From Demequina aurantiaca (GTDB taxonomy: Bacteria > Actinomycetota > Actinomycetes > Actinomycetales > Demequinaceae): DNA of 64,000 nucleotides. Under the pieces are notes generated by a model. It was not told where the DNA came from, made no database searches, and was given only the letters and a program-made list of their open reading frames with translations. Location: the NCBI RefSeq assembly GCF_000975135.1, contig NZ_BBRF01000001.1, positions 283,591-347,590 on the forward strand, read 5' to 3'. A program made the position numbers and the translations under genes. The stretch's first letter is position 1. Each line of letters starts with the position of its first letter. Positions 1 to 64,000 of the stretch are shown here, one piece after another.

Positions 1-1
1 C

Positions 2-583
2 GGCCAAGTACACGAGGGCGACATCTTGCTCCTGGACGCCGGGGTCGAGGTGGAGAGTCTCTACACCGCGGACATCACGCGCTCACTACCAATTTCCGGC
101 GAGTTCACCGACGTGCAACGGCGCGTCTACGACGTGGTCCTGGAGGCGGCCGACGCGGCCTTTGCGGTCTCACGTCCGGGAGCGACGTTCCGCCAGATCC
201 ACAACGCAGCCATGGAGGTCATCGAAGAGCGGCTGACCGAGTGGGGCATCGTGCCGGAGTCCACCGACCCCGACGCGCGGCTATACCGACGCTGGATGGT
301 GCACTCGACGTCGCATCACCTGGGACTCGACGTGCACGACTGCGCTCAGGCCAAGCGGGACCTCTACATGGACGGCGAGCTCGAGGTCGGAATGGTGTTC
401 ACTATCGAGCCCGGACTGTACTTCCAGCCAGGCGACCTGGCGGTACCCGAGGAACTGCGGGGCATTGGCATTCGCATCGAGGATGACCTCTTGGTCACCG
501 AGGACGGTATTGAGAACCTGTCGGCGGCGCTCCCGCGCGACCCTGACGCCGTGGTCAAGTGGATGGCCGGGCTCCGGCGGTAA
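2..583 (+). CDS. pepP: Xaa-Pro aminopeptidase, M24 family (3' part)
   Basis: The left window edge cuts this gene; 193 codons of the C-terminal catalytic (pita-bread) domain are visible. M24 enzymes use two metal ions to release an N-terminal residue preceding proline. The expected ligands are present in order: Asp in LLLDAG, Asp in TADITRS, His in HSTSHHLGLDVHD, Glu in TIEPGLYF and Glu in RIEDDLLVTEDG. The HSTSHHLGLDVHD and IEPGLYF segments are typical of aminopeptidase P rather than methionine aminopeptidase or prolidase, though prolidase cannot be fully excluded without the N-terminal domain. It ends in TAA and is followed by a hairpin. Confidence 0.9.
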   Translation, partial: GQVHEGDILLLDAGVEVESLYTADITRSLPISGEFTDVQRRVYDVVLEAADAAFAVSRPGATFRQIHNAAMEVIEERLTEWGIVPESTDPDARLYRRWMVHSTSHHLGLDVHDCAQAKRDLYMDGELEVGMVFTIEPGLYFQPGDLAVPEELRGIGIRIEDDLLVTEDGIENLSAALPRDPDAVVKWMAGLRR

Positions 584-604
584 GGGTCGCGTGAGATGAC
601 CGAG

Positions 605-630
605 GCACCCGAAGCACGAGGCTTGGGTGC
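605..630 (+). terminator. Hairpin downstream of the M24 peptidase gene
   Basis: GCACCC at 605-610 and AAGC at 612-615 pair with GCTT at 621-624 and GGGTGC at 625-630, leaving a five-base loop and one bulged G. It lies 22 bases after the stop codon. There is no T-run, so termination efficiency is uncertain. Confidence 0.45.
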
Positions 631-762
631 GCAACTCACCGAGCCGGTTCATCGGCGCCCGCTGTGGGTGTGGCTGGCGGACCGATGTGGTGAGCGGGCA
701 TGAGTTGACGGTCGCGGGCGTTGCACCCAATGACCCCGCACGCACTTCAGAGAAACGGCACC

Positions 763-1761
763 ATGTCAGTCGACTCCACCTCCGTCCCGCTGTCCATCCT
801 CGACCTCGCACCCATTGGTCACGACGAGACGCCCGGCCAGAGTTTCACCAACTCCGTGGCCCTGGCTCAGGCAGCGGAACGCACGGGTTACCAGCGCGTC
901 TGGTATGCCGAGCACCACAACATGCCGGTCATTGCCTCCTCAGCAACCAGCGTGCTGATCGCGCACATTGCCGCCCACACGTCTACCATCCGCCTGGGCG
1001 CCGGTGGAGTGATGCTGCCCAACCACTCGCCGCTGACCATCGCGGAGCAGTTCGGCACGCTCGAGTCGCTCCACCCAGGACGGATCGACTTGGGCCTCGG
1101 CCGCGCTCCCGGTGGCGACCGCGCCATCTTCGACGCCCTGCGACGCGACCCCGGCGCATCCGAGCAGTTCCCGCAGGACGTGCTTGAGCTTCAGGCATAC
1201 CTCGGATCCGAGTCGCGCGTTGCATCGGTCAACGCGTACCCCGGCAAGGACGCCAACGTGCCGCTGTACATCCTGGGATCGTCGCTGTTCGGCGCCCAGC
1301 TGGCCGCCGCGCTTGGCCTGCCGTATGCGTTCGCGTCCCACTTCGCGCCCGACGCACTTCACGAGGCGGTCGCGTTGTACCGCCGCGACTTCACACCCTC
1401 TAAGCAGCTCGATCACCCCTATGTCATCGCCGGCGCCAACGTCTTCGCCGCAGATACGACGGCCGATGCCGGGGCACAGTTCGAGGCGGCACGTCGCCGT
1501 CGCGTAAGGGGCATGATCGCGCGAAATCAGGCGGGCATCGAGTACACCGATGCGCAGATCGACGATTTCCTCACCACGCCGGCGGGCGCCAACATCGCGA
1601 ACATGATGCGCCACACTGCGATCGGCACCCCTGAAGAGGTGGCCGTGTTTCTAGCAGACTTCGCGCTGGAGGCGCAGGCGGACGAGCTCATCGTCGCTCA
1701 CGGCGCGCTCAATGTGGCGGACCGACTGCGCTCGGTTGAGCTCGCTGCACCCGCCAGCTAG
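763..1761 (+). CDS. LLM-class flavin-dependent oxidoreductase (luciferase-like monooxygenase)
   Basis: Predicted 332-residue single-domain TIM-barrel protein of the bacterial luciferase-like family, which uses reduced FMN or F420 to oxidise small organic substrates. The N-terminus LSILDLAPIGHDETP, the YAEHHNMP segment and the SHFAPDAL region are characteristic of the subgroup often annotated as alkane or alkanal monooxygenase-like. An in-frame start 42 bases upstream exists, but the ATG at 763 begins directly at the conserved beta-1 region. Substrate cannot be read from sequence. It stands alone, converging on the MocR regulator gene. Confidence 0.85.
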   Translation: MSVDSTSVPLSILDLAPIGHDETPGQSFTNSVALAQAAERTGYQRVWYAEHHNMPVIASSATSVLIAHIAAHTSTIRLGAGGVMLPNHSPLTIAEQFGTLESLHPGRIDLGLGRAPGGDRAIFDALRRDPGASEQFPQDVLELQAYLGSESRVASVNAYPGKDANVPLYILGSSLFGAQLAAALGLPYAFASHFAPDALHEAVALYRRDFTPSKQLDHPYVIAGANVFAADTTADAGAQFEAARRRRVRGMIARNQAGIEYTDAQIDDFLTTPAGANIANMMRHTAIGTPEEVAVFLADFALEAQADELIVAHGALNVADRLRSVELAAPAS

Positions 1762-1882
1762 CTCGTTTGCGTGCCAGAAAAGACCAACAGGATGAATTTC
1801 CTGCTCAGGGCGTGCCAAATCGGACCAATACGAGAGAGTGGGTGAGTTGGTGGGTTCGCTACGGCCGCGCCGGGTAGGGCCC

Positions 1883-3283
1883 CTAGGCCACCTTGTCGGC
1901 CAGCACCTTGATGCCCAGACGCATGTCTTCGGCCGGCAAGTAGAACGGCAACCGAAAGTGGTCGGCACCGGCGCCCGGGATGACCTCGAAGGCCGAGCCG
2001 GGGGCAACAGGAACTCCCGCCGCCGCGGATCGCTGTGCAAATCGCTCAGCGCCGCCATCGGGGAGACGAACCCATAGGCTCGGCCCTCCGACCGGCGCCG
2101 TGTACTCCCAGTCGACGCTCGCCTGCCCAATCACCTCCATCGCCACCGCCAGGGAATCCCGCAACTCACCCATCCGCCACTCAAGCGTCTGGTCGTAGTG
2201 ATCGCTGAGCAGCTTGGCGCCGATGCGCTGCAACATGGCCGGCCCGCCCAGATCCATCGCGGCGCGGCGGTGCCTCAGTTGTGCCGCCAACGTTGCGTTG
2301 GTGTGCAGCCAGCCAATGCGCAACCCACCCCAGAACACCTTGGATAGCCCGCCGATCGTGATCACCGAGCGCCCTCCCGGGAACGTGGCCATGGGGCTGC
2401 GCTTCACGCCGTCAAGCGAGATATCCCCGATGATGCGGTCGTCGATGATGGTGGTCCCAGTACTCGCCGCCGCTGCCACAAGTCGCGCCGCATCCTCGTC
2501 CGACATTGCGGTGCCGGTCGGGTTGTGGAACGTCGTGACGTAGGCCGCGTCCGGACGCGCCGCCTTGAAAAGTTTCGCCGCGGCTGCCACGTCCAGGCCA
2601 TCGCGAGTCATCGGCAGGGCCATGGGTCGCGCTCCGGCGGCCGCCACCGCGTCGAACACCCCGGGGTAGGTGACAGACTCCAGCGCCACCGCGCCACCGT
2701 CGCTCGCGACACCCGTCACCGCGAGCCACACTGCCTGCTGCCCCCCGGCCGTAATCACGATCTCATCGGGCTGCGCCCGAATGCCACTCGCGCGAAGGTG
2801 ATCAACGATCGCGCGCGTCAGGTCGATGTCGCCCAGCGCCGCATACCCGTTGCCGATCACGGCCTGCCCACCCAGAAACTCGGACGGATTGTTGAGTGCC
2901 TGGTGGACGATCGGCGCGGGCGGCGGCGACGCGGTGTTGAACGCTACAAGCGGCGGCTGCTGGCCCACAAGGATCTGCGCGAATCGATCCTGCGGTGACA
3001 GTGCCATCACGCCGCGCGACAGGGACCCTAGTCGCGGCGCCGCACCGGGCGTCACTTCAAGCCACTCCTGGTCGCGAAGCTGCTGATACGCGGCGGTGAC
3101 AGTGTTGCGCGATAGGTGAAGGCGCTGAGCTAAGGCACGCTCCGACGGCAGCCTGCTCCCGTGCTCGAGCGATCCGGACTCGGCGAGCGCTACTATCGCG
3201 TCCGCTAGTTGCTGGTAGAGCGGCCCCGTGCCGGATTGCCAGTGGTCAAGGACGTCCGCGAGTTGGTCGGCTGTGGTGCGCAT
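1883..3283 (-). CDS. MocR/PdxR-type GntR-family transcriptional regulator with aminotransferase domain
   Basis: 466 residues with an N-terminal GntR winged helix (about 15-85: LPSERALAQRLHLSRNTVTAAYQQL) joined to a fold-type I aminotransferase-like domain (about 110-460). MocR proteins bind DNA through the first domain and sense PLP or an amino-acid/PLP adduct in the second. The lysine-bearing segment GGLSKVFWGGLRIGW matches the PLP site. It is divergent from a PLP decarboxylase gene, and a palindrome/direct-repeat operator lies between them, so it probably controls that gene and itself. The effector is unknown. Confidence 0.9.
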   Translation of the reverse strand: MRTTADQLADVLDHWQSGTGPLYQQLADAIVALAESGSLEHGSRLPSERALAQRLHLSRNTVTAAYQQLRDQEWLEVTPGAAPRLGSLSRGVMALSPQDRFAQILVGQQPPLVAFNTASPPPAPIVHQALNNPSEFLGGQAVIGNGYAALGDIDLTRAIVDHLRASGIRAQPDEIVITAGGQQAVWLAVTGVASDGGAVALESVTYPGVFDAVAAAGARPMALPMTRDGLDVAAAAKLFKAARPDAAYVTTFHNPTGTAMSDEDAARLVAAAASTGTTIIDDRIIGDISLDGVKRSPMATFPGGRSVITIGGLSKVFWGGLRIGWLHTNATLAAQLRHRRAAMDLGGPAMLQRIGAKLLSDHYDQTLEWRMGELRDSLAVAMEVIGQASVDWEYTAPVGGPSLWVRLPDGGAERFAQRSAAAGVPVAPGSAFEVIPGAGADHFRLPFYLPAEDMRLGIKVLADKVA

Positions 3284-3319
3284 GGAGCCAGTGTGTCGAA
3301 AACTGGCCCCGAATTACAA

Positions 3320-3344
3320 GTGCCAGATGGTGCCATACTGGCAC
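3320..3344. promoter_or_regulatory. Probable MocR operator in the divergent regulator/decarboxylase promoter
   Basis: A perfect 7-base inverted repeat, GTGCCAG (3320-3326) and CTGGCAC (3338-3344), has an 11-base spacer. Read differently, the same stretch holds two direct copies of a TGCCA-N(2-3)-TGG element, the arrangement expected for MocR dimers. It lies between the two divergent starts. Confidence 0.6.
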
Positions 3345-3368
3345 CTGCATATCGGGTCCAGTCGGGCG

Positions 3369-3374
3369 TACGCT
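3369..3374 (+). promoter_or_regulatory. -10 box of the PLP decarboxylase gene (probably leaderless)
   Basis: TACGCT is followed by exactly six bases and the ATG at 3381. There is no Shine-Dalgarno sequence, as expected if transcription begins at or next to the start codon. The operator at 3320-3344 would overlap the -35 and spacer region. Confidence 0.55.
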
Positions 3375-3380
3375 CAGAAT

Positions 3381-4856
3381 ATGAGCATCGACACGACACA
3401 GCAGGCCAGCCGCCCTTCGACTCAACCCACTCACGCGGATCTGGCCGCCGCGATGGACCGGGTCCACACCAACCCCGTCTCGCGCGGCCGCACCCGCCAG
3501 CGCCTGGCCGTCATCACGGAGGCTGCGCGCCGCTCTGGCAGTTACGTCGCCAACGCGTCCTACCGTTCCGTCGCCCCGGCCGATGCCTTGGCGGGCCTAG
3601 ACGTCTTCCGTCGCCCCCTGCAGGACTCGCCTATCGAGCCGCGCGAGGTGCTGGCCGAGCTGGACACGTTCGGCTCCCCCGCGACCGTGGTCAGCACTCA
3701 CGGCCGCTACTTTGGCTTTGTTAACGGCGGCATCGACCCTGCGGCGCAGGCCGCCTCAATCCTCGCGGGCACGTGGGACCAGAACGCCGCCATGCCCGTC
3801 CAATCTCCCGTGGCCGCCACTCTGGACGATGTGGCCGGCACATGGGTCGTTGACGCACTCGGCCTGCCCTCCAGCGCCGTGGCGTCATTCTGCGGAGGAG
3901 CGACTGTTGCGAACCTCACGGCGATCATCGCCGCGCGCGACGCGCTCTACGCAAAGCAGGGCTGGGACGTCGCTCGAGACGGTCTTGTCGGCGCCCCGGC
4001 CCTGCGCATCATCCTCGGAGCGGAGGCACACGCGAGCGTCTACAAGTCGCTGCGCCTCGCCGGCTTCGGCACCGCGCATATCGAGCACGTCCCTACCGAC
4101 GAGACCGGGGCAATCCGGGCCGATGCCTTCCCTGCCGACACTGGCGAGGACACCCTGGTCATCTTGCAGGCTGGAAACGTCAACACTGGCGCTTCCGACC
4201 CGTTCGCCGACATCATTCCCGGCGTCCGCGAGCGCGGCGGCTGGGTTCACATCGACGGCGCGTTCGGTTTGTGGGCAGCGGCCTCGCCCAAGCGTCGCCA
4301 CCTTGTCGCGGGTAGCGAGTTGGCTGACTCATGGACGACTGACGCCCACAAGTGGCTCAATGTCGGCTACGACTCGGGCATCGTCATCGTGCGCGATGTG
4401 GACGCCCTGGTGCGCGCGATGTCGATTGATGCCGCCTACCTGGCGACCGAGGGCTCTCCCCCCTCGATGAACCGTGGCATCCAAATCTCGCAACGCGCCC
4501 GCGGCATCGAGACCTGGGCGATGCTCGCGAGCCACGGCAAGGAGGGCCTCGCCGACCTCATCGACCGCACCTGTGACCTCGCCACCCGCTTCGCCAACAC
4601 GCTGGCGGACGGTGGAGTGGAAATCCTCTGCACCCCTGTGCTCAACCAGGTCCTGGTTGCCTTTGGGGACGACGCCACCACCACCCAGGTCATCGACGCC
4701 ATTCAGGCTGACGGCACCATGTGGGCGGGGGCCAGCGAGTGGCAAGGCCGGCGCGCGATGCGACTGTCGGTGTCCGATGCCGCGACCACCGCGGACGACG
4801 TCGATGCCAGCGCCATCGCACTCTTGCGGGCCTGGGGGGCAGTGACGCTACGTTAG
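3381..4856 (+). CDS. PLP-dependent group II amino-acid decarboxylase
   Basis: 491 residues of the glutamate/DOPA/diaminobutyrate decarboxylase family. The PLP lysine is in TTDAHKWLNVGYDSG (Lys about 324), preceded by the HIDGAFGLWAA aspartate that contacts the pyridine nitrogen and by the EAHASVYKSLRLAGFG histidine. A longer reading frame upstream exists, but the ATG at 3381 directly follows a -10-like box and gives the usual N-terminus. The product is an amine of unknown identity. The divergent MocR gene suggests regulation by an amino acid or by PLP status. The next gene begins four bases after its stop. Confidence 0.88.
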   Translation: MSIDTTQQASRPSTQPTHADLAAAMDRVHTNPVSRGRTRQRLAVITEAARRSGSYVANASYRSVAPADALAGLDVFRRPLQDSPIEPREVLAELDTFGSPATVVSTHGRYFGFVNGGIDPAAQAASILAGTWDQNAAMPVQSPVAATLDDVAGTWVVDALGLPSSAVASFCGGATVANLTAIIAARDALYAKQGWDVARDGLVGAPALRIILGAEAHASVYKSLRLAGFGTAHIEHVPTDETGAIRADAFPADTGEDTLVILQAGNVNTGASDPFADIIPGVRERGGWVHIDGAFGLWAAASPKRRHLVAGSELADSWTTDAHKWLNVGYDSGIVIVRDVDALVRAMSIDAAYLATEGSPPSMNRGIQISQRARGIETWAMLASHGKEGLADLIDRTCDLATRFANTLADGGVEILCTPVLNQVLVAFGDDATTTQVIDAIQADGTMWAGASEWQGRRAMRLSVSDAATTADDVDASAIALLRAWGAVTLR

Positions 4857-4860
4857 GAGG

Positions 4861-5805
4861 GTGAACGAGTTCGCCCCGACGCCGCCCCCCGAGGTCAGGA
4901 TCGATGGCGCGCTCGTGACGACCCTTCTCAAGGAGCAACACCCCGACCTCGCGCACCTGCCTCTGGGTGACCGCCACGAGGGGTGGGACAACGTGACGTG
5001 GCGCCTGGGCGATGACCTCGCCGTCCGTCTACCCCGTCGCGCCATCGCATCCACGCTGGTCGCCACCGAACTGGCGTGGCTGCCGCGCGTCGGCCGGGAC
5101 TGGCCGTTTCGCGCCCCGCTCGCGGTGCGCATCGGCGATCCATCAGCCAGCTACCCCTGGCATTGGTCGGTGGTGCCGTGGATCGAGGGTCACCTCGCCT
5201 TCGACGAACCCCTCAGTGCGCTGGGCGCTCGCGACCTGGGGCTCGCCCTCGCCGCCCTCCACCAGCCCGCGCCCGCCGACGCCCCCATCAACCCTTTCCG
5301 CTCCAGCCCGCTGTCCGAGCGCCTCGACCGGGCACGCGCGCGCATCGATGCACTCGCCAGCCAGCAGAGCACTCATCCCGCTCCCAACGGGGCCGTGCTC
5401 GACGTCGACGCCGCGGAGGCACTCATCCGTCGCGGCGCACGCGGGCCACGACCTGAGCGAGTCTGTGCGCACCTGGATCTCCACGGCCAGAACGTCATCA
5501 CCGCCGACGGCAGGCTGTCCGGAATCATCGACTGGGGAGACGCGGGCGCCGGGGATCGCGCCACGGACCTGGGCCAGGCCTACGTCCTCCTGGGCCCATC
5601 ACTGTGGCGCGTCATGGTGGAGGCCTACGGCGGCGTCACCCGAGCCACCCGCGAACGCGCGAAGGCCGAGGCAGTCGCCTACGCCGTCACACTTGCGACC
5701 ATGACCGACGGCCCCTATGCCGCATGTGGCTGGGACGCCCTGGTATCCCTAGGGGTCGCGGCCCTCTCGACCTCAGGCGACCCCACGCCGCCCGATGCCT
5801 CCTAG
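4861..5805 (+). CDS. Aminoglycoside phosphotransferase-family kinase (APH fold)
   Basis: 314 residues with a protein-kinase-like APH fold. The Brenner-type catalytic motif is HLDLHGQNV (about residues 203-211) and the metal-binding aspartate is in IDWGDAGAGDRATDLGQAY. Proteins of this kind in actinobacteria phosphorylate small molecules and few are real resistance enzymes, so no drug substrate is claimed. The GTG start abuts AGGAGG (4855-4860) with no spacer, which is odd; the homology begins near residue 10, so the true start is at or very close to this codon. It probably forms an operon with the decarboxylase. Confidence 0.82.
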   Translation: MNEFAPTPPPEVRIDGALVTTLLKEQHPDLAHLPLGDRHEGWDNVTWRLGDDLAVRLPRRAIASTLVATELAWLPRVGRDWPFRAPLAVRIGDPSASYPWHWSVVPWIEGHLAFDEPLSALGARDLGLALAALHQPAPADAPINPFRSSPLSERLDRARARIDALASQQSTHPAPNGAVLDVDAAEALIRRGARGPRPERVCAHLDLHGQNVITADGRLSGIIDWGDAGAGDRATDLGQAYVLLGPSLWRVMVEAYGGVTRATRERAKAEAVAYAVTLATMTDGPYAACGWDALVSLGVAALSTSGDPTPPDAS

Positions 5806-5867
5806 ACCACCCGACGGACGGCATCGGCTCCCTGGGTACGTCACCTTGCGGCACTAAGATGATGCGC

Positions 5868-7166
5868 ATGAGCACCACGAATGACCGCGTCTACGTCGCG
5901 CGCCTGGCGGGCACTACCGTGTTCGACCCCATTGGCGACTCCGTGGGCCGGGTACGCGACGTCGTGATGCTGGTACGTCGCAGTGGCGCTCCCACCGCCG
6001 TGGGCCTCGTCGTCGAGGTGCCGGGCCGTCGCCGTGTGTTCATGCCATTGACTCGGGTCACCTCAATTGCCGCCGGCCAGGTCATTTGCACGGGCGTGAT
6101 CAACTTGCGCCGTTTCCAGGCCCGCGGCTCCGAGACGCTCGCCATCGCCGAACTTTTTGAGCGCAGCGTCAAGCTCAAGGAAGACAAGTCCACCGCACAC
6201 ATCGAGGACATCGCGATCGAGCGCGACCACACGCGCACGTGGCGCGTCACCAAGTTGTATGTGCGCAGCGCCGAACGCCGCAAGGGTGTGCTGGGTTTCT
6301 CACGTAAGGGCGAGACGTTTGTGGTCGACGCCGATGCCGTGACTGGCCTGGCAATCCGCGACAAGTTGCAGGGTGCGGCCCTGGTCATTCAGACCTTTGC
6401 CAACCACAAGCCGGCCGACCTCGCCGCCGCGCTGATGGAGATGTCTCCCCAGCGCTCCGCGGAAATTGCCGCCGCGCTGGACAACGAGCGGCTTGCCGAC
6501 GTACTCGAAGAGCTGCCCGAGGAAGACCAGATCCAGTTGCTGTCCACGCTGCGCTCCGAGCGTGCGGCGGACGTGCTGGAGGCCATGGATCCCGACGACG
6601 CGGCCGACCTGTTGGGCGACTTGCCCGCGAACGAGGCCGAGGCGCTGCTGCAACTGATGCAGCCCGAGGACGCCAACTCGGTTCGCCAGCTGCTGGACTA
6701 CGACGACGACTCTGCCGGTGGTCTCATGACCACCGAGCCCGTGATCGTGGGCCCGGAGACCACGGTGGCCACCGCCCTCGCGATGGTGCGTCGCCAGGAA
6801 ATGCCGCCGGCCCTCGCGTCCATGGTGTTCGTGGTGCGCCCTCCCGTGGAGACCCCCACTGGCCGGTACATCGGCCTGGTGCACATTCAGCGTCTGCTGC
6901 GCGAGCCGCCGCATGAATCCATTGGTGGCTTTGTTGACCCCGCTATCTCTGCACTCGCTGTTACCGACACCCTCGCGGAGATCTCGCGCCTGATGGCGGC
7001 CTACGACATCCTCGCGCTGCCCGTGGTGGACGACGACAATCGCCTTCTGGGAGCCATCTCGATTGACGACGTGCTTGACCACCTGCTGCCGGCCGACTGG
7101 CGCGAACAGACCGAACTCGACGTGAGCGAAGAAATCCCCACCACCAAGGGAGGCTCCGATGGCTGA
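5868..7166 (+). CDS. MgtE N-domain/CBS-pair cytoplasmic protein with PRC-barrel-like N-terminus
   Basis: 432 residues: a PRC-barrel-like segment (DSVGRVRDVVML, about 10-90), an MgtE_N superhelix (about 180-280, AALMEMSPQRSAEIAAALD and EAMDPDDAADLLGDLP repeats) and two CBS motifs (about 290-410). The transmembrane channel domain of MgtE is absent, so this is a soluble sensor-like protein and not itself a transporter. The ATG at 5868 lies seven bases after TAAGAT (5855-5860); in-frame ATGs at 5859 and 5862 are alternatives. It overlaps the DUF1003 gene by 8 bases. This neighbourhood, followed by Mrp, is widely conserved in actinobacteria. Confidence 0.85.
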   Translation: MSTTNDRVYVARLAGTTVFDPIGDSVGRVRDVVMLVRRSGAPTAVGLVVEVPGRRRVFMPLTRVTSIAAGQVICTGVINLRRFQARGSETLAIAELFERSVKLKEDKSTAHIEDIAIERDHTRTWRVTKLYVRSAERRKGVLGFSRKGETFVVDADAVTGLAIRDKLQGAALVIQTFANHKPADLAAALMEMSPQRSAEIAAALDNERLADVLEELPEEDQIQLLSTLRSERAADVLEAMDPDDAADLLGDLPANEAEALLQLMQPEDANSVRQLLDYDDDSAGGLMTTEPVIVGPETTVATALAMVRRQEMPPALASMVFVVRPPVETPTGRYIGLVHIQRLLREPPHESIGGFVDPAISALAVTDTLAEISRLMAAYDILALPVVDDDNRLLGAISIDDVLDHLLPADWREQTELDVSEEIPTTKGGSDG

Positions 7167-7701
7167 ACGCCTCGACCGCCCCAAGTCCGACCAACGTCGC
7201 CTGTCCTGGCGACGCGGGCCCAAAGGCTCGGACCGCTTTGGCGCCTTCTCCGAAGGCATTGCGCGATTCCTCGGCACGCCCCGCTTCCTGCTCTACCTCA
7301 CGGTGTTCTGCATCGCGTGGATCGCATGGAACATCTGGGCGCCAGCCGAGATGCGCTTTGACTCGGCGGCTCGCGGCTTTACCGCTCTGACGCTCATGCT
7401 GTCCCTCCAGGCCTCGTATGCCGCGCCCCTGATCCTGCTCGCGCAGAACCGTCAGGACGACCGCGACAAGGTGGGGGCCGAGCAGGACCGCCAACGGGCC
7501 GAGCGCTCGCTCGCGGACACGGAGTACCTGGCGCGCGAGGTCGCGGCGCTGCGCCACGCGGTTTCCGACACCGCCACGCGTGACTTCGTTCGCTCCGAGC
7601 TACGTGCCCTGCTCGAGGAGCTGCGTTCGGATGACGAGGCCGGCAATGATGAGCGTCCTCGCGAACGCTCGTCCTCAAAGACGGAGCGTCCCAAGAAGTA
7701 G
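7159..7701 (+). CDS. DUF1003 membrane protein
   Basis: 180 residues. Two transmembrane helices (about 46-62 and 76-95, FLLYLTVFCIAWIAWNIWAP and FTALTLMLSLQASYAAPLILL) are followed by the family signature LLAQNRQDDRDKVGAEQDRQ and a charged, helical cytoplasmic tail likely to form a coiled coil. The start overlaps the preceding stop and is served by GGAGG. Function of DUF1003 is unknown; the partner with MgtE_N/CBS domains suggests a role linked to divalent ions or membrane state, which is inference only. Confidence 0.88.
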   Translation: MAERLDRPKSDQRRLSWRRGPKGSDRFGAFSEGIARFLGTPRFLLYLTVFCIAWIAWNIWAPAEMRFDSAARGFTALTLMLSLQASYAAPLILLAQNRQDDRDKVGAEQDRQRAERSLADTEYLAREVAALRHAVSDTATRDFVRSELRALLEELRSDDEAGNDERPRERSSSKTERPKK

Positions 7702-7728
7702 TCGTTTCGTTCGGCCAGGGCAACCGCC

Positions 7729-7734
7729 TACGAT
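7729..7734 (+). promoter_or_regulatory. -10 box of mrp (probably leaderless)
   Basis: TACGAT, six bases, then the ATG at 7741; no Shine-Dalgarno sequence precedes the start. This would give mrp its own promoter independent of the DUF1003 gene 39 bases upstream. Confidence 0.6.
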
Positions 7735-7740
7735 GGACAC

Positions 7741-8862
7741 ATGCCTACGGTTGAACTCATTCAGACTGCCCTGTCCAAGGTCATCGACCCGGAAATCCGC
7801 CGTCCCATTACGGAAATCGGCATGGTGCGCTCCGTCGACCTATCAGACGATGGCGTGGCCACCGTTGGCATTGATCTCACCACCGAGGGCTGCCCCATGA
7901 AGGCCCGCATTACCGACGACGTGAGCAAGGCCGCAAGCTCAGTGGCAGGCGTGACCGACGTCAAAATCGAGCTCGGTGTGATGAGCGAGGAGCAGCGCCT
8001 CGGCCTGCGCTCCATGCTCCGCGGCGGCAAGCCTGAGCCGGTCATCCAGTTCACGCAGCCCGGCAACATGACGCGCATCTACGCGGTCGCCTCGGGCAAG
8101 GGCGGGGTGGGCAAGTCCACCGTGACCGCCAACCTTGCGGCGGCCATGGCGGCCGATGGACTCAAGGTGGGCGTGCTCGACGCGGACATCTTCGGATTCT
8201 CGATTCCCGGCATGCTGGGCGTCGAAGGCCAGCCCACGCGCATCGACGACATGCTGCTGCCGCCGATCGCGAACGAGGTCAAGGCCGTGTCCATCGGCAT
8301 GTTCGTGCCCTCCGGCCAGCCGGTGGTCTGGCGCGGACCCATGCTGCACCGCGCAATCGAGCAGTTCCTCGCGGATGTGTACTGGGGCGACCTGGACGTG
8401 CTGCTGCTGGACTTGCCCCCGGGCACGGGTGACATCGCCATCTCGGTTGCACAGTTGCTTCCGCACGCCGAACTCCTGGTCGTCACCACCCCGCAGTCGG
8501 CCGCAGCGGACGTAGCCGAGCGTGCGGGCTCCATCGCCACGCAGACCTCACAGAACGTCGTGGGCGTCATCGAGAACATGGCCTGGCTTGAACAGCCCGA
8601 TGGCTCGCGCCTGGAAATCTTTGGCTCCGGTGGAGGGCAGATCGTGTCCGACCGTCTCACCAAGGTGCTCGGCACCTCGGTGCCGCTCATGGGCCAGATT
8701 CCCCTCGACATTCAGGCGCGTGAAGCCGGCGACGACGGCACTCCCGTGGTTCTCGCTCACCCGGAATCCCCCGCCGCGGTCGAATTGCGCAAGATCTCGC
8801 GCATGCTCGCCAGCCGTCAGCGCGGCCTTGCGGGTCGTTCGCTGGGCGTCACACCCAAGTAG
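7741..8862 (+). CDS. mrp: Mrp/NBP35-family P-loop ATPase (iron-sulfur carrier type)
   Basis: 373 residues: an N-terminal MIP18/DUF59 domain (about 3-90, TEGCPMK with its single cysteine) and a MinD-like ATPase with deviant Walker A GKGGVGKST (about 119-127) and the LLLDLPPGTGD Walker B segment. Mrp proteins carry Fe-S clusters to apoproteins. The C-terminal CxxC that holds the bridging cluster in well-studied homologues is missing: the corresponding stretch reads ENMAWLEQPDGSRLEIFG and the whole protein has only one cysteine. From memory other actinobacterial Mrp proteins share this loss, so cluster transfer should not be assumed. Confidence 0.9.
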   Translation: MPTVELIQTALSKVIDPEIRRPITEIGMVRSVDLSDDGVATVGIDLTTEGCPMKARITDDVSKAASSVAGVTDVKIELGVMSEEQRLGLRSMLRGGKPEPVIQFTQPGNMTRIYAVASGKGGVGKSTVTANLAAAMAADGLKVGVLDADIFGFSIPGMLGVEGQPTRIDDMLLPPIANEVKAVSIGMFVPSGQPVVWRGPMLHRAIEQFLADVYWGDLDVLLLDLPPGTGDIAISVAQLLPHAELLVVTTPQSAAADVAERAGSIATQTSQNVVGVIENMAWLEQPDGSRLEIFGSGGGQIVSDRLTKVLGTSVPLMGQIPLDIQAREAGDDGTPVVLAHPESPAAVELRKISRMLASRQRGLAGRSLGVTPK

Positions 8863-8866
8863 TCAT

Positions 8867-8892
8867 ACGCGCGCCCCGGTCCGGTGGCGCGT
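8867..8892. terminator. Hairpin between convergent genes
   Basis: ACGCGC (8867-8872) pairs with GCGCGT (8887-8892), with additional CC/GG pairs inside. It sits between the stop codons of mrp (+) and the following membrane-protein gene (-), so it could act on both transcripts. No T-run is present. Confidence 0.5.
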
Positions 8893-8896
8893 CCGT

Positions 8897-9457
8897 CTAG
8901 TCGAGGTCGATGCGACCCGAGGGCTTCTCGCCCCAGCCGACGATGATCGCGGCCACCAGGCCGGCCAGCACCCCACCCGCGGAGATGGCCGGAGTGGCGA
9001 GTGCGATCAGCAGTGCGTCGTTGAAGCCAGGACCTGAGGCTCCGAACTGCTCGAGCGCGGAAACGGAGCCCGATGCCGCCCCGGTGATCGCCATGATGTG
9101 TACGCCCAGCCCGGTGGCCACGAACGCCACAATCTGGGTGAGCAGTCCTTTAGCCTCGGACAGGTAGCGGACGGTGAAGCCCACCGCCGCGGCCATGAAC
9201 GCGCCGAGGATGATCATCGCGAAGGCGCCGGGCTTGTTCGGCACCAGCACGGAAAGCAGCAACCCCAGCACGAAGGCTACGACCAATGCGGCGGTCAGTA
9301 CCCCCATGCGGTTGCGGCGCAACGACTCCAGAAATGACGTGCCCACCTCGCTGGCGCGGGCCGTACGGGACTGCTTGGGAGCATCGGCCGATGCGCTGGT
9401 TTCGCCCGGCGTCGCGGGCGCGGTGGGCTGAGACTCGGGGCTGGGCGTGGTGGCCAT
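8897..9457 (-). CDS. Four-helix integral membrane protein of unknown function
   Basis: 186 residues. A polar Pro/Ala/Ser-rich N-terminus (about 1-45) precedes four hydrophobic segments near residues 52-72, 77-97, 103-123 and 150-175. The start has AAAGGAG five to six bases upstream. I do not recognise a named family. Its position beside mrp and the DUF1003 gene resembles conserved actinobacterial neighbourhoods that contain similar small membrane proteins, but this does not reveal its role. Confidence 0.75.
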   Translation of the reverse strand: MATTPSPESQPTAPATPGETSASADAPKQSRTARASEVGTSFLESLRRNRMGVLTAALVVAFVLGLLLSVLVPNKPGAFAMIILGAFMAAAVGFTVRYLSEAKGLLTQIVAFVATGLGVHIMAITGAASGSVSALEQFGASGPGFNDALLIALATPAISAGGVLAGLVAAIIVGWGEKPSGRIDLD

Positions 9458-9560
9458 GGGCTACTCCTTTGTCGAACACTGAGGTCTGCTTCAGCCCATC
9501 ATCGCACGAGGGCGAGGGCGCTCACCTCCTGCGGCGTCGACCGTCTTGGCGCAGCGGCGG

Positions 9561-10364
9561 CTATCCCAGGTCGTAGTCGACGACGAGCGGCGCGTGGTCG
9601 GTCCAACGCGAGTCCCAGGAGGCCTGCCTATCCACCCGGGCGGCCGTCACCGCCGCAGCCAAGGTGGGGGTGGCGAGCTGGTAGTCGATCCGCCAGCCGG
9701 CGTTGTTGTCGAACGCCTGACCGCGCATGGACCACCACGTGTACTCGCCCTCGGCGTCGCCCACGACCTGGCGGTGCGTGTCGACCCAGCCAGCGGCGAA
9801 CCAGCGGTCGAGGTAGGCACGTTCTTCTGGCAAGAAGCCCGCGGCCTTGAGGTTGCCCTTCCAGTTCTTGATGTCGTTGTTGGTGTGCGCAATGTTGATA
9901 TCGCCCATCACCACCACGCGCTCATACTCGTCGGCCAGCTCGGCCAGCCGCGCGGTCATCGACTCGAGGAACTCGTACTTGTCGTCCATCTTGGGCGTGC
10001 CCGCGGTGCCGGAGTGCACGTACGTGGAGACCACGCGCACGGGACCTGCGGCGCTCTGGACCGTGGCCTCGACCCAGCGGCCGGTGTGAGTTGCCTCGGA
10101 GTGAATCGCGCCAGCGACGCCCAATCCGTAGACCACGTCCGTCAGCTCGGTACGCGACAGGATCGCGACGCCGGAGCGGCCCTTCTGCTCCGATGCCTGG
10201 TGCTCCACGTGCCACGTGTCCGGGAAGGCGGCGGTGACCACCTCATCGGGCGCACGTACCTCTTGCAGGCAGATGACGTCGGCCTCGACGCCGTCCATCC
10301 ACTCGGTCATGCCCTTCTTGAGGGCGGCACGGACTCCATTGACATTCACGGACACAATTCGCAT
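9561..10364 (-). CDS. xth: Exodeoxyribonuclease III / AP endonuclease
   Basis: 267 residues, the normal length for the ExoIII/ExoA endonuclease-exonuclease-phosphatase fold. Motifs in order: MRIVSVNVNGVRAA (Asn), ICLQEVRA (metal Glu), GDINIAHTNNDIKN (Asp and Asn of the active site), and the C-terminal SDH-type motif as TDHAPLVVDY. It cuts the backbone at abasic sites and degrades 3' ends in base-excision repair. The ATG has no Shine-Dalgarno sequence and follows TAGGCT by six bases; that box overlaps the stop codon of the acyltransferase gene upstream. Confidence 0.93.
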   Translation of the reverse strand: MRIVSVNVNGVRAALKKGMTEWMDGVEADVICLQEVRAPDEVVTAAFPDTWHVEHQASEQKGRSGVAILSRTELTDVVYGLGVAGAIHSEATHTGRWVEATVQSAAGPVRVVSTYVHSGTAGTPKMDDKYEFLESMTARLAELADEYERVVVMGDINIAHTNNDIKNWKGNLKAAGFLPEERAYLDRWFAAGWVDTHRQVVGDAEGEYTWWSMRGQAFDNNAGWRIDYQLATPTLAAAVTAARVDRQASWDSRWTDHAPLVVDYDLG

Positions 10365-10370
10365 GAGTCG

Positions 10371-10376
10371 AGCCTA
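10371..10376 (-). promoter_or_regulatory. -10 box of xth (probably leaderless)
   Basis: On the minus strand TAGGCT is followed by six bases and the ATG at 10364. Its first three bases are the stop codon of the upstream acyltransferase gene, so the two features are superimposed. Confidence 0.55.
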
Positions 10377-11498
10377 ACGGGACGTGACGTATTCCCTCGA
10401 CGAGGAAGCGTCATTGCCGTGCCCAGCATCGGACGTGGTGCCGGTGGAACTCCCCGAACGCGCACGAGGAGCAAAGATCCTGTCGCCGATTCTCATGAGC
10501 GGCCGCTGGACCAATCGGTCTCGGACCAGTTCGATCGCGGTCGCCGCCGCGTAGACAATCAACGTGAACCCAATCGCTTGCCACCACAGCGTTGACGGGT
10601 CAGCGGCGGCCCGCTCGGTGCCCACCCAGTCTTCCCAGATCAGCGAGCGCAGGATGGCGTTGTCGTGGATGAGGTAGACGCCAAAGGTCGCGGCGGCAAT
10701 GGTGTTGACCGCGGGAGACACGCGCGGCCGCATCTTGGTCACGGCCACCAAGCCACTGATCGCGGACAGCGCCACGAACGGTGCGTATTGCGAGCGCATC
10801 AGCTCCGGGTCGAAGCCAAGTCCGGGGTTGGCAGCGGCCACGTCACTCGCAAGAAGTGTCGTCACCGGCACGAGCACGGCAAAGCCGACGGCCGATGCTG
10901 CCCACCACTTGGCGGGCCCACGCAGCCGATACTTGGCGACATACGCGGCGACGAGGTAGAGAGCGACGAACCACGTCATGCTGTTGGCGCCCAGTTTGAC
11001 GTCCGGGATGACCGAGAGCAGGCTCCATGCCACCAGCAGGATGGCGATCAGCGTCAGGTGCTGGCGCTGCGTCATGGCCTTGACCAGCAGGTTGATGAAC
11101 GGCGACAGAATCATCAGCATCACGTAGATGGTGACGAACCAGTAGAACTCGGTCGCGACTGGGAAGATAGCGCGCCAGGTGGTCTCCGTGTCGACGCGAT
11201 CCGGCAACCAGATCAACGCGACGACGAGGATCATCCACGAAGTGCTCCACACTTGAATCAGGATGGACCTGAGCCCGCGCCATCGGAACGTGGACTGGGC
11301 CATGAAGTACGCACCGATCAGCACAAACGCGTCCACACCCCACTTACCCATCGTGGAGTAGCCGGTGAGGAACCGCTCGGCGTCGCCGGGTTCCGCTGAT
11401 CCCAGCACGCCACCGTGCACGCCGTAGTGGTACGACACGATCGCCAGCATTGCGAGGATGCGGTACACCTCGATGACCGAGTTGCGTTGCTTAGACAT
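10374..11498 (-). CDS. Membrane acyltransferase, acyltransferase-3 family
   Basis: 374 residues with about ten hydrophobic helices. The N-terminus IEVYRILAMLAIVSYHYGVHGGV carries the family's RILAM...H signature. These proteins move acyl groups onto surface sugars or other cell-envelope molecules. The ATG at 11498 has GGGGACG in front of it; an upstream in-frame start would add a non-hydrophobic, non-conserved 25 residues. The polar C-terminal tail (about 345-374) is rich in Ser, Thr and Gly. Substrate unknown; no glycan genes are directly beside it. Confidence 0.82.
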   Translation of the reverse strand: MSKQRNSVIEVYRILAMLAIVSYHYGVHGGVLGSAEPGDAERFLTGYSTMGKWGVDAFVLIGAYFMAQSTFRWRGLRSILIQVWSTSWMILVVALIWLPDRVDTETTWRAIFPVATEFYWFVTIYVMLMILSPFINLLVKAMTQRQHLTLIAILLVAWSLLSVIPDVKLGANSMTWFVALYLVAAYVAKYRLRGPAKWWAASAVGFAVLVPVTTLLASDVAAANPGLGFDPELMRSQYAPFVALSAISGLVAVTKMRPRVSPAVNTIAAATFGVYLIHDNAILRSLIWEDWVGTERAAADPSTLWWQAIGFTLIVYAAATAIELVRDRLVQRPLMRIGDRIFAPRARSGSSTGTTSDAGHGNDASSSREYVTSR

Positions 11499-11627
11499 GG
11501 GCGTCCCCGTTCCGACGCTGTGGGCGCCAAGGATTGGGCGCCGCACTGCGCAGTGATGGGTTGAACCTCTCAAATGTCACAAAGAGGTAACGCTCGAGGC
11601 CCTGGGCTTACTCCCGGGCTGCGTTTT

Positions 11628-12536
11628 TTAGTTGGCGCGTTCGGCACTTTCGACGACGTTGCTCAGTAGCATCGCGCGGGTCATCGGACCCACTCCCCCG
11701 GGATTGGGCGAGTACCAGGAGGACTTTGCCACGGCATCGGCCGCAATGTCTCCGGCCACCTTGGACTTGCCGGTCTCCGGGTCGGTGACGCGTGAGACAC
11801 CCACGTCGATGAGCACCACGCCGTCTTTGACCATGTCCGCGCCAATGAGGTTGTGGACTCCTGCGGCGGCGACGATCACGTCCGCGTCACGGGTGTGGCT
11901 CGCGAGGTCTCCGGTACCGGTGTGGCAGAGCGTGACGGTTGCGTTCACGGCCTTGCGGGTCAGCAGCAAGCCGATGCTGCGGCCCACCGTGGTACCCCGG
12001 CCCACCACGGTCACGTTCTTGCCGTTCAGCGAGATGCCGTGGCGCTCGATGAGTTCGATGATGCCCTTGGGGGTGCACGGCAACGAGCTCGTGACGTCTT
12101 CCGCGGTGCGCAGGACCAGGCGCCCCAGGTTGGTGGGGTGCAGGCCGTCCGCGTCCTTGTCCGCGTCGATCAACTCGAGGACGCGGTTGGTGTCGATCCC
12201 CGCAGGAAGCGGGAGCTGGACAATGTAGCCCGTGCAGTCGGGGTTCTCATTGAGGCGCGCAACGGCCGCCTCGATGTCCTCCTGCGTAGCGGTCTCCGGC
12301 AGGTCTTCGCGGATGGACGTGATGCCCACCTCGGCGCAGTCCTTGTGCTTACCGTTGACGTACCAGGTGGAACCCGGGTCCGCGCCCACGAGCAGCGTCC
12401 CAAGGCCCGGGTTGATGCCCCGAGCCTTGAGAGCGCTGACGCGTTCGGTGAGTTCCGACTTAATGGCGGCGGCAGTGGCCTTGCCGTCGAGGATCTGCGC
12501 TGAATTGACTACTGGTGCTGAATTCTGTGCGGTCAT
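11628..12536 (-). CDS. folD: Methylenetetrahydrofolate dehydrogenase / methenyltetrahydrofolate cyclohydrolase
   Basis: 302 residues, typical FolD length. It interconverts 5,10-methylene-, methenyl- and 10-formyl-THF. The catalytic lysine is in the [14 protein letters not shown] segment; [30 protein letters not shown] and the Rossmann motif [16 protein letters not shown] are hallmark regions, and [10 protein letters not shown] closes the protein. It lies 23 bases downstream of glyA on the same strand, so serine-derived one-carbon units pass straight from GlyA to FolD. Both genes should be governed by the ZTP riboswitch upstream of glyA. The ATG at 12536 is preceded by CGGGAG. Confidence 0.96.
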
Positions 12537-12559
12537 GTCAGACTCCCGTGTCCCTGCTA

Positions 12560-13858
12560 CTACTGCTGGAGCCCGTCGTAGAGGGGGAATCCATCGGTGA
12601 GCTTGAGGACACGTGCACGCAGCGCAGCGGTGTCCGCGCCGCCCTTCAACGCCGTCGCGATGACGTCGGCGACCTCGGTGAACTCCTCGGCGCCAAAGCC
12701 ACGCGAAGCCAGCGCCGCCGTGCCGATGCGCACGCCGGACGTGACCATCGGCGGGCGGGGGTCGAACGGCACTGCGTTGCGGTTGACGGTGATGCCACAC
12801 TCGTGAAGGAGGTCCTCGGCCTGCTGGCCGTCGAGCTGTGAGTTGCGCAGGTCCGCGAGCACCAGGTGGACGTCGGTGCCGCCGGAGACGACGTTGACGC
12901 CGGCTTCGATGGCATCGGGAGAGACAAGGCGTTCGGCGATGATGTTCGCACCTTCAAGGACGCGCTCCTGGCGCTCCTTGAATTCTGCCCCGGCGGCTGC
13001 CTTGAGCGCGACGGCCTTGGCGGCAATCACGTGCATGAGCGGGCCGCCCTGCTGGCCAGGGAACACCGCGGAGTTGAGCTTCTTTGCGAGTTCCATGTCG
13101 CGCGACACGATCAGGCCGGAACGAGGGCCACCCAAGGTCTTGTGCACGGTGGTGGAGACCACGTCGGAGTGGGGTACGGGGCTGGGGTGCAGGCCAGCGG
13201 CAACCAGTCCGGCAAAGTGGGCCATGTCGGTCCACAGCTTGGCGCCCACCTCATCGGCGATGGCGCGGAAGGCCGCAAAGTCCATGTGACGGGGGTAGGC
13301 GGACCAGCCGGCGATGATGACGTCGGGACGCTCGGCGAGCGCCTGCTCGCGGACGCGGTCCATGTCCACCAGGTGGGTGTCCTCCTCGACGCCATACGCG
13401 GCAACCTCATAGAGCTTGCCGGAGAAGTTGAGCTTCATGCCGTGCGTGAGGTGGCCACCGTGGGGAAGAGAGAGGCCCATGATCTTGTCGCCGGGCTTGA
13501 TCAGCGCGTGCAGGACGGCCGCGTTGGCGGTCGCACCCGAGTGGGGCTGCACGTTGGCGTACTCCGCACCAAAGAGGGACTTGGCGCGCTCGATGGCGAG
13601 ATTCTCAGCCTTGTCGACCTCCTCGCAGCCACCGTAGTAGCGGCGGCCGGGGTAGCCCTCGGCGTACTTGTTGGTCAGGACCGAGCCCTGAGCTTGCAGC
13701 ACCGCGCGCGGCACAAAATTCTCGGAGGCGATCATTTCGAGCGTGCCCTGCTGACGGGCGAGTTCGCTGTCCAGGATGGCGGCGATGTCGGGGTCGTAGT
13801 CCTGCAGCGTCGAGTTCATGACTGCTGCGGTGGCGCTGGAATCGGTGCTCATGGGCAT
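12560..13858 (-). CDS. glyA: Serine hydroxymethyltransferase
   Basis: 432 residues, fold-type I PLP enzyme. It transfers the hydroxymethyl carbon of serine to THF, giving glycine and 5,10-methylene-THF. The PLP lysine is in [34 protein letters not shown] and [12 protein letters not shown] are further signatures. The start ATG has AAAGGA eight to nine bases upstream, directly after a leader that holds the ZTP riboswitch aptamer and a second hairpin. First gene of the glyA-folD operon. Confidence 0.97.
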
Positions 13859-13868
13859 TCCTTTAGGT

Positions 13869-13892
13869 CAAGGCGGGCAGGCCGCCGGCTTG
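13869..13892 (-). promoter_or_regulatory. Hairpin of the ZTP riboswitch expression platform
   Basis: On the minus strand GGCGG (13886-13882) pairs with CCGCC (13876-13872), extended by CAA/TTG with a small bulge. It stands between the aptamer and the AAAGGA ribosome site of glyA. The absence of a T-run points to control of translation or of an alternative pairing rather than a simple terminator; this is inference. Confidence 0.45.
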
Positions 13893-13911
13893 TCAGTTCT
13901 CCGGTGACCAT

Positions 13912-13983
13912 GGCCCAGGCGTACGACCATCAGTCTTTTCCAGTGCCGCTCCCTCGTGGTAACCCACTGCGCCAGTCGCGACG
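13912..13983 (-). ncRNA. ZTP (ZMP/ZTP, pfl-motif) riboswitch aptamer upstream of glyA-folD
   Basis: Read on the minus strand, the leader shows the conserved pfl elements in the right order: CGCGACTGGC (13980-13971), the short P2 stem GTGG-loop-CCAC (about 13967-13956), CGAGGGAGCGGC (about 13956-13945) whose GCGGC closes P1 by pairing with GTCGC, a variable linker, and CGCCTGGGCC (13921-13912) that forms the 3' pseudoknot side. This RNA class binds the purine intermediate ZMP/ZTP (AICAR nucleotides) and raises one-carbon genes when 10-formyl-THF is short. Location in front of glyA-folD is exactly the known gene context. Confidence 0.87.
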
Positions 13984-13989
13984 TTGGTC

Positions 13990-13995
13990 AGTCTA
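13990..13995 (-). promoter_or_regulatory. -10 box of the glyA-folD operon
   Basis: TAGACT on the minus strand lies about seven bases before the first paired base of the riboswitch P1 stem, so the transcript would begin right at the aptamer. No convincing -35 box is visible. Confidence 0.5.
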
Positions 13996-14054
13996 GCAAG
14001 GTCGTAGGGCGTGGGCGATCGGTGCCGGCGCCGCCCGCTGTTAACCTGCGCACT

Positions 14055-15176
14055 ATGGCCGAAACGAGCGTGACTGTCCCCTCAACGCCCGACGACAAGC
14101 GCCCCGCCGTCTCGCGCCTGTACGCACTCGACGGGCTCCGCTTCTTGGCGGCACTCGCGGTACTGGCGTTCCATTTCACTGCCCGTAGCAACAACGCTTG
14201 GGGTCAGCCCGTCGAGACGGTATTCCCCCAACTGTCCTTCATTACAGGTCTCGGCGCCTTTGGTGTCGACATCTTCTTTGTGATCAGCGGCTTCGTCATT
14301 CTGATGACGGCCTGGAATGCCGGTGTCCCGAAGTTTGCTGCCAGCCGCATCTCGCGGCTTTTTCCGGCGTATTGGGCGTGCGTGGCGCTGAGTTCACTCT
14401 TGCTTCTTGTCATCTGGCGCACGGGTGGAGCAATCGTCGATGGTGGTTCGGAGCGAAGCGCCACTGACGCGGCGACCAATTTCACCATGGTGCAGCGTGC
14501 GTTCGGCATCGGCGACGTCGATGGGGTGTATTGGACGCTGTGGGCCGAGCTTCGCTTTTACATCCTGATCGGGATCTTCGTCGCGATCGGGATCACCACT
14601 CGCAGGGTGCTTGCCTTCTGCTTCATCTGGCCCATCCTGAGTGGAATTGCACTCACCACTGATTCGGCCCTGCTGAGTGAAGTGCTCGTCGCCGAGTGGG
14701 CACCTCTGTTTAGCGCGGGCATGGCGCTCTTTATCGTCAAGCGTGATCCTCGCAATTTAATGGCGTGGCTCGTGGTTGCCTTCACGACCCTGCTTGCTGC
14801 AGGCTATTCGGGTCAGGTGACGTTGGACCGCATCGTCAATGGACTCACCAACCGCGACTTCCCTCCCTACGTCGGTTGGGTCATCGTGGTCGGCTCCATC
14901 GGCCTGGTAGCCCTACTCACCTTGACGCGGATGTCGCAGCTGGGAGGCAAGAAGTTCCTCGTGCTTGGTGCGTTGACCTACCCGCTCTACCTGCTGCACG
15001 AGTACTGGGGTTGGTGGATCATCAGCCTCCTCGAGGACAAGCTTCCCGCATTCGCCGTGCTCGCCCTCGCGACCGGATTCTGTATCGCGCTGGCGTGGGC
15101 GGTCTACTACTTCGTGGAACGCAACACCGTTAGCAGAATGCGGCGCCGACTCGAGAAAGACCTGGTCAAGCTCTAG
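14055..15176 (+). CDS. Membrane acyltransferase, OafA/acyltransferase-3 family
   Basis: 373 residues with about ten transmembrane helices. The N-terminus YALDGLRFLAALAVLAFHF and the GAFGVDIFFVISGFVI segment are the OafA hallmarks (Arg and His of the acyl-transfer site). Such proteins O-acylate polysaccharides or wall polymers. There is no C-terminal SGNH domain. The ATG follows TAACCT (14042-14047) by seven bases without a Shine-Dalgarno sequence. Its stop codon overlaps the stop codon of the convergent SLH/SpoIID gene in the four bases CTAG. Confidence 0.88.
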   Translation: MAETSVTVPSTPDDKRPAVSRLYALDGLRFLAALAVLAFHFTARSNNAWGQPVETVFPQLSFITGLGAFGVDIFFVISGFVILMTAWNAGVPKFAASRISRLFPAYWACVALSSLLLLVIWRTGGAIVDGGSERSATDAATNFTMVQRAFGIGDVDGVYWTLWAELRFYILIGIFVAIGITTRRVLAFCFIWPILSGIALTTDSALLSEVLVAEWAPLFSAGMALFIVKRDPRNLMAWLVVAFTTLLAAGYSGQVTLDRIVNGLTNRDFPPYVGWVIVVGSIGLVALLTLTRMSQLGGKKFLVLGALTYPLYLLHEYWGWWIISLLEDKLPAFAVLALATGFCIALAWAVYYFVERNTVSRMRRRLEKDLVKL

Positions 15177-17092
15177 TACTTCGCGGTAAAGCTCCAGAGC
15201 CAGGGTGACTTCCCGGCGGCCAACTTGCTGCGGATGCTCTCGGGGCCGGTAATCGTCGAGGTCTTGCCCGTAGAGGACGTGGCGGTGACAGCCTTCGCCG
15301 CGGCGTCTGAGCCACCAGCGGTGCGTGACGTCACCTTGATGGAGACCACATCGGACAGGCCGAAGACGCTCTTCGCCTTCGCCTGAGTCAACGTGTAGGT
15401 CCACTTGTTGTTGACGATGCTGGGGTCATTCGACCAGTGATCATCGACGGATTTCATGTAAGGCAACACGCCACCCCAGATGTCCTCGCTGTTCTCGGTC
15501 TGACCTCCGGAGTGCGCAAAGTAGTACACCTTCGCGATTGAGCCGTTGTACGTCAGGATGTCTCCGCGAGAGCCGGTCGAGTTGTTCGTTCCGTCCACGG
15601 CGGCAACCCATTTCTTGCCGTAGTAGGCGTTGGTGCCCTCGTTCTCCTTGGACCAGCCCACAAAAACCTGGCTTCGGTCGTCGTCGTAGAGGTTGCAGTT
15701 GCAGGTCGCGCTGTAAGTCTTGTCGGCGTTGAGCGCGAATCCTCGGGCGGCGATGGCGAAGGCCTGCAGCGTGGACGCGGGCCATGACGAAGGGACCTCG
15801 CCCAACCCGTAGAGGTATTCGGTGTTCAGCTTGAGTTCGTTGGAAACGATGATGCGCGAGTAGGCGGATCGGGCATCCGGTACGGAAATCAACAGCTTGC
15901 CGTGGCGGTACTGCCCCTTGGTCTGCCTGGTGCCACCCTCCTTGTCTAGGAGTTCGACGTATGGGTCCTCCGGCGACGTGGACTGGTAGTAGGAGGTGGC
16001 CTCCCACTGCAGAGAGACATCCTTGGTCGCGGTGGCCTTAGTGCCGTCCTCACGAGTAACGATGACCTTGGTCCCGTCGCGGGTCACCATCAAATCCTCG
16101 TTGTTCTTGCCGGTCCACGAGGTGCTCAGTTCAGCGGCGCCGTCCTTCCAGTTGTAGAAGCGCATGCGCCACTGACCGTCGTCCGTCGAGTCACTTCCAG
16201 GAGAGCGCACTACGACGCTAACGCTATTACGGTTGTCGGATCCGGAGCCAAAGACCTCGACGCGGATGTCGTTGTTTGCCGCGGCTTCCTGCACCTTGGT
16301 TCCAGTGAAGTAGTGCTGGAGGATCTGGGTAGCGGACGAACCCTCCTTCGCCATGCCGAGCGCACCCCACGCCGACATTCCCACGCCGTGTCCCCATCCG
16401 GAGCCCGACACGGTGAAGCTCGACGGAATTGAGGCGGGAGGGGGGCTGACGGCTGGGCTGCCACTCAGTCGGTAGAGGAATGCTGCAATCGCCTCACGCG
16501 ACGTGTTTGTCTTGGAGCGGAAGGTGCCATCGGAGTAGCCCGTGGTGATTCCCGCCTTGTCGAGCCAGACAATCTCCTTGTAGAACTGATCGCTCTTACT
16601 TACGTCCTTGAAGGGTGAGCTCTTGGGCAGGCTCACTGAGGGGCGCCCCTCGAACCGATACAGGAAGGCCGCAATCGCCTCACGCGAGATCTTGGTGGTG
16701 GAACGGAAGGTACCGTCGGCGTAGCCCGTCGTGATATTCGCCTGGTCTGCCCACACGATCTGCTTGTAGAACTGGTCCGTCTTCTTCACGTCCTTGAACG
16801 GTGATGACGAGGGCAGAGAAACCTTGGGGCTTCCGTCCATCCGGTAGAGAAATGCGACGAAGGCCTCGCGACTCACCGAGTCCTTGGGGCGGAACGTGCC
16901 GTCGGCGTAGCCGGTGGTGATCCCCTCGGCGGCTAGCCACGTGATCTGAGTAAAGAACTGGTGGGTCGCGGGAACGTCCGGAAAGCTCTTGGGCGCGGCC
17001 GTGGCCGTGGTTGTCAGCGGCACGCTCACGAGGACCGCGATCAGCGCTGCTGCGAGCGCACTCCAACGCCGTCGGTAGGAACGAGGAGCCAT
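15173..17092 (-). CDS. Secreted SLH-domain protein with SpoIID/LytB domain
   Basis: 639 residues. A signal peptide (RRRWSALAAALIAVLVSV...ATAAP, about 1-33) is followed by three SLH repeats (about 35-90, 95-152, 155-215, each with F.DV, WL or WA, ITTGY and FLYR). The remainder is a SpoIID/LytB-like domain starting at SGSGWGHGVGMSAWGALGMA (about 225) and including the FAHSGGQTENSEDIWGG region. SpoIID proteins are lytic transglycosylases or amidase enhancers that remodel peptidoglycan. SLH repeats should anchor the protein to a wall polymer. It is divergent from the CAP/SLH gene across 257 bases. Confidence 0.9.
   Translation of the reverse strand: MAPRSYRRRWSALAAALIAVLVSVPLTTTATAAPKSFPDVPATHQFFTQITWLAAEGITTGYADGTFRPKDSVSREAFVAFLYRMDGSPKVSLPSSSPFKDVKKTDQFYKQIVWADQANITTGYADGTFRSTTKISREAIAAFLYRFEGRPSVSLPKSSPFKDVSKSDQFYKEIVWLDKAGITTGYSDGTFRSKTNTSREAIAAFLYRLSGSPAVSPPPASIPSSFTVSGSGWGHGVGMSAWGALGMAKEGSSATQILQHYFTGTKVQEAAANNDIRVEVFGSGSDNRNSVSVVVRSPGSDSTDDGQWRMRFYNWKDGAAELSTSWTGKNNEDLMVTRDGTKVIVTREDGTKATATKDVSLQWEATSYYQSTSPEDPYVELLDKEGGTRQTKGQYRHGKLLISVPDARSAYSRIIVSNELKLNTEYLYGLGEVPSSWPASTLQAFAIAARGFALNADKTYSATCNCNLYDDDRSQVFVGWSKENEGTNAYYGKKWVAAVDGTNNSTGSRGDILTYNGSIAKVYYFAHSGGQTENSEDIWGGVLPYMKSVDDHWSNDPSIVNNKWTYTLTQAKAKSVFGLSDVVSIKVTSRTAGGSDAAAKAVTATSSTGKTSTITGPESIRSKLAAGKSPWLWSFTAKY
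16572..16597 (-). repeat. 26-base inverted repeat copy A in an SLH repeat
   Basis: This stretch codes part of the third SLH repeat of the SpoIID-like protein. Its reverse complement is identical, base for base, to 18854-18879 in the excalibur/SLH gene, and similarity extends on both sides to about 50 bases. The copies are inverted and about 2.3 kb apart. Confidence 0.8.
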
Positions 17093-17349
17093 AGTTTCAT
17101 CCGCCTTCGGATAGTCCAACAATCAACGCAACCAGAGTGACCAGTGTGACACATGTGAATGTGGAGTCAAGGGTCGCGTTCAATCTGCCGACATGAACTC
17201 TACGTGGCGGCAACCCCGCGCCACCGGCCGAACCGGGTGAGGAATACGTCACATTCGCTTGTTCCGTGACATGTTCCCCTCGAACAATGGGCACAGCGTA
17301 CGAGAGACACATCGGGCACCGCCGTAGTGGTGCCCCAAGGGAGGAAGAC

Positions 17350-18390
17350 GTGGCACACCTGTCAGGCTCGCATCTTCGCGCAACGGGACTGGTGATGTTG
17401 GCCGCTGTCGTCGGATCGCTGGCGCTACCCAGCGCCGTGCACGCCGCCTCGAGCTCCACACAGGTGGGTTCTGACTACATCCTCTCCGCGACCAATAGCT
17501 ATCGAGACAGCAACGGCCGCAGCGACCTGACTCGCGACAGCAGCATCGACAGCGTCGCGCAGCGTTGGGCTCAGAAGATGCTGGCGAGCGATAGCCTCTC
17601 TCACAACCCAAGTTTCGGAAGCCAGATGCCTCAGCAAGGTCTGGGCGCCTGGGGCGAGAACGTCGCCTACGCCTGCGGTTATGGCGGCGTAAAGGGCAAC
17701 GCGGCCACCATCATGAACGGCTGGAAGAAGTCCGACGGGCATCGAAAGAACATGCTGAACGGCTCGTACTCCCACATCGGCATCGGCTTTGCTTATGACG
17801 GCGGCTCGGACTGTGCATTTGCCGTGCAGGACTTTGGCAAGTACAGCAGCACGTTCACAGATGTGCCCCTGAGCCACCAGTTCTCGTCCGAGATTGAATG
17901 GTTGGTGGACCGGGAAATCACCACCGGATATGCGAACGGTCACTTCCAGCCGCAGAGTTCCGTCACTCGCGAAGCCTTTGCCGCGTTCCTGTACCGAATT
18001 GAGGGCGCGCCAAACTACTCACCCCCGTCGAGAAGCCCCTTCAGCGACGTCTCCCCTGGCGACAAGTTCTACCGCGAGATCACCTGGCTGGCGAGCCAGG
18101 GAATCACCACCGGCTATTCCGATGGTACGTTCCGGCCGGGGGACGACATCTCCCGTGAGGCGATAGCGGCGTTCCTGTACCGCGCTGCTGGTTCTCCGGC
18201 CACCTCTGCGCCAAAGTCGGCACCGTTTGGCGACGTAGCCCGCGGCGACCAATTCGCGACCGAAATCTTGTGGCTGTCAAAGAGCGGCATCACCACTGGC
18301 TACTCGGATGGCTCGTTTAAGCCCTATGCCGACGTCTCTCGAGAGGCGACGGCGGCCTTCCTTTACCGCGGGCGCTCTCTCCTGGGCTGA
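17350..18390 (+). CDS. Secreted CAP-domain (SCP/PR1) protein with three SLH repeats
   Basis: 346 residues. GTG start at 17350 with a strong AGGGAGGA site. Signal peptide about 1-33 (ATGLVMLAAVVGSLALPSAVHAA). A CAP domain follows (about 38-160): LSATNSYRDSNGRSDL, WGENVAYACGYGG, and NGWKKSDGHRKNMLN with its conserved His. Three SLH repeats (about 165-225, 228-285, 288-342) end the protein. Bacterial CAP proteins are secreted; some bind lipids or degrade polymers, but no activity can be deduced. Expected to be wall-anchored through the SLH repeats. Confidence 0.9.
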   Translation: MAHLSGSHLRATGLVMLAAVVGSLALPSAVHAASSSTQVGSDYILSATNSYRDSNGRSDLTRDSSIDSVAQRWAQKMLASDSLSHNPSFGSQMPQQGLGAWGENVAYACGYGGVKGNAATIMNGWKKSDGHRKNMLNGSYSHIGIGFAYDGGSDCAFAVQDFGKYSSTFTDVPLSHQFSSEIEWLVDREITTGYANGHFQPQSSVTREAFAAFLYRIEGAPNYSPPSRSPFSDVSPGDKFYREITWLASQGITTGYSDGTFRPGDDISREAIAAFLYRAAGSPATSAPKSAPFGDVARGDQFATEILWLSKSGITTGYSDGSFKPYADVSREATAAFLYRGRSLLG

Positions 18391-18464
18391 ACCTCCAGAC
18401 GGCACCACCCCTAGCGACCGCAAACGGTTGCGTTCAGTGGGTCAATGAGGGCTATGCGCGCTGG

Positions 18465-18470
18465 TAAACT
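18465..18470 (+). promoter_or_regulatory. Candidate -10 box for the SLH/excalibur gene
   Basis: TAAACT in the context GGTAAACTTC lies 54 bases before the ATG at 18524. The same GGTAAACTTC context precedes the TupA-like gene at 44165, and both genes use a GAGGGG ribosome site, unlike the leaderless genes in the window. Confidence 0.45.
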
Positions 18471-18523
18471 TCCGCTGCTGCCGCATCGCCGCGGCACACT
18501 CACATGATTCTGAGGGGAATCTC

Positions 18524-19399
18524 ATGACTCCGCATGCATTGACGCCTGCCCGCCCACCCAAGGTGGCGGCACGACTGGCTCTCTTCGTTTTTGTTTTCGC
18601 GATCATCGCGAGCCTGTCCGCACTGGCACCCGCCACTGCGGCCGGTAAGAAGTTCAGCGACGTGCCATCATCGCACCAGTTCCGAACTGAAATTTCCTGG
18701 CTCGCTTCCCAGGGCATCACGACGGGCTATGCCGACGGCACCTTTCGCCCCACGTCAGCTGTCACCCGCGAGGCGTTGGCCGCCTTCTTGTACCGTCTCG
18801 AGGGATCTCCCAAGGTAAAGCTCCCCTCCAAGTCGCCTTTCAAGGATGTCAGCAAGAGCGATCAGTTCTACAAGGAGATCGTCTGGCTCTCTAAGACCGG
18901 CATCACCACTGGCTGGTCCGACGGCACCTTCCGTCCCTCCGCCAAGATCACCCGTGAGGCGATGGCGGCGTTCCTCTACCGTGCATCGGGCGACAACCAC
19001 TGGTCGTCCTACGACGAACTTTTCACGGACGTGGCCTTCTACGACAAGTTCTATGACGAGATTGACTGGATGGCAAACGAGGGAATCACGACCGGATACA
19101 GCACCGGATATGGGTGCCGCGAGTTCCGTCCTGGTAATGCCATCACGCGCGAGGCAATGGCCGCGTTTCTCTACCGCTTCGACACCGGACGCGGTACCCC
19201 GTTGACGTCTACCAACTGCTCTCCTCCCCCGGCTCCGCCTGCTTCACCTACGCCATCAAGACCAGCGGACAAGGACTGTTCCGATTTCGCCACGCATGCT
19301 CAAGCCCAAGCCTGGTATCTCAAGTACTACCCGGCATACGGCGACTTCGCGAGGCTAGACCGCGACAAGGATGGCAGCGCCTGCGACACGTTGCCCTAA
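18524..19399 (+). CDS. Secreted SLH protein with C-terminal excalibur domain
   Basis: 291 residues, ATG preceded by GAGGGGAAT. Signal peptide about 1-41 (LALFVFVFAIIASLSALAPATAA). Three SLH repeats occupy about 43-215; the third contains an insertion (TGYSTGYGCREFRP) with an extra cysteine. After a Pro/Ser/Thr linker (about 225-245) comes an excalibur-type calcium-binding module, DKDCSDFATHAQAQAWY...DRDKDGSACD, with two cysteines and a DxDxDG loop. There is no enzyme domain, so it may be a structural wall or S-layer component. A strong terminator follows. Confidence 0.9.
   Translation: MTPHALTPARPPKVAARLALFVFVFAIIASLSALAPATAAGKKFSDVPSSHQFRTEISWLASQGITTGYADGTFRPTSAVTREALAAFLYRLEGSPKVKLPSKSPFKDVSKSDQFYKEIVWLSKTGITTGWSDGTFRPSAKITREAMAAFLYRASGDNHWSSYDELFTDVAFYDKFYDEIDWMANEGITTGYSTGYGCREFRPGNAITREAMAAFLYRFDTGRGTPLTSTNCSPPPAPPASPTPSRPADKDCSDFATHAQAQAWYLKYYPAYGDFARLDRDKDGSACDTLP
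18854..18879 (+). repeat. 26-base inverted repeat copy B in an SLH repeat
   Basis: Codes part of the second SLH repeat of the excalibur/SLH protein. It is the exact reverse complement of 16572-16597, so the pair could support inversion of the DNA between the two genes. Confidence 0.8.
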
Positions 19400-19443
19400 A
19401 TTGACCTTGAAACGGGTCGGCCGCTAGCCGATCCCATCCGAGG

Positions 19444-19482
19444 GAGGGGTGTCTGCGCGAAAGCGCGGACGCCCCTCTTTTT
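19444..19482 (+). terminator. Intrinsic terminator after the SLH/excalibur gene
   Basis: GAGGGG, GTC and GCGC arms pair across a GAAA tetraloop with GCGC, GAC and CCCCTC, leaving two opposed mismatches, and TTTTT follows at 78-82 of that block (19478-19482). It is the clearest rho-independent terminator in the window. Confidence 0.92.
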
Positions 19483-19524
19483 GCATGCCGTCAACGCGAT
19501 AGGGCGGGGCCTAAGCACCGAAGG

Positions 19525-20373
19525 TCACTTCCCGGGTCCGCGTGAATTCTGAGGCGGCGGTGCGTCATCGTGAGTGGCACGACGCAAGTTCTTGTTCACA
19601 GCATCGTCGATGGTATTCGGCATGCTGATGCCGCGGTCGCCTCCAATGGCGTCGCGGAAACGATCCCATCGTTGCTGGTACTGCTCCGAGAACCGACTGT
19701 TTGCCCGCGCAAGTTTGCGTTCGCCATAAAAGCGACGCGCCCAAAAGGAAGTGGGCTTGGCAAGTCGAATCGCGCCCACCACTCCGACAAAGGGCACCAC
19801 GAAGCCTACGAGCCCAAAGAGAAGCTTGCCCTTAAGTAGCGTGATGATCACGTACGTGGCGTGAAAAAACAGAACTGTGACGAACACCCAACGTGACTCG
19901 TCCGCGGCCTTGCCAAGATCCCCTGGTGATACCTGGATGAGCAACGCTGCAGCGAGGACACCGGCCACGAGGATCGCATCGATGGACTTGCGCCCCTCGT
20001 TGCTCCAATAGACGTCATCTAGGTGTAACCACAATGCGAACTCATCGAGCGCAAGCGCAGCTCCAGCGCCAAAGAGTACGGCCAGCACCTCAGCCCAGGG
20101 GTGCTCCGGCGCGTACCGAAACTGCAGTGTCCCCGTCACCAAGACCAGCAGGATCCCCCACACCTGATGGTGGATGTGCACGCCACCAATGTGGATATCG
20201 GAGAGCAGTCCGCCCTTCTCATCGGCCGGCTTTTCTTCGGCTGGTTGGCTCTGATCACCACGAATCTTGCGAGTAATCGCGCGCGTCATGGCGAACGTGA
20301 CAATAAATCCGATCAGCAACCACAGCGCAGGCGCTCGCCCTGTATCGAGAATGTTGTCCGTGTACCAGTTCAT
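19525..20373 (-). CDS. Polytopic membrane protein of unknown function (HIHH motif)
   Basis: 282 residues with about seven hydrophobic segments between residues 15 and 215. A distinctive polar stretch IGGVHIHHQVWG and the segment ALDEFALWLHLDDVYW lie at or in the membrane; His and Asp/Glu so placed could bind metal or lipid head groups. The C-terminal 70 residues are charged and cytoplasmic. I recognise it as a recurrent actinobacterial hypothetical protein but know no function. It lies just downstream of the GNAT gene on the same strand (27 bases), so the two may be co-transcribed. Confidence 0.75.
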   Translation of the reverse strand: MNWYTDNILDTGRAPALWLLIGFIVTFAMTRAITRKIRGDQSQPAEEKPADEKGGLLSDIHIGGVHIHHQVWGILLVLVTGTLQFRYAPEHPWAEVLAVLFGAGAALALDEFALWLHLDDVYWSNEGRKSIDAILVAGVLAAALLIQVSPGDLGKAADESRWVFVTVLFFHATYVIITLLKGKLLFGLVGFVVPFVGVVGAIRLAKPTSFWARRFYGERKLARANSRFSEQYQQRWDRFRDAIGGDRGISMPNTIDDAVNKNLRRATHDDAPPPQNSRGPGK

Positions 20374-20400
20374 GGCGCCGCCTGCCTCGCGCGGCCCGGT

Positions 20401-20931
20401 CTAGTTGTCGCCACGCACCGCGGAGTCATCAAACTCATCGATGACCATGCCTGATTCGAGTACCTTGCGCAGGTACGCGTAGGTAAGGTCGCCCGCGACC
20501 TGGTCGAACTGGTGCTCGTAGCCCGCCTTGTTGTACAGCGCGATGTTGTGCTTGGAGTTCTGGCCGGTGAAGACCCACACCTCGGCGGTGTTCTCCGGCA
20601 AGTAACCGAGGACCGCGAAGAGAAGCTGCGTGCCGATGCCCTTGCCCTGCTGGTCGGGTGCCACGGCCAGGCGGCCGATGGTCGCCTTCTGGTCCTCGAT
20701 GCCCACACGGATGGAGCCCACCATGCGGTGACCCTCCCAAGCGCCCAACGTGACGACGTCGTCTTCGGCGAGGTCCACTTCGAGTTCCTCGAGAGACTGC
20801 GTGAGCGCAGGAATGTTCGGATCGTTGAAAATCTGCGCCTCGGAAACGAACGCGGCACGCCGCAACGTCAGTAGTTCTCCCGAATCGGACGCACCCACAA
20901 CATCGATTCTCAGCTGGCTCTTCTCGCTCAT
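20401..20931 (-). CDS. GNAT-family N-acetyltransferase
   Basis: 176 residues, single GNAT domain. The acetyl-CoA loop is QQGKGIGTQLL in the context IGRLAVAPDQQGKGIG, preceded by the beta-4 strand and followed by the ALYNKAGYEHQ segment typical of the fold's end. The ATG at 20931 has GGAGG very close in front (one-base spacer); an upstream in-frame GTG at 20973 is an alternative. Substrate unknown. Confidence 0.85.
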   Translation of the reverse strand: MSEKSQLRIDVVGASDSGELLTLRRAAFVSEAQIFNDPNIPALTQSLEELEVDLAEDDVVTLGAWEGHRMVGSIRVGIEDQKATIGRLAVAPDQQGKGIGTQLLFAVLGYLPENTAEVWVFTGQNSKHNIALYNKAGYEHQFDQVAGDLTYAYLRKVLESGMVIDEFDDSAVRGDN

Positions 20932-21030
20932 GCCTCCATCGTGGCACGCGTTGGGTCGGACGACGCCCACCACACGGGTTTCGATGCCAATTCGTAGCGT
21001 CTACGCCAGGCACGCCAGCGGGGCCGCGCA

Positions 21031-21055
21031 GGCGCTACAGGTTAGGGTTAGCGCC
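21031..21055. promoter_or_regulatory. Inverted repeat upstream of the TagF-like operon
   Basis: GGCGCTA (21031-21037) and TAGCGCC (21049-21055) form a perfect 7-base inverted repeat with an 11-base spacer that contains GGTTAGGGT. It lies 52 bases before the ATG at 21108 and could be an operator or an early-transcript hairpin. Confidence 0.35.
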
Positions 21056-21107
21056 AGGACTTCCCCGCCAGCAACCACTCAGCCGTTAAGGACATTCCAG
21101 AACGACG

Positions 21108-22322
21108 ATGCTTAGAACACTCCGTAGACAAGCCGGCCGCACCATTCGCCGTCTAGGCCTCCTGCCCGGAGGCATCCCCGACGGGCTCGGCGAGGATGAA
21201 ATCCTTGGCGACTACGTCATCGAGTCCGGTGCAGTGGTGTTCTTTCCCGACACCGTCGAAAACCTCTACCAAATCCGCCAGTGGTACGGCGCGCTCGAAC
21301 AGCTCGACGGCGAGATGGGCGTGACCATCGTGACTCAGGACAGTCGCACGGCGCGCGCCATCCGCAGCGAGATCGACCTGCCCGTGCTCATCGTGGCCCT
21401 CAACCGCACGTACTCCGCGCTCATTCGGCGCTCGCGCGCGCGCATCGCGATCTACGTTGGGCACTCCAACAACAACGCTGTGGGACTTCGCTCCACTCAC
21501 GTCGCGCACATCTTTCTGGCTCACGGCGACAGCGATAAGTCGGTGTCGGTGTCCAACCAGGTCAAGGGCTTCGACTTCGCCTTTGTGGCCGGCCAGGCGG
21601 CCGTGGACCGCTACACGTCGTCGGTCCTGTTCCTCGATGCGGAGTCCCACCTTCGCGTCGTCGGAAGGCCACAGTTGCCGGAACTGTCGACACGCGAGGA
21701 CGATGCCGCCACCACAGTGTTGTATGCCCCCACCTGGGAGGGTTCGCAGGACGTAAACGCTTACTCCTCGGTCAAGTCCCACGGGATGGCCATCGTGCAG
21801 TCACTCGCTGCGGATCCTGGGCTCACCATTGTCTATCGCCCACATCCGCGTACCGGCGCTTCGGACAAGTCCTTCCGCGACGCCGACATTGCCATCCGCG
21901 CGTACATCGAAACGTTGGGAGAACGCGGACGCATTGACACCAGCCGCGACGCCGGTGCAGCGTTTGGGGCCGCCGACGTACTGATCTCCGACATCTCAGC
22001 AATGTGCGTGGACTGGCTCTCGCAGCGGCGCCCACTGCTCATTACTGTGCCTGCAGAACCCGAGGCGGTGCCCACTTCACCATCCCGCATGGTGCGCGTC
22101 TGCCCACGGATCACCGTAGAAGGCGCCGCCACGACTGCGACCTTGGTCCGCCAGGCCACTGCCGACGAATCAATTCCGGCAGTACTTGAGCAGATGGCTC
22201 AGTATTATCTTGACGGCAAGACAGGTCCCGATGCTATGGAAGCTTTCGTCCGTGAGTGTAAGAACATCGCCCGACTTCGAGACGAGCAGGCCACCAGAAC
22301 CGAGGGAACAGACGATGAGTGA
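21108..22322 (+). CDS. CDP-glycerol glycerophosphotransferase-like protein (TagF/TagB family)
   Basis: 404 residues. The C-terminal half has the Glyphos_transf GT-B signatures: VLYAPTWEGSQ, IVYRPHPRTGAS (donor phosphate binding) and ISDISAMCVDWLSQRRPLLI, corresponding to the TDYSS...D..P motif of TagF. The basic N-terminus (RTLRRQAGRTIRRLG) is amphipathic and could hold the enzyme at the membrane. Such enzymes transfer polyol phosphate to a lipid-linked acceptor in teichoic-acid-like polymers. It overlaps the CDP-alcohol phosphotransferase gene by 8 bases, and a TagD-like gene lies in the same unit. Confidence 0.82.
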   Translation: MLRTLRRQAGRTIRRLGLLPGGIPDGLGEDEILGDYVIESGAVVFFPDTVENLYQIRQWYGALEQLDGEMGVTIVTQDSRTARAIRSEIDLPVLIVALNRTYSALIRRSRARIAIYVGHSNNNAVGLRSTHVAHIFLAHGDSDKSVSVSNQVKGFDFAFVAGQAAVDRYTSSVLFLDAESHLRVVGRPQLPELSTREDDAATTVLYAPTWEGSQDVNAYSSVKSHGMAIVQSLAADPGLTIVYRPHPRTGASDKSFRDADIAIRAYIETLGERGRIDTSRDAGAAFGAADVLISDISAMCVDWLSQRRPLLITVPAEPEAVPTSPSRMVRVCPRITVEGAATTATLVRQATADESIPAVLEQMAQYYLDGKTGPDAMEAFVRECKNIARLRDEQATRTEGTDDE

Positions 22323-23121
22323 CGCACCCCGCCCCGAGCGACCCACCATCGAGCAGATCCGTGAGGTCTGCCAACCCGACTCGATCCGCAAACGGAAGAA
22401 CGCGGAGCACTGGACGGGAGACGTTTTTACCAGGAGCATCTCTCCCTACCTCACCCGCACCTTCGTGCACGCGGGAATTTCCGCGAACGGTGTCACCGTC
22501 GGCATGATTCTGTGCGGCTGGGCCGCGGCCGCCGCGTTTTTCATCCCCGGCATCGCCGGGCCAATTGTCGCCGCCGTGCTCGCGATGCTGCAGATGCTGC
22601 TCGATGCCTCGGACGGCGAGGTTGCCCGCTGGACCCGCAAGATGGGACCACGTGGAATCTTCTTGGACCGATTCGCTCATACGACCACTGAGTCACTCAT
22701 CCCCATCGCGATTGGGTTACGTCTGACCATCGAGTCCTCGGACAGCAACTGGGCTTGGGCCTTCGTGGGTGCCGTTCTCGGAGTTCTCGTCCTGGTCAAT
22801 AAGTCACTCAACGAGGCGTCGCGCATGTCCCGGGTCGAGTCTGGGCTAGACCTGCCCAAGAAGACCGATGGCACATCGGCCCCCCGCGTGGGCTGGGTTG
22901 CGACTGCGCGCCGTGCCGCCAACTTTGTACCGATTCACCGCGCCTACCACTCGGTGGAGCAGACGCTCGTGGTTCTCGCCGTCGCGATCGTGGGTCTGAT
23001 CGCCGGATTTAACGGCGTGGCTGTCGCGCTCATTGTTTTGGCGGTCGCCGCCCCGTTCGTTATCGCCGGCCACATGGTCGCGATTCTCACCTCGTCGCTG
23101 CTGAGGAACCCCAACCAGTGA
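22315..23121 (+). CDS. CDP-alcohol phosphotransferase family membrane protein
   Basis: 268 residues, about six transmembrane helices. The family motif is DG-x2-AR-x8-G-x3-D-x3-D; here residues near 100-125 read DASDGEVARW...GIFLDRFAH, so the first three aspartates are kept but the fourth, usually the catalytic base, is replaced by His. These enzymes exchange CMP of a CDP-alcohol for another alcohol. Genes around it (polymerase-like, GT2, cytidylyltransferase) suggest that the alcohol is a polyol or sugar phosphate for a wall polymer. It overlaps both neighbours (8 and 4 bases). Confidence 0.85.
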   Translation: MSDAPRPERPTIEQIREVCQPDSIRKRKNAEHWTGDVFTRSISPYLTRTFVHAGISANGVTVGMILCGWAAAAAFFIPGIAGPIVAAVLAMLQMLLDASDGEVARWTRKMGPRGIFLDRFAHTTTESLIPIAIGLRLTIESSDSNWAWAFVGAVLGVLVLVNKSLNEASRMSRVESGLDLPKKTDGTSAPRVGWVATARRAANFVPIHRAYHSVEQTLVVLAVAIVGLIAGFNGVAVALIVLAVAAPFVIAGHMVAILTSSLLRNPNQ

Positions 23122-23981
23122 GCGTGACATGGTCCGCGGTGGTGCTGTCACAGGGCGACCGCCCCAAGGAACTCGGCGCCGCCGTGGACAGTCTCCTTGC
23201 CCAGCAAGGAGTTTCGCTTGAGGTCATCGTGGTGGGCAATGGTTGGGACCCCATCGGTTTGCCCGATGCGGTACGCACGGTCTATTTGACGAAAAACGTC
23301 GGTATTCCCAAGGGGCGGAACAAGGGCGTCAAAGTGGCTAGCGGTAGCTACTTCTACTTTCTTGACGACGATGCCATGCTCCCGGAGGACGACACCGTGG
23401 CCCGCATCGAGCGCATGTTTGAGGATGATTCGACCCTGGGCGTGGTGCAGACTCGCATCGCGTCACCGGAAGGTGTCAGTGCCAAGCGCTGGGTGCCGCG
23501 CATGCGCGACAAGGACCCGATGCGCTCCTCCGAGGTGTTCTCTGTCCTGGAGGGGTCCGTTGCGGTTCGTGAACAGGCACTCGAGTCTGCCCGCGGGTGG
23601 GCTTCTCGATTCTTCTATGCCCACGAAGGAATCGAGCTCGCATGGCGAGTGTGGGACGCAAACTACACGGTCGAGTACCGGGCCGACCTGATCGCGCATC
23701 ACCCGCTGATCGATCCGGCGCGTCACGATGACCAACTGTGGCTCAATGCCCGCAACCGGGTGTGGCTCGCCAAGCGCAACCTGCCGTGCCCCGTGGCCGT
23801 CGCCTACATCTTCAACTGGTCGGCCGTCTCGCTTGCCCGCACCGCCCGCCACCCGTCGTCAGCGCTAGCCTGGGTCAAGGGCGCCTGTGCTGGCTTGCGC
23901 ACAGATGGTGGCGCGCGCCGCCCCATAGGTTGGGACACCGTCTGGCAAATGACCAAGCGCGGTCGCCCTCCAATCATCTGA
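23118..23981 (+). CDS. Glycosyltransferase family 2
   Basis: 287 residues, GT-A fold. N-terminal TWSAVVLSQGDRPKELGAAVDSLLAQQ is the nucleotide-binding start, KNVGIPKGRNKGVKVASG is the typical middle, and YFYFLDDDAMLPEDD carries the DxD-type metal site (about residues 77-79). The HEGIELAWRVWD segment supplies the likely catalytic acid residues. GTG start overlaps the previous stop (GTGA). Part of the polyol-phosphate-like operon, so it probably adds a sugar to the same polymer. Confidence 0.87.
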   Translation: MSVTWSAVVLSQGDRPKELGAAVDSLLAQQGVSLEVIVVGNGWDPIGLPDAVRTVYLTKNVGIPKGRNKGVKVASGSYFYFLDDDAMLPEDDTVARIERMFEDDSTLGVVQTRIASPEGVSAKRWVPRMRDKDPMRSSEVFSVLEGSVAVREQALESARGWASRFFYAHEGIELAWRVWDANYTVEYRADLIAHHPLIDPARHDDQLWLNARNRVWLAKRNLPCPVAVAYIFNWSAVSLARTARHPSSALAWVKGACAGLRTDGGARRPIGWDTVWQMTKRGRPPII

Positions 23982-24034
23982 AACCGCTGGGGAACGTCCA
24001 CTAGCACGCCGCTGAGGCCGAATAGGGAGTAGCA

Positions 24035-24439
24035 ATGAGCATCAAGGTCATCACGTTCGGAACTTTCGACGTCTTTCACGTAGGCCACGTGAACATCCTC
24101 ACGCGCGCCCACGACCTTGGTGATCACCTCACCGTGGGCGTCTCGACCGATGCCATGAATTTCTCGAAGAAGGGTCGATACCCCGTCTACCGTCAGGAAC
24201 ACCGGCTCGAGATCGTCGCGAGCATGGCCTGTGTGGACGAGGTTTTCATCGAGGAGTCGCTCGACCTCAAGCGTCAGTACCTCATTGAGCACAAGGCCGA
24301 CATTCTGGTGATGGGAAACGACTGGGAGGGACGCTTCGACGAGTTCAAGGACATCTGCGAGGTCAAATACCTTCCGCGCACGGACGACATCTCGACCACC
24401 GACATCATTCAGGACATCCGCAGCCGTATTGATGACTAG
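24035..24439 (+). CDS. Glycerol-3-phosphate cytidylyltransferase-like protein (TagD type)
   Basis: 134 residues, normal TagD length. Nucleotidyl-transferase signatures: TFGTFDVFHVGHVNIL with the HxGH motif, and RTDDISTTDIIQDIR, matching the RTEGISTT motif of glycerol-3-phosphate cytidylyltransferases. It would form CDP-glycerol (or a related CDP-polyol) from CTP. That donor is what the TagF-like protein three genes upstream and the fusion protein at 38.0-40.2 kb are expected to use. ATG at 24035 preceded by GGGAGT. Exact polyol not proven by sequence. Confidence 0.86.
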   Translation: MSIKVITFGTFDVFHVGHVNILTRAHDLGDHLTVGVSTDAMNFSKKGRYPVYRQEHRLEIVASMACVDEVFIEESLDLKRQYLIEHKADILVMGNDWEGRFDEFKDICEVKYLPRTDDISTTDIIQDIRSRIDD

Positions 24440-24500
24440 CAATCAGTATCGCTAGCGTCGAGCCCTCGCCTCAGTCACTGCCACCCAGTTCTATCAATCC

Positions 24501-26618
24501 ATGACCTCAACAACCGCGCGGCCCCCGAATTCTAGTTTCCGCCCTGATATAGAAGGACTGCGCGCACTCGCTGTGACCTTGGTCCTCTTGTACCATGCTG
24601 GCGCCAGCGTACCCGGGGGGTTCATAGGTGTAGATATATTCTTCGTTATATCTGGCTTCCTTATTACAGGGGTTTTACTCCGTGACCATAACGCCAACGG
24701 ACGTATTCGCTGGAGATTGTTTTATGCGCGCCGGATTAAGCGCCTACTGCCTGCATCCCTGACGGTACTGATCTTCTCAGCTGTTGTGACTGTCGGGCTA
24801 GGGCCGACTTTGCAACGAAGTGTATTTGGCGGCGATATCGCAGCAGCGTCTGGATTCCTAGTCAATTGGCGATTCGCCGATCGTGCAGTCGACTACCTCG
24901 CAGAGGACATCGATCCGTCTCCGGTGTTGCACTTCTGGTCTCTGTCCGTAGAGGAGCAGTTCTACGTCCTATGGCCCGCAATGTTGATTATTGCGGCTTT
25001 GATCGCTCGTCGCTACGGCTGGTCATTTTCCCGAGTTTCGGGAGTAGCCGTCACTATTATCGTCACGCTTTCGTTCCTCTGGTCAGTTCATTCCACTTCA
25101 GTTGATGCGGCGTATGCATTCTTCGAAACATCGGCTCGGATTTGGGAAATTGGCGTGGGCGCGCTACTTGCCATTACCGCATCGTTCTGGCGCGTGAGAA
25201 TTAAAGGCTTGCGGCTGCCTATTGGAATGATATCTCTGGCGCTCATCACGGCAAGTGCTATTTTACTCAACGACAATCATGCTTGGCCAGGATTTCTTGC
25301 TCTCCTACCGGTAGTCGGAGCTGCCGGTGTAATAGTGGCCGGCTCTAGCTCAGGACGAGCCTTGACCCCGTGGCCATCGAGGATTCTCGGTCTACGTCCG
25401 CTCGTTTGGATAGGCGGGCTCTCATATTCGCTTTACCTTTGGCACTGGCCACTGCTCGTTGGTGCCGAGTGGGCATTCGGAGACCTCACGACACTCCAGA
25501 AATTAGTTGTCGTTGGCTGCTCGATCATTCCCGCTTATCTCAGCAAGCGCTGGATCGAGGATCCTGTCCGACGCTCCAGCTTTCTCACTGAGCCTCCCCT
25601 CCGCGGCCTGTGGTGGGGAGCTGCTCTTGTGACCAGCGGAATCGCAGTCGGCTTGATTGTCGTCAGTACACAGCCAACTTGGACCAACGCTGACGTTCCA
25701 GCGTCACCTGCGAGCACGGAATCAATTGATGCAGCCACCTCCACTGAGGTCGAGCCGCTGCTCCCATCGGTTGATCCCACGCCGCTCGCGCCTGGGGCGC
25801 CATTCACTCCGACGCCCGACAAAGCGAAGGGCGATCGCCCCGTGGCATACGATCTGGGGTGCCAAGTTCAAAAGTCCGACGTAGTTCCCAGCATTTGCGA
25901 CATCGGTGATCTCAGTAGTAGTGATCGGATTGTCATGGTCGGCGACTCGAAGATTCTCCAGTGGTACACGGCGATGGACGAAATCGGTAGGCAACGCGGG
26001 TGGCACATTCAGACTATGACCAAGACGTGGTGCCCATTCATGGATGCTGCCACGACATATCTCCCAGAAGCAACGCACTACCCCGAATGCGACAGTTGGA
26101 ACAACGAAGTGGTTGATGCACTCCTTGCTGATCCTCCGGACGCGGTGATCACATCTGGATACCAACACCTCGCTTACGAATCTGACTCGAGTGACGTGCT
26201 GTCTCAGGATGCGGCGGTGCGGGGCCTCACCAGCCAATGGAACAAGATCAAGTCGGCTGGTATCAAGCTGATTGTGTTCTACGACAACCCCACTCCGCCT
26301 CTTGGAACCACAGTCTATGAGTGCGTCCAGGACAATCCAGATGACCTCGAAGCGTGCGCATTCGATAGACAGGAGGGGGTAGAGCGGTCGGGCGCCGCGG
26401 CCCAGCTACCCGCCAAAATATCGACTGGAATCGAGAGTATCGACATGACGCTCGCGGTTTGTCCTGAGGAGATGTGCCAGCCAGTAATCAATAGCAAGCT
26501 GGTCTATCGCGACAGTAGCCATCTCACTGTGACCTACGTCGATTCCCTGATCCCGCTCCTCGCACCGCAGTTGGATTTTGCGCTACGGGACGTGTTTGCC
26601 ACCACAAGCGGACCTTAG
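24501..26618 (+). CDS. OafA-type acyltransferase with C-terminal SGNH domain
   Basis: 705 residues. N-terminal acyltransferase-3 domain with about ten helices (FRPDIEGLRALAVTLVLLYHAG, GFIGVDIFFVISGFLITG, SLSVEEQFYVLWP). A Pro/Thr/Ser-rich linker (about 400-440) leads to an extracytoplasmic SGNH hydrolase-like domain with GDSK (Ser, about 480) and a C-terminal DSSHLT (Asp/His). The pair O-acylates surface polysaccharide. Its codon and base use is clearly less GC-rich than the genes on both sides (many ATT, TTA, ATA codons), pointing to a recent acquisition. Confidence 0.93.
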   Translation: MTSTTARPPNSSFRPDIEGLRALAVTLVLLYHAGASVPGGFIGVDIFFVISGFLITGVLLRDHNANGRIRWRLFYARRIKRLLPASLTVLIFSAVVTVGLGPTLQRSVFGGDIAAASGFLVNWRFADRAVDYLAEDIDPSPVLHFWSLSVEEQFYVLWPAMLIIAALIARRYGWSFSRVSGVAVTIIVTLSFLWSVHSTSVDAAYAFFETSARIWEIGVGALLAITASFWRVRIKGLRLPIGMISLALITASAILLNDNHAWPGFLALLPVVGAAGVIVAGSSSGRALTPWPSRILGLRPLVWIGGLSYSLYLWHWPLLVGAEWAFGDLTTLQKLVVVGCSIIPAYLSKRWIEDPVRRSSFLTEPPLRGLWWGAALVTSGIAVGLIVVSTQPTWTNADVPASPASTESIDAATSTEVEPLLPSVDPTPLAPGAPFTPTPDKAKGDRPVAYDLGCQVQKSDVVPSICDIGDLSSSDRIVMVGDSKILQWYTAMDEIGRQRGWHIQTMTKTWCPFMDAATTYLPEATHYPECDSWNNEVVDALLADPPDAVITSGYQHLAYESDSSDVLSQDAAVRGLTSQWNKIKSAGIKLIVFYDNPTPPLGTTVYECVQDNPDDLEACAFDRQEGVERSGAAAQLPAKISTGIESIDMTLAVCPEEMCQPVINSKLVYRDSSHLTVTYVDSLIPLLAPQLDFALRDVFATTSGP

Positions 26619-26690
26619 TAGTGCTACCCCATTGCATCTGAACATGACTCTATTCGTTGGACTGCGCATTAGGCTCCACATTGGCCCCGA

Positions 26691-26696
26691 TAGGCT
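26691..26696 (+). promoter_or_regulatory. -10 box of purU (probably leaderless)
   Basis: TAGGCT, six bases, then ATG at 26703, the same hexamer and spacing as at xth and nagA. No Shine-Dalgarno sequence is present. Confidence 0.6.
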
Positions 26697-26702
26697 TTGC
26701 CC

Positions 26703-27554
26703 ATGAGTCAACCCACCGCCTTTGTATTGAGCCTGTCCTGCCCCGACCGGCCAGGCATCGTCCACGCCGTCACCGGTCTGCTGGCGCGTCACGGCGGCAA
26801 CATCACCGAGTCCCAGCAGTTCGGCGACGCAGACACTGGCCTGTTCTTCATGCGTGTCGAAGTAGCGTGCTCAGCGGGCGAATCCGAGCTCGAAGCAGCA
26901 GTGGCAGAAATCGCTAGCGAGTTTCAGATGACATGGAGACTCGACATCGCCGGCCGCAAGATGCGCACCGTCGTGATGGTCTCCAAGTCCGAGCACTGCG
27001 CAAACGACCTGCTGTTCCGCGAACGCGCGGGGACGCTCCCGGTGGAGATCGTTGCGATTGTCGGCAATCACCCCAACCTGCGCGAACTCGCCGAGTTCTA
27101 TGGCAAGCCCTTCCATCACATTCCGGTGACGCCCGACACTAAGGCCGATGCCGAGCAGCAGGTACTCGCCCTCGTCGACGAGCTCGACGCCGAACTTGTG
27201 GTGCTTGCCCGCTACATGCAAATTCTCTCCGAGCCGATGGCCGATGCCCTCAAAGGCCGGGCCATCAACATTCACCACTCGTTCCTGCCATCCTTCAAGG
27301 GCGCACGGCCCTACTTCCAAGCCCACGACCGAGGCGTCAAGCTCATCGGCGCGACCGCACACTACGTCACGGCGGACCTCGACGAGGGCCCCATCATCGA
27401 GCAAGATGTGGATCGAGTGGACCACAGCTACACGCCCGAAACTCTGACCGCCATTGGCGCGGACGTCGAGCGTCGCGCACTGGCACGAGCGGTGCGCTGG
27501 CACGCCGAACACCGGGTACTTCTCGACGGCCACCGGACCATCGTCTTCAAATAG
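26703..27554 (+). CDS. purU: Formyltetrahydrofolate deformylase
   Basis: 283 residues. N-terminal ACT-like domain (about 5-80, LSCPDRPGIVHAVTGLLARHGGNITESQQF) and a C-terminal formyltransferase-type hydrolase domain. Active-site motifs: NIHHSFLPSFKGARPY (Asn and His) and ATAHYVTADLDEGPIIEQD (Asp). It hydrolyses 10-formyl-THF to formate and THF, balancing the one-carbon pool and supplying formate. Start chosen at 26703 because the -10 box places the transcript start there; a TTG six bases upstream is unlikely. It converges on nagA. Confidence 0.94.
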   Translation: MSQPTAFVLSLSCPDRPGIVHAVTGLLARHGGNITESQQFGDADTGLFFMRVEVACSAGESELEAAVAEIASEFQMTWRLDIAGRKMRTVVMVSKSEHCANDLLFRERAGTLPVEIVAIVGNHPNLRELAEFYGKPFHHIPVTPDTKADAEQQVLALVDELDAELVVLARYMQILSEPMADALKGRAINIHHSFLPSFKGARPYFQAHDRGVKLIGATAHYVTADLDEGPIIEQDVDRVDHSYTPETLTAIGADVERRALARAVRWHAEHRVLLDGHRTIVFK

Positions 27555-27568
27555 ACGTTGCTTTGGGT

Positions 27569-27592
27569 AGCGTCGCCCTCAAGGGGGTCGCT
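27569..27592. terminator. Weak hairpin between purU and nagA
   Basis: AGCG (27569-27572) pairs with CGCT (27589-27592) and CCC pairs with GGG inside a TCAA-containing loop. It lies between the convergent stop codons and overlaps the nagA stop. Short stem and no T-run, so evidence is modest. Confidence 0.35.
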
Positions 27593-28466
27593 AGATGCCT
27601 AGCACGCGAGCCGGCGTGGTGGTCGCCGCCGCCTCCGCATCGGCGCGCGACACCCCGGCCGCGACACAAACCTCCACTGCTCGGTCCATGGTGAGCGTGG
27701 ACCCAGCGAGCGTCTCCGTGCCCGCGACAAACGCACGCCCATCCTCGGTCACGTCAACGTGCAACGTGCCTAACGGGTAGCGACCGGGAGCCGATGCTGC
27801 TGCTGCCATCGCGTCTGTCACCAGCACCACCCGGCCAGGGGCCGCTCGGAAGATCGAAGCGATCAGGCTCGGGTCCACGTGGATACCGTCGGCAATGAAC
27901 TCGATCGCGATGCGTTCATCGGCGAGAGCCGCACCCACGGGCCCCACCTCGCGCCCCACGATTCCGCGCATCGCGTTGAAACCGTGGGTGACCAGGGTCG
28001 CGCCCCGGTCGAAGGCCTCACGGGCCGTCGCCGCATCGGCCTCTGTGTGACCGACGGCGACCACCACACCGGCCTCGACGCACTGCGAGATCGCGTCCAT
28101 GGCCCCCTCGAGCTCGGGCGCCATGGTGATCTGTCGAATGATTCCGTTGCCGGCCTCCAGCAGTTCGGCAATCGCCTCAACTGTTGGCAGTCGCAGGGCA
28201 GCAGGATCGTGTGCCCCCTTGCGTGCCGGAGCAATGAAGGGCCCCTCAAGATGCACACCAAGGATCGACTCATCGCGGGCCATCGCCTCACGGACGACGT
28301 TCATCGCAGCGATGGTGCGCTCGGGCGACTCTGACACCAGTGACGCCACTAGGCGGCCGGTGCCGTGGGCACGGTGAGCGGCCAATGCGGCAAGGGTGCC
28401 ATCGACATCGGCTCCAAACGAGTGCCCGCCACCGCCATGACAGTGAATGTCGACGTAGTTGCCCAT
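27591..28466 (-). CDS. nagA: N-acetylglucosamine-6-phosphate deacetylase, short form
   Basis: 291 residues, against about 380 for usual NagA. The barrel motifs are present: YVDIHCHGGGGHSF (metal site), GVHLEGPFIAP (metal Glu), VGHTEADA (His), THGFNAM (His), ADGIHV and LVTDAM (catalytic Asp). Missing are the N-terminal beta segment that precedes the HxHG motif and the C-terminal beta segment after TPARVLGI. The start at 28466 is supported by TAGGCT six bases upstream; an ATG at 28472 would abut the -10 box. It deacetylates GlcNAc-6-P for NagB. Last gene of the amino-sugar cluster. Confidence 0.88.
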   Translation of the reverse strand: MGNYVDIHCHGGGGHSFGADVDGTLAALAAHRAHGTGRLVASLVSESPERTIAAMNVVREAMARDESILGVHLEGPFIAPARKGAHDPAALRLPTVEAIAELLEAGNGIIRQITMAPELEGAMDAISQCVEAGVVVAVGHTEADAATAREAFDRGATLVTHGFNAMRGIVGREVGPVGAALADERIAIEFIADGIHVDPSLIASIFRAAPGRVVLVTDAMAAAASAPGRYPLGTLHVDVTEDGRAFVAGTETLAGSTLTMDRAVEVCVAAGVSRADAEAAATTTPARVLGI

Positions 28467-28472
28467 GCCCAT

Positions 28473-28478
28473 AGCCTA
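28473..28478 (-). promoter_or_regulatory. -10 box directly upstream of nagA
   Basis: TAGGCT on the minus strand is followed by six bases and ATG at 28466. It overlaps the last codon region of nagB, so nagA may be transcribed both from its own leaderless promoter and from the operon. Confidence 0.55.
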
Positions 28479-29258
28479 AAGCTGCTGCCAGTCGGGCGAG
28501 TTGCTCTGCGCCCACCGGTAGTAGTCGTCGTGCTGGAGCTTGCTCGCGGCCGCCTCGTCCACCACTACGGTGACGTGCGCGTGAAGCTGGATCGCGGAGC
28601 CGGGCATCGAGGCCGTGAGCGGACCTTCGACTGCGGCGGCTAGAGCATCGGCCTTGCCCTCGCCAAAGGCGAGGAGCACCAGGTGACGGGCGCGCAGGAT
28701 GGTGCCCAAGCCCTGGGTGACGCAGTGGATGGGAACCTCGTCGAGACTGTCGAAGAAGCGTGTGTTGTCGGTGCGCGTCTGCTCGGTGAGCGTCTTGACC
28801 CGAGTGAGCGAGGCGAAACTAGAGCCGGGCTCGTTGAACCCTAGGTGGCCAGTCGTGCCAATCCCCAACAACTGCAGGTCCACGCCGCCGTGGTCGATCA
28901 GGGAACGCTCATAGCGCTCCCCCGCCGTCTGGATGCCGTCGAGCGAGCCGTCGGGTACGTGCACGCGCGCGGGTACCAGGCCCAATGGCCGGGTCACCTC
29001 GCGGTCGATCACCGAGTGGTAGCTCTCGGGGTGCTCAACCGGGATCCCCACGTACTCGTCTAGTGCGAACGCCGACATGCGCGCGAAGTCGGTGCCGGCG
29101 GCGGCTCGCTCGCGCAGCGCAGCGTACACGGGCAGCGGAGTGGAACCGGTCGCCACTCCTAGCGTGAAGTCCGGGTTGGCGGTGACTCGCGCAGCGATGT
29201 GGTCGGCGATCAACGCCCCACCCTCGGCGGGCGAACTGACAATGCGAACCTCAGCCAC
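28476..29258 (-). CDS. nagB: Glucosamine-6-phosphate deaminase
   Basis: 260 residues, the normal length. Motifs: GVATGSTPLPVY (substrate phosphate loop), FALDEYVG (catalytic Asp), and GIGTTGHLGFNEPGSSF (with the catalytic His). It converts glucosamine-6-phosphate to fructose-6-phosphate and ammonia, feeding amino sugars to glycolysis. GTG start overlaps the kinase stop by 8 bases, showing translational coupling. It works directly after NagA in the pathway. Confidence 0.96.
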   Translation of the reverse strand: MAEVRIVSSPAEGGALIADHIAARVTANPDFTLGVATGSTPLPVYAALRERAAAGTDFARMSAFALDEYVGIPVEHPESYHSVIDREVTRPLGLVPARVHVPDGSLDGIQTAGERYERSLIDHGGVDLQLLGIGTTGHLGFNEPGSSFASLTRVKTLTEQTRTDNTRFFDSLDEVPIHCVTQGLGTILRARHLVLLAFGEGKADALAAAVEGPLTASMPGSAIQLHAHVTVVVDEAAASKLQHDDYYRWAQSNSPDWQQL

Positions 29259-30144
29259 GGCCGGCTCCCATCATCGCCGCGCCCACGGCCGCGACGGGCT
29301 CTGTGGAGTCGAGCGCCTGTACACGCTCGCTGAGGCACAGTGAATTAAGGAAAGCGCTGCGCTCCTGCCATTCGTTGAGCACTGCGAGTGTGCCCGTCAT
29401 GAGCGGCTCGCCCCACTTGGTGAGACCACCGCCAAGAATGACCTCGTCGACGTCGAGCGTCAGCACCAGTACGCGCACCGCAGAGGCGATGCCGTAGAAG
29501 AGCCGATCACGAATGATCTCAGCGGCCGGGTCACCAAGAGTGGCTGCACGCAGGACCTCCTCGGCCGTCGTGTTGCCGCCCCACTGACGGACGATGCCGC
29601 TGCCCGAGGCGTAGGTTTCGATCGCGCCAGGTGTGCCTTCTGCGTCCAAAGGTCCGGAGGGATCGATCGCGATGTGGCCGATCTCCCCTGCGGCGCCGCG
29701 GCGACCGCGCCATACCTTGCCGTCGAGCACGATGCCCGCGGCCAGTCCGGTGCCAAGATTCAGGAACGCCATGGAGCGATTGCCGTTGCCGGTGAGGATC
29801 CAGGCGCCGACGGCGGCGGCGTTGACGTCGTTGTCGACGACGGGCGTGATACCCCAGGCCTCGCCCAGCGTGGTCGCCACGTCCAGTCGCTCAACGCCCA
29901 GGTTGTAGGCATGCGTCACGACGCCGTCGATGACGGCTCCCGGAACGCCGATGCCCACGGACTCGACATCGGCAATGCCGATGTCCGCTTCGGCACACAC
30001 GTATGCCACTGCCTCCAAGGTCGCCGCGACGACCGCGTCATTGCCCTGGCCCGAGGGCACCCGGTGTCGCTGAGACACCGTCCCGGAGGCATCGGTCACG
30101 ACCACATCGGTCTTGGTGCCACCTATATCTACTCCCACGTGCAC
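29251..30144 (-). CDS. ROK-family sugar kinase, probably N-acetylglucosamine kinase
   Basis: 297 residues, no DNA-binding domain. The ATP motif is VGVDIGGTKTDVVV at the N-terminus; NLGTGLAAGIVLDG and GAAGEIGHIAID are the other ROK signatures with the catalytic Asp in VVDNDVNAAAVGAW. The Cys-rich zinc loop of many ROK proteins is absent. Its position between a hexosaminidase and nagB makes GlcNAc (released by the hexosaminidase) the most likely substrate, giving GlcNAc-6-P for NagA. GTG start two bases after the hexosaminidase stop. Confidence 0.85.
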   Translation of the reverse strand: MHVGVDIGGTKTDVVVTDASGTVSQRHRVPSGQGNDAVVAATLEAVAYVCAEADIGIADVESVGIGVPGAVIDGVVTHAYNLGVERLDVATTLGEAWGITPVVDNDVNAAAVGAWILTGNGNRSMAFLNLGTGLAAGIVLDGKVWRGRRGAAGEIGHIAIDPSGPLDAEGTPGAIETYASGSGIVRQWGGNTTAEEVLRAATLGDPAAEIIRDRLFYGIASAVRVLVLTLDVDEVILGGGLTKWGEPLMTGTLAVLNEWQERSAFLNSLCLSERVQALDSTEPVAAVGAAMMGAGRG

Positions 30145-30146
30145 GG

Positions 30147-31589
30147 CTATTGTCCGATCAAGTCAAGGAGCGCGTCGCCGACTAGGCGTGACGCTCCGAA
30201 GGTTGCAATGTCTGCGTAGGCGAGCGACTCATCCGGCCAGCCCATGTCCACCACAATCACGTCTCCGCGCGCTCGTAGCGCGTCAATCGCGTCGCGGATC
30301 CACTCGTGACGGTGGTTGTCCTTGCCCACCACGATGGGTAACGCGCCCTCGGGCACGCGGTCCACCAACGTCGCTGCATTCATGGAACTACCAACGGCCG
30401 ATGCTTCAACACGGCCAGTAGCGAAGGGTCCCCAGGGTGCGGGGCCCACGGCAATGTTGAAGGCGGGCTGCAGCTGGAGCCACGCGACGGGGCGGGGGTC
30501 CTCGATGAGTTCCCGTGCAGCGTCGGTGACAGCGAAGGCGCTCGCCACGACCTCGGTCGTCAGGCCAGGCACTTTGCCAAGTTCCAGGTCTACTGGTGGC
30601 TGAAGTGCGGAGCGCCGGTTCGCGAGCGTGGAACCAAGCGACTCCACGCGACGGGCGGCATCCGCGAGGCGGTCGCTCGCAAGTTCGCCGGAGGATACCG
30701 CGGCGTCAATCGCGGCGACGATCTCGCCCATCTGCGCATCGGTGTTCTTGGTGCCGATGCACAGCAGGTCGCACCCGCCGTCGATGGCGAGCACGGCCGC
30801 GCGGGCGATGCCCACCTCGCCGCTTGCGCCTTTCATGTCGAGCGCGTCGGACACGATGACACCATCAAAGCCCATCTCATCACGAAGCAGATCCTGGAGG
30901 ATGGGCTTCGAGAAGGTGGCCGGCACGGCAGGGTCCAACGAGGGAACCATAATGTGCGAGGACATGATGGTGTCGATCCCAGCCGCGATGGCGGCCGCGA
31001 ACGGAGGCAACTCACGGGCCCGCAGCGTGGCAGGGTCGGCATCAATGCTCGGCAGGTCGACGTGCGAGTCCTGGGCAGTATCGCCGTGGCCGGGAAAGTG
31101 CTTGGCGTTGGCGGCGACGCCCGTGGACTGCACTCCGCGGGTCCAGGCCGCGCCGTGGACGCCCACCTGCTCGGGGTCGGTGCCGAAGCTGCGCACGCCG
31201 ATCACGGGGTTGTTGGGGTTCGAATTGACGTCCACATCGGGCGCCAAGGTGAGTGATACGCCTACGCGACGCAGCTCCCACCCCACCTGCTCGCCCACAC
31301 GGAAGGAGGTGTCGGCATCGTCGAGCCTGCCAAGCACTGCGTTGCCGGGGAACGGCGACCCGGAGTGCTGATACAGGCGTGAGACGTCGCCCCCCTCCTC
31401 GTCGATGGACACGACAGCGTGAGGATTGGCCTCGTAGATCGCGTCAGTCAGGGCGCGGAGTTGCTCTGGATTGTCGACGTTGTCGACGAACAGGCACACC
31501 CCTCCCATCCCCTCACGCAACCGGCGGGCAACCCAATCGGGAAGGTCGAGTCCCACAAAGCCGGGCATGAGGGTGCGCAGCGCGCTCAT
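30147..31589 (-). CDS. nagZ: Glycoside hydrolase family 3 beta-N-acetylhexosaminidase (NagZ-like)
   Basis: 480 residues. GH3 barrel with KHFPGHGDTAQDSH (the His/Asp general-acid loop typical of NagZ) and the nucleophile Asp in GVIVSDALDM. A C-terminal part of about 130 residues resembles the second GH3 domain. No signal peptide, so it acts in the cytoplasm on disaccharides or muropeptides imported by the ABC transporter. It overlaps the permease stop by four bases. It releases GlcNAc for the kinase encoded downstream. Confidence 0.9.
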   Translation of the reverse strand: MSALRTLMPGFVGLDLPDWVARRLREGMGGVCLFVDNVDNPEQLRALTDAIYEANPHAVVSIDEEGGDVSRLYQHSGSPFPGNAVLGRLDDADTSFRVGEQVGWELRRVGVSLTLAPDVDVNSNPNNPVIGVRSFGTDPEQVGVHGAAWTRGVQSTGVAANAKHFPGHGDTAQDSHVDLPSIDADPATLRARELPPFAAAIAAGIDTIMSSHIMVPSLDPAVPATFSKPILQDLLRDEMGFDGVIVSDALDMKGASGEVGIARAAVLAIDGGCDLLCIGTKNTDAQMGEIVAAIDAAVSSGELASDRLADAARRVESLGSTLANRRSALQPPVDLELGKVPGLTTEVVASAFAVTDAARELIEDPRPVAWLQLQPAFNIAVGPAPWGPFATGRVEASAVGSSMNAATLVDRVPEGALPIVVGKDNHRHEWIRDAIDALRARGDVIVVDMGWPDESLAYADIATFGASRLVGDALLDLIGQ

Positions 31590-32419
31590 CCCTTGACCGC
31601 CCCGCTGACGAGGCCGGAGGTCATGCGTCCCTGCACGATGAGGAAGAAGACGATCACCGGCACGGCAACCAGCGTGGATGCGGCCATGACCTCACCCCAG
31701 TCGGTGGCGCGGGTGGCCGAGGCCTGAACGAATCCACGCAACCATAGCGGTAGCGTCTGGGCATCTTCGGCGGGAAGCAGAATCAGGGCGACCGTGAACT
31801 CGTTCCATGCCTGCAGGAAGGCGTACACGCCCGATGCGACAAGGCCCGGGGCCAGGAGCGGGAACGTGATCTTCATGAAGGCCTGGAAGCGGCTGAGCCC
31901 GTCCACCATGGCGGCCTCTTCGAGGTCGGCCGGAACGCCGGCAACGAAGCCACGCAGCATCCAGATGGTGAAGGGCACGACGGCCGCGACATAGATGATG
32001 GAGACACCGACGACGCTGTTGAGTAGCCCGAGTGAGCTCATCATCTTGTACTGAGCGAGGAAGAGCGCTTCTGCAGGAAGCATCTGGATCAGCAGCACCG
32101 CGATGATGAACGTCTTGCGTCCGCGGAACTTGAATCGTGAGATGGCCAGCGCCGCGAGGAACGCGAACAGGATGCAGAAGAACACCACGATGAGCGTGAT
32201 GGCGACAGACATGCCGAGCGCCCTGAAGAAGGTGCCGTCGTCCATCGCGGACGTGAAGTTGCGCCATGAGCCGCCGAAAGGCAGGAAAGTCGGGGTGAAG
32301 CGTTCTAGGACGGTGGTGGGCAGGAATGCCGAATTCAGCATCCAGTAGACGGGGAAGATCCAGACGAGCGAGATGACTATCGCGAGCACGGATAGTCCAA
32401 CGCGGGACTTGCGCTTCAT
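31586..32419 (-). CDS. ABC carbohydrate permease, MalG type
   Basis: 277 residues, six transmembrane helices. The EAA loop is present as EEAAMVDGLSRFQAFMKITFPLLAPGL. Partner of the MalF-type permease just upstream, whose stop overlaps this start (TGATG). No ATPase gene lies in the cluster; actinobacterial sugar importers commonly share an MsiK-type ATPase encoded elsewhere. The cargo is probably chitobiose or another amino-sugar oligosaccharide, from context. Confidence 0.92.
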   Translation of the reverse strand: MKRKSRVGLSVLAIVISLVWIFPVYWMLNSAFLPTTVLERFTPTFLPFGGSWRNFTSAMDDGTFFRALGMSVAITLIVVFFCILFAFLAALAISRFKFRGRKTFIIAVLLIQMLPAEALFLAQYKMMSSLGLLNSVVGVSIIYVAAVVPFTIWMLRGFVAGVPADLEEAAMVDGLSRFQAFMKITFPLLAPGLVASGVYAFLQAWNEFTVALILLPAEDAQTLPLWLRGFVQASATRATDWGEVMAASTLVAVPVIVFFLIVQGRMTSGLVSGAVKG

Positions 32420-33387
32420 CAGTCTTCCTCCTTCATAAGCTTGCGGACGTACCACCAAGAGATGGAGATCGTCAGAATGAGCACGATGACGGATGCGGCA
32501 GCGGCGGAGGCGAAGTCGTTCGAGCCGGTACCGACCTTGTAGATGTAGGTACCCAGCAGGTCGAACTTGGAGCCGCTGGCGCCGGCGTCCTGCAGGATCT
32601 TGATCTGCGCGAATACACGCAAGTCCCAGATCACCTGGAGAAGCATCACGATGGCGATGACCGGCTTGATCATGGGCAGGATGATGAGACGCAGGCGCTG
32701 GCCGTTGGATGCTCCATCAAGGGCGGATGCCTCGAGAACTTCGTCGGAGACCTGCGTGAGGCCCGCGAAAATCGAGAATGCGACGAACGGCACGGACATC
32801 CAGGTGACGATGATGCCCGCCATCAGGAAGAAGGTCCAAGGGCTGGCGAACCAGTCGAACCTGTACATGTCGACGCCGGGGATCTTGTCCAGCAGGTAGT
32901 TCACCACACCGCGGCGGGTGTCGAAGAGCCAGGTCCACACGGTCATCGAGGCGACGATGGGCATTGCCCACGCGAGCAGCATCGAGATCTGCAGGATCAA
33001 GCGGACGGCCTTGTTGACCGCGTTCATGAGTAGTGCGAAGGCGAGGCCAAGGGCGAGCGTCAGACCCGCCACCACGAAGCAGAAGACGAGCGAACGCCCC
33101 ACTACCTGCCAGAACTCAGTGTCGGATAGAAGCTCGATGTAGTTCTGGAGACCGATAAACTCGGCGGCCGCGCCGAACTGCTGGGCGAGGCCATATGACT
33201 GGGTTGACGTGACGAGTTGCCACGCGGTCGGATAGCCGGTTCCGACGAGGAGGATGCCGATCGAAGCTGCGATCAACCAGTACGGGGCGCGGCGGGCTCG
33301 GCGCTTGGCCTTACTCGCATGGGCGGCGGCCTTGATGGACTCTTCCGACTGGGCCTGGCGCTTGGGGGAGGTCACGGGTGAACTCAT
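32419..33387 (-). CDS. ABC carbohydrate permease, MalF type
   Basis: 322 residues. A charged N-terminal tail (about 1-35) is followed by six transmembrane helices. The EAA-type loop reads EVLEASALDGASNGQRLRLIILPMI. ATG at 33387 has GAGGAG upstream. It is separated from the binding-protein gene by about 200 bases with three stable hairpins, an arrangement that usually lowers permease expression relative to the binding protein. Confidence 0.92.
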   Translation of the reverse strand: MSSPVTSPKRQAQSEESIKAAAHASKAKRRARRAPYWLIAASIGILLVGTGYPTAWQLVTSTQSYGLAQQFGAAAEFIGLQNYIELLSDTEFWQVVGRSLVFCFVVAGLTLALGLAFALLMNAVNKAVRLILQISMLLAWAMPIVASMTVWTWLFDTRRGVVNYLLDKIPGVDMYRFDWFASPWTFFLMAGIIVTWMSVPFVAFSIFAGLTQVSDEVLEASALDGASNGQRLRLIILPMIKPVIAIVMLLQVIWDLRVFAQIKILQDAGASGSKFDLLGTYIYKVGTGSNDFASAAAASVIVLILTISISWWYVRKLMKEED

Positions 33388-33450
33388 GGCGTTCTCCTCC
33401 TCTCTTTGGGGTCGTTTAATACAGCGTATGGGGAGTCAAAGTTTGGGGTG

Positions 33451-33573
33451 GGGTCGGGCCACCGCTGTGGGAGCGGGAGCCCGACCCGGGCGCGAGGCGC
33501 ACCTCGCGCGGGTGGTGAATCGCGGACGATTCACACACGGGTGGGGCCCCGGCCCGTCAAGAACGGGGCCCCG
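33451..33573 (-). promoter_or_regulatory. Three stacked hairpins between the binding-protein and permease genes
   Basis: Three perfect stems follow one another: GGGTCGGGC (33451-33459) with GCCCGACCC (33479-33487); GCGCGAGG (33490-33497) with CCTCGCGC (33502-33509); GGGGCCCCG (33543-33551) with CGGGGCCCC (33564-33572). The last is extended by outer CACAC/GTGTG pairs. None is followed by a T-run on the minus strand. They probably stabilise the upstream message or attenuate transcription, as in malE-malF-type operons. Confidence 0.75.
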
Positions 33574-33585
33574 GTGTGTGGCTGA

Positions 33586-34950
33586 TTAGCCGTTGAGCAT
33601 CGGGGTGATCTGTGCGTCGTACTCGGTCGCGAGGGCTGCGATGTCGCCGCCCGCGTTGACCTTGCCGAAGAACTCCTCGAGGAGGCTGCTGCCCTCAACT
33701 GCTGCCCAGCCCGGCGCCGCCGGGGTGAGCTTGGAGCCGGAGGCTGCCTCGATGTTGACCTTTGCGAACTGGTCGTCACCAAGTGCCGAGGTGAAGTCCA
33801 GGTTGGCCGGGCCGAGACCCGCACCAGCAAGCATCGTCTGGTACTCGTCCGAGAAGATGATGGTCATGAGCTGCTTGGCCGCATCCTGGTTCTCGGAAGA
33901 AGCGGAGACACCGATGTTCGAGCCACCAGCGAATACGGGGGCAACGCCACCGTCAACGCCGGGGAGTGCGAACGTACCGAAGGTGTCGTCGTCCCAGGTC
34001 AGGACGGGGGTGGTGCCGTCGTCGCCGACAACGACGTCGCCGTTCTCGTCTTCCGATGTGAGGCCAACCGACCAGTGTGCCCAGTTCGGGGCCATGATCG
34101 TTGCAGCCTCGGGCTTGCCCGTCGACTCGTTGTTGTTGATGTTGACCCAAGGAGTCGAGTCAAACTCACCAACGGGAGCGTTCGAGGCGGAGGTGTAGAG
34201 GTCCTGAAGCATCTTCAGGCCCTTCTGGGTGTTCGGGTCCGAGAGAGTGGAGACCCACTGGCCGTCCTCCTGCTTGGCAAGGTCGCCACCGTTCGCGAAG
34301 ATCCACGAGATGCCGTTGCGCCAGTCGGATCCACCGAGGTAGAAGCCGGACATGTCGTCCGTCTTCAGCTTGGCGGCGTTGTCGTTGAACTCCTGCAGCG
34401 TGGTGGGCTGTGCCACGCCTGCTGCGTCGTAGATGTCCTTGCGGAAGATGATGGAACGCGAGCCGAAGTAGTACGGCATGGCGTAGTTCTTGTCATCCTT
34501 TTTGCCGACCTCGACGAAGGACTGGAGCAGGCTGTCGCCACCCAGTTCGTCGTACATGTCGGTGAGGTCGCTGAATGCGCCAACCGCGGTGAAGGTGGGC
34601 GACCAGGTGTTACCGATCTCCGTGACGTCGGGGGTGTTGGCCGAGTCGGGAAGCGCGGTGGTCAGCTTCGCGAGTGCGTCGCCCCATCCCTGCTCCTCGA
34701 TGGTCAGCGTGCCACCGTTCTCTTCTGCGTAGGTGTCCTTGAGGTACTGACGCAGGTCGTCGTTGGTGTCGCCACCCATGAGCCACAGGGTGATGTCCGC
34801 CGACTCGGCGGTCATTGCCTCGTCCGTGGCACCGGTCGATGCCTCGGTGGTGGGCGCGGTGGTCTCTTCTTCACTGGAGGTTGAGCAGCCAGCGAGCACG
34901 AGTGCGGTAGCGGCCGTTGCTGCGGCTGCTCCGATCATCGTCTTCTTCAT
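33586..34950 (-). CDS. ABC sugar-binding lipoprotein
   Basis: 454 residues. Lipoprotein signal peptide with lipobox LAGC (Cys about 22) followed by a Ser/Glu/Thr-rich linker. The rest is a family 1 extracellular solute-binding fold (ITLWLMGGDTNDDLRQYLK, FTAVGAFSDLTDMYDELG, SENQDAAKQLMTIIFSDEYQ). It captures the sugar outside the membrane for the two permeases downstream. ATG preceded by AAAAGGA. Ligand inferred from the nag genes as GlcNAc-containing oligosaccharide. Confidence 0.92.
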   Translation of the reverse strand: MKKTMIGAAAATAATALVLAGCSTSSEEETTAPTTEASTGATDEAMTAESADITLWLMGGDTNDDLRQYLKDTYAEENGGTLTIEEQGWGDALAKLTTALPDSANTPDVTEIGNTWSPTFTAVGAFSDLTDMYDELGGDSLLQSFVEVGKKDDKNYAMPYYFGSRSIIFRKDIYDAAGVAQPTTLQEFNDNAAKLKTDDMSGFYLGGSDWRNGISWIFANGGDLAKQEDGQWVSTLSDPNTQKGLKMLQDLYTSASNAPVGEFDSTPWVNINNNESTGKPEAATIMAPNWAHWSVGLTSEDENGDVVVGDDGTTPVLTWDDDTFGTFALPGVDGGVAPVFAGGSNIGVSASSENQDAAKQLMTIIFSDEYQTMLAGAGLGPANLDFTSALGDDQFAKVNIEAASGSKLTPAAPGWAAVEGSSLLEEFFGKVNAGGDIAALATEYDAQITPMLNG

Positions 34951-35016
34951 AGCGGTGTCCTTTTCTCTTTGCTGCCGTGACCGCCATGGCCACGTCGTTG
35001 TGGTGTTTTTCGGGGT

Positions 35017-36240
35017 TTAGTAGACCCCGAGTTGGCCGGTGAGGACCATGACTACTGCTCCGAGCACGATGATGTCGCGTCCGAGGGTTGTCATTCGGAC
35101 CGAAAGATCGCCGACAAACTCGGCCATCGTGCGGTCTCGGAGGGTATCGGCGGCTGCTGCAATGAGCGGGCCGTCGATCAGTTCGGAGGGGCCGCTGAGC
35201 ACGACTTCCCCCAAATTCAGGGCGCCCACGATGGGCGCGGTGGCGATGCCGAGGCGTTCGCCGGCTTCACGCAGAATTGCTTCGCGCTCGGCCTCGGTGG
35301 TCGCGTTCGCGAGGCGGGCCTCGATGCGCGGGATTGCGAGCCAGGTCTCAAGGCAGCCGGACTTGCCGCACACGCAGGTGTCGCCGCCGTCGGTGCCGAC
35401 CATGACGTGGCCGATCTCGCCGGCTGCTGAGCCGGACCCGTAGACCTGCTGGCCGCCCACGATGAGGCCGGAACCCACACCGCGTCCAGCACGGACCAGC
35501 ATCATGTCGGCGCCACCGCCGCCAAAGGTGCGCTCGGCAAGCGCGGCGATGTTCGCATCGTTCGCTACCTGCACGGGAAGCTGAGCACGCATCGACAGGA
35601 TCTGCTGGAGAGGCAGGTCCTTCCAGCCGAGGTTGGGGGCGCTGAGGACGGTGCCGGTGGCGTCGACGATGCCGGGGCTACCGACGCCCACGCCGAGAAT
35701 CGGAGCGGTGGCCGCAGCGACGAGGCGCTCGAGGATGAGTGCCGTCGCCTCGACAGCCTCCGTGCCGGTCACACCGGTGACGTCGAGCTCCTCGCGGTGC
35801 AACACGGTGCCGTCGAGGTTGGTGACGGCGCCACGGAAACGGGAGTTGAAGGAGAGGTCCAGACCCACCACCACAAATCCGTTGCGGTTGATATCAAGCA
35901 TCGTGGCAGGCTTACCCGGACGTGAATCGGTGCGCACACCGAGCTCGATGACGAGGTTCTCGTTGATGAGGTCGGAGATCAGGTCTGAAATGGTGACCCG
36001 AGTGAGGCCGACTTCCCTGGCGAGGTCGGCTCGGCTGAGGCCCTCGGCACGAAAGAGAGCCTGGAGCACCAAGGCGCGGTTGTGGCTGCGAGCGTGCTCA
36101 GGAAGGACGCGCGCACCAGCCTGCACAGCGCCGGCCCACGCCGTGCTGCGTGCGGGATTCGCGATGCCAAACTCACCGGTGCTGGTCGCCGTTGTGGCGC
36201 TCACACCGGAAGTGCGTCGCTGCGCTTCCTCGGTTGTCAT
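35017..36240 (-). CDS. ROK-family transcriptional regulator of the amino-sugar operon
   Basis: 407 residues. N-terminal winged helix (about 52-115, LSRADLAREVGLTRVTISDLISDLI) precedes a ROK sugar-binding domain. The zinc motif CVCGKSGCLETW (CxCGxxGCxE) is intact, as in NagC/Mlc/XylR. It heads the transporter and nag gene series and is followed after 66 bases by the binding-protein gene. A perfect 10-base inverted repeat abuts its start codon and is probably its own operator. The first 45 residues are an unusual Ala/Thr-rich extension. Confidence 0.93.
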   Translation of the reverse strand: MTTEEAQRRTSGVSATTATSTGEFGIANPARSTAWAGAVQAGARVLPEHARSHNRALVLQALFRAEGLSRADLAREVGLTRVTISDLISDLINENLVIELGVRTDSRPGKPATMLDINRNGFVVVGLDLSFNSRFRGAVTNLDGTVLHREELDVTGVTGTEAVEATALILERLVAAATAPILGVGVGSPGIVDATGTVLSAPNLGWKDLPLQQILSMRAQLPVQVANDANIAALAERTFGGGGADMMLVRAGRGVGSGLIVGGQQVYGSGSAAGEIGHVMVGTDGGDTCVCGKSGCLETWLAIPRIEARLANATTEAEREAILREAGERLGIATAPIVGALNLGEVVLSGPSELIDGPLIAAAADTLRDRTMAEFVGDLSVRMTTLGRDIIVLGAVVMVLTGQLGVY

Positions 36241-36267
36241 GTTTGTTAGTAAAGGTCACTAACAAAC
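36241..36267. promoter_or_regulatory. ROK-type operator at the regulator's own start codon
   Basis: GTTTGTTAGT (36241-36250) and ACTAACAAAC (36258-36267) are a perfect inverted repeat with a 7-base spacer. The GTTTGTT half resembles XylR-type ROK operators. It lies directly against the ATG at 36240, no ribosome site is seen, and bound repressor would cover the core promoter, which indicates autoregulation. Confidence 0.75.
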
Positions 36268-36365
36268 AAAATGCAAGCCCAAAACCGAAATCTTCAAAAC
36301 CGTTACCGGGCTGTAACACGCCGCTGCCTCGACTCCCTTCAGTGGGCGCCAACGTCGATGCCACC

Positions 36366-36381
36366 CTTGCTCACGAGCAAG
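36366..36381. promoter_or_regulatory. Short palindrome in the promoter region of the pyruvyltransferase gene
   Basis: CTTGCTC and GAGCAAG pair with a 2-base centre. It lies about 90 bases before the ATG at 36469 and 100 bases from the ROK operator. Possible binding site; no matching copy was noticed elsewhere. Confidence 0.3.
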
Positions 36382-36468
36382 AGGGGACGTTTCTTGGTAA
36401 CCCATGAGCGCACGCGATAGCCTTGGGTGCGCAATCGCGCCCTCTCCCAGACCCTCTGAAGGGTAAAT

Positions 36469-37971
36469 ATGAACGTCGTTGTAGTTGGTGACATTGGTTG
36501 GCAGTTTCTCTATCACTTAGGCGATGAAGCCATGACCGAGGCGGCCATCGACATGTTGCGTGAGCGCGGCGTTGACGCGATCACACTTGTGGCGGGTGAA
36601 CCTCACATTGCCGAGAGATTCTACGGGCTACCTGCAGTGCCGCGAGTGAGATTCAAAGCAGCATGGACCCGAGCCCGCAACGACTGGCGGCTTAAAGACG
36701 TCGGCCGGGTGCTCGCTGAAGAGGACTGGGACGACATGCCCATCTACCCCGCCATTCGTGATGCGGATGCGGTACTCATCGCGGGTGGCGGAAACATGAA
36801 TTCCCGCGACTATCACCTGCTTTACGAACGCGTCGCGGCCAAACGAATCGCTGAACACTTTGGGAAGCCGCTCTATGTCTCCAGTCAGACAGTCGGCCCG
36901 ATGCTCCTTCCCGAGGACCGCGAGCTCGTCGTGGAAATTGCTGACTACGCGCAAGCCTTCGGGTGCAGAGAGGAAACCACCACGGCGCTCATGCGTCGCT
37001 ACGTGGCGCGACCCGAGCGAGTTCATCACACTCTTGACGACGCCTCCGTGCTGACCTCGGACGACAAGGCGCGAAAGGTTGTCAAGGAACTTGCGGGTGA
37101 TGAACAATTCGTGGTGGCCTCCTTTACCAACCACCACGGTTCGATTTGGGAGAACCGCGATACGTACTACTCAGATATCGCTGCCGCCTGTGCTGCCATA
37201 TCCGCTGACAACGATGTCGACGTACTCCTCGCGCCTCACGCGGGCTCACTGGATTCCGCCCAAACGTCACGGGACCAGGAGAGCAACGAGATCATTGCCG
37301 AGCTTGCCGATTCGTCGCGAGTTCGAGCAACCCGCATGATCACGGCACGCGAGGATGTCGCCTTGATCGAGGCAGCCGTGCTGTCGCTATCGACCCGCTA
37401 TCACCCCACTATCTTTGGGCCGTCTGCCGCCACTCCTACTGTTGGAATTGCGCCGTCGTACTACTCGTCCGTACGGATGCGAGGATCGATGCGCAACGTT
37501 GGCCTCGAGCGTTTCGTACTGCCCACTAGTTCAATGCACCTATTGCGCGACGCCGCTCGGGAGGCGATAGCGAAGGATGTGGATCTCACGCACTTCTTGG
37601 AGTCTGCGCGCGAGCGGGCGCGCGCGTTTCAAAACGATTGGTGGGATGCCCTCGCCTCCGCGATGAGTGCCGGCGCTCCTGTCGAGTTCTCCGCGACGCT
37701 TGAGTCCGAGACCTATGTGCCTACCGGCGCGTGGTCGGCGGAGAACGAGATCATCACGCCAGTATTCGATGACTACGCAAGGTCAGTAGATCGCAGCGCT
37801 GAGCTCGCAGCGTCGCTAGAGAATGCGCGCGAGGCAAATGAGGAACTTTCTTCCGCTCTTGAGGTCTCACAGGAGAAGCTCGAGTTGTCTCGCGCGACCG
37901 TGGAGAGGATCAAGAACCGCAAGGTGGTAAAGCTTGCCGACCGACTTGGCAGATTACTACCTGGACGTTAG
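36469..37971 (+). CDS. Polysaccharide pyruvyl transferase family protein (CsaB-like)
   Basis: 500 residues. Family signatures: NVVVVGDIGWQFLYHLGDEAM, LIAGGGNMN, VSSQTVGPM, and LSTRYHPTIFGPSAATPTVG with the conserved Arg/His. These enzymes place ketal pyruvate from PEP onto sugars of wall polymers or capsules. The last 60-70 residues (about 435-490) form a likely coiled coil ending in a basic RIKNRKVVKLADRLGRLLPGR tail, which could tether the enzyme to the membrane or a partner. Pyruvylated polymers are the usual ligand of SLH domains, and three SLH proteins are encoded in this window. First gene of the glycan island. Confidence 0.87.
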   Translation: MNVVVVGDIGWQFLYHLGDEAMTEAAIDMLRERGVDAITLVAGEPHIAERFYGLPAVPRVRFKAAWTRARNDWRLKDVGRVLAEEDWDDMPIYPAIRDADAVLIAGGGNMNSRDYHLLYERVAAKRIAEHFGKPLYVSSQTVGPMLLPEDRELVVEIADYAQAFGCREETTTALMRRYVARPERVHHTLDDASVLTSDDKARKVVKELAGDEQFVVASFTNHHGSIWENRDTYYSDIAAACAAISADNDVDVLLAPHAGSLDSAQTSRDQESNEIIAELADSSRVRATRMITAREDVALIEAAVLSLSTRYHPTIFGPSAATPTVGIAPSYYSSVRMRGSMRNVGLERFVLPTSSMHLLRDAAREAIAKDVDLTHFLESARERARAFQNDWWDALASAMSAGAPVEFSATLESETYVPTGAWSAENEIITPVFDDYARSVDRSAELAASLENAREANEELSSALEVSQEKLELSRATVERIKNRKVVKLADRLGRLLPGR

Positions 37972-38005
37972 CGAGCGCGTGGACTGGATGCTGATCAATA
38001 GCAGG

Positions 38006-40213
38006 TCAGGCGACTCTGTCCATTTGCCACGTCGCTAGTGCGGGAACGTTATTTCGCTCGATTTCTCGAGGAGGAGCCCCGTCAATCACGTGAGCAACAA
38101 TGTCACGTGCCGCGTGCCCGGTTTCGAACTCGCAGAAAATTTCTCGGAACCGCTGGAGTCGGGCCGCATTGCCGAGACTCGCATACTCTCGTGAGTTCAA
38201 TGCCGCGGCCAGACTACTGGCCGTGAGAGCCACCAGCCCCGGCGCATCGATCGTGATGTCGAAATATGTACCTCGTTGAATTCTGTACCGCTCCCAGTCA
38301 TATGCAAACACTATGATGGGTCTACCCAAATTGGCATAGTCGAACATGGCGCTCGAGTAGTCCGTCACTAGCACGTCAGACGCGAGGTAAAGGTCCTCGA
38401 CGGACGGATAGTTCGTGACATCAAGCAGGGACTTGTGTAATTCTGTGCCACGCTCGTGTCCAGCCAGGTAGTGACCACGTATCAGCAGAATGTCGCCGTC
38501 GTCGAGCGCATCAGCGATGAGGTCGAACTCTGCCGCTGGTATCAGATCACGGCCACGTTCACGGAACGTTGGAACGTAAAGAATCACCCGCGCATCGTCC
38601 GCTACGCCTATGCGCTGTCTCGCCAAACTCACTGCTGCTGCATCCACATTGACGAGTGAGTCATTGCGGGGATACCCGTACTCGAGAGTCTTGCACTTAA
38701 CCGGATAGCTATGTTGCCAGACCTCCGCACTATAGGAATTCGCGACTAACGAATAGTCCCAGTTTTGACATCGCTGAAGGAGCTCATCCACCCAGCGCCG
38801 GTCTTGCCCAAGTTCCTCGACACCCATGCGTTTGAGGGGCGTACCGTGATGGAGTTGGGTAAACACCTGCCCAGTACGTTTTCTCCAGAAGGACGGGAGA
38901 TTCACATCGAGAAAGAAGAATCTTGCTGTCGCGAGCACACGGTAGTACTTGTGGCTTCCCTTGACAACGTACTCCCAACCGACTGGGACATCCTTGGAGT
39001 CAGTGGGCCCCACACTCCAAACGATGCGCATATCCGGACGTGCGCGACGAATCTCGCGATCGATTGCCAAACAGTTAAGCCGGGGCGAGCGTCCCCACAG
39101 GTTTTCGATGACGACCAAGCGCTGGTCAACACGAGAAAAACGTCGGTACATGTAGTAGAAGCGTCGACTGTGGTAGATCTCTCGCAGGAGCCGAAGTGTG
39201 GAGTGGGCTCCCTTGCGAAGAACCTTTTTGCCGGCTCTAACCACTTCGGATGCTCGCATTCGCAATGCAAAAGGGCGGTACGGTAGCGTCCAGAATCGTC
39301 TAATTAGCTTCCACTTGTCGCCATCGGTGGGCAGCCTGAAACTCTCGGGTGCCAGGCGATGCACGCTACGACGCGCGCTGGTATAAAACTCCCGGCGCAA
39401 GTTCGACGGAATCCGGCTACGTTTCGCGGTGACGAGTGTGATGATGTTTCTCAAGGCGCGCGTGAACACTTCTACGCGCATCGCCTCGGTCACGCCAAGC
39501 CCATCCATCATCCCCATCAACCGTTCGAACTGGTCGACAATTTGAATATGGCGAGCGTCAGTACTGCGCAAGATAGAGCCCGACCAACGCTGGCGGTAGC
39601 GATAGAGAGGCTCGTCAATAGTCACAATCGATTTCGCTGTAGCAAGAATCGGATAGGACCATGGAATGTCTTCGTAGTAGCCCACCGGAAACTCAACTGC
39701 TAGCTCCTCCAGGAACTCTCGGCGGTAGGCCTTGTTCCATGCCACATTGAGGACATCCAGGATCGACAACTGGTCGGCGGCGACAAAGACCCCTTCTACC
39801 TGCAGGGGCGCGCGTTGCACACCTTGGACTGCGGATCCGTTCGGGTAAAGTCGCTCGTAGCCAAAAACCACGACATCGGCTGCATTTTGATTGATCGTCG
39901 ACCGAATTCGTTCAAGTGCTCCCTCGACGAGGTAGTCATCGCCATCGAGAAAGAGGATGTACGCACCTCTTGCCTCCCGCATGCCCAGATTTCGAGCGCG
40001 CCCGAGCCCAACATTGCTTTCCGGCCTGGTCACGCGCACAGAGGCGTACTGCTCCGCGAGCTGATCCGCCAGTGCCGATGTTCCGTCAGTGGAACGGTCA
40101 TCAACGACAATCACTTCCACAGAATCGACCGCCGCTACAGACATGACTGCTTGCCGAAGATAGCCTTGGACGTTGTACGCGGGAATGACAATGGAGAATT
40201 CTGGCTCGGGCAA
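38006..40213 (-). CDS. GT2 glycosyltransferase fused to a CDP-glycerol glycerophosphotransferase-type domain
   Basis: 735 residues. N-terminal GT2 domain (about 1-240: FSIVIPAYNVQGYLRQA, VIVVDDRSTDGT, YILFLDGDDY with the DxD). After a basic linker (about 280-350) the C-terminal half has TagF-type motifs: HHGTPLKRMG, TLEYGYPRNDSL, ILYVPTFRERG, LIRGHY and VLVTDYSSAMFDYANLGRPI. One polypeptide could therefore add both a sugar and a polyol phosphate in each polymer repeat. The CDP-glycerol donor could come from the TagD-like enzyme at 24.0 kb. It faces the pyruvyltransferase gene tail to tail. Confidence 0.9.
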   Translation of the reverse strand: MPEPEFSIVIPAYNVQGYLRQAVMSVAAVDSVEVIVVDDRSTDGTSALADQLAEQYASVRVTRPESNVGLGRARNLGMREARGAYILFLDGDDYLVEGALERIRSTINQNAADVVVFGYERLYPNGSAVQGVQRAPLQVEGVFVAADQLSILDVLNVAWNKAYRREFLEELAVEFPVGYYEDIPWSYPILATAKSIVTIDEPLYRYRQRWSGSILRSTDARHIQIVDQFERLMGMMDGLGVTEAMRVEVFTRALRNIITLVTAKRSRIPSNLRREFYTSARRSVHRLAPESFRLPTDGDKWKLIRRFWTLPYRPFALRMRASEVVRAGKKVLRKGAHSTLRLLREIYHSRRFYYMYRRFSRVDQRLVVIENLWGRSPRLNCLAIDREIRRARPDMRIVWSVGPTDSKDVPVGWEYVVKGSHKYYRVLATARFFFLDVNLPSFWRKRTGQVFTQLHHGTPLKRMGVEELGQDRRWVDELLQRCQNWDYSLVANSYSAEVWQHSYPVKCKTLEYGYPRNDSLVNVDAAAVSLARQRIGVADDARVILYVPTFRERGRDLIPAAEFDLIADALDDGDILLIRGHYLAGHERGTELHKSLLDVTNYPSVEDLYLASDVLVTDYSSAMFDYANLGRPIIVFAYDWERYRIQRGTYFDITIDAPGLVALTASSLAAALNSREYASLGNAARLQRFREIFCEFETGHAARDIVAHVIDGAPPREIERNNVPALATWQMDRVA

Positions 40214-40323
40214 GAGACCCTACTCTCGGGTTCATATCAGATGGCGGCTCGACAGGTGAGTCGCCATCGGTTTCAAGGAAGAGACGACACTCTAGTCATC
40301 ATCGTCGACATGGTGCCCCTATT

Positions 40324-42882
40324 CTAAGGGGCCAACTCCGTCTCGAGCCACGAGACCTGCTGCTCGCGCCAAGCCTCCCACGCTCCCTGACTCACATGGC
40401 TCTCGAGCCAGTCCACGGCTTCCAGACTGGTGAATACCGGAAGACTTCCGGCCTCAAGTGCCAGGTAGTCACGCACTTGGCTTTCACGAATGATCAGCCC
40501 CGGAATCCCCCGTGACACTCCCTCAATGAGCGCAGTTGATCCGACCGAGACTGACCCAAGAACAGGATTGGGCAAGTTCATTCTCATCGGATGCTCGAGG
40601 ACAGGTTTCCAGTCGGCGGTCCTACCGACCACGCTTTCCAGCCATGCCTCATTTTCTCCGGACATTCCTCTCGGCTTGAAATACACCTGCAGCCGACCAG
40701 CGCTCACGAGCGGCTCCAGAGAGGCAAAGAAGTCCCGATAGAGCTGCTCGTGTGTTTCGAGGTCGAGGATGGGCAGGTTACGCATGATGGGACGCCCGCC
40801 CACTAGCACCAAGGAGACAGGAGCGTCCGCTATCCACGGCACCTGAACTTCGTTCGGGGTGACGAGCAACGAGGGGTCATGAATGACGCGCACATTGGGC
40901 ATTTGAGACTCCCACTGCCGCACACCCGCGCGTGTCACTGCGCGAACAGTAGAGATGCGGTGCTTGGCGTGCCATGGCACGTGTACGGGGTTTGAGGAGT
41001 GTGGCCAGACATGGATTTTGGCTCCGCGCTGCACCGCCACTGCGGAAACCAGAGCTGGTTCAACATAAAGGTAGTCCCCGATGTGAACGTCAGTTGTCCC
41101 CCATCTCTCCATTTGAACTCGGGCCCTGTCTACCACCTCAGTGAAGTAGGGCATCACTGCTTGAGCCAAGAGATCGTGCCAAGACTCCAAAGGCCACCTG
41201 CCAACCGACAACGCCGCGTCAACCATCTCACCAGGTATTGGCTTCTGCCTCACAATCCCCGCGCCCGAGTCGATCCAAGCGTCACTCGTCTCGGTGGGTA
41301 TAACGAGTTTAGTAAATCCGCCACGCGGATGCACCGAACTGTGAACCTCATATTGCCACCCCTGGCGGAATGACCGGTCGTATGCGTAGGCCTTCAGCGG
41401 TGCGCCGGAGTTCAAGACCACCCCTCCGTCAATACGTTCGGTCAATCCAACAACTGAACGAATTCCGGAGGTTACCACCAGGTCTGAAGTCTTCTCTGGC
41501 AGGCTGCTCCACGTGCGGTTTGCAGGCTTTAATCCAGACCCCATCGAACCTGCGCTCACGGTAGGACCCTTCGGTCGCACCGAACCTGATTCGGTCTTCC
41601 CCACGACTACTTCGTTGGGAAACCTCACGAAATACACAGGCAAACCTTTACGCCGCAATGCATCGTAAAGGTAGTGAGGCCCAAATCTGCTTGAGGGGTA
41701 CGGTGCGAGGTACTTCACGCTGAGGCTGGGCAACTCAACCATTATTGGCAAACCGTTATGAGTGCGAGCGATCTCGTCAGCAATGCGATCGATAGGAATC
41801 TTTATCGCGAGCTCATGTTTCACGTTGTGAAATACGGCGCGTGCGACGTCATCATCGTCTATGCCTAGCAGTCGGCCACGTCCACGCGAGAAGCGCCGTG
41901 ATTGGTGCCATGCGGACCAACTGACAAGGTCCTTGCTGGCGCTACCCTCAGGCCAATGGTCACGGCGCGACAGTCGTAACGCCTCGTCATGAATCGCACT
42001 CTCATTCCACAGTTGACCGGCGTAGATAGCCCCCGCAAGTCCGCTCCCCCGTCTGATGCTGAGTATCCGCATTTCATACTCAGCCAAAGGGAATCTCGCG
42101 GTGAGGTCGGTCAGTAACTGTTCGCCATCATTTACTCGTTGTGCGTAAGCACACACCTCTGGCGAGGGGAACTTGTCGACCAAGTCCGCAATCACAGCGC
42201 TCGGAGGTCCCACCTTCGCCAATCGAAGAATTGTCCCGCAAGCATGCGCAACCAGGTCGGGATTTCTTGGACGGGACGTCAGTACTCGTTCTGCCATCAA
42301 CATCGCAGCGTCATCCGCACCTACTGCGCGCAATGTCTCCGTGACTCGGACCATGACACGGGCGTGGGATTCCGGTTCGATCCCCGATCCCTTTGGAGAC
42401 TGTGGCCAATGGTTTGCCAGTTCCGTCCAGCTTTGATCGAACCACGTGAAGTCGCTTCCGCGCTTCGGAAAGGAATCTATGCGTGACTGCCCGGGGTCGT
42501 CCTTCTTGTCAAATGCGGACCAAGCTCGCACCGCTCGCGGCCAATCTCCCACCACCATCTCGAGTTCTCCCTGAGCTCGAGACAAAGGCACATTCCGTGG
42601 AAATGTTCGGGCACCTCGCTCAAGCGAAGCGCGAGCCTGGCTTAGTAGGCCAAGATGCGTGTAACTCTGCGCGAGTTTGGTGTAGGCAATGGGGGTGAGG
42701 TAGAGGCGGCGACGAAGAATCGTGGCCTCGACTAGGTCAACGACGTCTTGCCAACGCCCACCTTGAAAGGCCTCATCTAGTTGCTCATACCATTTCCGCG
42801 CACCGGGTTGCATTGCGAAAACAATCCGCCGGGACAAACTGCGTCGCCTCGCGTCCCCGAGGACGGCACTCCTTACCCCCAT
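40324..42882 (-). CDS. Large protein with TPR-like N-terminus and GT-B-like C-terminus, unknown function
   Basis: 852 residues. About residues 25-260 are helical repeats of TPR type (YTKLAQSYTHLGLLSQARASLERGARTFPRN). The C-terminal 250 residues look like the donor half of a GT-B glycosyltransferase of the capsule type: LVLVGGRPIMRNLPILDLE, VYFKPRGMSG, and VSVGSTALIEGVSRGIPGLIIRE. The middle is unfamiliar. It lies 37 bases downstream of pseI on the same strand, so a role in transferring pseudaminic acid or a related sugar is a reasonable guess only. An internal Met at 42813 could be the true start; no ribosome site is seen at either. Confidence 0.6.
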   Translation of the reverse strand: MGVRSAVLGDARRRSLSRRIVFAMQPGARKWYEQLDEAFQGGRWQDVVDLVEATILRRRLYLTPIAYTKLAQSYTHLGLLSQARASLERGARTFPRNVPLSRAQGELEMVVGDWPRAVRAWSAFDKKDDPGQSRIDSFPKRGSDFTWFDQSWTELANHWPQSPKGSGIEPESHARVMVRVTETLRAVGADDAAMLMAERVLTSRPRNPDLVAHACGTILRLAKVGPPSAVIADLVDKFPSPEVCAYAQRVNDGEQLLTDLTARFPLAEYEMRILSIRRGSGLAGAIYAGQLWNESAIHDEALRLSRRDHWPEGSASKDLVSWSAWHQSRRFSRGRGRLLGIDDDDVARAVFHNVKHELAIKIPIDRIADEIARTHNGLPIMVELPSLSVKYLAPYPSSRFGPHYLYDALRRKGLPVYFVRFPNEVVVGKTESGSVRPKGPTVSAGSMGSGLKPANRTWSSLPEKTSDLVVTSGIRSVVGLTERIDGGVVLNSGAPLKAYAYDRSFRQGWQYEVHSSVHPRGGFTKLVIPTETSDAWIDSGAGIVRQKPIPGEMVDAALSVGRWPLESWHDLLAQAVMPYFTEVVDRARVQMERWGTTDVHIGDYLYVEPALVSAVAVQRGAKIHVWPHSSNPVHVPWHAKHRISTVRAVTRAGVRQWESQMPNVRVIHDPSLLVTPNEVQVPWIADAPVSLVLVGGRPIMRNLPILDLETHEQLYRDFFASLEPLVSAGRLQVYFKPRGMSGENEAWLESVVGRTADWKPVLEHPMRMNLPNPVLGSVSVGSTALIEGVSRGIPGLIIRESQVRDYLALEAGSLPVFTSLEAVDWLESHVSQGAWEAWREQQVSWLETELAP

Positions 42883-42919
42883 GAACTACACGCCTACCAG
42901 AACTCGTTGTGCACGCAAT

Positions 42920-43963
42920 CTAGCCGATCAACTCCCACGAAACTGGTGTTCCTGTCACCACATCAACCTTGGTGCGACTGCCCAACACCGCATCAATATG
43001 TTTCGGAGCCAAACCAGTCGCCGGCCGAATCGTCCGCACGTGGTCCATGGTAATTTCTGTGCCCGCGGGCACGTCCTGGACAAAATAGAGTGAGCGACGG
43101 CGAGTCAATGCTCCCTGTTCTCCAGGCTGGGGGCCGTAGCTTACGGTGCCTAAAGATCGGTGAGCACGCTTGGCCTCCGACACTAGCGAAGCCAACTCGT
43201 GGGGTTCAAGCGAGAAGGCTGCATCTACGCCACCAGCCTCACGCGAGATTGTTACGTGCTTCTCGACGATTACTGCACCGTGTGAGATCGCGGCAAGGGG
43301 GACTCCTATCCCCATCGTGTGGTCCGAGAGCCCGACCTCTACCTGGAATCGTTCGCGCATGTCAGGGATGGTCAAGACGTTGGATTGATCAGGGTCGGCG
43401 GGGTACGCAGCAGTGCACTTGAGAATGGCCAATTCGGTGCAGCCGCCCTCTCGAGCTGTACGAACCGCATCATCAATCTCTTCTTCGGTCGCGAGACCCG
43501 TCGAGATAATCATCGGCAAGCCAGACTGAGCCGCGTACTTAATGAGAGGAAGATCCGTGTTCTCGAGGGAAGCAATCTTGAGGCATGGCGCGCCCAACTC
43601 GACAAGAAAGTCGACTGCCTCCGCGCTGAAGGGAGAGCTGAAGCACTGCAAACCTCGTTCTTGCGCCCGTTTGAAGATGGGCGCGTGCCACTCCCAAGGG
43701 GTGTGCGCCTCTTCGTACAGTTCGAAGAGCCTCCGACCAAACCACAGCGACTCAGGGTTGTTGATGATGAAATCGGGGTGATCGATGTCAAGTGTCATCG
43801 ACTCCGCAGTGAAGGTCTGTAACTTGACTGCATCGGCTCCAGCCTCTGCCGCTGCATCCACGATCGCGAGAGCTGTTTCTAACGACCCATCGTGGTTGCC
43901 CGACATTTCAGCGATGATGTACGGCATTTCGCCGTTTCCAATCGAGCGTGAACCGATCTTCAT
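42920..43963 (-). CDS. pseI: Pseudaminic acid synthase
   Basis: 347 residues of the NeuB family: a TIM barrel (IAEMSGNHDGSLETAL, GADAVKLQTF, GLSDHTMG, VIVEKHVT) and a C-terminal SAF/antifreeze-like domain (LYFVQDVPAGTEITMDHVRTIRP). The segment SLWFGRRLFELYEEAHTPWEWH is characteristic of PseI rather than sialic or legionaminic acid synthases. It condenses PEP with 2,4-diacetamido-2,4,6-trideoxy-altrose. The other pse genes are 12-16 kb away at 55.2-59.4 kb. ATG preceded by CAGGAG. Legionaminic acid synthase is the main alternative. Confidence 0.88.
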   Translation of the reverse strand: MKIGSRSIGNGEMPYIIAEMSGNHDGSLETALAIVDAAAEAGADAVKLQTFTAESMTLDIDHPDFIINNPESLWFGRRLFELYEEAHTPWEWHAPIFKRAQERGLQCFSSPFSAEAVDFLVELGAPCLKIASLENTDLPLIKYAAQSGLPMIISTGLATEEEIDDAVRTAREGGCTELAILKCTAAYPADPDQSNVLTIPDMRERFQVEVGLSDHTMGIGVPLAAISHGAVIVEKHVTISREAGGVDAAFSLEPHELASLVSEAKRAHRSLGTVSYGPQPGEQGALTRRRSLYFVQDVPAGTEITMDHVRTIRPATGLAPKHIDAVLGSRTKVDVVTGTPVSWELIG

Positions 43964-44164
43964 TTTGAGTCTCCTGACTTCAGCAAATATCTACAATAAT
44001 AGCGTCCGAGGCCAGCACACCGGACTCGACGCTCACCTCCCGACCACCGCGTCGTTCGAGTGGACTCGCCCCTGGGAATCGGTAAGTTCTCACCCAAGCG
44101 CGACCGCGCCCGGCAACACACGTCGCAAGCGACGTTGCCAGTTCACTACATTGGCACACAGCGG

Positions 44165-44170
44165 TAAACT
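44165..44170 (+). promoter_or_regulatory. Candidate -10 box of the TupA-like gene
   Basis: TAAACT in GGTAAACTTC, with TTCACT 17 bases upstream as a possible -35. A GTCGC/GCGAC hairpin enclosed by GGCAAC/GTTGCC (44112-44139) lies just upstream of it. Confidence 0.4.
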
Positions 44171-44195
44171 TCTAGTCAGGCTGTGAGGGGCGAGA

Positions 44196-45260
44196 ATGAC
44201 GAATCCGGAGCCGGAGCCGAAAAGTCTGGAGGAGCGCCTCGCTGTTGCTAGGAGCCTACGAACTGAGGCCCTTGACAATTACCGTGAACTCGTAGAAGAG
44301 GCCCGCCTATTGCCTCCCGAGGACACGACACGTGTTGCGCTCTTTAGCGCAGCGGTGCGTGAGCTTTTCGTCGATGAACTCACACACCCCGACCTCATCG
44401 AGATAGCCCGCCACCAACGGAAGCCCGTTCTTCAGGTGGACTCGCTTTGGTCGTCCATCGTCAAGCGGCGGAGGATGAAGCAACTCGGCCCAGTTCCTGA
44501 AAAGAACCTCGGTATCAGCAAATACAATGACGAGAAGTTCGCCGAACTGGTCGGAGTGAAGACAACGAAAGCCGTTTTTCGCGGAACTTTTGCCGACATT
44601 CCTCGCGACGCCAGGATGGTGGTCGTCAAACCTATCGGCAGCTCAGACTCCAAAGGCGCCTTTTACGTTCTTGACGGAGGACAGCTGGTCTCAATTGCCG
44701 ACTCCGATGAACTTGAGGACTGGACTGAACTGGAAGTTCGCGCGATAAAGCAACTCGGTGGCGAGAATCTAGATGGCGTCGAATGGCAAGTCCAAAAGAT
44801 GGAAACCTTCGCGGGCAAGCCTGCACGAGACTTCAAGTTTTATATCTTTTACGGACAGATTGGGTTAATTCTTGAGGCGTCCCGCTTTCCCGAGCGAGAG
44901 TATGCGTACTTCAACGAGGACTTCACCAGCGCTGCCTGCGGGAGAGATCAAGAACCTAGGTTCCGAGACACCTCTCGCACATTTACAAATAACGGTGGAA
45001 TATCGGAGCAACAGCTGGAGATGGTTCGCAACTTCTCGGCATCCATCCCGGTGCCGTTCATGAGAATTGACTTTCTCTACACCGACGACGGGTTAGTTCT
45101 CTGCGAATTCTCGTCCGCACCCGGCGATTCACACACCTGGAGCCCTGAGTACGACCGCATGATGGGCACGATGTACCTTGATGCCGAGCGCAGGCTCATC
45201 TCAGACTTGCTTGCAGGAAAAACGTTCCCTGCATTCTCCGTGTTCAACCCACACAAGTGA
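44196..45260 (+). CDS. TupA-like ATP-grasp protein
   Basis: 354 residues. ATP-grasp features: VVVKPIGSSDSKGAFYV (phosphate-binding strand and loop), ARDFKFYIFYGQIGLIL, and FMRIDFLYTDDGLVLCEFSSAPG (the metal-binding Asp/Glu pair). The family includes TupA of teichuronopeptide synthesis, which links amino acids to a uronic-acid polymer. The N-terminal 90 residues are helical and charged. It is divergent from pseI. ATG with GAGGGG upstream. In this locus it probably forms an amide on a surface sugar; the substrates are unknown. Confidence 0.78.
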   Translation: MTNPEPEPKSLEERLAVARSLRTEALDNYRELVEEARLLPPEDTTRVALFSAAVRELFVDELTHPDLIEIARHQRKPVLQVDSLWSSIVKRRRMKQLGPVPEKNLGISKYNDEKFAELVGVKTTKAVFRGTFADIPRDARMVVVKPIGSSDSKGAFYVLDGGQLVSIADSDELEDWTELEVRAIKQLGGENLDGVEWQVQKMETFAGKPARDFKFYIFYGQIGLILEASRFPEREYAYFNEDFTSAACGRDQEPRFRDTSRTFTNNGGISEQQLEMVRNFSASIPVPFMRIDFLYTDDGLVLCEFSSAPGDSHTWSPEYDRMMGTMYLDAERRLISDLLAGKTFPAFSVFNPHK

Positions 45261-45338
45261 GTGTTTGGCGGCACTGACACAATTCGTATCGGCGGGGATC
45301 GCGCGCGAAAATGGCCGAGCGCCGTGAGTTTATGGTTG

Positions 45339-46367
45339 CTAGGGCTTGTGGTGCTGCTCACGAAGTGCTTGAGCCAGCGCATCCGGAGTGGGCCCAGAGC
45401 CCGTGACGGGAAGTGTGAAACCAGGAAGACCAGCTATGGGCCCGTTCTCACCTCCGTCGGCGCGCACGAGGAACGTTGGTCTCTGCATCGACCTAAAGTG
45501 CAATCGCCCGAGATACTCTCCGAGGATGCCGAGTGACAGCATCATCGCGCCACTGAACAGGGCAATCATTGAGGCGAGCGTAGTGAACCCCGCGACTTCG
45601 ATCGCTCCGAAAAAGTATCGAATCATAATTGTGAAAAGCATGATGAATCCGACCAGGGAGACCACCGCACCTAACCATGCAACGAGCTTCAGCGGCATCG
45701 TGCCGTACCCAGTAACCATGTTCATGGCGTGGCGCACGAGTGAACGCAGCGTGTAGCCAGATCTCCCCTCGGGCCGTTCATCCATCTCGACTTCCACCTT
45801 GCGGATAGAACTTGTGGTCCAACTCAACAGAACGTCGAGGTTGCCGAGTTGATCGGCCACGTGTGCAAAGCCTTCGCGTAGGTCGGTACGGAACGCACGA
45901 AAGGCACTCACGTCCTTCGCACTGGGCACTTGCGCGGCGGCAAGCCCAGCCTTGACTGTGCGCGATGCCATCGAGCGGAAGAACCCGTGCTCCTCGTTCT
46001 CGGGCACACCGTAGACAAGGTCGACAAGGGGGTTGTCGAGAGGAGCCACGAGCTTGTGAATCTCTTCAGGACGATGTTGCAAATCATCGTCGAGTGTGAC
46101 AGTGACTCCGTATCGGGAGCGCATCAGCCCAGCGAATAGTGCGTTGTGTTGCCCATAGTTGCGTCGCAGTAGCACCGCACGGACGAGACCTGGCTGCTCC
46201 GTTTCAAGATCGTGCGCAACGGCGTAGGTGGCGTCAGGCGAGTTGTCTACTACCAGGATGATTTCATAGTTTTCGGCGATCTCGGGCAGTCGCTCAAGGA
46301 GCCGGCGCACGAGCTCACGCAGTGAGTTCTCCGAGCGGTAGCAAGGAATAACAACTGAAATCTGCAT
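45339..46367 (-). CDS. Polyprenyl-phosphate glycosyltransferase, GT2 (DPM1/ArnC-like)
   Basis: 342 residues. GT2 domain about 1-230 (ISVVIPCYRSENSL, VDNSPDATY, TVTLDDDLQHRPEEI with the DDD metal site), then two transmembrane helices (about 235-258 and 270-292) typical of enzymes that load a sugar onto undecaprenyl phosphate. The GtrA protein encoded immediately upstream would flip that lipid-sugar, the usual pairing in glucosylation or Ara4N-like modification of polymers. Its ribosome site AAGGT overlaps the gtrA stop codon. The sugar may come from the dTDP or CMP pathways nearby. Confidence 0.9.
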   Translation of the reverse strand: MQISVVIPCYRSENSLRELVRRLLERLPEIAENYEIILVVDNSPDATYAVAHDLETEQPGLVRAVLLRRNYGQHNALFAGLMRSRYGVTVTLDDDLQHRPEEIHKLVAPLDNPLVDLVYGVPENEEHGFFRSMASRTVKAGLAAAQVPSAKDVSAFRAFRTDLREGFAHVADQLGNLDVLLSWTTSSIRKVEVEMDERPEGRSGYTLRSLVRHAMNMVTGYGTMPLKLVAWLGAVVSLVGFIMLFTIMIRYFFGAIEVAGFTTLASMIALFSGAMMLSLGILGEYLGRLHFRSMQRPTFLVRADGGENGPIAGLPGFTLPVTGSGPTPDALAQALREQHHKP

Positions 46368-46377
46368 TTGGGTGACC

Positions 46378-46791
46378 TTAGTGGTTCGATGAGAGGCGGT
46401 TGCGGCGGAAAGTAAAGAATTGGTGGCTCAGGAAGCTCACAACCGCGATCACGAGGATAGAGAGGATCTGCGCAATGAGGGGATCCCAGGAGAACACCTC
46501 GACGAGGAACGGCGTTGCCAGCACTCCAGCAACGGCACCCGATGCCCAGACTGACAGAAAACGTACGAAGTCCGGGATCACTGCTCCCGTCGACTGAAAA
46601 ACCAGTGAGCGGTAGAGCGGGAATGCGATGCCAATGGTGATGGCCTGGGCCAGGAGGATCGCGAGCATGTAGTGCAGTCCAAGGTGCAGGCCGAGCCAAA
46701 CGAGCGTCAGGTAGCCGAGCGAGGTGCTACCTGCAACTACCAGATATCGAACCTGGTGACGCCCCCAGACCTGCTTCAGTTTCTTGCGCAC
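46378..46791 (-). CDS. GtrA-family membrane protein
   Basis: 137 residues, four transmembrane helices, GtrA/DPMS-type. YLVVAGSTSLGYLTLVWLGL and the C-terminal LSHQFFTFRRNR are signatures. GtrA proteins are thought to translocate polyprenyl-phosphate-linked sugars. GTG start at 46791 follows TATTGT by six bases. The GT2 partner begins 10 bases after its stop. Confidence 0.88.
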   Translation of the reverse strand: MRKKLKQVWGRHQVRYLVVAGSTSLGYLTLVWLGLHLGLHYMLAILLAQAITIGIAFPLYRSLVFQSTGAVIPDFVRFLSVWASGAVAGVLATPFLVEVFSWDPLIAQILSILVIAVVSFLSHQFFTFRRNRLSSNH

Positions 46792-46797
46792 CGCCCT

Positions 46798-46832
46798 ACA
46801 ATAGTCGGTTTGAAGTCTGGGATACTAAATGC
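46798..46832. promoter_or_regulatory. Divergent leaderless promoters for gtrA and wecE
   Basis: Minus strand: TATTGT (46803-46798), six bases, GTG of gtrA at 46791. Plus strand: GATACT (46821-46826), six bases, ATG of wecE at 46833. The two starts are only 41 bases apart, so both transcription units must share one short control region. Confidence 0.5.
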
Positions 46833-47968
46833 ATGTCGCGAATTGCATTCACCAAGCCTTACCAAACCGGTCTTGAGTCAGAGTATTTCCGCGAGGCGCT
46901 GGCGTCGGGCGTATGGCAGGGTGACGGTGGTTTTACTGCACGAGCCACATCTTGGCTCGAGACCTACACAGGGGCCCCCCATGCGTTGTTAACTACTTCT
47001 TGCACTCACGCACTTGAGCTTGCGGCAATGCTGTTACGGCTTGGGCCAGGGGATGAAGTGATCGTCCCATCGTTCACCTTCACCTCGACGGCGACTGCGG
47101 TTGCGATCCGGGGCGCCGTGCCTGTGTTTGTGGACATAGATCCTGTCACTCTCAACGTGGACCCGGCACTCGTTGAAGCAGCCATCACCGCAAATACTCG
47201 CGCGATATTTGTGGTGCACTATGGCGGAATAGCAGCGGACATGCCAGCGCTCTTGTCCATTGCGCGGAGGCATGGTCTAGAAGTGGTGGAAGACAACGCA
47301 CACGCACTCGGTGCTTCACTCGACGGGAAACACCTCGGCACCTTTGGCGCGCTCGCTACACAGAGCTGGCACGCGACCAAAAATATTGCATGCGGAGAAG
47401 GCGGAGCACTACTTATCAACGACAGTTCGCTTCTGGAGCGCGCGGAAGTGATACGGGAGAAGGGCACCAACCGGGCACATTTCCTGCGGGGCGCTATCGA
47501 CAAGTACACCTGGGTTGACCAAGGGTCGTCGTATCTTCCCTCCGACCTTTTGGCAGCAGTGTTGATGGCACAGCTTGAGCGTTTCGAGGAGATTCAAAGC
47601 CTCCGGCATCGAGTTTGGAATCGATACAGTTCAGACCTTCAGGACTGGGCGATCCAGCACGGTGTGGGAACCATGAGCGTGCGCCCAGGCGTCAGTCATC
47701 CTGCGCACATGTTCTATCTGATGATGCCGTCCCCGAAAGACCAAGCGGGTCTTATCACGCATCTTGCGAAACAGGACATCGTGGCCGTCTTCCATTACCA
47801 GCCCCTCGATTCCGCCCCAGCAGGGCTTGAGTTGGGTTATACACCTGAGCCGTGCGGTGTGACTGCTGACGCGGCAGCTCGCCTTGTTCGCTTGCCTTTA
47901 CATGGGGGGCTAACCGACGGCGACCTTGACAGGGTGCTTTCAGCGGTAACGTCCTACGCTCCGCTCTC

Positions 47969-47972
<4 letters not shown>
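46833..47972 (+). CDS. wecE: dTDP-4-amino-4,6-dideoxygalactose transaminase
   Basis: 379 residues, DegT/DnrJ/EryC1/StrS family. It aligns end to end with WecE/RffA: GDGGFTARATSWLE, TTSCTHALELAAMLL, PGDEVIVPSFTFTSTA, the PLP lysine in SWHATKNIACGEGGAL, REKGTNRAHFLRGAIDKYTWVDQGSSYLPSDL, and AVFHYQPLDSAPAG. The REKGTNR...KYTW block is diagnostic. It aminates dTDP-4-keto-6-deoxyglucose, made by RmlA and RmlB encoded nearby, to dTDP-Fuc4N. It overlaps the GNAT gene by four bases. Confidence 0.92.
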
Positions 47973-49851
<1,879 letters not shown>

Positions 49852-50727
49852 ATGCGCGGCATAATCCTCGCCGGAGGTTCCGGAACCCGACTTCATCCGA
49901 TCACCAAGGCGACTAGCAAGCAGTTGCTGCCGGTTTACGACAAGCCGATGATCTATTACCCGCTTTCGACTCTGATCTTCGCGGGTATTCGTGAGGTCCT
50001 TGTGATCACGACTCCGCACGAGGCTTCCCAATTTCAGCGGTTGTTGGGAGATGGATCTCAGTTTGGGATCTCCATCGAGTATGCGGTGCAGCCTGAGCCT
50101 GCTGGCCTCGCCCAGGCATTCACCATTGGTGCGGACTTCGCAAGTGGTCACAAAGTATGTCTAATACTTGGCGACAACATTTTCTACGGACAGGGACTCG
50201 GCACACAGCTGAAGCAACTCGCAGACATCGAGGGTGCAATGGTCTTCGGCTATCGGGTTGCGGATCCAGCGGCGTACGGCGTCGTCGAGTTCGACAGTGA
50301 TGGGCGAGTTTCCTCCCTCGAGGAGAAGCCCGAACACCCAAAGAGCCACTACGCAGTTCCCGGCATCTACTTCTACGACGAACAAGTCGTTGATATCGCG
50401 CGCAACGTTCAACCGTCGTCGCGCGGCGAGTACGAGATTACCGATGTGAACCGAGAGTACCTGCGCCGCGATGCTTTAAGGGTCGAGGTCTTGCCCCGCG
50501 GAACTGCCTGGCTCGACACTGGTACGTTCGACTCACTCAATGAGGCGACGAACTTCGTACGCACCGTTCAAGCGCGTCAGGGCCTGCAAGTAGGGTGCCC
50601 GGAAGAGGCCGCCTGGCGGGCAGGCTTCTTGGATGACGAGGAACTGCGCACACGCGGTCTAGAACTGTCGAAATCAGGGTACGGCCGCTACCTGCTTGGT
50701 CTGCTCACGGAACATACTTTGCGCTAG
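49852..50727 (+). CDS. rmlA: Glucose-1-phosphate thymidylyltransferase
   Basis: 291 residues, normal for short-form Rml[36 protein letters not shown] spans the nucleotide-binding and lysine motifs; [13 protein letters not shown] holds the metal Asp; [14 protein letters not shown] is the C-terminal signature. It makes dTDP-glucose from glucose-1-phosphate and dTTP. Start chosen at the conserved MRG directly after the -10 box. Its stop overlaps the convergent membrane-protein stop in the sequence CTAG. Confidence 0.96.
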
Positions 50728-53024
50728 TCCAGGCGATAGACGGCTACGTCATCGTTGGAGAATACCTCCGTCGCATAGTCGCCGATATCACCGGCAACTT
50801 CACTGCGAGTTTTCGCCGCGAAAAGCCAGGTTACATTTTGCGCCTTTAGCGCGCCCATTGTCGCCGCGCTTGGGTCAATGAAGGCCGCATCGTTGAGTTC
50901 CAAACGATCAGTGTCGTGGAACGGCTGCAGGCTGTTGTTTAGATCATTGACGCCACGAGCCGCGTGAGCAGCATTCGTGTAAGCCCATCCCTCGATGAAG
51001 ACCGGGCGTTGCGTGAAACCACTCACCCAAAACGAACGGCTCGGGCATGGGTCGCTCTCTTGCTCCGGCCAACAATGTGCGTTGGTTGCGATGACATCGT
51101 CAGGATTTGAATGTTGGCGCAACCAGTCAGCCGCGACGAGCTCCTCTGTCGAGACCTCGAAGGGTGTTGGTTCCGCGGGTACGGAAGCTTTGAGTGAGGC
51201 CAAGGGGAAAAACAGCGCGCCCGCGACAAGTGCTACAGACAAAGCGAGCAGCATTTCTCGCCTACTTGTATCAGTCTTCGCAAGCACCCAGACGAGCAGT
51301 GCTGCGAGAATCGCGAACACTGAAATTGCGCCCACGATCACCACCGCTCGCAAGGGGTGATCTGCGCTTATCACCGCGGGAACTGAGGCACGAATGACCG
51401 AGAGCACCAGGATGCCCGCGATTGCTCCTGCCAACGCAACAGCGTCTCGACGCCGAACTCTCTCGGCGAGCAAGTGGAGACCCCAGGCTGCAAGTAGGTA
51501 CCAACCGATTACCCCCATTCCCAAGAAATATGCCTGGGACCTGCCACTCACGTCGATGATCATCGTCGCGGACATTCCAGCGATACCCATGCCGAGCAAC
51601 ATCCATCCGCCTTCGTGTCCGACCGCACGCCGCAACGGGCGCACGCCCACGAACAACCACGCAAAAGTGAGGAAGTACGCAAGCAGGACAACTGCGACGG
51701 CCAAAAGTCCGACTTTGGTGAGCATCGACATCGGAAGTATGCCTCCGCCGAAAGTCACTTGCCTATAGTCGAGACCGAGTGCCTCGGTGTAGAAATCAGC
51801 AAATCTAAGCATCGATAGAAACTTGAGACGTGACCCCGTACCGTCATCCCCTAAGAACGGCATGAGCACGAGAAATACAACAAGGCTCGCACCGAGTGGT
51901 ATGCCCATGAGCTTCCAACTTCGTCGCCTTAGCAGGCTAACAACCAGACCTAGAGCGAATCCGCATATTAGTAATGGAAGAATCGTCGATTTCGAGCCAG
52001 GAGCTGCCAACAGCGTGATGACAAACAAGGCCCATTCACCTCGCGTCAAGCGACCCGAACGCCAAAGCCTCGTCAAGATGAAGAGGATCATTAGCATGAT
52101 CACCAACGCGAAGCTCTGGGAAGGACTCCCCACGTTGAAGGCACCGCCAAAGGGAATCGAAACACCTGTCGGGTTCGGGTTCGGGGTGAGAATGACCATG
52201 GCGGCGAACAACACGCCGGGCCACCAAGTTCGTGTGACGGACTTGCCAACCGCCACCGCGAGAGCCACAATTATTGCCATTAGGGGCACGACCCACATGC
52301 GTGTGTACAACAAGGGCAATTCGATGCCGGTGGTGAGGGCTTGACTTGCCGAATGCGCTGCGTATAGCCAGTGATAGCTCAGCGAGTCGTCCACTACCCG
52401 CATGTCGATAAGGTGGTTGCGGGTGAGAAGGCCGGCGGCGTTACCAAGGTGCCAGTACTGATCGTAATTCCAGCTATTTGGAGATGGGGGCAACGCAGCA
52501 GTAAAAGTAACCGAGAAGCGAATTAACATGACGCTGTACAAGACCGCGACTGCGGCAGTCACCCATACTGGCAGTGACTTCGCACTTGGCGATGATTTCC
52601 AATATTTACGCAGATTCGGTACCGCGAAGAACGGCACGTAGACGAGTAATGGTCCGAGGATGAGCCAGCCGCCGATGCCAAGGGATACGAATACAAACCA
52701 CAGCACAAGTTGAAGTAATATACCGAAGCCCGTGCCCATGGCGAGATCGGTGAGTTTGTCACTCCGGCCGCACGTTATCGCTCGCCAGAGCAACGCTCCG
52801 GGCACCGTAGTGGTGAAGATAAACACCGTGAAGTACCACAAGAGTGGTAGCACGGGAGTCTCAAGAGTAGCAAGGAATAAGACAGTAAAGAGCAGCGCCG
52901 CTAACGCGATCGCAAGATGCGCCCAATCGTGCCCTCGCAAGAATGAACTCTTTGCATACCAGGTCGATGCGGGAGCGGACGACTGCTGCTGGCCGCGCAC
53001 CCCGGGGGCCGTCGAGTGTGGCAT
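50724..53024 (-). CDS. Large polytopic membrane protein, GT-C-like
   Basis: 766 residues with about 14-16 transmembrane helices between residues 35 and 625, and a C-terminal extracytoplasmic domain of about 130 residues ([40 protein letters not shown]). The topology, size and tail are like GT-C fold wall-polymer transferases and related families found in actinobacterial envelope loci. No clear catalytic DxD was identified. It may use a polyprenyl-linked sugar made by the GT2/GtrA pair. The ATG lies seven bases after TAACTT (53037-53032). Confidence 0.7.
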
Positions 53025-53031
53025 GTTGGCA

Positions 53032-53037
53032 AAGTTA
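53032..53037 (-). promoter_or_regulatory. -10 box of the large membrane-protein gene (probably leaderless)
   Basis: TAACTT on the minus strand, seven bases, ATG at 53024. The 177 bases between it and the epimerase stop at 53215 hold no other recognisable feature. Confidence 0.5.
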
Positions 53038-53214
53038 TCACAGGGTCGGCAGCTCCAATTCCGGCCCCCATCCCGAACGGACGGGCCGTGTACAAACCGT
53101 CGTCGCGTCTGCCACCGATCAACGCAACAGAACTCTCCGGGAGGGCCCTGGCATTCGGAGATTGAGTGGCTATTGGCGCTCGACCATTTAGTGTTTGATG
53201 CTCATCGCGAGAGT

Positions 53215-54093
53215 TTAACCATCGCGCGCCGCCATTACCTCCGCGACAATCGAGTTAAGCGACGTGGTCGCGTGCCAGCCCAAAACTGCCCTGGCGCGCT
53301 CGGAGTCCAGCGCGTAGCAACTCAGGTCTTCCGCCGTCGTTTCTTTGTGCACGACGTTTTCGCCCGGGACACCTGCACACTCAGCGACGGCGTGCGCGAT
53401 CTGCGCGATCGATACAGGTGCCACTCCACCCACATTAATGGCCAGCCAGTCGCCTCGATATTCCAAAGCCTGCATCGTGGCCCTCGCGACATCTTGTACA
53501 TGGACGATGTCACGCAAGGCGGCGCCACGCCCATTGATTCTCACGGTGCGGGTTTGCTCGGCCTGCTGGAGAAACGAGCGGATCACTCCAATCCCCGCAT
53601 GGTCTCCACCGGTGACCTGCCCGATGCGCAAACTCACGGCAGAAGTTCGGGTGTCCATCGTGCGCACTCGCAGCACATCCTCGGCCCAGGATTTTGAAAG
53701 TCCATACGGAGTATCGGGACGAGCGTCTCGATCTTCGCGCGCGGCCTCGGTGAGGGTGCTCGGATACACAAGCCTGCTTGAGGCATGGACGACAATCGGG
53801 ACACCCGCTTCCACCGCCGCCAGTGCAACCTGATCAGTCAGCGCCACGTTCGCGTCAAAATACGCTTCTACGCCGGCCGTCGGATCCCTCACTAGTTGCC
53901 CCGCCAAATGAACTACGCCTATAGCGTCGGTCATGAAGGACGCCAGTGGTGCGGTCATTCCCGTCCGCCGACAGGTAAAGAAACCTGGCCGGTCAGAACG
54001 GCCTAGGGCGACAGGTGGCACTCCCTGGTCGGTCAGCAACTCGGTCACGTACCTGCCCAAGTACCCACTCGCCCCAGTAACGACAATTGACAT
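53215..54093 (-). CDS. NAD-dependent epimerase/dehydratase family protein
   Basis: 292 residues, extended SDR. VVTGASGYLGRYV (nucleotide binding), VHASSRLVYP and TPYGLSKSWAEDVL (YxxxK) are present. ATG one base after the ATP-grasp stop, so it is the last gene of the pse operon. It is shorter than RmlB-type dehydratases and lacks their DE catalytic pair (SSRLVY instead of STDEVY), so a reductase or epimerase role is more likely. It could tailor the pseudaminic acid or its N-acyl precursor; substrate unknown. Confidence 0.82.
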   Translation of the reverse strand: MSIVVTGASGYLGRYVTELLTDQGVPPVALGRSDRPGFFTCRRTGMTAPLASFMTDAIGVVHLAGQLVRDPTAGVEAYFDANVALTDQVALAAVEAGVPIVVHASSRLVYPSTLTEAAREDRDARPDTPYGLSKSWAEDVLRVRTMDTRTSAVSLRIGQVTGGDHAGIGVIRSFLQQAEQTRTVRINGRGAALRDIVHVQDVARATMQALEYRGDWLAINVGGVAPVSIAQIAHAVAECAGVPGENVVHKETTAEDLSCYALDSERARAVLGWHATTSLNSIVAEVMAARDG

Positions 54094-54094
54094 T

Positions 54095-55213
54095 CTAGAA
54101 ACCGGAGTAGATCTGGTACCCCAAGCGAGCCACCGTGGGGTTGGTGCGGCGCGGCATCTGTCCCGCCTCGAGTTGAAATTCGACGAACTCCGCGTCCGCA
54201 TGAGGCGCAGATTCCATGTACTGCTCTGTGACACTCTCGTTGGGGTTCTCCAAGAAGAACTCGAGAGTGGTAGGTCGCGGCGTGTCCACGGCAGAAAAAT
54301 CTGGCCAGGGTTCCCCGAGTAGTCGCGCCAGCACAGCGTCGAGCAGGTCGAAGCCAGTTGAGGTCTTGATCATGCGCCACAAGTGGCAACCATCAAGCCG
54401 GGAAGCGATCTCAACTATCCGGGGCCCGTTGCTTGTCACAATCGTCTGGAAATAGAGCGGCCCATTAACCACGCCAATCGCGGAGACGCATTGTTCAACG
54501 AGCAACACCAACTCGTCGCTTGATTCAATGGTGCCAGAGTTCAGTGGGATGGAATGCGCGTGAGGAATGCCCACCATGGGGCCAGCCCACACGTGCCGGT
54601 CCGAGGGCAGGATTAGTCGGACCTCACCGTCTTCAACAATCACATGCGCCGACACTTCGGGACCTACCAGTAATTCCTCCAGGATGGCATTGCCTGAAAT
54701 GGCCTCGGATTTGGCAAGTCTCAGCGCCGCGGGAAGATCCTCAGGAGACTCAACAATTGAGATTCCGCGCTGCCCTTGAGAGTCCACAGGCTTGACTATG
54801 GCGGGAAACACTGTCCATGGTGGAACCGGGTCTGTCGGCTCGACAAAAAGGTAGGCGACTGGACTGACGCCAGCCTCATCGAGGCGAGCTCGCATCATTT
54901 CCTTGTTACGCAGGAGCTCCGTCACTTCGGGACTGTGAAAATGCGGTAGCCCCAGCCGATCGCTTACCTGCGCCACGGTGGGCATAGCGATATCAGAGCC
55001 CACGGAGTACACAAGATCCACGCCGATCCGCTGTGCTAAGGCCTGTACGGCCTCCGGATCAGTGATGTCCACAAGGTGAAACTCGTCAGCCACTTCGACC
55101 CCAGGACCCTGGCGCCGGTGGCCACAGGCGTGTACCTCCACATCGCGCGCCTGCAAAGTCAAGATCGCATCGACTTGTCCAGCAAGTGTGCCCAGTATTA
55201 GTGCCTTCTTCAC
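54095..55213 (-). CDS. ATP-grasp carboxylate-amine ligase family protein
   Basis: 372 residues. Pre-ATP-grasp Rossmann part (ALILGTLAGQVDAILTLQARDVEV, about 1-100), then an ATP-grasp fold: PAIVKPVDSQGQRGISIV (glycine loop), ILEELLVGPEVSAHVIVEDG, and RIVEIASRLDGCH (metal ligands). GTG start overlaps the pseG stop by four bases. Proteins of this family join a carboxylate to an amine using ATP. Since the pse intermediates carry a free 4-amine and no intact PseH is seen, acylation of that amine is a plausible role, by inference only. Confidence 0.82.
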   Translation of the reverse strand: MKKALILGTLAGQVDAILTLQARDVEVHACGHRRQGPGVEVADEFHLVDITDPEAVQALAQRIGVDLVYSVGSDIAMPTVAQVSDRLGLPHFHSPEVTELLRNKEMMRARLDEAGVSPVAYLFVEPTDPVPPWTVFPAIVKPVDSQGQRGISIVESPEDLPAALRLAKSEAISGNAILEELLVGPEVSAHVIVEDGEVRLILPSDRHVWAGPMVGIPHAHSIPLNSGTIESSDELVLLVEQCVSAIGVVNGPLYFQTIVTSNGPRIVEIASRLDGCHLWRMIKTSTGFDLLDAVLARLLGEPWPDFSAVDTPRPTTLEFFLENPNESVTEQYMESAPHADAEFVEFQLEAGQMPRRTNPTVARLGYQIYSGF

Positions 55214-56538
55214 GTGTTCTGCCTCTCTTCATTCGAATACACAACGTAGGGGTCGAGGACTGCCATCGATACAGCACCGGACTGAACGACGCCGACCGGC
55301 ACTCCTCCCACCTCAACAATTTCAATAGCCGGACCGTTCTCGATGCCCCTCGAGAACTCCTGCTCTCTCCCGCGCCATATCGCCGGCACGTCTCTACCGC
55401 TCATCGCTGCTGTCCCAGCCGTGACGTACGCAGCCGTATCGCTGGCAGTCGCCAGCCTAGACGTCGCCGCAAAGGCATGGCGAGGAATTACCGCAAGCGC
55501 GACGCGTGCAGCGCCAAATCCATCAACAATCGCGGGCACAGGTTCTGGCGGATGCTCCACGAATTCTCTAATCGCAGTTTCATAATCCTCGATGCTCACC
55601 TCCTCGGAGGTCCCCAACCAGTTGGTGATACCGGCCTCGTGGAATGCCCGCGTAACTCCAGACTGGTTCTCACTTACCGTCGTGACGATGGCCGGCACGC
55701 CCACGCAAAGTCGCTCCCATGTGGCTGTGCCACCTGCTCCGATTACCAAATCCGAGTTGGCGAGCATCGGCGCCAGACTCGGCTTCTCAACGTGCAAGGT
55801 GAAATGATCATTTGCCTCCACCAGATCCACCAACTGAGGTGTAACTGCCCGCCGTGCACCAATGACTATGTCGACGGCAAATTCTGGAAACCGCACTAGT
55901 GCCGCGAGAGCTCGCACTGTTTGCCCAGAGACATCTGTACCACCAAAGCTCACCAGAACGCGACGCGGAGGATGTGCGACCGTCCGCCGACTCGAGGTCA
56001 GCCCCCGGTACTCGGCCTGCAACATTGCGTACCTCGGTCCAATGAGCGTCAACGCATGTTCCGGGACCAGAGTGCTATATCGGTCCAAGGTCTTCGGCCC
56101 GTACCAGTTGTGGTCGACGAGCACATCAGCTACGTGTTTGCGGTTGGCGAGATCGTCTATCACGACCATGCGCGACGCTGCCTTAGCGACTTCACACTCC
56201 CAAGATTGGTCCAAGTGATAGTGGTCGACGACTACAGCGTCCCACGGGCCGCCGGGAGCTCGAACGGTTGCCCGCGCATCGGCCAACTGAGCTTCGTCGG
56301 ACCACACAGGACCATCGGCGCGTTCTGAGTCCGGCGCCACCGAAAGTTTCCATATTTGGGCTCCCGAGGCGAGTATTCGCGACTCAAACGGCTCACCTGA
56401 CGCTCGGGTCGCAATTGTCACGCGCACTCCACGGCCAACAAGATCGCTCACCATAGACAGGCAGCGCGCAAGATGCCCAATCCCGATCCCCATTCCAGCA
56501 TCGACGCGGACAAGTACTCGCGGGCTACTGCTTGTCAT
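55210..56538 (-). CDS. pseG: UDP-2,4-diacetamido-2,4,6-trideoxy-altrose hydrolase with C-terminal half-GNAT extension
   Basis: 442 residues, longer than typical PseG (about 270-370). N-terminal GT-B/MurG-like hydrolase: VRVDAGMGIGIGHLARCLSM, VVVDHYHLDQSWE, DVLVDHNWYG, VLVSFGGTDVSGQT, VIGAGGTATWERLCVGVPAI. PseG removes UDP to give the PseI substrate. The last 80 residues (LATASDTAAYVTAG..., IEIVEVGGVPVGVVQSG) resemble the first half of a GNAT domain of PseH type, but the protein ends before the acetyl-CoA loop. The start overlaps pseF by 14 bases. Confidence 0.85.
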   Translation of the reverse strand: MTSSSPRVLVRVDAGMGIGIGHLARCLSMVSDLVGRGVRVTIATRASGEPFESRILASGAQIWKLSVAPDSERADGPVWSDEAQLADARATVRAPGGPWDAVVVDHYHLDQSWECEVAKAASRMVVIDDLANRKHVADVLVDHNWYGPKTLDRYSTLVPEHALTLIGPRYAMLQAEYRGLTSSRRTVAHPPRRVLVSFGGTDVSGQTVRALAALVRFPEFAVDIVIGARRAVTPQLVDLVEANDHFTLHVEKPSLAPMLANSDLVIGAGGTATWERLCVGVPAIVTTVSENQSGVTRAFHEAGITNWLGTSEEVSIEDYETAIREFVEHPPEPVPAIVDGFGAARVALAVIPRHAFAATSRLATASDTAAYVTAGTAAMSGRDVPAIWRGREQEFSRGIENGPAIEIVEVGGVPVGVVQSGAVSMAVLDPYVVYSNEERQNT

Positions 56539-57217
56539 AGAGCATCCGGAAGACTCGCTCGGCTCGCTCCCAGTCAATGGGCGTGTCGATATCAACTGCT
56601 CGCCATGGCTCCACCACAAAGGGCCTACAGCGAGATTGAACAACAGGAACGGAGGTCATCCAAGCCCTCGCTGTTCCCCAATAGAACTGCCCTATATCGT
56701 GGTAGGTCGCTTCTAGGTCCTGAGACCTGGTCAACACATGGTCTTCATAAAGCGGACGCAGTAGCCCGTCGTCGCTCGCTATCAGCGCGCGTTGAACTGG
56801 TGCAGGAAACTCCGCAACTGAGATCACAAAGTCAACCACGTCACTGTCAAGCAGCGCAGAGGACCGCTGTAGATCAGACACGGTGGTAAGGACGGCAGTG
56901 GGATAGATCACTCCGACGTTGGCATCTGCATCAAGTTCCAGGCTCTGCACTGCGTGCTTAATGACAGGTCGAGCACCGGTGTATGAATCGGACAACTCAG
57001 CGGGCCGCATGAACGGAACTATGGCCCCTGAGGCTAGCGCCACCTCAGCCACCTCTTCGCTATCGGTGGAGACAACACACTCGTCGACTACTCCGCTTTC
57101 AAGCACTGTCGCCACTACACGCTCAAGTATTGGTACGCCAAGAAAACTCTTGATGTTCTTTCCCGGGATGCGAACACTTCCGCCGCGGGCAGGTACCAAT
57201 GCGACGCGTTGTGTCAC
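56525..57217 (-). CDS. pseF: Pseudaminic acid cytidylyltransferase
   Basis: 230 residues, CMP-sugar synthetase fold. VALVPARGGSVRIPGKNIKSFLGVPIL is the CTP-binding motif and VIYPTAVLTTVSDLQRS the next conserved region; length and VDIDTPIDWERAERVF are typical of PseF. It activates pseudaminic acid as CMP-Pse for transfer. GTG start overlaps the pseC stop (GTGA). NeuA-type enzymes for sialic or legionaminic acid are related alternatives, but the neighbours decide for PseF. Confidence 0.9.
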   Translation of the reverse strand: MTQRVALVPARGGSVRIPGKNIKSFLGVPILERVVATVLESGVVDECVVSTDSEEVAEVALASGAIVPFMRPAELSDSYTGARPVIKHAVQSLELDADANVGVIYPTAVLTTVSDLQRSSALLDSDVVDFVISVAEFPAPVQRALIASDDGLLRPLYEDHVLTRSQDLEATYHDIGQFYWGTARAWMTSVPVVQSRCRPFVVEPWRAVDIDTPIDWERAERVFRMLYDKQ

Positions 57218-58380
57218 GGCTGTCCGTTCCGTGCCTTAACTAGCGCCTGGATAAGTGCATGAATCACGCGGTCTTGTTCACTGTCTGTTAGCCCGGGCCA
57301 CATCGGAAGTGAAAGCAGTCCGCTGTAGACGGCTTCTGCGTTGGGGCATAGCCCTGACTCGTAACCACGGTCGCGGTAGTAGCTGTGCTCGTAAACGGGT
57401 CGATAGTGAACGTTGACACCGATGCCCTGGTCTCGCAGTTCGGAAAACACACTTGCACGCATGCTTGCCGCGTTCTCGCCGATAATGCGAACCGGATAGA
57501 GGTGCCAGGCGCTCGTACGATCATCCTCGACGTGCTGGGTCTCGAGGTTCGGGACCCCCGCGAAGGCCTCTCCATACGCCACCGCGATTTGTCTGCGCCG
57601 ATCGAGCCAGGCTCCTTGCTTACCCAGTTGGGTGATGCCGAGCGCACACGTGATGTCCGGGATCCTGTAGTTGTATCCCAGCGCGACCTGATCGTACTCC
57701 CAAGTTCCCGATGCCTCGCGCGACCGGAAGTCTGTAGCGATTCCGTGGCTCCGGAAAGTGCGCAAGGCACGGTCGTGCTCACCGGTAAGTGTGGTGACCA
57801 TGCCACCCTCGCCGGTGGTGATGTGCTTGACGGGATGGAAGCTGAATGCAGTGAAATCCGCGATCGAACCAATCCGTCGACCCTGGTAAACCGCACCCGG
57901 AGCGTGGCACGCATCCTCGATCAACACCAGCGCAAACTCGTCCGCGATGTCGCGCAATGGTCCAAGGTCACAAGGCGCACCCGCATAGTCGACCGCGACG
58001 ATAGCTTTGGTGCGATCCGTCACTAGTGAGCGAACGTGAGTGTGATCAATGGTCCAAGTCCGCGGGTCGATATCCGCGAAGACAACCGTTGCTCCCACGT
58101 AAACGGCAGCGTTGGCGCTCGCTACGAACGTGAGCGAGGAGACTATGACTTCGTCACCCTCGCCCACCCCGGCAGCCAACATCGCGAGGTGAAGCGCCGC
58201 TGTGCCAGAATTCACTGCCACTGCGTGAGGTGCCTCCACGTACTCTGCGAAAGCCTTCTCGAACTCTCCAACCTTGGGTCCCGTAGTAAGCCAGTCGCCT
58301 TGTAGGACGTCTGCAACGGCTTGAAGGTCGTCGTCATCAATTATCTGACGACCATACGGAATGAACGGCTCGGAGGTCAC
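57214..58380 (-). CDS. pseC: UDP-4-amino-4,6-dideoxy-N-acetyl-beta-L-altrosamine transaminase
   Basis: 388 residues, DegT/DnrJ/EryC1/StrS PLP family. IPYGRQIIDDDDLQAVADVLQGDWLTTGP, HAVAVNSGTAALHLAM, VDYAGAPCDL, the PLP lysine in FSFHPVKHITTGEGGMV and YNYRIPDITCALGITQL all match PseC. It aminates the 4-keto sugar produced by PseB. GTG start overlapping the pseB stop by four bases shows translational coupling. Confidence 0.93.
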   Translation of the reverse strand: MTSEPFIPYGRQIIDDDDLQAVADVLQGDWLTTGPKVGEFEKAFAEYVEAPHAVAVNSGTAALHLAMLAAGVGEGDEVIVSSLTFVASANAAVYVGATVVFADIDPRTWTIDHTHVRSLVTDRTKAIVAVDYAGAPCDLGPLRDIADEFALVLIEDACHAPGAVYQGRRIGSIADFTAFSFHPVKHITTGEGGMVTTLTGEHDRALRTFRSHGIATDFRSREASGTWEYDQVALGYNYRIPDITCALGITQLGKQGAWLDRRRQIAVAYGEAFAGVPNLETQHVEDDRTSAWHLYPVRIIGENAASMRASVFSELRDQGIGVNVHYRPVYEHSYYRDRGYESGLCPNAEAVYSGLLSLPMWPGLTDSEQDRVIHALIQALVKARNGQP

Positions 58381-59396
58381 AGCGAAGACTCGATCAGACC
58401 GCGGATCTCCTCCACATCAAGGAAGTCTTCATTGGTGCCGCTGTTGTACTGAAAGCCGTACTCGCACATGCGGCCCGGAGTCTCAGAACTGGTTTCCATG
58501 AATTTGGCCACATTCCACGCATGGAACGAGGGGAGAATTACGTAGTACTTGTCGAACTCCACTGTCGACATGGCGTCCGTCTCAGTGATCATCTCCTCGT
58601 GAAGCTTCTCCCCCGGTCGTATGCCCACTACTTTTTGTTCCGCATCAGGCGCAATGGCGGACGCAACGTCAACAACGCGGTATGACGGAATCTTGGGGAT
58701 GAACAACTCGCCGCCCCACATCCGCTCGAGACAATCAAGAACGAAGTCGACGCCTTCCTGCAATGTGATCGTAAATCGTGTCATTCGGTCGTCGGTAATC
58801 GGAATTACCCCTTCGATCGCCCTCTCTTTGAAGAACGGCACGATCGAGCCACGCGACCCAAGGACGTTTCCGTAACGCACAACAGCAAACTTGATGTCGC
58901 GCTTGCCACTGTGATTATTGGCCGCCACGAAAATCTTGTCCGATGCGAGCTTGGTTGCGCCGTACAAGTTAATCGGAGCCGCTGCCTTATCGGTGCTAAG
59001 CGCAATCACTCGCCAGACTCCCGCAGCAATTGCGGCATTGACGACGTTCTCGGCGCCGAGGATGTTGGTCTTCACCGCCTCGAACGGATTGTACTCAGCC
59101 ATCGGTACCTGCTTGAGGGCCGCGGCGTGAATGACGATGTCTACGTCTTCCATCGCCTTGGTGAGTCGTTGCTCATCGCGCACGTCACCTAGGAACCACC
59201 GCATGGTGGACATATGGCTCTTGAATGGCTCAATATTCTGCATCTCGAACTGCTTGAGTTCATCGCGGCTGTAGACAATGACACGCTTAGGCTCATATTG
59301 CTCGAGGAGCGTCTGGATGAAGCGCTTGCCAAACGAACCCGAACCACCCGTCACGAGAATGGACTTCCCGTTGATGATCGCCTTATCGATAGTCAT
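58377..59396 (-). CDS. pseB: UDP-N-acetylglucosamine 4,6-dehydratase (inverting)
   Basis: 339 residues. ILVTGGSGSFGKRFIQTLL (NADP binding), HAAALKQVPMAEYNPFEAVKTN (family signature with the Lys near the active site), STDKAAAPINLYGATKLASDK (YxxxK), RYGNVLGSRGS and RPGEKLHEEMI. These match PseB/FlaA1-type inverting dehydratases that invert C5 to give the L-arabino 4-keto sugar, the first step to pseudaminic acid. First gene of the operon, with AGGAG before the ATG. Confidence 0.94.
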   Translation of the reverse strand: MTIDKAIINGKSILVTGGSGSFGKRFIQTLLEQYEPKRVIVYSRDELKQFEMQNIEPFKSHMSTMRWFLGDVRDEQRLTKAMEDVDIVIHAAALKQVPMAEYNPFEAVKTNILGAENVVNAAIAAGVWRVIALSTDKAAAPINLYGATKLASDKIFVAANNHSGKRDIKFAVVRYGNVLGSRGSIVPFFKERAIEGVIPITDDRMTRFTITLQEGVDFVLDCLERMWGGELFIPKIPSYRVVDVASAIAPDAEQKVVGIRPGEKLHEEMITETDAMSTVEFDKYYVILPSFHAWNVAKFMETSSETPGRMCEYGFQYNSGTNEDFLDVEEIRGLIESSL

Positions 59397-59445
59397 GTTT
59401 CTCCTAGTTCACACCGGTGCCGTATTCACCGCGCAGTGGTTTGAA

Positions 59446-59451
59446 ATTCTA
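59446..59451 (-). promoter_or_regulatory. Candidate -10 box of the pse operon
   Basis: TAGAAT on the minus strand lies 49 bases before the pseB ATG, leaving a leader with a real ribosome site and a CGGTG/CACCG hairpin. It starts about 45 bases after the mdh stop codon. Confidence 0.45.
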
Positions 59452-59502
59452 CTTTGAGGTCTCGCTCGGTCGCCTTCTCAACGAAAGCGAACGCATTTCC
59501 AA

Positions 59503-60516
<1,014 letters not shown>

Positions 60517-61734
60517 TTAGGCGAGGCGAGCGGCGAGGTTCTCGTCCAGCGCCGCGAGGAAGTCTTCGGTGGTCAGGAAGGCCTGGTCGGCGCCGACGAG
60601 CAGCGCGAGGTCCTTAGTCATCTTGCCGCTCTCCACGGTCTTGATGACGACGTCCTCGAGTGTCTCCGCGAACTCGGTGACGGCGGGGGTGCCATCCAGC
60701 TTGCCGCGGTGCTTGAGGCCACCGGTCCACGCGAAGATTGACGCGATGGGGTTGGTGGACGTGGGCTTGCCGGCCTGGTGCTGGCGGTAGTGACGGGTCA
60801 CGGTGCCGTGAGCTGCCTCAGCCTCGACCGTCTGGCCGTCGGGCGTCATCAGCACGGAGGTCATGAGACCCAGTGAGCCGAAGCCCTGTGCCACGGTGTC
60901 CGACTGGACGTCGCCGTCGTAGTTCTTGCAGGCCCAGACGTAGCCGCCCTCCCACTTCATTGCAGCGGCGACCATGTCATCAATCAAACGGTGCTCGTAG
61001 GTCAGGCCGGCGGCGGCAAACTGCTCCGCGTACTCGGCGTCAAAGACCTCCTGGAACAGGTCCTTGAACTGGCCGTCGTAGGCCTTCAGGATCGTGTTCT
61101 TGGTGCTCAGGTACACCGGGTAGTTGCGCTTGAGACCGTAGGCGAACGACGCGCGGGCAAAGTCCTTAATGGACTCATTGAAGTTGTACATACCCATGGC
61201 GACGCCGCCGCCCTCGGGGTACGCGACAACCTGCTGGTGGATGGGCTCGGAGCCGTCATCCGGGGTGTACGTCATGGTCAGCGTGCCGGCACCGGGCACC
61301 TTGAAGTTGGTGGCCTTGTACTGGTCGCCGTGCGCGTGACGGCCAATGATGATCGGCTTGTTCCAGCCCGGCACCAGGCGCGGGATGTTGGAGATGATGA
61401 TGGGCTCGCGGAACACCACACCACCGAGGATGTTGCGGATGGTGCCGTTGGGCGAGACCCACATCTTCTTCAGGCCGAATTCCTCCACACGCGCCTCGTC
61501 GGGCGTGATGGTTGCGCACTTGACGCCCACGCCGTGCTTCTTGATGGCGTGAGCGGCGTCGATGGTGATCTGGTCGTCCGTCGCGTCGCGCGACTCGATG
61601 CCCAGGTCGTAGTACTCAAGGTCGATGTCCAGGTAGGGGTGAATGAGCCGGTCCTTGATGAACTGCCAGATGATGCGAGTCATCTCGTCACCATCGAGTT
61701 CTACGACTGTGCCTACGACCTTGATCTTTTCCAT
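60517..61734 (-). CDS. icd: NADP-dependent isocitrate dehydrogenase
   Basis: 405 residues, the eukaryote-like homodimeric type ([96 protein letters not shown]). It converts isocitrate to 2-oxoglutarate with NADPH formation. ATG preceded by GAGGAG. A TACCCT box on the minus strand (61781-61776) about 42 bases upstream may be its promoter. Operon with mdh. Confidence 0.97.
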
Positions 61735-61913
61735 GCGAAAGCGCTCCTCTAATAAAGGGAATTGTCCTGCCCTCTAGGGTAGTCCACGCTCATGGGTGCC
61801 GGAGTCGGCGCGAAAACAGCCTGGCATCCCGACGCGCCGACGCGAACTCACGCTCGCCTCGTGCCAGTATTCATGAAGGGCACATGCCCACCAGTCACTA
61901 CATGGAGGTCACC

Positions 61914-62756
61914 ATGGCCGAAGAGCCTACGCAGCCCAATGCTGTTGAGATTGACGAAATTTTCATTGAAGAGGAGATCAGCGAGGACATCTGGGTTGAG
62001 GACAACTCCGGTCCCGGCCTCATGGCCAGACTTGGCGCCGAGATCGCGGGAACCTTCATGCTGGTGGTGATGGGTGTGGGAACCGCCCTGTTCCTCTCCA
62101 TCGGCAACAACGGAACGCTGACCGCTGGCCTCGCGTTCGGCGCGGCGGTCGTCATCGGCGCCACGGCGTTCGGTCACATCTCGGGTGCACACTTCAACTC
62201 CGCCATCACCGTGGGCGTCTGGCTCTCGGGCCGATTCCCGGGACGCGACGTCGCGCCGTACATCTTGGCGCAGCTCGTTGGCGCCTCGCTCGCAGGTGGC
62301 GCCCTGTACATCATCACGCTCGCCAACCCGCAGATCGTCGACTCCGAGAGCGCGCAGAGCGTCCTCGCCTCGGGCGCCAACATGTTCGGTGAGGGCACTG
62401 CCGGCGGTTGGGGTGTTGGAGCCGCAATCCTCGTCGAGGTCATCGCCACCGGCATCCTGGTGCTCGCTGTGCTCGCCGCCACCTCCGTCCGCGGCGTGCG
62501 CTCGCTGGCTCCGTTCATCATCGGCCTCACGCTGGCGTTCGTCCTCGTGCTCGCCATCCCCGTCACCAACGGCTCGGTCAACCCGGCCCGGTCTACCGGC
62601 ATCGCGCTCTTCGCCGGCACCGATGCCCTGAGCCAGCTCTGGGTGTTCTGGGTCGCGCCGATCGTGGGAGCGGCAATCATCGGCCTGCTGTATCGCGCCT
62701 TTGGCCGCGAGGACGAGATCGAGGAAGTAGAGACCATCGACTTCGTCACCGACTAG
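61914..62756 (+). CDS. Aquaporin-family channel (MIP) with acidic N-terminus
   Basis: 280 residues, six transmembrane helices. The first half-helix motif is HISGAHFNSAIT, so the usual NPA is NSA; the second is intact in TNGSVNPARSTG. The Arg after the second NPA, part of the selectivity filter, is kept. About 35 N-terminal residues are very acidic (EIDEIFIEEEISEDIWVED), longer than usual and cytoplasmic. The ATG at 61914 has GGAGG five bases upstream; in-frame ATGs at 61884 and 61902 fit less well. Water versus glycerol preference cannot be decided by eye. Confidence 0.9.
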   Translation: MAEEPTQPNAVEIDEIFIEEEISEDIWVEDNSGPGLMARLGAEIAGTFMLVVMGVGTALFLSIGNNGTLTAGLAFGAAVVIGATAFGHISGAHFNSAITVGVWLSGRFPGRDVAPYILAQLVGASLAGGALYIITLANPQIVDSESAQSVLASGANMFGEGTAGGWGVGAAILVEVIATGILVLAVLAATSVRGVRSLAPFIIGLTLAFVLVLAIPVTNGSVNPARSTGIALFAGTDALSQLWVFWVAPIVGAAIIGLLYRAFGREDEIEEVETIDFVTD

Positions 62757-62770
62757 GTCCTTCAGTTCAA

Positions 62771-62813
62771 CGATAAGCGGGGCCCGTCCACGGTGGACGG
62801 GCCCCGCTTGTCG
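62771..62813. terminator. Long perfect hairpin between convergent aquaporin and DUF3017 genes
   Basis: An uninterrupted stem of about 17 base pairs runs from AAGCGGGGCCCG (from 62775) to CGGGCCCCGCTT (to 62809), with four more outer pairs including one G-T. It lies 15 bases after the aquaporin stop and 46 bases before the DUF3017 stop, so it probably ends both transcripts. No T-run. Confidence 0.85.
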
Positions 62814-62858
62814 TATGAGGAACGTCTTGCCGGCCGATGCTGCGGCTGGCTTTGGCTG

Positions 62859-63278
62859 CTACTCCAGCGGGGTAGCGAATGCCAAGAACAGCAACACGCC
62901 ACCGAGTATCGCCAGCGTCGCGACGTCCACGGCACGGCGACGAATGGCGAAGGCCCTCTTGGCTGGCATGACGATGCGTGCGATTGCTCCGCCGATCGCC
63001 AACGCCGCGAACAGCACCAGCGCCAGCTGGACGCTCACCAGCCATGCCAGCGCGACAATCGTGAAGCACGCCACCAGCGCGCCCACGGCGAGCGGCAAGG
63101 GCACCAGCCGCAACTTGGGCAGGATCACGAGTTTGGGCACGGATCCGCTGTGAGTCGCGGCACCGGGCACGCCGTCGCCCGTAGTCCCGTCTCCCAACGT
63201 CTCCTCGCCGAGCGTAGCGTCGCCAGAGTCAGCGGCTTCAGGCGAAGCCGGCTCGGGTGCTGCTGCTTTGGGGGTCAC
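62859..63278 (-). CDS. DUF3017 membrane protein
   Basis: 139 residues from the GTG at 63278, with AGGAACT upstream. A Pro/Ala/Gly/Asp-rich N-terminus (about 1-50) is followed by three hydrophobic helices and the family segment RRRAVDVATLAILGGVLLFLAFA. It follows purH by 17 bases on the same strand, the usual actinobacterial context of DUF3017. A longer frame upstream only reads through purH. Function unknown. Confidence 0.8.
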   Translation of the reverse strand: MTPKAAAPEPASPEAADSGDATLGEETLGDGTTGDGVPGAATHSGSVPKLVILPKLRLVPLPLAVGALVACFTIVALAWLVSVQLALVLFAALAIGGAIARIVMPAKRAFAIRRRAVDVATLAILGGVLLFLAFATPLE

Positions 63279-63295
63279 GGAGGTCTCGACAGTTC

Positions 63296-64000
63296 CTAGT
63301 GAAAGAAGTGCCTGGTACCGGTGTGGTACAGGGTGATTCCGGCGTCCTGAGCGGCCTGGATGACCTCCGAGTCCCGCACCGATCCGCCGGGTGAGACCAC
63401 GGCCCGAACGCCAGCGTCGATCAGCACCTGGAGGCCGTCGGCGAACGGGAAGAACGCATCGGACGCGGCAACTGAACCGGTCGCGCGCTCGGCGCCCGCA
63501 CGCTGCACCGCAAGCCCGCACGAGTCCACGCGGTTTACCTGCCCCATGCCGATTCCCACTGCGGCGCCGTCCTTGGCCAGCAGAATGGCGTTCGACTTCA
63601 CCGAGCGGCATGCGCGCCAGGCGAAGTTGAGATCCGCGAGCAGGTCGTCATCTGCAGGCGAGCCGGCGACCAGCTGCCAATGCGACGTGTCGTCACCCGG
63701 TGCGTCGATGCGGTCCGCGACCTGCACCAGCAGGCCGCCGGTGATACGGCGCATCTCCGTGGCCATGGGGGCGGGATCGATCTGCAGAATCCGCAGGTTC
63801 TTCTTGCGGCTGAGCACCTCAACGGCCTCATCGTCAAAGCCGGGGGCCACGACCACCTCGGTGAAGATCTCCGCAATCTGCGCGGCTGCCTCGGAGGTGA
63901 TGTGACGGTTGGCCGCGATGACCCCGCCGAACGCGGAGATGGGGTCCGTGGAGTGGGCGCGAGCGTGCGCCTGCGCGATCGACTCCCCCACCGCGATGCC
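63296..64000 (-). CDS. purH: AICAR transformylase / IMP cyclohydrolase (3' part)
   Basis: 234 codons of the C-terminal AICAR transformylase domain; the gene runs out of the right window edge. [67 protein letters not shown] and the terminal TGTRHFFH are diagnostic. It formylates AICAR with 10-formyl-THF and closes the ring to IMP. Its substrate AICAR monophosphate (ZMP) is the ligand of the riboswitch in front of glyA-folD 50 kb away. Confidence 0.96.

Follow-up and report, generated by a model that had tools for sequence, protein, structure and literature searches.

A gene unit in a 64,000-nucleotide stretch of Demequina aurantiaca DNA (the window; NZ_BBRF01000001.1, positions 283,591 to 347,590) encodes a variant CDP-alcohol phosphotransferase, designated CDP-AP*, in which His replaces the fourth Asp of the family signature. 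CDP-AP* belongs to a clade in which this Asp is replaced and the gene neighbourhood is conserved. We propose, with a probability of roughly one half, that CDP-AP* uses CDP-glycerol as donor and passes its glycerol phosphate on to an acceptor, in the membrane or on a glycan, that belongs to a teichoic-like polymer; the donor and the pathway, together with the direction of transfer and the order of steps, we infer from homology and genomic context.

The unit lies on the forward strand and opens with a gene for a TagF-like (Glyphos_transf) glycerophosphotransferase (21108-22322, 404 aa), followed by CDP-AP* (22315-23121, 268 aa; best start ATG 22315), a GT2 glycosyltransferase with a GTG start (23118-23981) and a TagD-like glycerol-3-phosphate cytidylyltransferase (24035-24439). 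The ORF coordinates agree with the four genes and the overlaps given in the original prediction: CDP-AP* overlaps the end of the TagF-like gene by 8 nt and GT2 overlaps the end of CDP-AP* by 4 nt, followed by a 53-nt gap before the TagD-like gene. A terminator/promoter scan of the unit gave nothing decisive, and reported no terminator-like sites in the gaps at 23982-24034 and 24440-24500. TagF, TagD, CDP-AP and GT2 genes occur together on the same strand in loci L040, L065, L066 and L067 of family f7, and in L041 without the upstream TagF; this recurrence indicates that the four-gene grouping is not due to chance. In L066 and L067 an AT3-SGNH acyltransferase gene additionally follows GT2. Since all five gene types occur together in these two distant genomes, the window unit probably extends to 26618, with AT3-SGNH (24501-26618, + strand) as its fifth gene.

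All four core proteins scored above their Pfam cut-offs, bearing out the identities first assigned to them. The TagD-like protein (PF01467, 84.4 bits) has as its best solved relative the B. subtilis glycerol-3-phosphate cytidylyltransferase 1coz (E 3e-37), with a weaker match to an ethanolamine-phosphate enzyme (E 5e-22). In the alignment with 1coz, HVGH and RTDDISTT of the TagD-like protein fall on HWGH and RTEGISTT, which we take to be the TagD motifs HxGH and RTxxISTT. It is the sole TIGR01518 match in the genome, although at 123.3 bits (122.7 in the genome search) it falls below the cut-off of 165.4. The PF04464 match of the TagF-like protein (33.6 bits) is confined to residues 200-314, and a comparison with the PDB gave no match up to E 1; the protein contains HG at 139, RPHP at 244 and SDIS at 294, presumably the TagF-type motifs. 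The window GT2 matched PF00535 with 47.5 bits. The predicted polyol-phosphate polymer unit is supported, and CDP-glycerol is its likely currency, as suggested by the closeness of the TagD-like protein to 1coz.

CDP-AP* matched PF01066 with 25.9 bits against a cut-off of 22 (36.1 bits in the genome search), a match that would also suit an ordinary phospholipid enzyme making PG, PI or cardiolipin. However, the genome carries dedicated PgsA and PI-phosphate synthase (PIPS) genes that exceed the curated cut-offs, as well as a ClsA-like gene whose score stays under its own, and CDP-AP* scored weakly on the PgsA/Cls/PIPS NCBIfam models (best 44.9 vs 180 bits; PIPSynth 21.5 vs 170). Because of these separate genes, ordinary phospholipid synthesis, the competing outcome that the original prediction had named for PG or PI, is unlikely; the lack of the fourth Asp and the polymer gene context also speak against it, leaving it the least credible of the readings considered. 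The assignment of the enzyme to the polymer unit, and not to lipid housekeeping, is upheld. The membrane-anchored primer that, in the original prediction, the CDP-polyol may form on another alcohol or lipid stays a hypothetical step.

The signature stretch of CDP-AP*, codons 97-122 (22603-22680, + strand), begins with the first Asp, ends with the exchanged base and was aligned with AF2299. In it D97, D100, G101, A104, R105, G114 and D118 are kept and His122 replaces the fourth Asp, giving D-x2-D-G-x2-A-R-x8-G-x3-D-x3-H. The CDP- and metal-binding residues were unchanged in 30/30 aligned clade sequences, and the motif D1xxD2G1xxAR...G2xxxD3 was present in 130/130 surveyed loci. The fourth-Asp position was occupied by His in 114 of the 130 loci, by Ala in 16 and by Asp in none, and His was also found in 4/4 genomes from other classes of the phylum. 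The residue is Ala in most Streptomyces-family loci, and therefore a His base cannot be general. Two further features were conserved in all 130 loci: an acidic residue four positions past the swapped base, and the juxtamembrane stretch EHW-x6-R-x2-S, whose W, R and S align with AF2299. An AlphaFold model from six Demequina sequences was too poor for use (mean pLDDT 48.7).

The fourth Asp (D4) is likely the catalytic base in studied CDP-alcohol relatives, and its replacement throughout the clade challenges the rule that the signature requires it. A catalytically dead CDP-glycerol binder, regulating or pairing with a neighbouring second CDP-alcohol enzyme (CDP-AP2), would account for the loss, as CDP-AP2 retains the fourth Asp in 54/54 cases. 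According to PMC4634129, exchanging this residue conservatively, D to N, left a mycobacterial PIP synthase with almost no activity, and the studied CDP-alcohol enzymes are homodimers. Nevertheless, CDP-AP2 was found near CDP-AP* in just 54 of the 130 loci, the further CDP-alcohol enzymes encoded in the window genome are PgsA, the ClsA-like protein and PIPS, and the remaining signature residues of CDP-AP* are invariant, so we regard a dead partner as improbable.

The clade was found in 137/394 genomes of the class. The survey set of 130 loci (25 family labels) comprised 100 regions from 99 of the 137 matched genomes, 27 relatives' loci, two records from the plasmid collection and the window. 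G364, G461 and G214 are represented by their second copy only, G224 by both copies. A plasmid search with CDP-AP* returned 3 records only. Proteins with >180 bits to the clade profile were counted as CDP-AP*, and the remaining matches with E <1e-8 as CDP-AP2, a split that is not independent because the profile was built from the clade's own sequences. A tree of 73 rows, with the three H-type f37 rows left out, agreed with this split: a branch with SH-aLRT 96 separates CDP-AP* from the other rows. Among the relatives, 32 matched, but the four weak matches G082, G100, G105 and G109, with E values between about 2e-6 and 9e-6, were excluded from the CDP-AP* count. As the first gene calls dropped or mis-stranded genes in high-GC loci, partner counts were taken from an HMM and BLAST survey; they are lower bounds, since contig ends shorten some regions.

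GT2 was the most constant partner of CDP-AP*, being the next surveyed same-strand gene in 96/130 loci. Among 119 relatives, 21 carried both genes, 7 CDP-AP* alone, 1 GT2 alone and 90 neither (Fisher 2e-16, kinship not corrected for); the 7 of 28 CDP-AP*-bearing relatives without GT2 count against our preferred explanation. At least 63 of the 130 loci had an exporter gene nearby, and at least 54 a TagF-type gene. In many genera CDP-AP* is retained together with GT2, and an exporter of the teichoic-acid type is frequently present as well. For donor supply, TagD was found near CDP-AP* in at least 8 loci and an NTP-transferase and/or Fe-ADH gene in at least 55, with both routes together in none; in family f19 neither route was found near CDP-AP*, again counting against the preferred explanation. 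This variation, with CDP-AP* and GT2 staying while TagF-type and TagD genes come and go, could instead mean that CDP-AP* decorates a polysaccharide that other enzymes have completed or are still extending, adding glycerol-phosphate side chains to it and acting neither as primer nor as chain builder. A separate GT2-TagF fusion inside a nonulosonate gene region of the window genome would also fit such decoration, but the tight operon coupling to TagF and TagD in f7 and the window and the frequent exporter neighbours do not, and we consider it a possible though doubtful alternative.

TagD was detected in 15/17 Demequina genomes with CDP-AP* and in 0/10 without it, the latter being a chosen sample of such genomes; the two CDP-AP*-bearing genomes with no TagD match (G015 and G043) count against the preferred explanation. 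Of 11 further TagD loci fetched from Demequina, 9 have TagD adjoining a TagF2-type gene instead, so the co-occurrence of TagD and CDP-AP* may reflect that other polymer. In Streptomyces, glycerol-1-phosphate dehydrogenase is the closest match of the Fe-ADH (3e-68) and TagH that of the exporter ATPase (2e-54), both below cut-off. An Fe-ADH_2 family search was not discriminating, giving weak matches in all 34 genomes (best 52 bits vs 98 for the Streptomyces protein).

Among solved structures, the clade profile matches AF2299 best (E 1e-16; the next match has 5e-8). PMC4634129 describes this protein as a CDP-glycerol enzyme whose donor pocket is small and hydrophilic. The same source notes that AF2299 and DIPP synthase, the nearest solved relatives, do not process lipids, in keeping with a reading in which the product of CDP-AP* is a soluble osmolyte of the polyol phosphodiester type, for example diglycerol phosphate, as with archaeal DIPP-synthase-type enzymes; the recurring GT2, TagF and exporter neighbours make this very improbable. 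Extra C-terminal helices are typical of CDP-alcohol enzymes with lipid acceptors (PMC4634129, in part), and the length of CDP-AP*, just 268 aa, therefore speaks against a simple lipid acceptor.

In the pathway that we favour, the unit would make part of an envelope glycopolymer that resembles teichoic acid and contains polyol phosphate. TagD would form CDP-glycerol, which CDP-AP* would use as AF2299 does, passing glycerol phosphate to a putative membrane-bound or growing glycan acceptor, with either His122 or the conserved acidic residue close to it, Glu126, taking over the role of the missing Asp. GT2 may glycosylate the product or supply the acceptor, followed by addition of further glycerol phosphate by the TagF-like enzyme and acylation by the AT3-SGNH protein. 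Finally, the polymer could be moved out by a TagGH-like exporter encoded elsewhere in the genome; genes for a TagGH-type permease and ATPase, with homology to their Streptomyces counterparts (58% for the ATPase), lie outside the unit on C6 at 881.6-883.2 kb.

How lipoteichoic acid is built in actinobacteria without LtaS is described as an open question (PMC3196553, in part). In the window genome, PF00884 gave seven sulfatase-fold matches, six with the C-x-P-x-R sulfatase motif; the seventh, L114, seems to be a continuation of L115. Only L110 has a predicted membrane helix, and no membrane LtaS was recognised among the seven. Being base-swapped, of CDP-glycerol type and present in many genera, CDP-AP* is a concrete candidate for this role. 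We suggest, tentatively and as a reading somewhat short of one chance in three, that this membrane enzyme may be the glycerophosphotransferase still missing, for priming or for chain building, from actinobacterial teichoic or lipoteichoic acid synthesis without LtaS. It would work by a non-Asp mechanism together with GT2 and a TagGH-like exporter, and would accept both stereochemical forms of CDP-glycerol, supplied by TagD or by a glycerol-1-phosphate dehydrogenase and a nucleotidyltransferase.

The Bacillus wall teichoic acid pathway employs tagD, tagF and tagGH, and the window genome likewise has TagD-like and TagF-like genes and, elsewhere, a TagH-like exporter. It differs in lacking TagA/WecG (no PF03808 match in the genome) and in the CDP-alcohol phosphotransferase of the unit, which to our knowledge, and in agreement with the original prediction, is absent from the Bacillus pathway. 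AF2299 from Archaeoglobus fulgidus (PDB 4o6m, 4o6n, 4q7c) resembles CDP-AP* in its CDP-glycerol-type donor, as given in part of PMC4634129, but has the fourth Asp and a fused cytidylyltransferase-like domain. In print, only a Streptomyces synteny was found for CDP-AP*: a CDP-alcohol phosphatidyltransferase / GT2 / tagGH / araM / nucleotidyltransferase arrangement tied to teichoic acid biosynthesis (PMC13118837), the available portion of which makes no mention of the residue swap or a mechanism. That locus shares CDP-AP* and GT2 with the window unit, but has Fe-ADH_2 and NTP-transferase as supply genes in place of TagD, contains genes for CDP-AP2-DUF5941 and an exporter in addition, and mostly carries Ala at the base position. 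By role only, the proposed activity may be likened to that of the CpsA/CpsC transition transferases of Actinobacillus pleuropneumoniae capsules, where, in the available text of PMC11666461, a glycerol-phosphate transferase begins a linker used by a polymerase.

Gene coordinates were re-derived in the window, and the four genes of the original prediction were recovered exactly: a TagF-like gene (21108-22322), a CDP-alcohol phosphotransferase gene (ATG at 22315 to 23121) overlapping it by 8 bases, a GT2 gene (GTG at 23118 to 23981) overlapping the phosphotransferase gene by 4 bases, and, 53 bases further on, a TagD-like gene (24035-24439). Pfam backed all four labels, two of them weakly. The next gene, encoding an AT3-SGNH acyltransferase (24501-26618), is probably a member of the unit, since two genomes of family f7 (loci L066 and L067) have TagF, TagD, the phosphotransferase, GT2 and AT3-SGNH in a row. 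The Demequina aurantiaca genome comprises 2.57 Mb in six contigs, and the closest named sequences to its phosphotransferase are from Demequina (97% identity in D. oxidasica).

Class I enzymes of this family share the signature D1xxD2G1xxAR...G2xxxD3xxxD4, in which D4 is the likely catalytic base; in a mycobacterial PIP synthase, a D-to-N change at D4 left almost no activity (available passages of PMC4634129). The window enzyme has the exact signature spacing and keeps the other signature residues, and D4 is replaced by His122. This enzyme and its clade are termed CDP-AP*. Of the 130 CDP-AP* loci surveyed, 114 encode His at this position and 16 encode Ala, with no case of Asp, whereas Asp is kept at D4 in all 54 copies of a second CDP-alcohol enzyme (CDP-AP2) in the same neighbourhoods and in the window genome's other three CDP-alcohol enzymes. 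All 130 loci keep an acidic residue four positions past the swapped base and the motif EHW-x6-R-x2-S. In a 73-row tree the clade forms one side of a branch (SH-aLRT 96), and four genomes belonging to other classes within the phylum likewise have His. Replacement of D4 is a feature of the whole clade. Ala is found in 12/15 loci of the Streptomyces-like family f37, in 2/33 f35 loci and in named Streptomyces and Nonomuraea records; its presence in most f37 loci counts against His as a general catalytic base of the clade. It is possible that CDP-AP* is a dead or regulatory partner of another enzyme, although the four PF01066 matches of the window genome include no CDP-AP2-type enzyme.

In a set of 394 genomes from the class, the clade profile matched 137, spanning 57 of 138 genera; in a phylum-wide draw of 296 genomes it matched 15, four of them outside the class. 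Very small genomes (1.3-1.6 Mb; f44 loci L149, L152, L153, L180 and L194) keep both CDP-AP* and CDP-AP2, and in f37 genomes additional CDP-AP* genes, encoding Ala in place of the base, have no surveyed partner near (L200-L203).

GT2 is the most constant neighbour, being the next surveyed same-strand gene in 96 of the 130 loci and near in 103, with the GT2 domain lying a median of 29 bases beyond the CDP-AP* stop (97 loci with same-strand GT2). Among 119 relatives, 28 have CDP-AP* (four weak matches excluded); both genes occur in 21, CDP-AP* only in 7, which lack a GT2 match, GT2 only in 1 and neither in 90 (Fisher 2e-16, kinship uncorrected). As lower bounds, an exporter-type permease or ATPase lies near CDP-AP* in 63/130 loci, and CDP-AP2 and a TagF-type gene in 54/130 each. 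In the Streptomyces locus the ATPase is nearest TagH and the permease nearest a galactan exporter; the homologous exporter of the window genome (ATPase 58%, permease 37.5%) is located elsewhere, beside nonulosonate genes. That region (L242 9080-17930; contig C6, ~881.6-890.4 kb) contains the TagGH-like exporter, a PseF/KdsC-like fusion, a second NeuB and a DUF6716 putative glycosyltransferase. In Streptomyces, CDP-AP2 is fused to DUF5941 (L038 6423-8240 and similar loci), a domain not named in the literature searched.

Among solved structures, the window TagD is closest to the glycerol-3-phosphate enzyme of B. subtilis (3e-37), with ethanolamine- and choline-phosphate enzymes well behind; it scores under the curated TIGR01518 cut-off and is the sole match to that model in the genome. 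Near CDP-AP*, CDP-polyol supply is represented by TagD in at least 8/130 loci and by NTP-transferase and/or Fe-ADH_2 in at least 55/130, with both routes together seen in none and neither seen near CDP-AP* in f19 loci. The Streptomyces Fe-ADH_2 protein is nearest to glycerol-1-phosphate dehydrogenase (3e-68, under cut-off). Within Demequina, TagD occurs in 15/17 genomes with CDP-AP* and in 0/10 chosen genomes without it; no TagD match was found in G015 and G043, two Demequina genomes with CDP-AP*. In 9 of 11 fetched Demequina TagD loci the gene adjoins a TagF2-type gene elsewhere, and TagD may therefore serve another polymer.

Other glycopolymer genes were observed in the window genome. The region 36469-60504 contains a pyruvyltransferase, a GT2-TagF fusion (TarF-like), NeuB, two DegT aminotransferases, Polysacc_synt_2 and NTP-transferase genes, which suggests a nonulosonate-containing acidic polymer. 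SLH domains bind pyruvylated polymer; SLH-domain proteins lie in a row at 15173-19399 (SpoIID-SLH and CAP-SLH by domain search, a third at 18524-19399 by eye), and the polysaccharide pyruvyltransferase is at 36469-37968. A third TagF-like gene lies far from the unit (L047 9370-10347; C6, ~946 kb).

CDP-AP* is unlikely to be a PgsA, PIP synthase or ClsA-type enzyme: it scores far under those models, and the genome has its own PgsA and PIP synthase, above curated cut-offs, and a ClsA-like enzyme. TagA/WecG had no match in the genome. Its seven sulfatase-fold matches resemble ordinary sulfatases, with C-x-P-x-R in six and the seventh seemingly the remaining half of a gene split by masked bases, so no LtaS was apparent. 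The passages seen of PMC3196553 report that clear LtaS orthologues are missing in actinobacteria, with an alternative route merely hypothesised.

The nearest solved relative of CDP-AP*, AF2299, is described as acting on CDP-glycerol and not processing lipids, and lipid-accepting relatives usually have extra C-terminal helices (PMC4634129, in part). A simple lipid as acceptor is disfavoured by the length of CDP-AP*, just 268 residues. In the proposed pathway, TagD would make CDP-glycerol, and CDP-AP* would move its glycerol phosphate onto a membrane-bound or growing glycan acceptor, perhaps assisted by His122 or Glu126, with GT2 and TagF acting before or after this step. The original prediction was right about the unit, and its interpretation is partly supported: CDP-AP* probably belongs to a polyol-phosphate polymer unit, while the membrane-anchored primer is a hypothesis.

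No mention of the residue swap and no function test of CDP-AP* was found in the literature searched, mostly open-access papers. The sole passage found there on its neighbourhood, in PMC13118837, ties a syntenic Streptomyces set of CDP-alcohol phosphatidyltransferase, GT2, tagH, tagG, araM and nucleotidyltransferase to teichoic acid biosynthesis. PMC13274773 locates TagF and TarIJ, wall-teichoic genes of S. griseus, next to ribosomal protein genes L21 and L27, in passages that make no mention of the CDP-AP* locus. CDP-AP* is best regarded as a base-swapped member of a known enzyme family, encoded at a teichoic-like locus that is conserved in actinobacteria. Its proposed role is analogous to that of the capsule-priming glycerol-phosphate 'transition transferases', as portrayed in the accessible part of PMC11666461.
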